This document shows positions 1-37,038 of a stretch of DNA of 37,038 nt, piece after piece; position 1 is the stretch's first letter; each line of letters begins with the position of its first letter. The stretch lies in the NCBI GenBank assembly GCA_024636975.1, contig JAGXGA010000012.1:1-37038 (forward strand), written 5' to 3'. The notes below the pieces were generated by a model. The model saw nothing but the letters and a program-made list of their open reading frames with translations. It was not told where the DNA came from and ran no database searches. A program made the position numbers and the translations under genes. Origin of the DNA: Mariniphaga sp. GTDB taxonomy: Bacteria > Bacteroidota > Bacteroidia > Bacteroidales > Prolixibacteraceae.

Positions 1-123
1 TTATTCAATTGGCTAATTGAAAAAACAGATATACAAAGAGCGTCTAAAGTACGGTCAACCAAAGGACTATTAATTTATGTCTTTGGTCGCTTGGCCGCTG
101 CTTTTATTCATCTAATTTTTTAA
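1..123 (+). CDS. C-terminal end of an unidentified protein (cut by window edge)
   Basis: An open frame enters from the left edge and stops at TAA 121-123, giving 40 residues that end in a hydrophobic stretch (FGRLAAAFIHLIF). The middle has a basic patch (ASKVRSTKG). I do not recognise the family with confidence. The combination of a basic patch and a hydrophobic tail faintly recalls C-termini of some DDE transposases, but this is only an impression. The frame is open to the edge and has plausible codon use, so it is likely the real end of a gene. Confidence 0.4.
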   Translation, partial: LFNWLIEKTDIQRASKVRSTKGLLIYVFGRLAAAFIHLIF

Positions 124-543
124 CTCTTAATTCGCATTAATAATATAAACCACCCTCATAGCGGCGATGAAAAGGGTGTGTTTTAAATCAGGCCGGCAGT
201 TGCGCCGCGAGAGCTATTTTGCGTTGTTACCCGGAGCGATGCTCCGGGCTGAATTAAGCTGGGCCCTTCATGAACGCTGGGCAGGCTTTCAGCCGGCAAG
301 TGGGTTCCATGGCTTTCCTGCTGCACTTAAGGAAGTCTCTCCGGTTGCTTTGGCTGTCAACCTCCACGTGGTACATAATATACAATATTGTTTAGCAATT
401 CAAAGGACTGTTTACCGTTTACTGTTTACCCGACCACATGCCTATAATTCGCAAGTTATATTTTATACGATATTGCCACGCAATTCAAAGAACTGTTTAC
501 TGTTCACTGTTCACTCTTCCCTACTGCCTGCTTAACGCCCCTT
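124..543. repeat. Non-coding stretch with a palindrome and diverged direct repeats
   Basis: I see no convincing gene here. A perfect inverted repeat CCCGGAGC-GAT-GCTCCGGG lies at 230-248. Two diverged copies of one segment lie at about 372-430 and 458-516; each contains an ATACAATATTG/ATACGATATTG-like word, then GCAATTCAAAG, then runs of CTGTTTAC or CTGTTCAC. This looks like intergenic repeat debris. The open frame across it on the plus strand (167-535) follows the repeats and has no recognisable protein content. Confidence 0.5.
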
Positions 544-2187
544 TTAATTGATTCCCAAAACCTCGGCTCCCTGTTCAAAAACAATATCCACAGGAATTCC
601 TGCTTCACCGATCCGGTCAAGGTCTTTTTGTAATTCGCTGCGAATGAACCCCTTTTCTTCAATCATTTCGCCGGCCCTTATATAATCACCGTCTCCCTGT
701 ATCTTTAAAACGAGCTCAGAAAGCCCTAACATTGCATCTTTCATTTTTTCGTAATCAACCCGGTAAGTACCTGTGTCGGCATCCCGTTCAAAAGCACCTG
801 CTTCCTGAAAATAGTAGAAACGCATCATATTTGCCTTACCATGAGCACTGGCTGCACCAAAACGGACTGATCGAAAAATGCCTGCCATAAAGGTTACAAA
901 ATTGTCCATCATCTCCTTTTCGCCCAGTTCACCCATTTCATTGAGCTGGTATACGCACCACAATCCTAGTATATCGGCCTTGCTTTCTTCAATTGACGTA
1001 TAGGCATCTTTAAGTGCCACTCTGACGGTTGTACTTTTATCAACAGTATTCCCAAGTCCCAGGCCATGGGCAACTTCATGAAACATTGTATTTTCAAAGA
1101 AAGCATCAAACTTCACATGTTTACGCTGGTCTTCGGCAATCAATAAATCGGAAATAGGTACTAGAATCTTATCGAACTTTGCCTGCATTGAATTTTTAAG
1201 CTGCAATTTACGGCTGCCTTTTTCTTCACGTACCTGCTCATCGTTGGGAAGGTTAATTGCAATGGTTTTGCTTCCTGCGTTGCAATCGCCGGCATAATAA
1301 ATTGCGTCGTATACGTTCATGTCGGATTCCGTCCCCGGGGTTTCATTTTTATATTCCTGTGAAACGGGCAATTCTTTTTGTAATCCGGGGAGCAGTGAAG
1401 CATATTTTTCCAGACGGGCACTCCATTCCTTATCTTTTATTAGAATAAAAGATTCATGGGCTGTTTTATAGCCATACAACTGGTCTTCGTAATTCTCAAT
1501 AGGCCCCACAATGAATTCGATGGTATTGTTTTTCATTTCCATCCAGGCCACATCACTTTCGTAGTATTCGTCGGTAAGCAATGCTTCAGCACGTTTCTTT
1601 AGGTAGTTTTTCAAACCCGGATCTTCAGCCAGTTCAGCTGCCTGCCGGATAAATTCAGCTGCTTTTTCAACCTGGGCAGCAAAGGCAACGTGGTATGGTA
1701 TTGAAACCAGATTTCCGCTGTCGTCGCGCCTGATTAACGTATATTGACTTGTTTTGGTAGTATCATCCCAATTTTGAAATTGAACTTTAGTCATATCCGC
1801 AGGATAGAAATTTGCACCTGCAGGCTTCTTTCCGTATTCTTCCAAAAACGGTTCATTGTCATTCAGACGTTCCCAGGGACCGTAGTTTATTTTGGCGAAT
1901 TTTAATTCAGCGTCAGTCAAATCATCAGTCAGTAATTCACTTTTATCACCGAATGCCTCCATCCAATAGATGTCGTCCATTAATTTGGCTGCTTCGAGCA
2001 ACAATGGCAGCATCTGTCTTTCCTTTTCACTGAGTACACTTAAATCAGTGTTCAGTTCAAACGGAACAAATTCTTCCACTTTTTGCTGAATGGGTGTTTC
2101 TTCTTTCATATTTTCTTCTTTATTGGCAGTTGTGGTACAGCTGAAAACTACCACTGCTGCCATTATTGATGCAAGTATTTTTTTCAT
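544..2187 (-). CDS. M49-like zinc metallopeptidase lipoprotein
   Basis: This is a predicted lipoprotein: a Lys-rich start and hydrophobic segment end in the lipobox VFSC with Cys17, so it should be exported and membrane-anchored. The catalytic centre resembles family M49 (dipeptidyl peptidase III and relatives). HEVAHG at residues 370-375 supplies two zinc ligands and the catalytic Glu, and EESKAD at 400-405 supplies the third ligand. The spacing HExxHG in place of the HELLGH of classical DPP III fits the bacterial and Nudix-associated branch of M49. At 547 residues it is shorter than eukaryotic DPP III (about 700). The likely role is peptide hydrolysis in the cell envelope; the substrate is unknown. 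It is transcribed alone, with a -7 box just upstream, and is divergent from the RgpF-like gene. Confidence 0.85.
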   Translation of the reverse strand: MKKILASIMAAVVVFSCTTTANKEENMKEETPIQQKVEEFVPFELNTDLSVLSEKERQMLPLLLEAAKLMDDIYWMEAFGDKSELLTDDLTDAELKFAKINYGPWERLNDNEPFLEEYGKKPAGANFYPADMTKVQFQNWDDTTKTSQYTLIRRDDSGNLVSIPYHVAFAAQVEKAAEFIRQAAELAEDPGLKNYLKKRAEALLTDEYYESDVAWMEMKNNTIEFIVGPIENYEDQLYGYKTAHESFILIKDKEWSARLEKYASLLPGLQKELPVSQEYKNETPGTESDMNVYDAIYYAGDCNAGSKTIAINLPNDEQVREEKGSRKLQLKNSMQAKFDKILVPISDLLIAEDQRKHVKFDAFFENTMFHEVAHGLGLGNTVDKSTTVRVALKDAYTSIEESKADILGLWCVYQLNEMGELGEKEMMDNFVTFMAGIFRSVRFGAASAHGKANMMRFYYFQEAGAFERDADTGTYRVDYEKMKDAMLGLSELVLKIQGDGDYIRAGEMIEEKGFIRSELQKDLDRIGEAGIPVDIVFEQGAEVLGIN

Positions 2188-2211
2188 TTAACAGGTTTTA
2201 AGTTTAAGATC

Positions 2212-2219
2212 CAAAGGTA
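2212..2219 (-). promoter_or_regulatory. -7 promoter box of the M49-like gene
   Basis: On the minus strand this reads TACCTTTG, a full match to the Bacteroidota -7 consensus TAnnTTTG, 24 nt before the ATG. A TTTTTGG stretch about 16 nt further upstream could serve as the -33 element. Confidence 0.5.
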
Positions 2220-2292
2220 CAAAATGAACGAAAACCAAAAAGAATTAAAATCATGTTTGTTTAGGTTAGTTTTCTGGTTAATGAATTCTCTT

Positions 2293-2300
2293 TACTTTTG
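2293..2300 (+). promoter_or_regulatory. -7 promoter box of the RgpF-like gene
   Basis: TACTTTTG matches TAnnTTTG and lies 23 nt before the ATG at 2324. The -33 element is weak. It is back to back with the divergent promoter of the M49-like gene. Confidence 0.45.
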
Positions 2301-2323
2301 AATCGTTTTTACAATGATTCATT

Positions 2324-3136
2324 ATGGAGAAAAAACGACTTTGTTTCTTTTTACATTACTATCCGGAAGGATATTTTCCACTTTACGTTCAATACTATTT
2401 GAATGAACTTTACCAGCATTTCGATGAGGTAAGAATGATAACAAACAACAGAATAATAGATAAACAACCTGCTGTTCTGAATCAAAACGTACAGATTCAG
2501 TTTGTTGAAAATGAGGGTTACGATTTTGGCAAGTTTCATAAAGGTTTTCTTGATATAAATCCTGAAGAATACAGCCAGATTGCTTGCGTTAACGATTCAA
2601 ATCTGTTGTTGAACCGACTGGATTTTTTGTTTGAGTGGGATAAAATTAAGGATGTCGATTTCTGGGGATTGGTCGATTCACACGAAGCCCCATGGTTTTC
2701 AAAGCATACAAATAATTATCATATCCAAAGCCACTTCATTGTGTTTAATGCCCGTGCGATTGCTTTGCTTTCCGAATTTTTTGAACAGGTGCAACCTGAA
2801 AAAATATTTCAGGAGAAAGATCCCAAAGAATTGCGCAGGAAAGTGATAAATGATTGGGAATTGGGAGTGAGTCAATTTTTAATGGATAAAAAGATGACCA
2901 GTGCTTCCTTTATCAATAGCCGGCAATTGCTGCAAAAGCATAAAAGCAAAGGCAAGAATGTTACCCACGTGCTTTATGAAGAATTACTGGCAGAAGGATA
3001 CCCTTTGCTGAAAAAGAAGGTAGTGCTTGACAAAAGCTGGAAACTATTCAATAAAAGACCGAAAGCACAAAAGCTGATTGAAAAATACGGCTGCAGCGAA
3101 TGGGATCTGGAAGAAGCATTAAATGAAATTTTGTAG
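2324..3136 (+). CDS. RgpF-like rhamnan/glycan synthesis protein
   Basis: The 270-residue protein matches the RgpF family (rhamnan synthesis protein F), whose members act in rhamnose-containing surface polysaccharide assembly. Visible family features are NEGYDFGK at 63-70, VNDSN at 89-93, FWGLVDSHE at 113-121 and HIQSHFIVFN at 133-142. There is no signal peptide or clear membrane segment, so it probably acts on the cytoplasmic face with nucleotide-sugar or lipid-linked substrates. It is shorter than two-domain RgpF proteins, so it looks like a stand-alone version. It runs tail to tail with the methyltransferase gene, with only 3 bp between the stop codons, and no polysaccharide cluster surrounds it. 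Confidence 0.75.
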   Translation: MEKKRLCFFLHYYPEGYFPLYVQYYLNELYQHFDEVRMITNNRIIDKQPAVLNQNVQIQFVENEGYDFGKFHKGFLDINPEEYSQIACVNDSNLLLNRLDFLFEWDKIKDVDFWGLVDSHEAPWFSKHTNNYHIQSHFIVFNARAIALLSEFFEQVQPEKIFQEKDPKELRRKVINDWELGVSQFLMDKKMTSASFINSRQLLQKHKSKGKNVTHVLYEELLAEGYPLLKKKVVLDKSWKLFNKRPKAQKLIEKYGCSEWDLEEALNEIL

Positions 3137-3139
3137 AAG

Positions 3140-4114
3140 TTACTTTTTCTTCAAATAAAAAATGGCCTGGTCTCCCTTTTGCTGTCGGTTTAACTTACGG
3201 GCCTTTGAAGCATTAATGAGCTTTTGCACGACATTTGCCAATCGGCCCAAGCCTGAATTATAAGTGCGCTCCTTCAACGTTTTTCCTTTTTTATACCGCT
3301 CACTTATTGTAAACTGATGGTGCGTTGAATCAAAAACAATATTTACCAGCTCGAAATTTGTTTTCTCTACCAAATACCTGATGCTTTCAACCGAATGAAG
3401 AAAAATATGACGGGGTGCATCCAGCTGAAACCAGTTTACGCCATAATGTCTCCAGGCATAAGATGATGCAGTGGGAATCCGGATAATGCAATAGCCTCCC
3501 TGTATTAAAAGTTTGTTTGCTTTCTGAAGTGTTTCAAGCGGATTCTCCAAATGCTCAAATGAATGATTAAAAGTAATCACATCCCATTCATCTTCCATCT
3601 CAACCAGATCCTTTTTGTATATCAGTGGACCACCGAAATTAGTTCCCTCTTCTTCCACATAAGGATCGCATCCGGCAACATTTTTAAAGCCTGCTCTATA
3701 CAACGGCATTAAAAACTTCTGGCCATTGCCACATCCCACGTCAAGAATTCGGACATTTGTATCCTCAATGGTTCCTTTTAAAAAATTTACCTTTTTTACC
3801 GGCAGCAAAATATTCAATAAGCGACCGGGCATTCCCGTATGAGGCAATACACTCAATTTAATCCGGTACTTTAATAAAAAATTGGAATACCTTTTAATAC
3901 CGCTTGTTTTATTTTTTCTGAAGCTGTAGTAATCTGACGGATAATACTCCGGGATATTATCCGGATTTTTAGCAATCTGAAGGCAATTGCAGTTTGAGCA
4001 TTCAAAATACAGAAACTCATCCCGAAGGCCCAGCATCATTTCCTTAGCAACATATTTCTTGTTGTTGTTGCTGTTTAAACATATACGGCAGACTAATTTA
4101 TGATTCGGATTCAT
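3140..4114 (-). CDS. Class I SAM-dependent methyltransferase with N-terminal Cys pairs
   Basis: The 324-residue protein has a zinc-ribbon-like start (C9, C12, C39, C42) followed by a Rossmann methyltransferase domain. Motif I is ILDVGCGNG at about 123-131, with FNHSFEHLENP near 182-192 and an RIPTASS segment after the next strand. Such Methyltransf_23-type enzymes often methylate sugars or small metabolites, and the PRHIFLHS segment is common among those near surface-glycan genes. The substrate cannot be told. It starts 33 bp after the sirtuin gene on the same strand, so the two are probably co-transcribed. Confidence 0.75.
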   Translation of the reverse strand: MNPNHKLVCRICLNSNNNKKYVAKEMMLGLRDEFLYFECSNCNCLQIAKNPDNIPEYYPSDYYSFRKNKTSGIKRYSNFLLKYRIKLSVLPHTGMPGRLLNILLPVKKVNFLKGTIEDTNVRILDVGCGNGQKFLMPLYRAGFKNVAGCDPYVEEEGTNFGGPLIYKKDLVEMEDEWDVITFNHSFEHLENPLETLQKANKLLIQGGYCIIRIPTASSYAWRHYGVNWFQLDAPRHIFLHSVESIRYLVEKTNFELVNIVFDSTHHQFTISERYKKGKTLKERTYNSGLGRLANVVQKLINASKARKLNRQQKGDQAIFYLKKK

Positions 4115-4147
4115 TGGATTGCTGAAGCTATTCTGGATAGATTGACT

Positions 4148-4903
4148 CTATACCGATTCTTTTTGTGAAAATAAATACTGTTCAAGCTGAGCTAAAACTT
4201 TACTGGCGGTTCCCTGCAAATGAATATCGGTAACCGAATCCGTGAACAGCGATTCCCTGGGATTGATTTCGATTATGGTAGCTCCGTTTTGTTTTGCGGC
4301 ACGCGGAACATGTGAGGCAGGTGTTACTTCTCCGGTTGAACCCACAATAATGCATACCTGGCACTTTTCGGCATCGGCAAATGAATTTTCGAAAGCTGAA
4401 GGAGAGATACCCTCACCGAAAAATATAAAATCTGGCTTCAGGATTTCCTGGTCTGCTACACACCGGGGAGGTATTTTCTTTAAGTCCATTTTATTAGCAT
4501 CATATACTTCCCCGCACTTACGGCAAACTAAACGTTTGGAATTACCGTGAAATTCATGCACTATCCGGCTGCCTGCTTCCTGGTGCAGGTTATCGATGTT
4601 TTGTGTTACCAGCGAATGGAGCAAGCCTTCGTGTTCCATCCGTGCCAGCACCTGGTGTGCTTTATTGGGTTTGGCATCGGCAAAAAAGTCATAAAATATT
4701 TCCCTTATGTATACCCAGCATTCCTCGGGGTTATTCATGTAATATCCCAGATCGAGTACTTCAGGGTTGTATTTATTCCACAATCCATCCTCACCACGAA
4801 AAGGCGGAATACCACTTTCAACCGATATGCCTGCACCCGTAAAGGCCAGCGTAAATTTTGATTCTTTTATAATCTCTGCGGTTTCCTTTATTAATAAATC
4901 CAT
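4148..4903 (-). CDS. Sir2-family NAD-dependent protein deacylase
   Basis: This is a sirtuin of 251 residues, a normal bacterial length. It removes acyl groups from protein lysines using NAD. Visible motifs are GAGIS at 23-27, PPFRG at 33-37, TQNIDNLH at 100-107, the catalytic HG at 119-120, and the NAD-binding segment beginning GSTGEVTPAS at about 188. Zinc ligands C127, C130 and C148 are present, but the fourth position (expected Cys151 of a CxxC pair) is Asp. I placed the start at the internal ATG 4901-4903, because a longer frame to 4972 adds 23 non-homologous residues and would overlap the mnmE promoter. It is divergent from mnmE and upstream of the methyltransferase gene. Confidence 0.9.
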   Translation of the reverse strand: MDLLIKETAEIIKESKFTLAFTGAGISVESGIPPFRGEDGLWNKYNPEVLDLGYYMNNPEECWVYIREIFYDFFADAKPNKAHQVLARMEHEGLLHSLVTQNIDNLHQEAGSRIVHEFHGNSKRLVCRKCGEVYDANKMDLKKIPPRCVADQEILKPDFIFFGEGISPSAFENSFADAEKCQVCIIVGSTGEVTPASHVPRAAKQNGATIIEINPRESLFTDSVTDIHLQGTASKVLAQLEQYLFSQKESV

Positions 4904-4959
4904 ATAATCGTAACAAATTGCTTTTGTATTCTGCTTAAAACTAATCAAAATAAATGGTA

Positions 4960-4967
4960 TATCTTTG
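4960..4967 (+). promoter_or_regulatory. -7 promoter box of mnmE
   Basis: TATCTTTG matches TAnnTTTG and ends 17 nt before the mnmE ATG, so the leader would be very short. The -33 region is not obvious. Confidence 0.5.
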
Positions 4968-4984
4968 CACAAAATTAAGCGAAT

Positions 4985-6382
4985 ATGCTTGACCAGTCAA
5001 CTATTTGTGCCATTTCAACCTCTCCCGGAACCGGTGCCCTTGCGGTAGTCAGGTTATCGGGAAGCGATGCCATTGCCATTGCCGGCAGCATATTTCAAAG
5101 TCCAAAAGAAGGGAAAAAACTTGAAGGGCAGGCAGCCAATACCATGCATTTTGGGAAAATTGTTTCAAACGGGCAGGTAATCGACGAAGTGGTGGTTGGA
5201 TTATTTCGCGCACCCCATTCTTTTACAGGTGAAGACATCGTGGAGATTTCATGTCACGGTTCAGTTTTCATTCAGCAAAAGTTACTGGAAATTCTTGTTG
5301 GACAGGGAGCCCGGCTGGCCCGACCAGGAGAATTTACCCAACGGGCATTCCTGAACGGTAAGATGGACCTTTCGCAGGCAGAAGCGGTAGCCGATGTTAT
5401 AGCTTCATCGAATGCTGCCGCCCATAAGCTTGCGTTAAACCAGATGCGGGGAGGGTTTTCTTCTGAAATAGGAGAACTGCGTGCCCGGTTGCTCCATTTT
5501 ACTGCAATGGTTGAACTGGAGCTTGATTTTGCTGAAGAGGATGTAGAGTTTGCCGACCGTACCGAACTGCGAAAACTGGCCGATAAGGTAGAAAAGCTTC
5601 TCAGCAAGTTAAAGGATTCATTTCAGCTGGGCAATGCCATCAAAAACGGTATTCCGGTAGCAATCGTGGGTGAAACCAATGTGGGAAAATCAACATTGCT
5701 GAATGCACTGCTGAATGAAGATAAGGCCATTGTTTCAGAAATACACGGTACTACCCGTGATGTTATTGAAGATGTGGTTAACATTCACGGCACGGCTTTT
5801 CGCTTTTTCGATACGGCAGGCCTGCGCGAAACCATTGATCACATTGAATCACTTGGCATTGAGCGTACCTGGCATAAGCTCAGTGAAGCCACAGTGGTGC
5901 TGCTGGTGGTAGATACCCAAAACCCCTACCCTGTCGTAAAAAGCCGTATTGATATGATACGCAAACGAATGACCGAAGGCCAGCAGCTGATAATTGTGGC
6001 CAATAAAATAGATGCCGGCAACCCTGAAACCATCGGCTCACTGGAACAACTTGTACTGGAGAACAATGAAAAACGTGTTTTCATGGCAGCACGGGAAAAG
6101 CGAAACCTGAATGAGCTGATTGATTTGATGATTAGTGCCGTTAATACAGACAAGATTAGCCAGGAGGATGTTATCGTGACTAATGCCCGTCATTACGAAA
6201 ACTTAAAAAACGCACATGAAGCAATAGTGCGTGTGTTGCAAGGCCTCGATACCGGTCTCACCGGTGATTTCCTTTCCCAGGATATCCGCGAATGCCTGCA
6301 TTACCTCGGAAATATAACAGGAGAAGTATCAACGCATGAGGTGTTGGGGCATATATTTAAGAATTTTTGCATCGGAAAGTAA
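4985..6382 (+). CDS. mnmE: tRNA modification GTPase MnmE
   Basis: MnmE works with MnmG to install the carboxymethylaminomethyl group on wobble uridine-34 of several tRNAs. The 465-residue protein is full length. It has an N-terminal tetrahydrofolate-binding domain (about 1-120), a helical domain, and an inserted G domain with GETNVGKS at 229-236, GTTRD at 255-259, DTAGLRE at 276-282 and NKID at 340-343. It ends in the family signature FCIGK, whose Cys462 is the conserved catalytic-site cysteine. The start fits the family (MLDQSTICAISTSPG). It is a single-gene unit, divergent from the sirtuin and tail to tail with the next gene 53 bp away. Confidence 0.97.
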   Translation: MLDQSTICAISTSPGTGALAVVRLSGSDAIAIAGSIFQSPKEGKKLEGQAANTMHFGKIVSNGQVIDEVVVGLFRAPHSFTGEDIVEISCHGSVFIQQKLLEILVGQGARLARPGEFTQRAFLNGKMDLSQAEAVADVIASSNAAAHKLALNQMRGGFSSEIGELRARLLHFTAMVELELDFAEEDVEFADRTELRKLADKVEKLLSKLKDSFQLGNAIKNGIPVAIVGETNVGKSTLLNALLNEDKAIVSEIHGTTRDVIEDVVNIHGTAFRFFDTAGLRETIDHIESLGIERTWHKLSEATVVLLVVDTQNPYPVVKSRIDMIRKRMTEGQQLIIVANKIDAGNPETIGSLEQLVLENNEKRVFMAAREKRNLNELIDLMISAVNTDKISQEDVIVTNARHYENLKNAHEAIVRVLQGLDTGLTGDFLSQDIRECLHYLGNITGEVSTHEVLGHIFKNFCIGK

Positions 6383-6435
6383 CGTACTTATCACATCTTC
6401 TCTAAACAGCGTGCTCCAGGTTCAGACATTATCGC

Positions 6436-7332
6436 TCAGTTACCCGGCCATACCCATACCTTGTTGTTAATTCTGAAATATCCTATTCCATCATTACCAA
6501 GCTGAATTCGGTTATTATCTGCTATGGTACCATTTCCATCCAATTTAAAAATCATTAGACTAGAAAGTTCAATTTGTTTTTTCTCATTTGGCTCCAATAT
6601 TTCATTATTACTACCATATGTTAAATCAATATCAACATTACCTGTATTTTCTATTTCCAGACTATCTGAATTTACGTTATAAAGTCTCATAAAACCTAAT
6701 CCTCCAAGTGTGGTAGAAGACCCTTCATAGTTTCTCGTTAAGTCAATTTCAGAATTGTTGGCATATAATTTTATATCCATCACTTTTGCATTTATCGTAA
6801 ATTCAAACTCTGAATTTATGTCTATTGTATCATTTCCATCTAAAGTTTTACCAGTAATTGTCAATAGTGAAGTATTTATGCCCTTTGACAACAAGTCGGT
6901 AAAACCGAATCCATTTATATGAGTTCCATGTATTATTCCTAAAGAAATAAGCGGAATAAATCCACTACCGGATGTATTGTCAAACCGGGCATTGCCTTCC
7001 AATAATGAAATTGCACCAGGTGAAATTGTAAAGGCCGGATTATCAGTATTTAAAACGATGTTAAAAATAGGTTGATCGCCTCCGTTAACTAAAATGAACG
7101 AATGAGTCATACTTGCTTTTATATCTCCCAAATCAAACTCAGTCTGTGCCGATTTTAACTGTGATTCGCTGTATGCACTTTTTACTGATGTTTGAAGTCC
7201 AGTTAAAACAAAAAAACCGGGTTCCTTCTTTTCAATGATATCATCTTTCTTTTTTTCGATAATATCATCTTCCTTGTTGCAGGAAATGAAAAATACCTGC
7301 ATTACAATTACTATTATAGCTAAATGTTTCAT
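6436..7332 (-). CDS. Hypothetical lipoprotein with a duplicated acidic/basic linker
   Basis: I do not recognise this 298-residue protein. It has a lipoprotein signal: hydrophobic residues 4-16, then the lipobox FISC with Cys18. The mature N-terminus carries a tandem octapeptide (DDIIEKKK then DDIIEKKE), which looks like a flexible tether. The rest is rich in beta-forming Asn, Ile, Gly and Thr residues without clear catalytic motifs, and could be one or more immunoglobulin-like or beta-sandwich domains on the cell surface. The final segment (GIGYFRINNKVWVWPGN) is aromatic. It is transcribed alone, and the accessory patch begins beyond its 5' end. Confidence 0.7.
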   Translation of the reverse strand: MKHLAIIVIVMQVFFISCNKEDDIIEKKKDDIIEKKEPGFFVLTGLQTSVKSAYSESQLKSAQTEFDLGDIKASMTHSFILVNGGDQPIFNIVLNTDNPAFTISPGAISLLEGNARFDNTSGSGFIPLISLGIIHGTHINGFGFTDLLSKGINTSLLTITGKTLDGNDTIDINSEFEFTINAKVMDIKLYANNSEIDLTRNYEGSSTTLGGLGFMRLYNVNSDSLEIENTGNVDIDLTYGSNNEILEPNEKKQIELSSLMIFKLDGNGTIADNNRIQLGNDGIGYFRINNKVWVWPGN

Positions 7333-7432
7333 GATTAATTGATTTTACTGGATTTCTATTTTTTTATTCTTATTAAGTTACATAATTTATCAGTATCTGC
7401 CAAACCGGTCATAAAAATCAACAAACCATTTG

Positions 7433-7698
7433 CTCAACTCACTGGTGGCAGACACAATTGATGCCGGTTCAATTGATACCAATAATGCCGACAGGGATGC
7501 TCATTTATTAAGTGCGGATTTTTTTGATGTTGAAAACCACAGGGAAATACATTTAAAGGAACAGAACTAATTAAGCAGGACGATTGCAATAACCGGCTAA
7601 AAGGTATTCCTGGAATGAAGGGTATAAACAAAGAAGTGGTTTTGGATGTTGAATTTGGAAGCTATCTCACAGAAACACCGAGCCGCATGTGGCGGTAG
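7433..7698 (+). pseudogene. Remnant of a YceI-family protein gene (frameshifted, both ends missing)
   Basis: Translation from 7433 gives a YceI-like core, including TIDAGSIDTNNADRDAHL and LSADFFDVENH, up to TAA 7568-7570. In the -1 frame from 7555 the family continues with KGTELIKQDD and then GMKGINKEVVLDVEFG, up to TAG 7696-7698. YceI proteins are lipocalin-like periplasmic isoprenoid-binding proteins of about 180-190 residues. Here only about the middle 85 residues are left, split by a frameshift near 7550-7555 and lacking a start and a C-terminus. A further open frame at 7689-7826 (VAVESVEMSAGILG onward) ends just before the next gene and is not recognised. Confidence 0.75.
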
Positions 7699-7844
7699 AA
7701 AGTGTAGAAATGAGTGCAGGCATCCTGGGAAAATACATACGCAGGTATCTTTTCAGGTATGAAGATCGTTCTAATAGCATTTCACAGAATGAAACAGATA
7801 AAGCGAAGTTAATTTTCAAGTTATAATTTTAAAAGTTAAATATC

Positions 7845-8753
7845 ATGGACAATCAATGGCCGGTACTTTCATATGAAAAAGGAAAAGACACCTATGATAC
7901 GGTGCATATGTGGACACAAATTGCGGGTAAAATAAAGTTAGCTGTGTTACCCTGGCGAAATCATTCATGGCACATAACCCTGCACATTACGCCCACTGGC
8001 CTTTCAACGCTTGATATGCCTTATAATAACAAGCATTTTCAAATTGATTTTGATTTTTTATCCCATAAATTAAAAATTATTACCAGCGATGGAGAGTACA
8101 GAGATTTTAACCTAACTGATATCTCTGTTTCTGAATTTTACCATAAAATATTCAGGACTTTAAGTGATTTAAAAATAGATTTAAAAATTAATCCTGTACC
8201 TAATGAAATTCAGGACCCAATTCCTTTTGATGAGGATACAATGCATGCTACCTATCAAAAAGAGCATGTGGAAGATCTCCATCAGGCACTTTTAAGAATG
8301 AAGAATGTTTTTACCCAATTTCAATGTGATTTCAATGGTAAGTGCAGCCCGGTGCATTTCTTCTGGGGAAGCTTTGACCTTGCAGTATCACGTTATTCAG
8401 GTCGAAGAGCACCAAAACATCCGGGGGGCATTCCCAATATGCCCGATTGGGTGGCACAGGAAGCATATTCCCATGAAGTGGCAAGCTGCGGTTTTTGGCC
8501 TGGAAATGAAGCAATTCCTGAAGCGGCATTTTATGCATACCTATACCCGGAACCTGTTGGTTATAAAAATGTAACTATTCAACCCAAAGAGGCTTTTTAT
8601 CATGAAACACTGAGAGAATTTATCCTGCCCTATAAGGTTGTACAGCAAGCAGATAATCCTGAAGAAACATTGTCGGCATTTTTAAACAGTACCTACCGTG
8701 CAGGTGCAGAAACAGCACAGTGGGACAGGACAGCATTGGAGAATTTAGAATAA
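7845..8753 (+). CDS. DUF5996 family protein
   Basis: The 302-residue soluble protein matches the DUF5996 family of unknown function. Recognisable parts are the start WPVLSYEKGKDTYDTVHMWTQI, the HITLHITPTGLST segment, and the C-terminal half with VHFFWGSFDLAVSRYSGR and AYSHEVASCGFWPG. There is no signal peptide, so it is cytoplasmic. The start ATG 7845 is the first in frame and fits the family. It begins a tight set: the cupin gene follows after 4 bp and the FMN reductase 17 bp later, so the three are likely one operon. The function is not known. Confidence 0.8.
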   Translation: MDNQWPVLSYEKGKDTYDTVHMWTQIAGKIKLAVLPWRNHSWHITLHITPTGLSTLDMPYNNKHFQIDFDFLSHKLKIITSDGEYRDFNLTDISVSEFYHKIFRTLSDLKIDLKINPVPNEIQDPIPFDEDTMHATYQKEHVEDLHQALLRMKNVFTQFQCDFNGKCSPVHFFWGSFDLAVSRYSGRRAPKHPGGIPNMPDWVAQEAYSHEVASCGFWPGNEAIPEAAFYAYLYPEPVGYKNVTIQPKEAFYHETLREFILPYKVVQQADNPEETLSAFLNSTYRAGAETAQWDRTALENLE

Positions 8754-8757
8754 GATT

Positions 8758-9111
8758 ATGGTTAAAGTTACAAAAGTATACAGCGACAGTAAAGGTGACA
8801 GTCATTTTAAAGACTATGAAATAAATTTAAAGGAGAAAGGGGAGATTGGTTTTCTCTCTGACAGGATACCGGCTAAAGAGGTTATTTTCAGAACGGTGGA
8901 ACCTTCCTACGATTACGATTTTCATAATGCTCCCCAACGACAGTATATAATACTTTTGGATGGGGAAATTGAAATAGAAACTTCATTAGGTGAAAGAAGA
9001 ATTTTCAGTGGAGGTGATATATTGCTCGTGGAGGATATAGAGGGTAAGGGGCATAAAACAAGAAACATTCAAAACATTGAAAGAAGATCGGTATTTATAA
9101 CCCTTCCATAA
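8758..9111 (+). CDS. Small cupin-domain protein
   Basis: The 117-residue protein has the outline of a single-domain cupin. The strand motif QYIILLDGEIEIETSLGERR is followed by FSGGDILLVEDIEGKGHKTRN, the usual G(X)5HXH-like and PG-H regions in weakened form. The His-rich first metal motif is largely missing (one His at the end of the second motif), so it may bind a small molecule or dimerise rather than carry a catalytic metal. It sits 4 bp after the DUF5996 gene and 17 bp before the FMN reductase. It may be a partner in small-molecule or stress oxidation chemistry, but this is inference. Confidence 0.7.
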   Translation: MVKVTKVYSDSKGDSHFKDYEINLKEKGEIGFLSDRIPAKEVIFRTVEPSYDYDFHNAPQRQYIILLDGEIEIETSLGERRIFSGGDILLVEDIEGKGHKTRNIQNIERRSVFITLP

Positions 9112-9128
9112 CAGAAACAACAGGAGAT

Positions 9129-9695
9129 ATGAATTCAAAAAAAAACAGGATTACAGGCTTTGCAGGCAGCAATAGTTCACAGTCAATAAACCGAAAACTG
9201 GTGCAATACGCCCTTGACAGTTTTAAAGATGATGAAACTGAACTGCTGGATCTTAATGATTTTGAAATGCCCCTGTATTCAAAAGACAGGGAAAAAGAGA
9301 TTGGAATTCCCGAAAAAGCACATTTATTCAGGAGGAAAATGCATGAGGCTAATGCGGTAATTTGTTCAATGGCTGAAAATAATCGCAGCTATACGGCAGC
9401 CTTCAAAAATATTCTTGATTGGTGCAGCCGGATAGACCTTAACATATACGGGCAGAACCCGATGCTGTTGATGAGCACATCACCCGGCAAATATGGTGGG
9501 CAAAATGTGATGAATACAGCTAAGTCATTTTTTCCTAAATGCGGTGCAGAAATTATTGAAACCTTTTCATTACCCTCTTTTTATGAAAATTTTAAAGAAG
9601 GTAAAATTACTGATGAGGCCCTCAAAGATGAATTGCTTTCGAAAATTGAATCTTTTAAGAGTTCAATCCAACACGGAAAAAAAGCTAAGAACTAA
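9129..9695 (+). CDS. NAD(P)H-dependent FMN reductase family protein
   Basis: This is a flavodoxin-fold oxidoreductase of 188 residues, normal for the family. The phosphate-binding loop is GFAGSNSSQSINRKL near residues 10-24. The family segment usually written PEYNRSYPGVLKNALDW appears as AENNRSYTAAFKNILDW. The conserved SPGKYGGQ loop follows at about 117-124. It should reduce FMN or quinone-like substrates with NAD(P)H in the cytoplasm. It is the last intact gene of the DUF5996-cupin-reductase unit. Homology to a pirin gene on the opposite strand begins exactly at its stop codon. Confidence 0.85.
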   Translation: MNSKKNRITGFAGSNSSQSINRKLVQYALDSFKDDETELLDLNDFEMPLYSKDREKEIGIPEKAHLFRRKMHEANAVICSMAENNRSYTAAFKNILDWCSRIDLNIYGQNPMLLMSTSPGKYGGQNVMNTAKSFFPKCGAEIIETFSLPSFYENFKEGKITDEALKDELLSKIESFKSSIQHGKKAKN

Positions 9696-9923
9696 AGAAT
9701 GCTCTTGTTTTACTGCTCCGCCAAATAAATAGCTTACAGTTGAAAGTCCAATGTGCGAATGAGGGAGCACATCCATTTCTGAAGTACCTGATAGCATACC
9801 CGGTACAGGGCCTGCATGGTCCATAAAAATAAATGGTCCTGCCATTCTACGCTTTCTGAATGGGAGTATGCGATTTACTGCCAAATCCGGTCCAATATAT
9901 GCCGGCCTCGATTCAATTAAGAA
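9696..9923 (-). pseudogene. N-terminal fragment of a pirin-family gene
   Basis: Reading the minus strand from about 9923 gives ESRPAYIGPDLAVNRILPF, then RKRRMAGPFIFMDHAGPVPG and PHSHIGLSTVSYLFGG. This is the conserved N-terminal cupin of pirin with its HxH iron ligands. A stop codon (TAA, minus strand at 9924-9926) lies directly upstream with no ATG. The homology ends at EHSL, at the edge of the FMN reductase stop codon. Intact pirins have about 230-290 residues; only about 75 remain. The gene is therefore a remnant truncated at both ends. Confidence 0.8.
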
Positions 9924-9997
9924 TTACCCCATGTATTAATCGAAAAGTATACCACTATTTCATAACCGGACGATTTATTCGTTCCTAAAAAATTAGT

Positions 9998-10397
9998 ATG
10001 TATACAAAACAAGAGATCATAGTCAAGAGACACCGTGAAGGGAAAAGTCAACGAACAATAGCCCGTCAGCTTCAGATCAGCCGAAAAAAGGTTAGTAAAT
10101 ATTTATTTGACTATGAATCCCACCTGCGTAGATCTCCATATGAGAATGCGTCTTTAATCGGGTATTTATCCAAAGCACTGGTATATCAAAGTGGTTCCCG
10201 GGGGAAAAGCTACGGCTCACGCGTGATATACAAGCAGCCATAGACAAAATGGTTAAAGAGAATAAGCATAAACTCAGGTATGGCCTCTGCAGTCAGGTAC
10301 TTAAAAAGATTGATATATTACTGAACCCATGGTTATGGCAAAGAAGCAACTTCAGCAAGTGAGGTGGACAGGATAAAGGCCTTTAAAAAATTGTTTT
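9998..10397 (+). pseudogene. Remnant of an IS21-type transposase gene (istA N-terminus)
   Basis: From ATG 9998 the frame reads MYTKQEIIVKRHREGKSQRT and then ARQLQISRKKVSKYL, the helix-turn-helix start of IS21-family IstA. The frame breaks in the homopolymer run GGGGGAAAA at 10200-10208. The expected sequence resumes in another frame as KLRLTRDIQAAIDKMVKENK and then GLCSQVLKKIDI. A last open piece runs to a TAA near 10397 (SASEVDRIKAFKKLF). The DDE catalytic domain and the istB gene are missing, so it is dead. It abuts the truncated pirin gene. Confidence 0.75.
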
Positions 10398-10420
10398 AAC
10401 ACGGCCTCTAAATTTTTTTG

Positions 10421-11323
10421 TTATTTGAAAGTATCCCGGTCCCAGTAGCGCATAACATCGGCTAAACTTTTACCGATTTCAAATTCAAGAAACAACAGCA
10501 ATTCTCTATCTGAAAGTTTTTCTTTTCTGGTTTTAAGTGCATCCCACCATTTACGATTTATCTGGTCGCCACCGGCATCATAAATTTTACCTGCAGCACT
10601 ATGCCACCTGAATTGATACCAGCCATAGTTTTTCGGATACTTTTGCCCAATTTCGTAGTATAAGTTCTCAAGGTCATCAAGGTTTGTATAGGTTAATCCA
10701 TTGGTACCTGCACCAAGGACCATTTTTGCAATGAGAGTGAGGGCAGGTAAAGATTCAGGTTCAATTTCGGCAACATAGGCATGGAGAAGACTATTCACAT
10801 ACAATTCGGACAGCCATTTACGCTGCATATTTAATTTTGCCTGAAGATGAAATGCATGGCCTAATTCATGAACTGCAAGTAAATCAAAAAAGGCCTGCAT
10901 ACTAAGTTCACCTGATTCAGTCCGGTAAACCGTCTGAATTTGTTCCCGTAAGTCCCCGGGCAATTGATCAAGTGGTGGCACAAAACTTTTCCAGAATGGA
11001 TTATCATTGGCAGCTACAACCAGAATATTGTCTCCGGTATAGTGAGGCATACCATAAACTAAGGGTAAGCTTGAATATTTTGTCCAGTCATCATCGCTTA
11101 AAACCAGTAAAGTTATCGCTGCATTAAAATCGAGCAGTTTTTCAAAATAATCAAAGGCCTTATCAACACGGGTTGAAATTAATTTGGCTCTATCATCGCA
11201 ATTATGACTGTAATACACCTGAAAATTGTAGCCATTGAGTGTTTTAAGCTGGCTGTATTGTGCCCTGACCGATTGAACTATAAAAAGGGAAACAATTGCT
11301 AAAAGGATAATTCGTGTTTTCAT
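10421..11323 (-). CDS. Secreted HExxH metallopeptidase-like protein
   Basis: The 300-residue protein has a clear signal peptide (MKTRIILLAIVSLFIVQSVRAQ, cleaved after Ala21), so it is exported. HELGHAFH at 152-159 is a zinc-binding motif with His152, Glu153 and His156. Glu173 in WLSELYVN is a plausible third ligand as in gluzincins. I cannot place it in a named peptidase family; it resembles uncharacterised Bacteroidota proteins of this kind. The C-terminal third (FLEFEIGKSLADVMRYWDRD) looks helical. It follows the AraC-type regulator gene by 65 bp on the same strand and may be co-transcribed with or controlled by it. Confidence 0.75.
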   Translation of the reverse strand: MKTRIILLAIVSLFIVQSVRAQYSQLKTLNGYNFQVYYSHNCDDRAKLISTRVDKAFDYFEKLLDFNAAITLLVLSDDDWTKYSSLPLVYGMPHYTGDNILVVAANDNPFWKSFVPPLDQLPGDLREQIQTVYRTESGELSMQAFFDLLAVHELGHAFHLQAKLNMQRKWLSELYVNSLLHAYVAEIEPESLPALTLIAKMVLGAGTNGLTYTNLDDLENLYYEIGQKYPKNYGWYQFRWHSAAGKIYDAGGDQINRKWWDALKTRKEKLSDRELLLFLEFEIGKSLADVMRYWDRDTFK

Positions 11324-11388
11324 AACATCAAAATTTATTCTTCAAATTTCGATGTTTCGTTTGAAGGAAAATAGTATAAAAACGACAA

Positions 11389-12216
11389 TTATATCCTTAA
11401 TTCTGCCTGCAATCTAACCGGGGCCTTTTCAAGGTCTCTTTCAATAATTCCCGGGGCAACGCTTGCAAACTGTTTAAAATCGCGAATGAAATGCATCTGG
11501 TCGAAATAACCACAATTGTAGGCAATACTGGTCCAGCTCATCTCAGGAAAATTTTCCCGCATCCGGTATGCCTTTGAAAAGCGAATCAGGCGTGCAAAAA
11601 ACTTTGGGGGAACACCTATCCGCTCTTTGCTGACGCGTTCAAACTGTCGGATACTTAGGCAGGCCAATGATGCCACTTCATCAATTCGCATGTTTCCGCT
11701 ATTACGCATAAGTTCGAGCATGGCTTTATCAAACGGCAAAGCTTTTTTCAGGGCATTTACTTTTTTAAGCAAAAATGATTCAACTACATCTTTTATTTCG
11801 TCGATATTTTGTGCTTCCTGTAATTTGTTGTTTACTTCTTCCATTTCACTCCCGTAAACATTTACTGCATCATAATGCCCGTCAATCATTTCAGCCATTG
11901 AAAGTCCCAAAAACCGGTGGAGGCCACCAGGATGAAACCCAACCCGAACTGCTTTATGGTTTTTATTGATATCAAGCATAACCCGGGTTACCATCGGCCC
12001 GACCACCACACTTCGGGGTTGCAGGTTAAATTCCGTTTCATCTGATTTCATTACCTTAATTCGATCATTAATGTAAAAAAAAAGTGAATTTTGCGGTGCA
12101 GGAGGATAAGGGCATACCACTGCTGAACCATTGGATCTCAGTTCTGCATGAACAACCATAATGCATTGGATAAAATCCTGTAATAAAATATGTGGTGTAT
12201 AGATTTTCGTCAGCAT
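11389..12216 (-). CDS. AraC-family transcriptional regulator
   Basis: The 275-residue regulator has an N-terminal sensor-like domain beginning MLTKIYTPHILLQDFIQCIM, with the SLFFYINDR and GPMVTRVMLD segments often seen in Bacteroidota AraC proteins of the DUF6597 type. The C-terminal domain has two helix-turn-helix units: MRIDEVASLACLSIRQFER (about 175-193) and SWTSIAYNCGYFDQMHFIRDF (about 226-246). It would bind DNA and act as an activator. Its likely target is the downstream HExxH gene or itself; the ligand is unknown. Confidence 0.88.
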   Translation of the reverse strand: MLTKIYTPHILLQDFIQCIMVVHAELRSNGSAVVCPYPPAPQNSLFFYINDRIKVMKSDETEFNLQPRSVVVGPMVTRVMLDINKNHKAVRVGFHPGGLHRFLGLSMAEMIDGHYDAVNVYGSEMEEVNNKLQEAQNIDEIKDVVESFLLKKVNALKKALPFDKAMLELMRNSGNMRIDEVASLACLSIRQFERVSKERIGVPPKFFARLIRFSKAYRMRENFPEMSWTSIAYNCGYFDQMHFIRDFKQFASVAPGIIERDLEKAPVRLQAELRI

Positions 12217-12350
12217 AAAATGTCAATTAAATCTATTAAAACGTATAAAATTACCCTGATAGAAAATACTTTCATATACTAAAACATCTTAATACAAAAA
12301 AGGTTAGTTATATTTTAGTCGACACATGTAAAAGGCTGTTTAATGTAGTT

Positions 12351-12358
12351 TATATTTG
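12351..12358 (+). promoter_or_regulatory. -7 promoter box of the HARE-HTH-like gene
   Basis: TATATTTG matches TAnnTTTG, 53 nt before the ATG at 12412. An AAGGA ribosome-binding site follows at 12398-12402. Confidence 0.45.
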
Positions 12359-12411
12359 CACCAGTTTAAAAACGACATTCTGAAGATACTAATAATAAGG
12401 AAAAATAGATC

Positions 12412-12678
12412 ATGGACATCCGAAACTCTGTAAAAATAATTCTTTCCGATAAAAAAGCCAGGCAAACAGGGCTTCATGTAAAGCATATAGCCCGCCATAT
12501 CCTTAATATGAACAACAATCTCTTCTCCGAAGCAGAAACACATAGCTTCGAATCATTGAAAGTGAAGGTCAACAGAATGCTGCTTTATGATGTCCGCAAA
12601 AAGAAAGGCAGTCAGTTTGCCCGGGTAATAAATCCTAAAACAAAAAAATACAGAAAAGGTGTTTATAAAATGAACTAG
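12412..12678 (+). CDS. Small HARE-HTH-like DNA-binding protein
   Basis: This basic 88-residue protein has the pattern of the HARE-HTH (HB1/ASXL/restriction endonuclease) winged-helix domain. TGLHVKHIARHILNMNNNLF corresponds to the first helices, then FESLKVKVNRMLLYDVRKKK and the wing SQFARVINPKTKKYRKGVYKM. HARE-HTH domains are thought to recognise DNA, often in restriction or repair proteins. An AAGGA ribosome-binding site is 9 nt before the start. It ends 45 bp from the convergently transcribed helicase gene. The assignment rests on pattern only; it may instead be a general basic nucleoid protein. Confidence 0.6.
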   Translation: MDIRNSVKIILSDKKARQTGLHVKHIARHILNMNNNLFSEAETHSFESLKVKVNRMLLYDVRKKKGSQFARVINPKTKKYRKGVYKMN

Positions 12679-12723
12679 CAACAGCAGGCTCTGTTCAACA
12701 ACATTTATTATCCATCCCTGCCC

Positions 12724-14490
12724 TCACCCATACAGTTCTTCCAGCTCCAGCTTCTTAATTCTCCTTAATATGGCTCCTTTGCTTCGCCCAAAATGTTTTG
12801 CCATATCTTTTACATGAACCCCTTCACAATACATCACAGTCAATTCATCGTCAAGCTCCGTTGTCCAGCGTTGACTGGTTTCTTTAGAATAGAGTTTTGT
12901 TTCATCCAAAACATACTTATTTATATCATTTTCCTTTAAATAATAAGCCTTTACAGTTTCCGGTTTCTCTTCAGTTTTTACCCGCATAACATGTATTTGC
13001 TGCGACTTAGGAAATTTACCCGGAACAATGGTTTCAGGAATATGAATACTACATCGTGTGCGGGTTATTGCTACATACAGTAGGTTTATCTCTTCATTCA
13101 GTTGCGAAAGATTAAGGTTTTCCTTTCTTGTCGTTTCCATCTGTTTTTTAATTTCCTCTTCTGTAATGAAATCCCTGACAAGCTGTATGGCATCATATTC
13201 CATCCCCTTACTGCGATGAACTGTGGAGAATATCATGTCAGCGTTTTCTTTATTATTATCTTTAATATGTTTTTCCTTAATTTCTTTTATAATTTTTGGG
13301 ATTTCATTTCCATATTCCTTTAAAATTTCCACCATCATCCCCAGCTGAACATCATCAGTTTTTTTTATATAATCCTCCAGTTCTTCAATGTTCTTCATCT
13401 CCATAATAAGCTTGTCCTTAATAAGCCAATGTTTATTGTTATACAGGTTCAGGACATCATACAACGACGCACCATCATCAGCATACGTATAGGAATTTAT
13501 ATTGCCTTCAAAATAAATCGAACTTACCTTTTTCTTTTCAGTAACGTATTCTATGGCTTTTATTAATAGACCAAGATTTGTACGTGCAAGCACTGCCTTC
13601 GATTTTATTTTGCCGGGTATGCCTTTCCCTTTAATTGAAAATGACAATGGAATTCCAGTTAGCTCTTTTAGTTTTAAAGCCTCCCTGGCAAGATTTGCAA
13701 TATCCTGGTTAAATCGAAAACTTGTGGAAAGATAGTAATCTTTGAAATCTGCCTTTTCAAGAGAATTTACTGCATGACGCCAACCGTAAATTTGCTGGTG
13801 TGTATCCCCCACAATAACCTTAACCGCTTTTTGCTTTAAAAATACATCAAGCATAGCAGGAGACGCATCTTGTCCTTCATCAAACAATATATAATCGTAT
13901 TGCAATTTCGGTTTCGAAAGCTGAAACTTCTTCAGATAAAAATCATGTGTAATATCAATTTCTCCTTTATCCATTTTATTCAAAAGTACCCGGCTTTGCT
14001 TCTCAATATATTTGTAAAATGTGTTCACAAAAGTCCTTGCTTTCGAATCATGAACCGTATCCAGGTAATTCAACTCCTGTACCCGTTCCTTGTCACTGTT
14101 ACAAAAAAAGGAAATGAATTTAAGAATATGTTTTGCCAAAACATATTCAGCATGTTTCTCGCCATTTCCCTGCAGCCCCAAAAGCCTGGCTACTTCGTAA
14201 GGCTTATATTCCGATTTCTTTACTGTATAACTACTTTTACGGACAACATGCCTGTGTGCAAGCGAATGCGCTGTTTCAACCTGCACGTTGGTCATCCTTC
14301 TTTCTGCAAACTTCCTGGAAGCTTCCAGCCTCACCGACCTGTTGAAGGCAAGGTACAAAATCCTGCTCGTATTGGGCCGGGAATGGGCATATTCAATTAC
14401 TGTAGTAGTCTTTCCCGAACCAGCAACTGCATTAATTTTGATATTGCCGGTTGATGCAATTATTCGCTTTTGTTCTTCCGTTAGTTCCAT
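12724..14490 (-). CDS. UvrD/FBH1-like superfamily 1 helicase with C-terminal HTH
   Basis: The 588-residue protein is a superfamily 1A DNA helicase. Motif I is AVAGSGKTTT at 21-30, motif II DEGQDAS at 204-210, motif III GDTHQQIYGWR at 228-238, motif V STVHRSKGMEYD at 422-433 and motif VI LLYVAITRTR at 470-479. DEGQD in motif II and the compact length resemble FBH1-type helicases, which dismantle Rad51/RecA-type filaments in eukaryotes. The last 48 residues (RWTTELDDELTVMYCEGVHV and on) form a separate Myb/SANT-like helix-turn-helix that may place it on DNA. The ribosome-binding site is strong (AGGTGAGG on the minus strand at 14502-14509). There is no nuclease domain and no RecB-like partner nearby. 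Confidence 0.88.
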   Translation of the reverse strand: MELTEEQKRIIASTGNIKINAVAGSGKTTTVIEYAHSRPNTSRILYLAFNRSVRLEASRKFAERRMTNVQVETAHSLAHRHVVRKSSYTVKKSEYKPYEVARLLGLQGNGEKHAEYVLAKHILKFISFFCNSDKERVQELNYLDTVHDSKARTFVNTFYKYIEKQSRVLLNKMDKGEIDITHDFYLKKFQLSKPKLQYDYILFDEGQDASPAMLDVFLKQKAVKVIVGDTHQQIYGWRHAVNSLEKADFKDYYLSTSFRFNQDIANLAREALKLKELTGIPLSFSIKGKGIPGKIKSKAVLARTNLGLLIKAIEYVTEKKKVSSIYFEGNINSYTYADDGASLYDVLNLYNNKHWLIKDKLIMEMKNIEELEDYIKKTDDVQLGMMVEILKEYGNEIPKIIKEIKEKHIKDNNKENADMIFSTVHRSKGMEYDAIQLVRDFITEEEIKKQMETTRKENLNLSQLNEEINLLYVAITRTRCSIHIPETIVPGKFPKSQQIHVMRVKTEEKPETVKAYYLKENDINKYVLDETKLYSKETSQRWTTELDDELTVMYCEGVHVKDMAKHFGRSKGAILRRIKKLELEELYG

Positions 14491-14540
14491 ACGTACTAAT
14501 TCCTCACCTGCTGGGATAAATCTCCTGAATTTTCATATAA

Positions 14541-14817
14541 TATTTGAGAAGTTTTTATAAAATTAATAACTATTTAGGACATTCTCAAGAATCTTTTGAA
14601 AACTACTTCAAGCAGATAATCCATCAACAATTCGCTTATAATTATCCGGAGGCATATTCTAATGAATATCAGTAAAAATTTTATAAATCAAATTCAAAAT
14701 TGTGTAACAGCTTATCCGTCATACCTTGGTAACTTTGTTAGAAAGGGAAGAGACAGAAAGCAAGGTGAATGTACCCGAACAGGTTACCAACTTCTTGTCA
14801 GGTTAATTGAGAAATAA
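14541..14817 (+). CDS. Small uncharacterised ORF pair upstream of the copper operon
   Basis: ATG 14662 opens a 51-residue basic frame to TAA 14815 (MNISKNFINQIQNCVTAYPS, then YLGNFVRKGRDRKQ). It has a good ribosome-binding site GGAGG at 14648-14652, 9 nt before the start. A second frame without an ATG (possible TTG at 14544) runs to TAA 14673-14675, encodes HSQESFENYFKQIIHQQFAY and overlaps the first by 14 nt. They could be two small coupled genes or one gene broken by a frameshift. I do not recognise either. The word AATTGTGTAAC inside the second frame resembles the regulatory motif seen elsewhere in this window. Confidence 0.3.
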
Positions 14818-14905
14818 TGATTGTCGCTAGAGTATATTGCTTTAAAAGACAAGGATTTAGTTTTTATATTTTAATAATTTGTAGATATCATTAAAAATTA
14901 GAGAC

Positions 14906-17011
14906 ATGGAAAATTCACACAACCATCAGAATCATGATCACAATTCCAATTCAAATAACCGGCATTCATCGAAACCTGAAAAAAAGGAAATGGCTGAAGA
15001 AACCATGGATTCACCTCACCATGAACATGAGGAAAAAGGTAATGGACATAACGGGCATGACCAAGGCGGCCATGATCATACATCAATGATTGATGATTTC
15101 AAAAAAAGATTCTGGATTTCGCTTGTTGTTTCAATTCCTGTTGTACTGCTCTCAGAAATGATTCAGCACTGGTTTGGTTATACGATTAACTTTCCCGGCG
15201 ACAGTTATGTACTTGCCGTTCTTTCCACGTTCATTTTCTTTTATGGCGGCTGGCCATTTTTGAAAGGGGTATGGGATGAAGTCCGGAAAAATGCCATTGG
15301 TATGATGACCCTTATTGGTGTTGCCATATCAGTAGCCTGGGGATACAGTACAGCTATTGTTTTTGGTTTGGAAGGTATGGATTTTTACTGGGAAATGGCA
15401 ACCCTTATTGTAATTATGCTTTTTGGTCACTGGATGGAAATGAAATCTATCAGTCAGGCATCAAAGTCACTTGAATTGCTGGTTAAAATGATGCCTTCGG
15501 AGGCCAATGTAGTTAGAGGGGACGAAGTAGTAAAAGTAAGGGTGTCGGAAATATCGCCGGGAGATATAGTGTTGGTTAAACCGGGTGAAAAAATACCTGT
15601 AGACGGGAAGGTGATTGAAGGCGAAACTCATATTGATGAAAGCATGCTGACAGGCGAGAGCAAGCCTGTAAAAAAAATAAAGGGAGAAAAAGTCATTGGT
15701 GGTTCAGTTAACGGGAATGGGTCTGTTAAAATAAAAGTAACTTCAAGCGGCAATGACAGTTACTTAAATAAGGTAATTAAGCTTGTTGAGGATGCACAGA
15801 AAGAAAAATCGAAAACTCAGCACCTGGCAAATAAAGCTGCTAGAATATTGACCTTTGTTGCTTTAGGTGTTGGTTTTATTACCCTGTTTACCTGGCTTCT
15901 GCTTGGTTTTGAATTTGTCTTTGCCCTGGAAAGAATGGTTACAGTTATGGTCATATCATGTCCTCATGCACTGGGGCTGGCAGTTCCACTTGTAGTTGCT
16001 ATTTCAACTTCAATTTCTGCACGAAAGGGACTGCTAATCAGAAACCGTACTGCCTTTGAAAACAGCCGTAAAATAACAGTTGTAGTATTCGATAAAACCG
16101 GCACACTTACAAAGGGGTCACATGAACTGACTTCTATAAAGTCATTGTCGGAACACTATTCCGACGATGAATTACTTCGGCTTGCGGCAGCTGTTGAACA
16201 ACATTCGGAGCATTATATTGCGAAAGGAATTCTGAATAAAGCCAAAGAAATGAAGTTGAAGGTTCCCAAGGCAGAGAAATTCAATTACCTGCCTGGTGTA
16301 GGTCTGGAAGGTACTGTTGAAGGAAAGGAAATAAAAGTAACAGGTCCCAACTATTTAAAAGATAAAGGCATTAAAGCACCTTCAGTTGGAGACGATGAAG
16401 GAACTTCTACGTTGGTATATGTTATTATTGCAGGTAAAGTAGTAGGTTATTTTTCGTTTGAGGACCAGCTAAGAGAAGAATCTTTCGAAACAATCAGGAT
16501 ACTCAAGGAGCAGGGTATTGAAAACCTGCTGCTGACAGGCGATAATGAAAGGGTTGCCAAAAAAGTTTCTGATGCATTAAACATGGACGGTTTCATAGCG
16601 AATGTGCTTCCACACGAAAAACAGGAAAAAGTTAAGGAATTGCAGCAAAAAGGACACTTTGTTGCTATGACAGGTGACGGTATCAATGATGCCCCTGCGC
16701 TTGCACAGGCCAATGTGGGCATCGCTATCGGTTCAGGTACTGATGTTGCCGCCGAAACTGCAGATATTATTCTTGTCAACTCCAATCCAAAAGATATTGC
16801 CAATCTCATCCTTTTTGGAAAGGCCACCTACAGGAAAATGGTACAAAACCTGGCATGGGCCACAGGTTATAACCTGGTAGCTATTCCTCTTGCAGCCGGA
16901 GTTTTGTATAATCAGGGTATCGTATTAAACCCTGCAGTGGGAGCTGTTTTAATGAGTTTAAGCACCATAATAGTAGCAATAAATGCTCAGTTGTTAAAGA
17001 AAACCATTTAG
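14906..17011 (+). CDS. copB: CopB-type P1B-3 copper-translocating ATPase
   Basis: This ATP-driven metal exporter of 701 residues sits in the inner membrane. The first 60 residues are His-rich (many HxH and HDH groups), a metal-sensing tail typical of CopB. The transmembrane metal site is CPH at 352-354 rather than CPC, and MSLST at 683-687 lies in the last helices; together they mark subtype P1B-3, copper with a preference for Cu(II)/Cu(I). The catalytic elements are TGES 249-252, DKTGT with phosphorylated Asp396, and TGDGIND 589-595. The nucleotide-binding loop reads SEHY at 434-437 instead of the usual SEHP. It is the first gene of a four-gene metal operon. Confidence 0.92.
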   Translation: MENSHNHQNHDHNSNSNNRHSSKPEKKEMAEETMDSPHHEHEEKGNGHNGHDQGGHDHTSMIDDFKKRFWISLVVSIPVVLLSEMIQHWFGYTINFPGDSYVLAVLSTFIFFYGGWPFLKGVWDEVRKNAIGMMTLIGVAISVAWGYSTAIVFGLEGMDFYWEMATLIVIMLFGHWMEMKSISQASKSLELLVKMMPSEANVVRGDEVVKVRVSEISPGDIVLVKPGEKIPVDGKVIEGETHIDESMLTGESKPVKKIKGEKVIGGSVNGNGSVKIKVTSSGNDSYLNKVIKLVEDAQKEKSKTQHLANKAARILTFVALGVGFITLFTWLLLGFEFVFALERMVTVMVISCPHALGLAVPLVVAISTSISARKGLLIRNRTAFENSRKITVVVFDKTGTLTKGSHELTSIKSLSEHYSDDELLRLAAAVEQHSEHYIAKGILNKAKEMKLKVPKAEKFNYLPGVGLEGTVEGKEIKVTGPNYLKDKGIKAPSVGDDEGTSTLVYVIIAGKVVGYFSFEDQLREESFETIRILKEQGIENLLLTGDNERVAKKVSDALNMDGFIANVLPHEKQEKVKELQQKGHFVAMTGDGINDAPALAQANVGIAIGSGTDVAAETADIILVNSNPKDIANLILFGKATYRKMVQNLAWATGYNLVAIPLAAGVLYNQGIVLNPAVGAVLMSLSTIIVAINAQLLKKTI

Positions 17012-17050
17012 CAAGGATTAATCTTAAAGGTTATTGATAAAATAATAAAA

Positions 17051-17251
17051 ATGCAACTCTTTTCAGTAATTACATGCCCTGTATGTGGATATCAAAAACA
17101 AGAAATCATGCCGGAAAATGCATGCGTTTATTTCTACGAATGCACCCGTTGCAAATTGGTAATAAAACCAATTGAAGGTGATTGTTGTGTTTTCTGCTCC
17201 TATGGAAATGTAAAATGCCCTCCTGAACAGTTTGGTGCAAAATGCTGTTAG
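17051..17251 (+). CDS. Small Cys-rich protein of the GDCCVFCSYG family
   Basis: The 66-residue protein has 11 cysteines: CPVC near the start, CTRC in the middle, and a tail GDCCVFCSYGNVKCPPEQFG that ends AKCC. This tail is the conserved mark of a small family seen in heavy-metal resistance loci (members read GDCCVFCSYG.PCPP). The Cys pairs suggest zinc or copper binding. No biochemical role is known to me. It lies 39 bp after copB and 47 bp before the HMA protein gene, within the metal operon. Confidence 0.75.
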   Translation: MQLFSVITCPVCGYQKQEIMPENACVYFYECTRCKLVIKPIEGDCCVFCSYGNVKCPPEQFGAKCC

Positions 17252-17298
17252 CATTTAATGAACTTGTTATTATTATAAAGAATTTAAATAAGAATAAA

Positions 17299-17664
17299 AT
17301 GAAATATTTGGAGAACAGTTTTTTATTAATCGCAATTATAGGTTTATTTTCGTCGGTACCCACTGCAGTTTTTGCAGAGACCATAGAAGATAATATTATC
17401 ATAGCGCAAAACGATACAACTCAAAACAAGGTAGTTGTTTATGAAGTATTCGGCATGGATTGCCCGGGTTGCCAGTCGGGGCTTGAAAAGCAGGTAAAAA
17501 AAATTGAAGGGGTTGCTGATGCAAAAGCCAGTTTTATTGCAAAAGAAGTGATTATTGAACTGAAGCCTGATGCTACTGTTTCAGATGAAGAAATTGAATC
17601 ACGAATTAAGAAAGCCAATTTTACCCCCGGAAAGAAAGTTGAAGCCATCAAAAATGAAGAATAA
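17299..17664 (+). CDS. Secreted heavy-metal-associated (HMA) domain protein
   Basis: The 121-residue protein has a signal peptide (MKYLENSFLLIAIIGLFSSV...AVFA) and one HMA domain, seen as VYEVFGMDCPGCQSGLEKQV with the metal-binding CPGC pair, then GVADAKASFIAKEVIIEL. It should bind Cu(I) or a similar ion in the periplasm and hand it to a partner. I chose ATG 17299 because it starts the signal peptide; the frame extends to 17242 but would overlap the preceding gene. The stop overlaps the next gene's start by 11 nt, which suggests translational coupling. Confidence 0.85.
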   Translation: MKYLENSFLLIAIIGLFSSVPTAVFAETIEDNIIIAQNDTTQNKVVVYEVFGMDCPGCQSGLEKQVKKIEGVADAKASFIAKEVIIELKPDATVSDEEIESRIKKANFTPGKKVEAIKNEE

Positions 17665-18463
17665 AGTTTTCAGCATTCTTATGCTGTCCGCCTTGCTTAT
17701 TTCGGTTACACTTAATTCCATAGCAGAAGGTATTAGTGTTGATGCCGGTCTGACCCCAGCCCAGGATCGAATTATTGTGCGATTACAATACAGGAATATT
17801 TTCAATCAAATGGGCAGCAATGATATTGTCATGCATATATTCCCCGTGGTGGTAGCATATGGATTAACCCCCGATATCACCTTAATGATGCGAAACATGT
17901 ACCGTAACGTGGGCATAAACGAAACGATGATGGAAATGGACAGCCGGTGGATGGATCCGTTCCTGATGGGAAAAGTTAAACTATACCGGCACAATGCACC
18001 AACATACACTGTTGGAATTGCCGGTTTTGCAGGAACTACCTTTCCGGTTCTTAACAGTTCAATCTCCAAAAACTATAGTCCGGTAATTGGCCTTAATGTA
18101 TCCTACCGACCCGGTCTCTGGTCGTTCGATTTAAATAATGCTTATGAATGGGTGAACTTAAATACCCGGGAAAGCCAATCGGTTGCAAAAGAAGTACAGG
18201 TGAACATGGCCATATCCCGCAATATTATCTTACCCGGAATAGACAACTGGGTGCTGGCCCCTGTGCAGGAGTTTTCATTTCTGCAATCTCATTCAAATTC
18301 AGAAGATGTTTCAAATAAATATGGATTTATCTCTCCCGGATTTCAGGTTGTATCCCCAAATGTAAAAATTGAGGGATTGTATCAGATTGCCGTAAATTCT
18401 TCCAATAATACAGGTGTCACAAATGGTAACCGGATTATCGTAGGATTAAGGTTCATGTTTTAG
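17654..18463 (+). CDS. Outer-membrane beta-barrel-like protein of the metal operon
   Basis: The 269-residue protein starts with a signal peptide (MKNKVFSILMLSALLISVTLNSIAEG). It has alternating amphipathic strands, many aromatic residues, and a terminal Phe (RIIVGLRFMF), the usual end of an outer-membrane barrel. Its outline (GLTPDITLMMRNMYRN, VGIAGFAGTTFPV, SFDLNNAYEW) resembles the MetA/phenol-degradation-type transporter family and related proteins found beside copper genes. The ATG at 17654 overlaps the HMA gene's stop, so the genes are coupled. The likely role is metal exit or binding at the outer membrane; the substrate is inferred only from context. Confidence 0.75.
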   Translation: MKNKVFSILMLSALLISVTLNSIAEGISVDAGLTPAQDRIIVRLQYRNIFNQMGSNDIVMHIFPVVVAYGLTPDITLMMRNMYRNVGINETMMEMDSRWMDPFLMGKVKLYRHNAPTYTVGIAGFAGTTFPVLNSSISKNYSPVIGLNVSYRPGLWSFDLNNAYEWVNLNTRESQSVAKEVQVNMAISRNIILPGIDNWVLAPVQEFSFLQSHSNSEDVSNKYGFISPGFQVVSPNVKIEGLYQIAVNSSNNTGVTNGNRIIVGLRFMF

Positions 18464-18613
18464 AAGCTGAAATTTTTGTTATGCTTATGCTAAAGAGGAA
18501 AAAGCAAGTAGCTTGGGGTTAATTAATTTGATGCTTTTGTAGTTGCATTGCAGCAGAAAAGTAAAATTTTATAGAAAGGGGCAACTAAAATCTGTATAAG
18601 TTAAGCGATTCAA

Positions 18614-19009
18614 TCAGGCAGTATACCCTTTCCCCATATTAGTATTTCCGGGTTTCATACTCTCCTTAATGGCCTCGTTCAAAACTTCTGCTTTCACGGG
18701 CTTGTTTAAAATCATATCGCAACCGGCATCCTTCATCCTTTTCTTTTGCCTTGCAAGATTTAAAGAAGTTAATGCAATGACCGGGATGTTCTTTTTTAAA
18801 GACTTAATAATTTTGGTAGCCTCAAAGCCATCCATTACAGGCATACTCATATCCATCAAAATAACATCAATTTCATTTCCGGCCTTAACTGCCTCTACAG
18901 CCTCCAGTCCATTGTCTGCTTTTAGGATGTTAACACCCGTTTGCCTGACAATCAATTCTGCATATAACCGGCTTGTTTCATCATCATCTACTATCAAAAT
19001 TGCTTTCAT
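18614..19009 (-). CDS. Stand-alone response-regulator receiver protein
   Basis: The 131-residue CheY-like receiver has an acidic pocket D8-D9, phosphoacceptor Asp53 (ILMDMSMPVMDG), Thr81 (VIALTS) and Lys103 (LNKPV). There is no output domain, so it would pass phosphate to or from a hybrid kinase, or regulate by binding. I chose ATG 19007-19009 (MKAILIVDDD), which starts the receiver fold; a GTG at 19022-19024 would add 5 residues. It is convergent with the metal operon and divergent from the PHP-phosphotransferase gene. The hybrid kinases at 26764-31179 and 33508-35478 are possible partners. Confidence 0.9.
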   Translation of the reverse strand: MKAILIVDDDETSRLYAELIVRQTGVNILKADNGLEAVEAVKAGNEIDVILMDMSMPVMDGFEATKIIKSLKKNIPVIALTSLNLARQKKRMKDAGCDMILNKPVKAEVLNEAIKESMKPGNTNMGKGYTA

Positions 19010-19232
19010 AATTCTATTTTTCACAACACTTCATAACACATCATACCTGTAAAAAATCATGCCAACCACATAAGTCATTAGTTATGTAAAAGTTATAATA
19101 AACACTGAACCTGAGTATTCCACTCTATGTTGGGGTATATTTCCTCAGAACTCTGCCTGATTTTCAATATTTTTTTGTTCAACCGAACCTGTACTCCGAT
19201 CAGTTGTTTCTCTTTAAATTTAAGAAAGTTAT

Positions 19233-20735
19233 ATGATTATTGAAATGCATTGTCACACTTCGGAACATTCAGCCTGTAGCCAGGTTTCAGCTGTTGCTAT
19301 GGTTACTAAAGCGATTCAGGTGGGAATACAGGCCATAGTTTTTACCGATCATCATTATCAATGGAGCGAGGAGGAATTGGCATCCCTGCGCAAGGAGGCG
19401 GGCGTGCCGGAGACATTTAAAATATATTCGGGACAGGAAGTTACCACATATGATTTTGGTGATGTTCTTGTGTATGGCGCAAAGAAAACATACAATAAAC
19501 AGCAAATATCACTGGAGGATATCAGGGCTGAAAACCCGGATGCAGCAATTATATGGGCACACCCATACCGAAATAAGAAAATCCCGACACAGGAAAGGTT
19601 ACTTAGTCCGCTTATTAACGGAGTAGAAATTTTCAATTCAAATTATACCATCCTGGAGGCCAATTATGCCTTAAATGCGTGGCATACCCACAAGTTTACG
19701 GCAATTGGCGGTACCGATACCCATGCCCTGAGCTATACAGGCTCCTACCCTACAATTTTTGACCACCCCGTTAACAGCATAAATGATCTTGCTGAGGAAT
19801 TAAAGGCAGGAAGGTGCAGGCCTTTCTACAAGGAAATACCAAGATCCGGTACAACTAATACAAAGGTAACAGAGATTACAATAGGTCCTAAAAACGGGGA
19901 AGAAAGAAGGAAACTGATTGTTAAAACCTTTGATGATGTTGAAGCCTGGAAATCAGGTGAACGTTCGCACTTAATTATAGAAGAACTTATACAGCAAGGA
20001 TTTGATAAAGGCCTGTACCGCATACCTAAACCTCTGGATAAGGATAAGAACAACCTTTTGCTTATAGAAGAACGAATTGGAGGCAAAAACCTCTTTGAGA
20101 CTCTGGTTGAGGCAAAACCCTCTGCTGCATCAAAATATTTACAAATGACTGCAAAATGGCTGAGCAAGCTTCATAATATGAAACTGAAAATTCCTCCTTC
20201 AGATGAGTATCTGAAAATTGAGCCTGAGCGTATTGAATACTATTTGAAAAGCCTTGTAGAAACAAACAACAAACATTTGCCCCGGGTACGCGAAATAAAA
20301 GACCTGGTACTGGCAAAAGAAATAGAATTAATTACCAAACGTCCGGAAGTCCTGGTTCAGGGCCATGGGGATTATCATCCAAAAAATATATTTATCAATA
20401 CGGAAGCTCATGATGCATATGTTGCAGTAATCGATTTCGACAGTTCATACCAACTGCCCCGTGCTTTTGATGTGGGAACCTTTTTGGCACAATACCTCAA
20501 TATGTTTTTTAACAATTATGAGATTCAGCAAAAAGCTCCGTCAGCTATATTTCTGGAAACATATCTTGCTACAGCTACTGATCTTGAGCATGATTTTCTT
20601 AACAATGTAAATTTATATAAAGCACGTGCATGCCTAAGTATATTATATTACCTGGCAAAAGTGGATTTGGGAGAAAGCGAAAACTTTTTTCGCATAATGG
20701 TGGAGGCAGAGAAGAGCATGGTTTCGATTATATGA
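19233..20735 (+). CDS. PHP phosphoesterase-aminoglycoside phosphotransferase-like fusion
   Basis: The 500-residue protein has two domains. The first (about 1-215) is a PHP metal-dependent phosphoesterase: HCH at 6-8, TDHH at 38-41, AHPYR at 109-113 and GGTDTHA at 159-165 supply the metal ligands. The second (about 225-500) has the fold of aminoglycoside/choline phosphotransferases: an ATP-binding region with a LLIEERIGGKNLFE linker, the catalytic HGDYHPKN at 378-385, and metal-binding DFDSS at 401-405. One half would remove a phosphate and the other add one. The substrate is unknown; it may be a sugar, nucleotide or amino alcohol. It is transcribed alone and is followed at once by a tandem repeat. 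Confidence 0.8.
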   Translation: MIIEMHCHTSEHSACSQVSAVAMVTKAIQVGIQAIVFTDHHYQWSEEELASLRKEAGVPETFKIYSGQEVTTYDFGDVLVYGAKKTYNKQQISLEDIRAENPDAAIIWAHPYRNKKIPTQERLLSPLINGVEIFNSNYTILEANYALNAWHTHKFTAIGGTDTHALSYTGSYPTIFDHPVNSINDLAEELKAGRCRPFYKEIPRSGTTNTKVTEITIGPKNGEERRKLIVKTFDDVEAWKSGERSHLIIEELIQQGFDKGLYRIPKPLDKDKNNLLLIEERIGGKNLFETLVEAKPSAASKYLQMTAKWLSKLHNMKLKIPPSDEYLKIEPERIEYYLKSLVETNNKHLPRVREIKDLVLAKEIELITKRPEVLVQGHGDYHPKNIFINTEAHDAYVAVIDFDSSYQLPRAFDVGTFLAQYLNMFFNNYEIQQKAPSAIFLETYLATATDLEHDFLNNVNLYKARACLSILYYLAKVDLGESENFFRIMVEAEKSMVSII

Positions 20736-20747
20736 GGGGGGGTGAGC

Positions 20748-20890
20748 GAGTGAGTGAATGAGTGAATGAGTGAATGAGTGATTGAGTGATTGAGTGAATG
20801 AGTGAATGAGTGAATGAGGGAATGAGTGATTGAGTGAATGGGTGAATGGGTGATTGATAGAGAATGATAGAGAATGATAGAGAATGATGG
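20748..20890 (+). repeat. Tandem repeats: GAGTGAAT octamers, then AGAGAATGAT decamers
   Basis: From about 20748 to 20856 the sequence is an 8-bp repeat, mainly GAGTGAAT and GAGTGATT with minor variants. It is followed by about 3-4 copies of a 10-bp unit AGAGAATGAT to about 20890. It starts about 10 bp after the stop of the PHP fusion gene. Such an array can change length by slippage, and it lies outside the coding frame. The open frame on the opposite strand is an artefact of the repeat. Confidence 0.85.
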
Positions 20891-20926
20891 AGATTGAGTG
20901 TTACCCTTTGTTGATTCAGATTGCCG

Positions 20927-20958
20927 GACTCCTGGGAGTCGGACTTTCTAAGTCCGAC
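20927..20958. repeat. Two overlapping inverted repeats
   Basis: GACTCC-TG-GGAGTC at 20927-20940 overlaps GTCGGACTT-TCT-AAGTCCGAC at 20938-20958. The two hairpins share three bases and could compete. Shorter palindromes GGCTTTAGCC lie at 21039-21048 and 21084-21093. The stretch 20891-21176 otherwise holds no gene. Confidence 0.65.
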
Positions 20959-21176
20959 ATTTGGTTCGTTAAGCAAATACCTGAAAAAAATGTAAAATTG
21001 TAATTGTTAAATTGTGCATTCTAATGGAATTGCTGTTCGGCTTTAGCCAACGGGTAAATATTGATTTTGTACCTCCCCTCCCCGGCTTTAGCCACATTTG
21101 ATAAATGTTGTTTTAGCATGAAACATTTCCTGCTGCAGGTCAGGAAGCTAAAAGAAATGCTCTGCCCATAGTATTT

Positions 21177-21220
21177 AAAAAAAAACATCCTTATTCCCGG
21201 GAATAAGGATGTTTTTTTTT
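21177..21220 (-). terminator. Perfect hairpin terminator
   Basis: A 22-bp perfect palindrome centred on CCC/GGG (ACATCCTTATTCCC paired with its complement) is flanked by A and T runs on both sides. Its form suits an intrinsic terminator in either direction. It lies 38 bp downstream of the stop of the small gene at 21258-21512 on the minus strand, which supports that gene. Confidence 0.75.
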
Positions 21221-21257
21221 AAGTGTTAATATATAGTGTGTTTGTGTATTTAAACTT

Positions 21258-21512
21258 TTAGTTCCACATTTCTGCAGGTTCATTCTTTTCAAACTGAACT
21301 GCTTCTTCAGTGCTTTGGTTTTTTCCATAATTTGAAAAAACTTCCAGTAATATGTCGGCATGCATATCGGAATACTTGTCGTAGCAATACTTAAGTACTT
21401 CAAATATGTCGTGCTGATTTGTCCTGTTTACCAGTTTCTCCAGTTCTTTTCTGAATAAAGGTTTATCTAAACAGACTTCCCATAATTTCATTTTAGCGTA
21501 TTCTTTCATCAT
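21258..21512 (-). CDS. Small hypothetical protein
   Basis: The 84-residue frame (83 if the second ATG is used) encodes an acidic, helix-rich protein (KEYAKMKLWEVCLDKPLFRK, then KELEKLVNRTNQHDIFEVLK) and ends AVQFEKNEPAEMWN. I do not recognise a family. It looks real because a strong hairpin terminator follows its stop, codon use is ordinary, and no other frame explains the stretch. It is soluble, with two or three predicted helices. The stop is at 21258-21260. Confidence 0.6.
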   Translation of the reverse strand: MMKEYAKMKLWEVCLDKPLFRKELEKLVNRTNQHDIFEVLKYCYDKYSDMHADILLEVFSNYGKNQSTEEAVQFEKNEPAEMWN

Positions 21513-21868
21513 TTCAGGAAATATTAAATTAATTAATGCTTTTTTTTATTACTTCTACAATAAGTTACTACATCTGTTACTCAACCCTTGTGCCACATGA
21601 ATTCAAAAAGTTACGGTTCTGTTGATCAGTGCCTTTAGAAAACAGCCTTTGTATCTTCCAGATAGTATGTAGCACAATCTCTACAACTTATGTGGAAAAA
21701 TTGCCTCGAAGGGGGCTTGTATAACATAGGACACAGGGGACAGTTGTACAATGTTCCAGAAGTCCCAAATGTCCCATGATGATATAGCTGGAATTAAATA
21801 CGGCAGATAATGCTGTATTTGGGGTAGTTTTCTTTTCTAATAGCAGCAAATTATTTATCTTATGCTCT
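21513..21868. other. Intergenic stretch with a degenerate GGGACA repeat
   Basis: I see no gene here. GGACACAGGGGACAGTTGT at 21729-21747 and its inverted relative AAGTCCCAAATGTCCC at about 21760-21777 belong to a degenerate repeat also found at 23158, 25983-26250 and 31321. Confidence 0.5.
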
Positions 21869-21876
21869 TAACTTTG
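21869..21876 (+). promoter_or_regulatory. -7 promoter box of the PQQ-like propeller gene
   Basis: TAACTTTG matches TAnnTTTG. It lies only 2 nt before the first ATG (21879) but 17 nt before the next in-frame ATG (21894). A transcript from it would begin near 21883, so it favours the later start. Confidence 0.45.
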
Positions 21877-21893
21877 AAATGATAAAAAAAACC

Positions 21894-23147
21894 ATGCAAA
21901 AACAAGTAACGTTCTCTGTTCTGATATTTATTTCATTTTTTTTCTTAACCAATACCAATGCCCAGGAAACATCAGGGTGGCGACCCGAAAACCGCACAGG
22001 TGTTTCATCAGAAACAGGCCTTTTGAAAGTATGGCCTGAAAACGGGCCGGAATTAGTATGGGAAACCCTTGAGCTTGGAAAGGGTAACTCCTCCCCTTCC
22101 TTTGGCAACAATAAAATATATATTACCGGCACCGACAATAACAATGATATATTATATGCACTAGACATGAACGGGACTATTACCTGGCAAAAAGTGATGG
22201 GCCGTGCATGGGAAGGTTCTTACCCCCATAGCCGGGCCACACCGACGGTGGAAGGCAACCGCGTTTATACCTGCAGCGGATTGGGCGATCTGGCTTGTTT
22301 CGATGGCAATTCAGGTGAAATTATATGGTCGTACCAGGGCAGCGAAGAAAACAAGGGAACCTATGGAAAATGGGGAATTGCAGAATCGTTGGTGGTAGAT
22401 GGCGAAAAAATATATTTCACCCCCGGCGGACCGGAAACCAATACAATTGCTTTAAATAAAAATACCGGCGCTATTATCTGGAAGTCGGAAAGCCTGGATG
22501 ACGAACCGGGATACGTTTCTCCCATTCTCAGAGAGTATGCAGGCAAAAAAATGCTTATCAACGTATCGCTTGATCATGTTTATGGTGTGGATGTTACCAA
22601 TGGCAAAATCTTGTGGAAAGTAGCCCATGCAAATGCAAGAGAAGGACGGGAGAACATTCTGTGTGTTACTCCCCTTTTCAGCGATGGGAAAGTTTATGTC
22701 ACAGGTGGATACGATATCGGGGGCTACCAGGTGAAAATTGCCGGTGATGGAAACAGTGCCGAAGTGGTTTGGTCGGATGATGTTCTTGATGTTCACCATG
22801 GAGGCATTGTGCTTGTTGATGGATACATTTACGGGTCTAACTGGTTAAACAATGCCAACGGAAACTGGTGCTCCATAAACTGGGAAACCGGTAAAAAAAT
22901 GTGGGAAGAGCACTGGCAGTGCAAGGGCTCAGTTATTGCAGCGGAAGGAATGCTGTATATTTATGATGAAAAACGAGGAAACATCGGACTGGCAGAAGCC
23001 ACTCCTGAAAAGTTTAATCTGATCAGCAGTTTTCAGATAACACAGGGAGATGCCGGCCCCTATTGGGCACACCCGGTTATTCATAACGGAATCCTTTACC
23101 TGCGACATAACAATGCTTTTATGGCTTATGATATTAAGTCCGATTAA
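21894..23147 (+). CDS. Secreted PQQ-like beta-propeller protein
   Basis: The 417-residue protein has a signal peptide (MQKQVTFSVLIFISFFFLTNTNA) and about seven beta-propeller blades of the PQQ/WD-like type, each carrying the pattern of a Gly/Asp-rich turn and GxIxWK or LVWE (for example ALDMNGTITWQKV, NTGAIIWKSES, NGKILWKVAH). The family resembles BamB and quinoprotein-like proteins. There is no visible PQQ-binding disulfide or catalytic residue, so it probably binds or scaffolds rather than oxidises. I chose ATG 21894 over 21879 because the -7 box 21869-21876 would start the transcript after the earlier ATG. It is transcribed alone. Confidence 0.85.
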   Translation: MQKQVTFSVLIFISFFFLTNTNAQETSGWRPENRTGVSSETGLLKVWPENGPELVWETLELGKGNSSPSFGNNKIYITGTDNNNDILYALDMNGTITWQKVMGRAWEGSYPHSRATPTVEGNRVYTCSGLGDLACFDGNSGEIIWSYQGSEENKGTYGKWGIAESLVVDGEKIYFTPGGPETNTIALNKNTGAIIWKSESLDDEPGYVSPILREYAGKKMLINVSLDHVYGVDVTNGKILWKVAHANAREGRENILCVTPLFSDGKVYVTGGYDIGGYQVKIAGDGNSAEVVWSDDVLDVHHGGIVLVDGYIYGSNWLNNANGNWCSINWETGKKMWEEHWQCKGSVIAAEGMLYIYDEKRGNIGLAEATPEKFNLISSFQITQGDAGPYWAHPVIHNGILYLRHNNAFMAYDIKSD

Positions 23148-23298
23148 ATTAATAGTTTTGGGACATGAGTGCTAACGGGAACATTATTGAAGTAATTATG
23201 ACTGCCCCCCGATTTGGGTGCTAACTTTGAAAATTCCTTTTAAACTGTCTTGTCAAAGGAATAATATTTTACTTATGCCTTTTGCGATGCCGAATTCT

Positions 23299-23306
23299 TA
23301 TCTTTA
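23299..23306 (+). promoter_or_regulatory. Possible -7 box of the HMA-AraC regulator
   Basis: TATCTTTA differs from the TAnnTTTG consensus in the last base and sits 22 nt before the TTG start. It is one of several TAnCTTTA boxes in this part of the window. Confidence 0.35.
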
Positions 23307-23328
23307 CTGATTCATTTAATGTGAGAAA

Positions 23329-23913
23329 TTGAAAATATTCATTAGAAATATGGTCTGTAAACGCTGCCAGATGGTGGTTAACTCCGAACTGGAAAAATTG
23401 GGCGTACACCATATTAATGTAAAAATAGGGGAAGCGGAATTTGATGAAAGCCTGTTGCCTGAACAACTGAATCAATTGAATGATGAGTTAAAAAAGGCAG
23501 GACTGGTATTGATGAACGACAAGAAAAGCATCCTGATTGAAAAAATAAAAAGTGCAATAATCGAACTTGTGTATTTTTCAGAAGAACAAATCAGAATGAA
23601 CCTTTCGGATTTCCTCAGTGAAAAGCTTGATTATGATTACACCTACCTTGCTAATCTGTTTTCCGAAAGCTGTGGAATGACCATAGAAAGGTTTTATCTG
23701 ACAAACAAAATAGAAAGGGTGAAAGAACTGATTATTTATGATGAACTGAATCTTTCGGAAATTGCCTACCGGATGCATTACAGCAGCGTAGCACATTTAT
23801 CCAATCAGTTTAAAAAGTTCACCGGCCTTACCCCCACCGGATTCAAAATGCTTAAAAACAAATCACACAGCTCCATCGATAATGAGAAAGCACATAATTC
23901 TGCAAAAAACTAA
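23329..23913 (+). CDS. AraC-family regulator with N-terminal HMA-like domain
   Basis: The 194-residue regulator starts with an HMA-like fold (KIFIRNMVCKRCQMVVNSEL) that carries the Cys pair C10-C13. It continues through a helical linker to a double helix-turn-helix AraC domain (NLSDFLSEKLDYDYTYLANL and LNLSEIAYRMHYSSVAHLSN). This layout is common in Bacteroidota and fits a metal-sensing regulator, perhaps of the copper operon 5 kb upstream (inference). The start is TTG 23329-23331: a stop codon lies in frame at 23317-23319, so an upstream start is not possible, and the next ATG (23350) would delete most of the first HMA strand. Confidence 0.82.
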   Translation: MKIFIRNMVCKRCQMVVNSELEKLGVHHINVKIGEAEFDESLLPEQLNQLNDELKKAGLVLMNDKKSILIEKIKSAIIELVYFSEEQIRMNLSDFLSEKLDYDYTYLANLFSESCGMTIERFYLTNKIERVKELIIYDELNLSEIAYRMHYSSVAHLSNQFKKFTGLTPTGFKMLKNKSHSSIDNEKAHNSAKN

Positions 23914-23928
23914 TTGGGAGTATTTATT

Positions 23929-24438
23929 CTAATTCATTGAATACCCACTCAGCGATCTGGCTAGCTTTTTCCTTGAAAAAAATATCCGGCTTTTAACCGT
24001 TCCAAGTGGTAATGCCATCCGTTCTGCAATTTCTTTATATTGATATCCTTCAAGGAATAAATTGAAAGGTATCCTGAAATCATCATTCAGAGCATTGATA
24101 GCTTGTTTTATTTCGCTGGTATTGTAATATGATTCGGGTGAAGGAAAAACATTGTCTTCCGAAAACAACAGGCGAAGATCATTGGGTGACTCTTCAAAGA
24201 TGTTTCTTTTTATTACTTTCCTTCGGTAATTATTTATGTATGTATTCTTCATTATGGTGTATACCCAGGCTTTAAAGTTTGTGTCTGCTTTGAACTTATC
24301 CTTGAACAACAACGCTTTTAACAGGGTATCCTGTAATAGGTCGTCGGCACGGTCGGAAGCTGAGGTTAAACTAAGGGCATAAAATTGAAGATTGCTTTTT
24401 AATTCCAGAAGATTACTGGTAAACTGACACTGATTCAT
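23929..24438 (-). CDS. ECF-type RNA polymerase sigma factor
   Basis: The 169-residue sigma-70-family protein has region 2 (about 12-75, with SASDRADDLLQDTLLKALLF and FKAWVYTIMKNTYINNYRRK) and region 4 (about 112-160, with EGYQYKEIAERMALPLGTVK and SRIFFSRKKLARSL). It directs polymerase to a stress or envelope regulon. No anti-sigma gene is adjacent; the neighbouring small lipoprotein and PAS genes share its promoter layout, so they may be in its regulon or under a common regulator. It ends 15 bp from the convergent HMA-AraC gene. The start ATG 24438 is supported by the -7 box at 24466-24473. Confidence 0.9.
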   Translation of the reverse strand: MNQCQFTSNLLELKSNLQFYALSLTSASDRADDLLQDTLLKALLFKDKFKADTNFKAWVYTIMKNTYINNYRRKVIKRNIFEESPNDLRLLFSEDNVFPSPESYYNTSEIKQAINALNDDFRIPFNLFLEGYQYKEIAERMALPLGTVKSRIFFSRKKLARSLSGYSMN

Positions 24439-24465
24439 AGCGCTATTATATGGTTTTTATTTATT

Positions 24466-24533
24466 TAAAGATAATGCAGATTCCTGATCCAGGGATTACA
24501 CTTTTATTAATTAATCTTATATAATTCACACTT
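24466..24533 (-). promoter_or_regulatory. Promoter block of the ECF sigma gene with paired 21-bp-spaced motifs
   Basis: On the minus strand the order is: a far motif GTGTGAATTATATAAG (ending near 24533), a near motif AAGTGTAATC 21 bp closer to the gene, a 21-nt gap, and the -7 box TATCTTTA (24466-24473), 27 nt before the ATG. The same geometry occurs upstream of the next two genes. Confidence 0.55.
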
Positions 24534-24570
24534 ATGAAAAGTTAAGCTGCTGGTTGATTTTCCAGAGACA

Positions 24571-24604
24571 AAAAAAAAATCATACCAGATCCTGGAATGA
24601 TTTT
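24571..24604 (-). terminator. Hairpin terminator of the small lipoprotein gene
   Basis: AAAATCATaCCAG pairs with CTGGaATGATTTT around loop ATC, with one mismatch. On the minus strand the hairpin is followed by a run of about nine T. It lies about 45 bp downstream of the stop at 24651, as expected for an intrinsic terminator, and separates the lipoprotein from the sigma gene. Confidence 0.7.
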
Positions 24605-24650
24605 CATTTGCAGAATTAATTGAATGATCACTAATATTCTAAAAATACTT

Positions 24651-25094
24651 TTAGTAAAAAGAATTTGTTTGTAGAATTTTTTCAGAATCGGGATACCTTA
24701 CATCAATACCATTTTCGGCAGTGACAAAAAACCTGACCGGCTTGTATGAGGTTACTGTCTCCAGTGAAGCAATGTGTTGTTTCGATAAAAAACCGGTAGA
24801 ACTTTTTAATTGTCCCAGGTTTTCATTATTTCCCCTGTCTGTTTCCATCCAGAGCACATAAGTATCTTTTGATGTCTGCAGGCGTTCAACTTCTGCCAGA
24901 TCTTCGATCTGCACCTTTATGACATAATTCTGATTTCCGTCTTTTTTGACCTTTACATTACCTGTAGCCGACGGAACAACTGATGAATTTAAAAAAGGTT
25001 CGGTGCTTGAACATGATGCAATAAACAGCATCATCGATATAAGAATTAATCCTGAAAAGAAAATCTTTTTTATCCGGCGCAATTGTGTTTTCAT
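24651..25094 (-). CDS. Small lipoprotein of a Bacteroidota stress-associated type
   Basis: The 147-residue lipoprotein has the start MKTQLRRIKKIFFSGLILIS and the lipobox FIASC. The mature part (ATGNVKVKKDGNQNYVIKVQ, AEVERLQTSKDTYVLWMETD, PVRFFVTAENG) resembles an uncharacterised Bacteroidota family with a beta-sandwich outline. No enzyme motif is visible. I chose ATG 25092-25094: the -7 box at 25133-25140 lies only 6 nt before the longer start at 25127, so the long version would lack a leader. Its promoter layout matches the sigma and PAS genes on either side. Confidence 0.7.
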   Translation of the reverse strand: MKTQLRRIKKIFFSGLILISMMLFIASCSSTEPFLNSSVVPSATGNVKVKKDGNQNYVIKVQIEDLAEVERLQTSKDTYVLWMETDRGNNENLGQLKSSTGFLSKQHIASLETVTSYKPVRFFVTAENGIDVRYPDSEKILQTNSFY

Positions 25095-25132
25095 AACGAA
25101 AGTTTTAAATGTTGTATAAGATTCCATCTAAG

Positions 25133-25199
25133 TAAAGGTAATTATGTTTTTACCCCTAAACGTTATATAATTCATGATATGATTTGCATTATTCACACA
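25133..25199 (-). promoter_or_regulatory. Promoter block of the small lipoprotein gene with paired motifs
   Basis: On the minus strand the far motif is TGTGTGAATAATGCAAA, and 21 bp closer lies GAATTATATAACG. After a 21-nt gap comes the -7 box TACCTTTA (25133-25140), 38 nt before the ATG at 25094. Confidence 0.55.
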
Positions 25200-25268
25200 T
25201 TTAATAGGGCAAAATGATAATCTGGCTGCTTATAATCAATATTTGGTATGATGTTATAAATGAACTGA

Positions 25269-25841
25269 TTACCCGGTATGTTTTAATTTTGAAAGATTTA
25301 CCACCGATAACAGGCAGTTCTGTTCATTTTCTGTAACAATGCCTTCTATATAAACCAGGCATAGTGGATTTCCTTCATAACCAAGCATTATCTTGCATGA
25401 TTCTTTTGCATTGCTTGAATATGTTTTTTTTAAAAATAAATTGAACTCTGATTTTGATTCATCGGAGACAAACAGTTTAAAGTTGGTTCCTTTTAAGGTA
25501 AAGCGCCTTTCGCACAACATATCTGCACCCGTAAAATTCAATTCGCTTATTGTACCATCAGGTTCAAGCAGGAAATACCCCATTGCTGCGAGATCAAACA
25601 GTAAGGTGTATTTTTTCAATGCTATTTCTGCTGTTTCATTAGCCTGTCGCAATGCATCGTTTTGTAATTCCAGTTCTGTTTGTTTTACCTTTAACTCATA
25701 ATGAAGTTTTCTATAATCAATTTCATGGATAATTGTAATTTCTTCCTTTTTTTCAACAAGCTCTTCAGCCAACTTCCGCAGAATTTGTGCATCGGTATAA
25801 TCCATCTCATCTCCCGTCATAGGTATTACATTTACTGCCAT
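25269..25841 (-). CDS. PAS-domain protein without a kinase domain
   Basis: The 190-residue protein has an N-terminal helical segment (LRKLAEELVEKKEEITIIHE, LKVKQTELELQNDALRQANE) of the kind that precedes PAS domains in hybrid kinases, then one PAS domain (KYTLLFDLAAMGYFLLEPDG, ISELNFTGADMLCERRFTLK), and ends just after it at HTG. There is no HisKA, HATPase or output domain, so it may be a sensor that acts by protein contact, or a truncated kinase. A separate remnant with the same ELEVHPLELEMQN-type segment lies at 33144-33353. Its promoter layout matches the sigma factor and lipoprotein genes. Confidence 0.75.
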   Translation of the reverse strand: MAVNVIPMTGDEMDYTDAQILRKLAEELVEKKEEITIIHEIDYRKLHYELKVKQTELELQNDALRQANETAEIALKKYTLLFDLAAMGYFLLEPDGTISELNFTGADMLCERRFTLKGTNFKLFVSDESKSEFNLFLKKTYSSNAKESCKIMLGYEGNPLCLVYIEGIVTENEQNCLLSVVNLSKLKHTG

Positions 25842-25886
25842 TGTTTTTTAATTTTCCTGTTAAATTTATTATTCATTTCATAGCAG

Positions 25887-25956
25887 CAAAGTTGAGAATA
25901 TGGGTGTTTAAACCCATTACATAATTTCCTGAATATTTTGTATAATTCACACATTC
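25887..25956 (-). promoter_or_regulatory. Promoter block of the PAS-only gene with paired motifs
   Basis: On the minus strand the far motif is GAATGTGTGAATTATACAAA and the near motif, 21 bp closer, is GGAAATTATGTAATGG. After a 21-nt gap lies CAACTTTG (25887-25894), one base from TAnnTTTG, 45 nt before the ATG at 25841. Confidence 0.5.
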
Positions 25957-26334
25957 AGGGAAGTTGGGGGCTGGGTTAAGGCAGTGGGACAAGTGGGACA
26001 CCGGGGACTAGAGACCGAGTGATGCTGTTTAGCTGTTTCCTTTCTTTCTGATTTCTGTTCTTGCTTTGGACATTCGCTCACGCAAGCCTCCTTCATGGGA
26101 CTTTTGGGACACTGGGGACTACGGTTTTAAAGCTAGCATGCTGCATAAATAACGTTTGGGACACTTGTGACCATTTATTTAAGCGGCATGCATCCCAAAA
26201 GACGTTTGGGACAGCAGTGATCCCTGTCGCAGTAGTCACAGGTGTCCCAGAAATATGTTATTACAAACAGGGGAGCAGCAACAGCCACAATGCTTACTCC
26301 CCTCCCCCTTTCCTGGCACTGCCATCTCCCTGTC
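25957..26334. repeat. Non-coding stretch with a degenerate GGGACA repeat cluster
   Basis: No gene is supported. Units such as GTGGGACAAGTGGGACACCG at 25983-26009, TTTGGGACACTGGGGACTACG at 26102-26123, and two copies of ACGTTTGGGACA at about 26152 and 26202, followed by CTTGTGACC and GCAGTGATCC, recur here. It looks like decayed copies of an intergenic repeat. Confidence 0.55.
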
Positions 26335-26445
26335 AAACTCAATATAAACTCAATATAAACTCATACTTAATTCAATGTAAATTCAATTATAATTGAATTT
26401 ACATTGAATTATAACTGAATTAACACTGAGTTAACATTGAGTTAA
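26335..26445. repeat. Ten-unit array with exact 11-bp period, switching orientation at its centre
   Basis: Words ACTCAAT or ATTCAAT (the third unit is ACTCATA) start at 26337, 26348, 26359, 26370 and 26381. Then the inverted word ATTGAAT, ACTGAAT, ACTGAGT or ATTGAGT starts at 26392, 26403, 26414, 26425 and 26436. Every step is exactly 11 bp, also across the centre. The middle is a perfect 21-bp inverted repeat with a 2-bp spacer (26368-26411). Confidence 0.85.
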
Positions 26446-26763
26446 ATAGGGCGAAGGTAGTATGGAGGTAGCAGGAAGGTAGTATTGTTAATAGATGAAT
26501 GCACTTATTGTGCAGGTGAACTCAATTCACCAGCTCAGGAAGAACGATCCGGGGAAAAGGCAATTGCTGCATTATAATGGAATGCGGCTGTATTCAGGTA
26601 CAGCCGGCAAAGAGATTAGGCATGCCGGCTATGCTGAAGGGCTGCCGTAGGGGGGTTATTCCAGACGTGAAAACAATGCCGGCTGAAGGCAATTCAGACT
26701 GTGTGCACCTTTACCTTATTATTTAATTAATCCAGCGTGCAAGGTGCACCTTTTACCTGGCAA
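26446..26763. other. Intergenic stretch with short direct repeats
   Basis: No gene is seen. GAAGGTAGTAT occurs twice (around 26453 and 26480), ATGCCGGCT occurs twice (around 26620 and 26670), and GTGCACCTTTACC (about 26702) recurs as GTGCACCTTTTACC (about 26743) just downstream of the hybrid kinase gene. Confidence 0.4.
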
Positions 26764-29700
26764 CTATTCATTCGCAGGTACTTGAAAAATATGCTTTTGC
26801 AAAACACGGTACAACGTTTCTTTGGCAATGGGCTTAACCAGGTAATCATTAAATCCGAGGGTGGTAAAATTAAGTATCTCTTTTCGCATGGCATGAGCCG
26901 TTTCAGCAATTACTGGTATAGTGGGATTTTGCTGGCGGATGGATTGCAGTACTTCGTAGCCGTTTTTTTTCGGGAGCCGGATGTCAAGCAACACCAGGTC
27001 CACCTTATTTTCTGAAAATCGGGCAATGGCTTCTTCACCGTCCTCCGCAGTCAGGATGCCGGCCCCGGTTTGTTCTACCAGGTATTTAAGCATTTCGCGG
27101 CTAAAATCATCGTCTTCAACAATCAGGATGGTTTTTCCTGATAAGTTGGGAGTCGATTCATCAAGCACTGCATGATCATCATCAAGCCTTTTTCTTCCCT
27201 CCAGGTAGGGTATCGTAAAATAAACCGATGTGCCTTTATTTTTTTCCGAGTCCAGCGAGATACGTCCCCCCATATTCTCTACAATTCCTTTGCAGATTGT
27301 AAGCCCAAGACCTGTGCCTCTAATTGCATGTTCAGGGTTTAGCTCCCCTTGCTGGAACCTTTCAAACAGCAGTTTCTGATTTTCCCTGCTTATACCGCTG
27401 CCGGTATCTTTCACAAAAAACAAAACAGTTCCATCACTTATTTCATATCCAAACTCCACTTTCCCTGTATCGGTAAACTTGAAGGCATTGCTTATCAGGT
27501 TATGTAACACCTGCTGCAGGCGGTAATGATCGGTTTGTATAACATTTTCCTTTTCAGGTATAATTAACTGGAATCTAACATCGTGTTTTCCATGAGCATA
27601 AATTATCCCTTTGAACTGTCCCTCCGTACTCCTCATAAATTCATTCAGGGCAATGGCTTCTGTAACCAGTTTCAGTTCACCGGCTTCAATGCGCGAAACA
27701 TCCATGATGTCGTTAATCAGGTTGAGCAACTGGCTGCCTGATTCAGAAATAGTTTCGAGGATTTGTTTATGATTCTCATCACTTGTCAAATCTTTCAATA
27801 TGGTCGTGAAACCCAGGATGGAATTGAGTGGTGTACGTATTTCGTGCGACATGTTTGATAAAAAGGCCGATTTAGTGCGATCAGCCCGTTCTGTTTCGGC
27901 ACGGGCTCTGATAAGTTCATCTTCCCGGAATTTTATTGTTGATATATCCTGGACAATGTTAGATATTGCTACTACTTCATCTGCTTCACTTTTTATAGCC
28001 GACATGGTAATGGCTACCGGGATGGCCTTACCCGATTTATTACGGTGAACTGTTTCAAAACTTTTTACTTTTTTACCCTCCAGCAAGGTTGTTATGAGCA
28101 GTGAAAATTCCTCTCTCTCAGGAAATGATATCAGCTTATCTGCTTTTTTGTCAATCGTTTCGCTTTTGCTGTAGCCGTATAAGGCCTCTGCTCCGTTGTT
28201 CCACCAAAGTATTTTCCCGTTGGGTGATGTGCTGAAAATGGCATCTTCCGATGCTTCCACAATGGAGGCCAGGTGCCGGCGGTATTTAATGACCTCCTTT
28301 TTGTCCTGGGTTACATCCTGAATAAGTGTTGCCACCTGGCCGGGTTCAGAAGAAAAGAAATGAATGTGAAAATATTTATTCAGCGCTTTGTAGTAATACT
28401 CCTTGTGTATGGTTTCCCCACCTAAAATCTGAGGTGCATTTTTCATAAAATCGGATACCATTTCGCTGTCAGGGAAGGTTTCCGAAATGTCTTTATTTAG
28501 AATCACGTTCAGTGTTAATCCCATCATAAGGGCAAATGCCGGGTTTGCTTCCACAAGCTGCGCCGATTTTATTTTTCCTTTGCTGTCTGTTTTCACTTCA
28601 TACACAGCAAGCCCGTTATCCATATAACGAAACAGGTTTCTGAACTTTTCGTCTTTGGCTTTTATAAGCCTCTGTATCTGGTTTTTTTCAGTAATATCGG
28701 TGAAGGTAACCACCACCCCTTTAATAATATCTTCAAGCGTACGGTAAGGTCTTATCCGCATCCAGTACTGTCTGCCGTTTTCGGGTTCAATCTCTTTCTG
28801 AACCGGTGAAAGATGTTCAAGCACTTCGGCAGCATCCGCTTCCAGTGCCTTTCCGTCAAACTTTATGCTGAAATCCTTTATACTCCTATCCTCGTCTGTC
28901 TTGTTCAGGTTGATGATTTCTTTTACCTGTGGCGTAAATCGCTGTATTTTTAGTTCTTTATCGAGAAACAACATGCCAATTTGCTTGTTGCGCATTAAGT
29001 TTGCCAGGTCGTTGTTTACTTCAGAGTACTCCTTTATTTTTCGTTGCAATTCAGAATTTGAAGTTTCCAGTTCTTCGTTCAGCGACTGCATTTCTTCCTT
29101 CGAGGTTTCCAGCTCTTCGTTGGCACTTTGCAGCTCTTCATTCGACGATTGTGCTTCTTCGTTTGCCGATTTCAGTTCTTCGTTCGCAACTTCAAGTTCC
29201 TCTATCAGGCTGTTCAGGTAATCGCGCGTTTCTTCCAATTCCCTTTCTATTTCAGCAATGTATTCATCGGAATCTGCTTTTACTTTCGTTTTTTGCCCGC
29301 CTTCTGTTTTATCCTGAGGACTAACCTGCGGGTAAATTACTACTGTAAAAAGGTTGTTGTATGCATCGGGCTTTTTTATAGGGCTGATACGTATTGATAC
29401 TGTCCGGTCTGCCTTTCTGTCCCTGATGTTGTTTATGATGATTTCTTTTCCATCCTCTTTAATTTTCCTTAAGGCATTCGATATCGGAATCTTAATGTTC
29501 TCGCGGGCTGCATTTATTATGTTATTATCCGGATCGCCCACCTGGAATTTAAAATAGTCCTCACACCTTCCTATTGAATGCAGGATTTCACCGTTTTCCC
29601 CCATTATTAAGAATGGGAAAGGATATTCTTTCAACGCCCGCCGTTCGGCAAACTCCCTTAAAGTCAGTTTTTGTTTATGGGTAGCAGGATAATTTGTGTT

Positions 29701-31179
29701 ATAACGGCCCTTCTCATGTGAGAAATTCACAAAATCGCGCCTGGCCTGGCGGCTTTCTATTTTTCTGAAAATTTTGTATTTTGTATCGATAACTTCAAAC
29801 AAATTGGGTTTCTCGCTCACTGATTCCGAGCTTCCCAAAAACAGGAATTTATGGGGCTTAAGCCCATAGTGCAGTGTGTTGATTACTTTTTTCTGAATAT
29901 CGCCGTTCAGGTAAATCAGGAAATTGCGGCAGGTAATCAGGTCGAGGTTTGAATAAGGCGGGTCTTTAATCAGGCTGTGTTCGGCAAATACAACCAGATC
30001 CCTGATATTGCTCCGGATAGTATAATTCGATTCATGTTTTTCAAAATACTCTTCCAGTAGTTCAAGCGGAAAATCTGCTTCAATATTTAGGGGATAACTG
30101 CCTTTCCGGGCTTTATTCAGGGCAACCGTATCAATATCGGTTGCAAAAATACGAATCGGGTTCCTGGCGTTTTTCTTTTTTAGATGCTCCAACAGAATAA
30201 TGACAATGGAATAAGCCTCCTCACCGCTTGAGCAGGCTGCCACCCATACTCTTATTGTTTCGTTTTTAGATGTATTATCAACCAGTTCTGAAATAACTTT
30301 ATTTTCCAACACCTCGTAAGCCTTTTTATCACGAAAAAAGGAAGTGACGCCAATTAACAACTCCTTTAGCAGGTTTTGCGCTTCATTCTTATCTTTTTTA
30401 ATGGTTTCAAAATAACTGTTCACTGTCATCAGCGAACGAACCATCATGCGCTTTTTAATGCGGCGAAGAATCGTTGAACGTTTGTAATTCGAAAAATCAT
30501 GCCGGGTATTTTCCTTCAGAATTTCCAGTATCTCCGTAATTATTTTTTCTGTTTCTTCATCTTCAGGCAATTTTTTGATACCATCGTGCATGGTAGGCAA
30601 TTCAACCAGTTTTTCTGGCATAGTATCTATATCGCATACAATATCTACAACACCCGTTTCAATGGCATTTCGCGGCATCGAATCAAATTTTGCACTTTGT
30701 GGTTCCTGAGCAATTACACACCCGCTGTTTTGTTTTATCTCTTTTATGCCCTGGCTGCCATCGGAACCACTCCCGGTAAGCACCACCCCCACAGCCATCT
30801 CCTTATAGCTTTTTGCAAGCGAACGAAAGAAGAAATCAATGGGCAAGTGCAGCCTTTTTTCCCCCGACTTATACTTTGTAACCTCGAACTTATCATTTGA
30901 AATACCCAGGTAATGCCCTACCGGCGGGATGTACACACAATTGGGTTCCAGCTTTAAGTGGTGAGTAATTTTCTGCACCTGCATACCTGTCTTCCGCTGA
31001 ATAATCTGATCGAGTATGCTATCATGGGTGGGCGACATATGCTGTATCACTACAAACGACATGTTCGTATTTGCCGGTAACTTCTCAAATAATTTTTCAA
31101 GTGTAGGAATACCATCCGCAGAGGCTCCTATACCAACAACAAAATTTACCTCTTTGGGAGTTTCCTTCTCTACACTCAT
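26764..31179 (-). CDS. CheB-CheR-PAS hybrid histidine kinase with receiver
   Basis: This 1471-residue sensor has, in order: a CheB methylesterase domain (about 10-195; catalytic S20, H47, D140), a CheR methyltransferase domain (about 215-475; VWVAACSSGEEAYS near 311-324), a linker to about 630, a coiled coil of repeated ANEELKS/SNEELQS heptads (about 645-725), three PAS-like domains (about 735-830, 845-960, 965-1085), HisKA with His1112 (NMSHEIRTPLN), HATPase (about 1210-1325, with ISNAFKFT and GTGLGL) and a receiver with Asp1399. It lacks the N-terminal receiver of classical CheB. Such proteins occur in Bacteroidota and probably sense signals through the PAS domains; the stimulus is unknown. 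It may pass phosphate to the stand-alone receiver at 18614-19009. Confidence 0.93.
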   Translation of the reverse strand: MSVEKETPKEVNFVVGIGASADGIPTLEKLFEKLPANTNMSFVVIQHMSPTHDSILDQIIQRKTGMQVQKITHHLKLEPNCVYIPPVGHYLGISNDKFEVTKYKSGEKRLHLPIDFFFRSLAKSYKEMAVGVVLTGSGSDGSQGIKEIKQNSGCVIAQEPQSAKFDSMPRNAIETGVVDIVCDIDTMPEKLVELPTMHDGIKKLPEDEETEKIITEILEILKENTRHDFSNYKRSTILRRIKKRMMVRSLMTVNSYFETIKKDKNEAQNLLKELLIGVTSFFRDKKAYEVLENKVISELVDNTSKNETIRVWVAACSSGEEAYSIVIILLEHLKKKNARNPIRIFATDIDTVALNKARKGSYPLNIEADFPLELLEEYFEKHESNYTIRSNIRDLVVFAEHSLIKDPPYSNLDLITCRNFLIYLNGDIQKKVINTLHYGLKPHKFLFLGSSESVSEKPNLFEVIDTKYKIFRKIESRQARRDFVNFSHEKGRYNTNYPATHKQKLTLREFAERRALKEYPFPFLIMGENGEILHSIGRCEDYFKFQVGDPDNNIINAARENIKIPISNALRKIKEDGKEIIINNIRDRKADRTVSIRISPIKKPDAYNNLFTVVIYPQVSPQDKTEGGQKTKVKADSDEYIAEIERELEETRDYLNSLIEELEVANEELKSANEEAQSSNEELQSANEELETSKEEMQSLNEELETSNSELQRKIKEYSEVNNDLANLMRNKQIGMLFLDKELKIQRFTPQVKEIINLNKTDEDRSIKDFSIKFDGKALEADAAEVLEHLSPVQKEIEPENGRQYWMRIRPYRTLEDIIKGVVVTFTDITEKNQIQRLIKAKDEKFRNLFRYMDNGLAVYEVKTDSKGKIKSAQLVEANPAFALMMGLTLNVILNKDISETFPDSEMVSDFMKNAPQILGGETIHKEYYYKALNKYFHIHFFSSEPGQVATLIQDVTQDKKEVIKYRRHLASIVEASEDAIFSTSPNGKILWWNNGAEALYGYSKSETIDKKADKLISFPEREEFSLLITTLLEGKKVKSFETVHRNKSGKAIPVAITMSAIKSEADEVVAISNIVQDISTIKFREDELIRARAETERADRTKSAFLSNMSHEIRTPLNSILGFTTILKDLTSDENHKQILETISESGSQLLNLINDIMDVSRIEAGELKLVTEAIALNEFMRSTEGQFKGIIYAHGKHDVRFQLIIPEKENVIQTDHYRLQQVLHNLISNAFKFTDTGKVEFGYEISDGTVLFFVKDTGSGISRENQKLLFERFQQGELNPEHAIRGTGLGLTICKGIVENMGGRISLDSEKNKGTSVYFTIPYLEGRKRLDDDHAVLDESTPNLSGKTILIVEDDDFSREMLKYLVEQTGAGILTAEDGEEAIARFSENKVDLVLLDIRLPKKNGYEVLQSIRQQNPTIPVIAETAHAMRKEILNFTTLGFNDYLVKPIAKETLYRVLQKHIFQVPANE

Positions 31180-31506
31180 TTGATTAGTTTGTTTTATTGT
31201 ACATGATAATAAAAAATAAAATTTCCCGCCTTAAAGTTAACAGTTTACAGGAAATTTTGTTTGTGTTGTGAAATTATTGGAACGTAGGCTGGCAAAGCAG
31301 ATAAGATGTGGTGTGTATTGGTGGGACTCAAGTGACAACGGGAACATGTGAGCAGATGAATTAACCCAAACCAATCAGCCCGGGCTGAAATTTTACACCG
31401 GTTATTCAGATTATAAATCCTGAAAGTTTTAAGTCTTAAAAAATTTAAATGCGATTATTCCATTTAAGCAGTTACCTTTAGAAAAATTTAAAAAAGGTGA
31501 TATTAA
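31180..31506. other. Intergenic stretch between hybrid kinase and GH130-like gene
   Basis: No gene is seen. A -7-like box TAACTTTA (minus strand, 31232-31239) sits 53 nt before the kinase start. GTGGGACTCAAGTGACAACG at 31321 is a GGGACA-family repeat copy. TCAGCCCGGGCTGA at 31375-31388 is a 14-bp palindrome. TACCTTTA at 31473-31480 sits 27 nt before the next gene, with ribosome-binding site AAGGTGA at 31494-31500. Confidence 0.45.
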
Positions 31507-32979
31507 ATGCAGGTTACTGTTAACAGAAAGAACATAAAATTTCGCCCGGATGCTTCAAGGGTAATCGCCCGGTTTCTTTATACCGGCGAAGAAAGAGCAC
31601 TTAATACCATACGTTCAGTCTTAAATATGACAGGGAATTCGGCATCGAAGGCATTGAATCCCATATTAAGGGATTTCTCTTGGCGGCACAGGAATATTTC
31701 ACACATTTTTGAGAAACATTATAATAAAATTTCCCATTTATTAAAGTTGCTGGATGTTGATCGCGATTCACTCGATATTTCACAAAAGACACTTATAGGC
31801 TCCTATTTTACAATGGAGTATTCCATAGAATCAGCTGCTTTTTTTAATCCGTCAATTGTAGAACATCCCGATCAGTCGGAGACGGGTACCGGTGAGAAAA
31901 GGGTAATACTTAGTTTCAGGGCTACAGGCGAAGGGCATATATCGTCGATTGTTTTTCGCACCGGGGTGCTTGATAAAAACAACAACCTTTCCGTTGAACC
32001 GGTTGGTAAAATGCTTGAAGAAGCAAAACACATAAAAAAACACATATACGATAAAGCATCGTTTAAACAAAAACTTGAAGAGATGAAGGACTTTCAAAAC
32101 TTAATTCCTTCAGATTTAATTCTAAATAATTTAAACGATAAATTCTCCTATGGTGAACTCAGGGATTGCATAAAAGATGCACGGAAATCTCTTCACCTGG
32201 CTGCCGATAAGGAAATTTTGTTCAATCAAATTATTTGGCTTGCCCGCTCCCATTACGAACTTGATTTTTCGCTTGATACAAATATTTCAGAAAGGGTAAT
32301 TTTCCCGGTTTCAGCAAACGAACAGAACGGAATAGAAGATGCCCGTTTTGTGAAATTTACTGAAGATAACGGCGAAATAATTTATTATGCCACCTATACG
32401 GCCTATGATGGAACTACCATATTGCCAAAAATGCTCGACACCAGGGATTTTTATCATTTCAAAGTACTCCCGCTGCATGGTGAAATTGCACAAAACAAGG
32501 GCATGGCGCTTTTCCCCCGAAAAGTGAACGGAAAGTATGCCATGCTTTGCCGTTTGGATGGGTTCAACAATTACATTGCCTATTCCGATAATATCAATAT
32601 CTGGCGCGAAGCAAAATTGCTGCAGCAACCTAAATTTCCCTGGGAATTTATTCAGATAGGTAATGGAGGTTCGCCAATAGAAACCCCGGAAGGCTGGCTG
32701 GTAATAACCCATGGTGTTGGTCCCATGCGTGAGTATACATTGGGAGCCTCGCTGTTCGATCTGGATAACCCGGAGAAAGAAATCGGGAGGTTAACATCTC
32801 CCCTGCTGGTACCCAATGCCGAAGAACGTGAAGGATATGTTCCCAATGTGGTTTATTCATGCGGGTCGATGATTCATAATGACGAACTGATTATGCCCTA
32901 TGCCATGTCGGATTATGCTTCCACTTACGCAACCTTTAATCTAAAGGAACTATTAAACGTGCTGAAAAATTCGAAATAA
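31507..32979 (+). CDS. GH130-family glycoside phosphorylase-like protein
   Basis: The 490-residue protein has the signature of glycoside hydrolase family 130, which mainly holds beta-mannoside phosphorylases. GIEDARF at 275-281 contains the catalytic Asp region, followed by NKGMALFPRKVNGKYAMLCR, GNGGSPIETPEGWLVITHGV, and EREGYVPNVVYSCG near the end. The first 240 residues form an extra N-terminal helical region that sets it apart from short mannobiose phosphorylases (about 330). It has no signal peptide, so it is cytoplasmic and would use phosphate to split mannosides. The exact substrate cannot be read. It stands alone between two hybrid kinases, with a good ribosome-binding site (AAGGTGA). 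Confidence 0.8.
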   Translation: MQVTVNRKNIKFRPDASRVIARFLYTGEERALNTIRSVLNMTGNSASKALNPILRDFSWRHRNISHIFEKHYNKISHLLKLLDVDRDSLDISQKTLIGSYFTMEYSIESAAFFNPSIVEHPDQSETGTGEKRVILSFRATGEGHISSIVFRTGVLDKNNNLSVEPVGKMLEEAKHIKKHIYDKASFKQKLEEMKDFQNLIPSDLILNNLNDKFSYGELRDCIKDARKSLHLAADKEILFNQIIWLARSHYELDFSLDTNISERVIFPVSANEQNGIEDARFVKFTEDNGEIIYYATYTAYDGTTILPKMLDTRDFYHFKVLPLHGEIAQNKGMALFPRKVNGKYAMLCRLDGFNNYIAYSDNINIWREAKLLQQPKFPWEFIQIGNGGSPIETPEGWLVITHGVGPMREYTLGASLFDLDNPEKEIGRLTSPLLVPNAEEREGYVPNVVYSCGSMIHNDELIMPYAMSDYASTYATFNLKELLNVLKNSK

Positions 32980-33143
32980 TCTTCAAAACAAATTTTAGAT
33001 CAAACTTTTTTCTGTCTTACTAAAATCACAGTAAAATATGTGAATTGCACTAACAAAAATACACCATAAAAAACCATTCATTGATCAAACTCCACGGGTA
33101 GAAGTCCCGAAAAGAAAAATCAAAATTCATCTAAAAGAAAGTA
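32980..33143. other. AT-rich intergenic stretch before the PAS-kinase remnant
   Basis: No gene or clear signal is seen here. A short hairpin CGGG-TAGAAGT-CCCG lies near 33095-33115. Confidence 0.3.
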
Positions 33144-33353
33144 TTGGCGGTATGGAAATGCGCTTTAAATTGCCATTTGAGCCAGACCTGTATTAAAGAC
33201 ACACAACAAGAATCAGGCAAACGGCGCTCTGAAACTGATAATTTGAAACTTATTTATGAGCTTGAAGTGCATCCCCTTGAACTGGAAATGCAGAATAGAG
33301 GTGCAGCGCACCGGAATATTAAGGGATATTTTTTGCAATTCACCCGATTGTAA
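33144..33353 (+). pseudogene. Remnant of a PAS-kinase N-terminal region
   Basis: The open frame encodes LKLIYELEVHPLELEMQNRG, close to the (K)ELQVHQIELEMQNEEL segment that precedes PAS domains in Bacteroidota sensor kinases, preceded by ESGKRRSETDN. It ends in a short unrelated tail and no PAS or kinase domain follows in any frame before the next gene. I read it as a decayed fragment of a sensor kinase gene, possibly left by a past duplication related to the hybrid kinase that starts at 33508. Confidence 0.5.
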
Positions 33354-33387
33354 AATTTGTTGTACACCCCACAAAATTGATAATATG

Positions 33388-33440
33388 CGAATTATGTAAC
33401 TTTTATTCAGAATTGTGTAACTATTTATTCTTTAAATAGT
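33388..33440 (+). promoter_or_regulatory. Paired GAATTATGTAAC motifs and hairpin upstream of hybrid kinase
   Basis: GAATTATGTAAC (33389-33400) and GAATTGTGTAAC (33410-33421) lie exactly 21 bp apart, the same spacing as the motif pairs before the sigma, lipoprotein and PAS genes. ACTATTTA-TTCTT-TAAATAGT (33420-33440) is a perfect 8-bp hairpin right after the second motif. I did not find a clear -7 box at the 21-nt position here. Confidence 0.5.
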
Positions 33441-33507
33441 CCGAAAATAGAAGATTAATTCAAACACAGTGACAGTCTAAAAGTAAACCCATTTAAAAAT
33501 AGATACT

Positions 33508-35478
33508 ATGTCTCATGCAACTGATTCTCAAAATTCAGAAATGATAAAATCAACATCTTCTTTAGAGGAATCTTTAATTGCTTCGGAAATTCGCTATCGC
33601 CGCCTTTTTGAGTCGGCAAAAGACGGGATTTTAATCCTTGATGCCGAAACCGGGATGATTGATGACGTGAATCCGTTTTTAATAAAATTGCTGGGCTACT
33701 CGAAAGAAAGTTTTATTAAAAAAACAATCTGGAAAATAGGGTTCTTTAAAGATATTCTCGACAATAAAGAGAAATTTTTAGAATTACAACAAAAGGAATA
33801 TTTGCGTTACGAAGATTTACCGCTGGAAACAGCCGATGGGCGAAAAATACATGTAGAATTTGTGAGCAATGTATATTTAGTGGACAGTCAAAAGGTTATT
33901 CAATGCAATATCCGTGATATTACCGAGCGTAAAAAATTGGAAACGAATTTATTAACTGCAACAGAAATTGCAAAACTGGGGTATTGGGAATTTGACGTTA
34001 AATCGGGGAATTTTATTTTTGATGACCAGTATTACAGACTAATTCACGGGTCATCGACTGAAAAGCAGGGCAGTAATATAATGAGTGCTGAAGAATTTGC
34101 CGGAAGACTTGTCCATCCCGATGATTCAAAAATGGTAGCTGAAAAATTACAGGAAGCAATAACTTCCCCTGCCCCTGAATATTTAGGGCAAGCAGAAGCA
34201 AGGGTTTTTCGTGAAAACGGAGATATTATGGATGTAATGGTTCAATTTAAAGTGATAAAAGATCAATTTGGAAATACACATACGGTTTATGGAATTAATC
34301 AAGACATTACAGAACAGAAACAATTTGAACAGGAGTTAATGCGCGCCAAAGAAAAAGCCGAAGAAAGCGACCGTCTGAAATCAGCTTTTCTGGCCAATAT
34401 GAGCCACGAAATTCGTACACCAATGAATGGTATTCTGGGTTTTATAAGTCTGTTAAAAACTCCAAAGTTGCCCGGTGAAGAGCAGCAGGAATTTATTGGT
34501 GTTATAGAGAAAAGCGACGCCCGGATGCTCAACATTATTGACGATATTATTAATATCTCGCAAATTGAATCCGGAAATATTGAAATTTCCATTTCGGAAA
34601 CGAATATAAATATTCAGGTTGAGGACACTTTTAATTTCTTTAAACCCGAAGCAGACAATAAAAAATTGAATCTATCTTTTAAAAATATACTGCCTTCCCA
34701 TGAAGCAATTATCAAAACTGACAGGGAAAAAGTTTACGCAGTGCTTTCTAACCTTGTAAAAAATGCATTGAAGTTTACACAAACAGGATCGATTGAATTG
34801 GGTTATGAGAAAAAAGGCGAATTCCTTGAGTTTTTTGTAAAAGATACAGGTACAGGTATTACACAGGAACAAAAAAAAATCATTTTTGAACGGTTCAGGC
34901 AAGGCAGCGAATTATTAACCCGAAATTACGAAGGAGCGGGTTTGGGACTGGCAATTTCAAAAGCTTATGTTGAAATGCTTGGAGGTAAAATCTGGATTGA
35001 GAGTAATAAAAAGCAGGGTTCAACATTCCGTTTTTCTATTCCTTATCTTAATGGGAATGAAAAAAAAGAACAATTTCCTGTTATTACTGAGAAAGAAATC
35101 CTTAATCCCGGAAAGTTGAAAATACTGGTAGCAGAAGACGACGAAACATCCATGATGTTATTGGAAATTATGATTAAGCCTCTGGCCAGCATTTTTTATC
35201 AAGCCATTACAGGTAAGGAAGCTGTTGAGTTCTGCCGCATAAATCCTGATATTGATTTGGTGCTGATGGATATTCAGATGCCGGACATGGATGGATATGA
35301 AGCGACCCGGCAGATTCGTGAATTTAACAAAGAAGTTGTTATTATAGCACAAACAGCTTATGCCTTAGCAGGAGATTGTGAAAAGGCAACTGAAGCAGGA
35401 TGCAACGATTATATTTCAAAGCCCTTTAAAATGAATGAATTAACAGAAATGATTGAGAGTTATGTTTTACAACTATAA
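33508..35478 (+). CDS. PAS-PAS hybrid histidine kinase with receiver
   Basis: The 656-residue cytoplasmic sensor has two PAS domains (about 25-145 and 150-275, the second ending in GINQDITEQKQ), HisKA with His300 (LANMSHEIRTPMN), HATPase (about 395-515, with NLVKNALKFT and YEGAGLGLAISKAYVEM) and a C-terminal receiver with Asp588 (LVLMDIQMPDMDGYEAT) and Lys in SKPF. It has no membrane segment, so it senses a cytosolic or diffusible signal. The 97 nt between the paired upstream motif and its start carry no other gene. The following gene, an AAA-ATPase sensor, starts about 97 bp after its stop and has its own -7 box. Confidence 0.92.
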   Translation: MSHATDSQNSEMIKSTSSLEESLIASEIRYRRLFESAKDGILILDAETGMIDDVNPFLIKLLGYSKESFIKKTIWKIGFFKDILDNKEKFLELQQKEYLRYEDLPLETADGRKIHVEFVSNVYLVDSQKVIQCNIRDITERKKLETNLLTATEIAKLGYWEFDVKSGNFIFDDQYYRLIHGSSTEKQGSNIMSAEEFAGRLVHPDDSKMVAEKLQEAITSPAPEYLGQAEARVFRENGDIMDVMVQFKVIKDQFGNTHTVYGINQDITEQKQFEQELMRAKEKAEESDRLKSAFLANMSHEIRTPMNGILGFISLLKTPKLPGEEQQEFIGVIEKSDARMLNIIDDIINISQIESGNIEISISETNINIQVEDTFNFFKPEADNKKLNLSFKNILPSHEAIIKTDREKVYAVLSNLVKNALKFTQTGSIELGYEKKGEFLEFFVKDTGTGITQEQKKIIFERFRQGSELLTRNYEGAGLGLAISKAYVEMLGGKIWIESNKKQGSTFRFSIPYLNGNEKKEQFPVITEKEILNPGKLKILVAEDDETSMMLLEIMIKPLASIFYQAITGKEAVEFCRINPDIDLVLMDIQMPDMDGYEATRQIREFNKEVVIIAQTAYALAGDCEKATEAGCNDYISKPFKMNELTEMIESYVLQL

Positions 35479-35536
35479 AGTTTGTGAATTTAGGGCAAAG
35501 AATAGTTTTATTCCAGTGTTATTTGACTTAAACGAT

Positions 35537-35544
35537 TAACTTTG
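35537..35544 (+). promoter_or_regulatory. -7 promoter box of the AAA-ATPase sensor gene
   Basis: TAACTTTG matches TAnnTTTG and lies 31 nt before the ATG at 35576, giving a leader of about 25 nt. Confidence 0.45.
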
Positions 35545-35575
35545 ACTATCAGAGCAATCATCGAATTAAAAAATT

Positions 35576-37038
35576 ATGGAGCATATAATTATTCCTGAAA
35601 AGCTTTATGGACGTGAAAAAGAAATTTCAGTTCTAAAGGAATCTTTTAATCGTGCAAGTCGCGGGTATGCCGAAGTATTACTTGTTCCGGGACATTCCGG
35701 TGCAGGGAAAACTGCATTGGTTAACGAACTTCGGCAACCGGTTAAAGCGGGGAATGGTTTTTTTATTAGCGGAAAATTCGAGCAATATCAACGAAACGTG
35801 CCCTATTTTGCGTTTCGGCAGGCGCTGACCGAACTTTGCATTGAGTTACAATCGGGAGATGAACAACAATACCTTCGATTTAAAACTGAAATCCTTCAGG
35901 CTTTGGGTACCCAGGCTCAGGTACTGATTGATTTGGTCCCCGAATTCGAATCGTTTCTTGGCATGCAGCCTCCTTTAGGGCTTATTAGTCCACAGGAAGC
36001 GCGGCACCGGTTTGCCGAGGTAATGCGTAATTTTCTTGGGGTCGTGTCCCGTCCCGAACATCCCCTGGTACTATTTATTGATGACTGGCAATGGGCAGGA
36101 ATTGCTTCATTCGAACTTTTGAAACAATTACAGGTAGGAAAAACATTGCATTATCTGCTTGTTATTGTTGCTTATCGCGATAACGAAATTAATGCAGGTC
36201 ATCTGCTGCTTTCAACCTTAGATGAGTTAAAACGAAATGATGTTCCCATAGAAGAACTGAAAGTTAAAAACATCGCTAAAAACAATGTTGACAAAATACT
36301 TAAAGATACCTTGCTGCCAAAAGCTGAAAATTTAAGCCACCTGGCTGAAATTGTTTATAATAAAACCCGGGGAAATCCATTTTTTGTTAAGTCATTAATA
36401 CTATTTCTATTCGATTCTAAACTCCTTTGGTACGATGATATCCAAAAATGCTGGACATGGAAAATTGAAAAAAAGGAAGAAAATATTTTGCCCGACAATG
36501 TTGTCGAATTATTTGGAAAAAAGCTACACCGTTTAAGTAAGAATGATAGCAATCTGTTTTCTTTGGCTGCTTGTCTCGGGAACAGGTTCAACATCGAAAA
36601 TCTCAGTATTATTAGCGGGCGCAGTGTTTCTGATTGTTTAAAAATCTTTTCTAGCGACCAGGCAAAAGAAATGATAATGCCTTTACTACAGCATAAGTCA
36701 AACTCACCCAAAAAGGACCGCGGAGGATTTGAAATTTTCAAATTTCAACACGACAGTATGCAGCAGGCTTCCTTTTCATTAATTGAAACGGATGAGCGTC
36801 CTCGTATTTTATTAAAGATTGGAAGACTTTTACTTTCAAAATTAGCACCCGAGCAAATCAATGACAGACTTTTTGAAATAGCAGATAATCTAAATTCGGG
36901 AATTGAATTAATAAGCGATACAGAAGAAAGAGTCCTATTGCTTGAATTAAATATGAAAGCTGCCCGAAAAGCCTATGCTGCAACGGCATTCAGCTCCGCA
37001 CTTCAATATTACCGTAAAGCTAACCTGTTACTGCAAAA
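35576..37038 (+). CDS. Large AAA-ATPase sensor protein (partial, runs off the window)
   Basis: The frame from ATG 35576 stays open for at least 487 codons to the edge. It starts with a predicted AAA_16-type ATPase: YGREKEISVLKESF, the Walker A GHSGAGKT near 42-49 and the Walker B LVLFIDDWQWAG. This is the central domain of the multi-sensor proteins that join an STK-like kinase, this ATPase, GAF and a histidine kinase. Here the usual N-terminal protein kinase domain is absent, because the ATPase starts about 10 residues after the Met. The following part (AARKAYAATAFSSALQYYRK) looks like the TPR-like helical region of the family. GAF and kinase domains would be beyond the window. Confidence 0.85.
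   Translation, partial: MEHIIIPEKLYGREKEISVLKESFNRASRGYAEVLLVPGHSGAGKTALVNELRQPVKAGNGFFISGKFEQYQRNVPYFAFRQALTELCIELQSGDEQQYLRFKTEILQALGTQAQVLIDLVPEFESFLGMQPPLGLISPQEARHRFAEVMRNFLGVVSRPEHPLVLFIDDWQWAGIASFELLKQLQVGKTLHYLLVIVAYRDNEINAGHLLLSTLDELKRNDVPIEELKVKNIAKNNVDKILKDTLLPKAENLSHLAEIVYNKTRGNPFFVKSLILFLFDSKLLWYDDIQKCWTWKIEKKEENILPDNVVELFGKKLHRLSKNDSNLFSLAACLGNRFNIENLSIISGRSVSDCLKIFSSDQAKEMIMPLLQHKSNSPKKDRGGFEIFKFQHDSMQQASFSLIETDERPRILLKIGRLLLSKLAPEQINDRLFEIADNLNSGIELISDTEERVLLLELNMKAARKAYAATAFSSALQYYRKANLLLQ

Follow-up and report, generated by a model that had tools for sequence, protein, structure and literature searches.

Genes and promoter elements of the window

The window analysed here is a stretch of 37,038 nucleotides (contig C31, positions 1-37038) of a source genome of 5.76 Mb in 67 contigs. 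It carries genes for an ECF-type sigma factor, a small lipoprotein and a PAS-like protein on the minus strand and, beside the sigma factor gene, a gene for an AraC-family protein on the plus strand (Table 1). The lipoprotein and the PAS-like protein gave no Pfam match, and the NCBIfam match of the latter to a PAS kinase family is weak and far under the cut-off. The lipoprotein reading frame has a second ATG (25094) 11 codons after the first (25127). The second is the likelier start, since the inferred transcription start (~25128) meets the first ATG and since the signal peptide and lipobox, recognised by eye, start at the second.

Table 1 Genes and predicted promoter elements in the window
Feature	Position	Strand	Basis
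AraC-family gene, 194 aa, proposed regulator	23329..23913	+	Pfam HTH_18 5.3e-14
ECF-type sigma factor gene, 169 aa, predicted target	23929..24438	-	Pfam Sigma70_r2 and Sigma70_r4_2
Aligned region, ECF sigma promoter	24530-24466	-	minus-strand alignment
Far repeat TGTGAATTATATAAG, ECF sigma promoter	24516..24530	-	sequence, alignment, bipartite-pattern search, PWM
Near repeat AAAGTGTAAT (degraded), ECF sigma promoter, 21 bp from far repeat	24495..24504	-	sequence, alignment
-7 box TATCTTTA, ECF sigma promoter	24466..24473	-	whole site PWM 34.9
Small lipoprotein gene, predicted target	24651..25094	-	sequence
Aligned region, lipoprotein promoter	25197-25133	-	minus-strand alignment
Far repeat TGTGAATAATGCAAA, lipoprotein promoter	25183..25197	-	sequence, alignment, bipartite-pattern search
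Near repeat ATTATATAAC, lipoprotein promoter	25162..25171	-	sequence, alignment
-7 box TACCTTTA, lipoprotein promoter	25133..25140	-	site PWM 48.8
PAS-like protein gene, 190 aa, predicted target	25269..25841	-	weak NCBIfam match, PAS kinase family
Aligned region, PAS promoter	25951-25887	-	minus-strand alignment
Far repeat TGTGAATTATACAAA, PAS gene promoter	25937..25951	-	sequence, alignment, bipartite-pattern search
Near repeat ATTATGTAAT, PAS gene promoter	25916..25925	-	sequence, alignment
-7 box CAACTTTG, PAS gene promoter	25887..25894	-	site PWM 44.2
Additional predicted site	14673-14737	+	PWM 28.8; far repeat degraded, near repeat ATTGTGTAAC, -7 box TAACTTTG
Additional predicted site	33386-33450	+	PWM 32.4; strong far and near repeats, expected position lacks a good -7 box

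The regions upstream of the sigma factor, lipoprotein and PAS genes align without gaps on the minus strand, from TGTGAAT through the -7 box. All three have a far repeat (alignment positions 6-15) and a near repeat (positions 27-36) exactly 21 bp apart, and exactly 21 nt separate the near repeat from the -7 box. In the three-way comparison, 25 of 70 columns were identical vs 8.1 ± 2.5 in 5000 dinucleotide shuffles, none of which reached 25. Since the alignment was anchored on GTGTGAAT, the figure without the far motif is the fairer one; it amounts to 13 of 55 columns vs 5.3 ± 2.1, a value reached by 8 of the 5000 shuffles. The PWM that scored the three sites as listed in Table 1 was built from loci of other genomes, and on the reversed sequence (110,040 bases) it gave no match of 6 or higher.

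The first-pass annotation had described this shared geometry, including the partial near core of the sigma copy, and had judged the identical spacing unlikely to arise by chance. Its observation is right, with the near repeat of the sigma promoter being degraded, and it was understated. A mere chance likeness of AT-rich upstream regions, to which the composition of positions 24001-26000 (34% GC) would lend itself, is for all practical purposes ruled out by the shuffles, by the reversed and spacing controls and by the other genomes described below.

Two further predicted targets in the window were added by the PWM. The first additional site is located 168 nt ahead of a copper P-type ATPase gene (14906-17011; TIGR01511, 1.2e-180), and the second precedes a gene for a PAS hybrid histidine kinase (33508-35478; Pfam HisKA, HATPase_c, Response_reg and PAS). 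A CheB-CheR-PAS-HisKA-REC fusion of 1471 aa (26764-31179) adjoins the PAS-like gene; it has no upstream site of PWM 8 or higher in the window. A hybrid similar to this fusion comes after araC in genome G094. Short words of the type TTGGGACA/GGGACACC recur in intergenic sequence at 25985-26260 and at 23160, and a nearly palindromic AT-rich run around AATTCAATTATAATTGAATT is found at 26350-26450.

Homologues of the lipoprotein with the motif just upstream occur in G196 (48% identity, PWM 47.6) and G014 (40%, PWM 28.4). Counting the window's own, the motif is thus present at three of nine homologue loci; the six others, including that of a paralogue in the same genome, have no upstream site of PWM 10 or higher. 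Homologues of the PAS-like protein were found at five of the best 80 of 570 AraC loci introduced below, and the one at a Mariniphaga locus (L149, 49%) has a site 393 nt upstream.

Occurrence of the motif in the source genome and in other Bacteroidia

With at most one mismatch, the far motif alone has 30 matches in the whole source genome vs 13 for the reversed pattern. Four further matches (L003, L007, L008 and L010) are accompanied by a near repeat and a -7 box in the same register. The first-pass annotation had proposed a search of this and related genomes for the bipartite pattern. In the source genome, this search yielded 24 sites vs one for the reversed control (at most three mismatches); its wording drew on the three window sites and on the four further ones, and these seven are counted among the 24. 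In 296 Bacteroidia genomes it yielded 408 sites vs 30 in the control (at most two mismatches), with 101 genomes being positive. An element limited to the three window genes is ruled out by the 24 genome-wide sites.

Fourteen of the 24 source-genome sites lie within 32 kb on contig C5 (5046-36731), and one on contig C36 has the AraC paralogue on one side and, on the other, a protein interpreted as a P-type ATPase. The three-mismatch matches on contigs C12, C21 and C38 may be due to chance. Site-rich genomes include G094 (31 sites), G015 (24), G195 (20) and G080 (19). Only one or two sites were found in 62 of the 101 motif-positive genomes, and some of these may likewise be chance matches.

The consensus of the element is aatgTGTGAATnATGTAAcTnwTTnnnnnArTTrTGTAAC-N21-YAnCTTTG. 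No prior report of the bipartite motif was found in the part of the open-licence PMC literature that was covered.

Promoter character of the sites

A same-strand ORF start follows within 400 nt at 156 of 183 sites (median distance 40 nt; two sites of this set were entered twice owing to the overlap of two stretches), compared to 359 of 1600 random placements. A placement at random relative to genes, which the first-pass annotation had named as grounds against its reading, is therefore not what was found. Only 6 of 167 sites fall inside ORFs of at least 100 aa vs 1256 of 1600 random points.

Columns outside the search pattern are conserved as well, namely A59 (166 of 167 sites), the A at -2 (92%), T28 (87%) and T19 (78%). 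The conserved box reads Y58 A59 n C61 TTT G/A, with C commoner than T at position 58. In Flavobacterium psychrophilum, the sigma-A -7 box is TAnnTTTG at -12 to -5 and ECF-type promoters carry a CGT box (PMC9723704). The conserved YAnCTTTG agrees with the Bacteroidota sigma-A box and makes the sites resemble sigma-A promoters, and it is not a CGT-type -10 box.

Two explanations had been offered in the first-pass annotation, either a single regulator that occupies two sites at a distance of two helical turns or a promoter class of the neighbouring ECF sigma. The former is strongly supported, as the geometry recurs in many genomes. The latter could draw on the fact that the sigma factor gene itself bears the element, but the -7 box is of the housekeeping sigma-A type without a CGT box (A59 in 166 of 167 sites), and therefore this reading fails. 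In addition, the elements extend to about -69, beyond the usual sigma contacts, and relatives of the window sigma factor (E ≤ 1e-5) are scarce near sites, being present at only three of the motif-rich loci (best 80 of 570). Promoters read by the ECF sigma are thus very improbable and were rejected.

Bacteroidota sigma-A promoters have a TTTG -33 box. Such a box, 16-23 nt ahead of the -7 box, was present at 2 of 167 sites vs 4.6% in shuffled segments. Hence, the sites differ from these promoters in having no -33 box and in bearing upstream direct repeats in a fixed register. With the conserved box set as -12 to -5, the far repeat spans about -69 to -55 and the near repeat about -43 to -34. This geometry is that of an activator-dependent promoter.

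The spacing of the repeats is sharp. In the 80 loci, spacings of 17-20 bp gave 0, 0, 0 and 1 sites and spacings of 22-25 bp gave 0, 0, 0 and 1. The offset between near repeat and -7 box is less sharp, with 167 sites at offset 0, 84 at -1, 27 at +2, 24 at +4 and 2-15 at each of the other five; the side offsets may be overcounted through matches of CTTTR to T-rich sequence nearby.

The AraC-family protein beside the sigma factor gene

The AraC-family protein has a ferredoxin-fold N-terminus (residues ~1-62) with a CxxC motif (C10, C13), a linker helix and a C-terminus with two HTH motifs (96-172). Its HTH_18 score of 52.7 bits is above the cut-off of 33.6, placing it among the AraC/XylS double-HTH proteins. 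Members of this family carry the two HTH motifs in a C-terminal domain of ~100 residues, have a distinct N-terminal domain for sensing or dimerisation and bind direct half-sites beside the promoter. The structure model (pLDDT 86.2, pTM 0.74) has the same ferredoxin-like N-terminus and two-HTH C-terminus. With Foldseek, the C-terminus matched AraT, YesN, MarA, SoxS and AraC domains (AraC DNA-binding domain 2k9s), and the N-terminus matched, at weaker E-values, proteins of the CopZ/Atx1 type (2roe 0.024, 6ff2 0.045). A profile search also reached 1p6t, the metal-binding domain of a copper ATPase (E 0.004).

In its N-terminal fold, the protein resembles CopZ/Atx1 chaperones and copper ATPase metal-binding domains (2roe, 6ff2, 2qif, 1p6t). 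The CxxC of the window copy and the copper ATPase gene among the predicted window targets are further likenesses. It differs from them in its fusion to an AraC-type domain and in the first cysteine, which is conserved in 26 and replaced by serine in 54 of 80 homologues (best 80 of 570 loci). C13, the second cysteine, shows no variation among the 20 homologues that were aligned. Because a copper ATPase relative (E ≤ 1e-30) occurs at only three of the best 80 of 570 AraC loci and serine frequently replaces the first cysteine (54 of 80), copper was not accepted as the settled signal; copper sensing is a possibility rather than a result.

Escherichia coli AraC at araI1-araI2 occupies a pair of direct half-sites spaced by 21 bp, of which the promoter-proximal one abuts the -35/-33 region. 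The window system shares the C-terminal double HTH, the 21-bp distance of the putative half-sites and the location of the near one at the -35/-33 region. It differs in that the protein is short and carries a ferredoxin-fold, CopZ/Atx1-like N-terminus instead of a sugar-binding cupin, in its recognition sequence, in the Bacteroidota -7 box and in the large number of promoters.

Linkage of the motif to the AraC gene

Relatives of the AraC protein (E ≤ 1e-15) were found in 157 of 296 genomes, and the source genome has one close paralogue (C36:87059-87607, 50% identical). Of the 39 genomes with three or more sites, 34 have the gene vs 123 of the 257 others (Fisher p = 3e-6, kinship uncorrected), and in at least 12 genomes the matched AraC stretch is no more than 50 bp away from a motif site.

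For a closer comparison, the best 80 of 570 confirmed AraC loci (1.31 Mb) were used; they are not independent, with two coming from one MAG and others from close kin, and they include two non-Bacteroidota records (one Ignavibacteria, one Myxococcales). With at most two mismatches, these best 80 of 570 loci held 167 sites in 66 loci vs none in the reversed control. At PWM ≥ 20, 206 sites in 76 of the best 80 of 570 loci were obtained vs none in reversed sequence, with the PWM being trained on these same loci. When half of the loci were left out of the training, all 40 held-out loci had sites (99 vs 0), the training and test halves each containing kin of the other. The nearest site was at most 150 bp from the AraC gene in 51 of 76 loci (PWM ≥ 20).

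In 25 of the best 80 of 570 loci, the AraC stop codon forms part of the far repeat (TG-TGA; at most three mismatches), while in 13 of these 80 best loci a site ends at most 120 bp upstream of the matched AraC start (same threshold). The overlap of the AraC coding end with the operator of the following gene is recurrent, with its 25 instances among loci L131-L210, and was also seen at the paralogue, where the operator of the next gene overlaps the stop codon as TG-TAA (C36:86990-87607, L063:8991-9614). No site was found upstream of the window AraC gene in the PWM scan, so self-regulation is not seen in the window.

These results make the adjacent AraC-family protein the most likely regulator. 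Another, more widely kept regulator could bind the repeats, with the AraC genes being merely frequent members of the regulon. A role as target would by itself also yield the linkage of motif and AraC gene, and at some loci AraC is itself a target at the very least, since 10 of 130 site-downstream genes match HTH_18. Four site-rich assemblies without an AraC protein of this family, for which we have no explanation, point in the same direction. Against it stand the 21-bp direct repeat, which is the geometry of AraC at araI1-I2, and the end-to-end fusion of site and AraC gene in 25 of 80 loci (best 80 of 570). Moreover, no other DNA-binding family was present among the 25 most frequent of 66 families of 98 proteins from G195, G239 and G124, with 8 response regulators counted as such irrespective of their output domains. 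On balance, we regard such a different regulator as unlikely.

Genomes and loci that do not fit

Five of the 39 site-rich genomes (G117, G124, G153, G195 and G239) have no AraC protein of this family by single-sequence search, profile search or PF12833. In G094, a relative of G195, a hybrid kinase gene rich in repeats comes after an AraC gene with an upstream site. The counterpart of this kinase gene in G195 is 88% identical and breaks off at the edge of contig C36 of that assembly; as the kinase gene that follows araC runs off the contig, the G195 AraC gene may lie in the gap. The absence from G117, G124, G153 and G239 is without explanation, and most sites of these four genomes look genuine from their sequence. 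Short tandem peptide-coding repeats were observed in G239 (L217, L244, L245 and L246), and the starts of its contigs C24 and C46 are nearly identical, a sign of assembly breaks at repeats.

Conversely, sites with two mismatches or fewer are missing from 80 of the 157 AraC-positive genomes, and 4 of the best 80 of 570 AraC loci have none even at PWM ≥ 20.

Predicted regulon

The genes downstream of the sites (130 complete genes of at least 60 aa, best 80 of 570 AraC loci) most commonly matched the Pfam families Ice_binding (17), OmpA (11), Cupin_2 (11), HTH_18 (10) and Big_5 (9), followed by, among others, MlaE (4), HisKA (4), CsbD (4), BON (3) and PAS_9 (3); these are raw counts, as opposed to enrichments, from the 25 most frequent of 69 families. 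The neighbourhoods in G195, G239 and G124 encode response regulators (8), YceI (6), ferritin-like (2), YtxH (2), AHSA1 (2) and DnaJ_C (1) proteins, as counted among 98 proteins that were chosen from 164 ORFs and are not only site-downstream; these numbers come from the 25 most frequent of 66 families. On contig C5 of the source genome, YtxH-like, PRC-barrel-like, AI-2E-type, OmpA-like, Mla, CbpA/CbpM and CheB/PAS proteins were recognised by eye from the ORF sequences, so that the genes there read as stress and envelope genes.

The ECF sigma factor gene is most likely a target of the switch. It is conceivable, if rather doubtful, that sigma factor and PAS protein form a downstream branch in which the AraC-type regulator would switch on the sigma factor and the latter would control further genes with other promoters, an arrangement compatible with AraC-dependent activation. 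The sigma factor gene is a predicted direct target and PAS, CheB and hybrid-kinase genes are recurrent among the predicted targets, but relatives of the sigma factor are rare near the regulon elsewhere.

Proposed mechanism and relation to known stress regulons

Taken together, the best explanation, which we consider probable, is that the sites are AraC-activated sigma-A promoters of a stress and envelope regulon found in many Bacteroidia, with AraC binding being predicted. The three window sites would be activator-dependent promoters of this kind. The motif, its geometry, its placement at promoters and its link with the AraC family are what the comparisons show, whereas binding, dimer formation, activation and signal are predicted. 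We infer that the AraC-family protein next door, or its 50%-identical paralogue, would bind the two direct half-sites 21 bp apart as a dimer. Given its position at about -43 to -34, the near half-site would take the place of the missing -33 box, with the activator adjoining the sigma-A RNA polymerase. The CopZ/Atx1-like N-terminus of the activator is the presumed sensor of copper or of the thiol/redox state and would respond through its invariant cysteine. The sigma factor, lipoprotein and PAS genes would be targets, along with sensor kinase, stress-protein and envelope genes elsewhere.

The SigB and RpoS general stress regulons are run by an alternative sigma factor. Like these, the predicted regulon has CsbD, YtxH, ferritin-like, YceI and DnaJ proteins and PAS sensors at or near its sites. 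It differs in that it appears to depend on an activator of sigma-A promoters; the promoters have a sigma-A type box, which does not suggest control by an alternative sigma factor.

More tentatively, and with slightly less than even confidence, we propose a widespread general stress regulon of Bacteroidia without an alternative sigma factor. In such a regulon, an AraC-type activator with a metallochaperone-like domain would read the copper or thiol state and act on promoters of fixed 21 + 21 geometry, and the regulator gene would often carry the operator of the next gene across its own stop codon. We know of no established general stress regulator in Bacteroidota, and none was found in the part of the open-licence PMC literature that was covered. 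An operator-promoter signature together with a candidate regulator that has an unusual sensor domain makes this question testable in many genomes, and the predicted regulon of ice-binding, envelope, CsbD, Mla and signalling genes adds to that testability. The promoter signature would also help to annotate small unknown genes.
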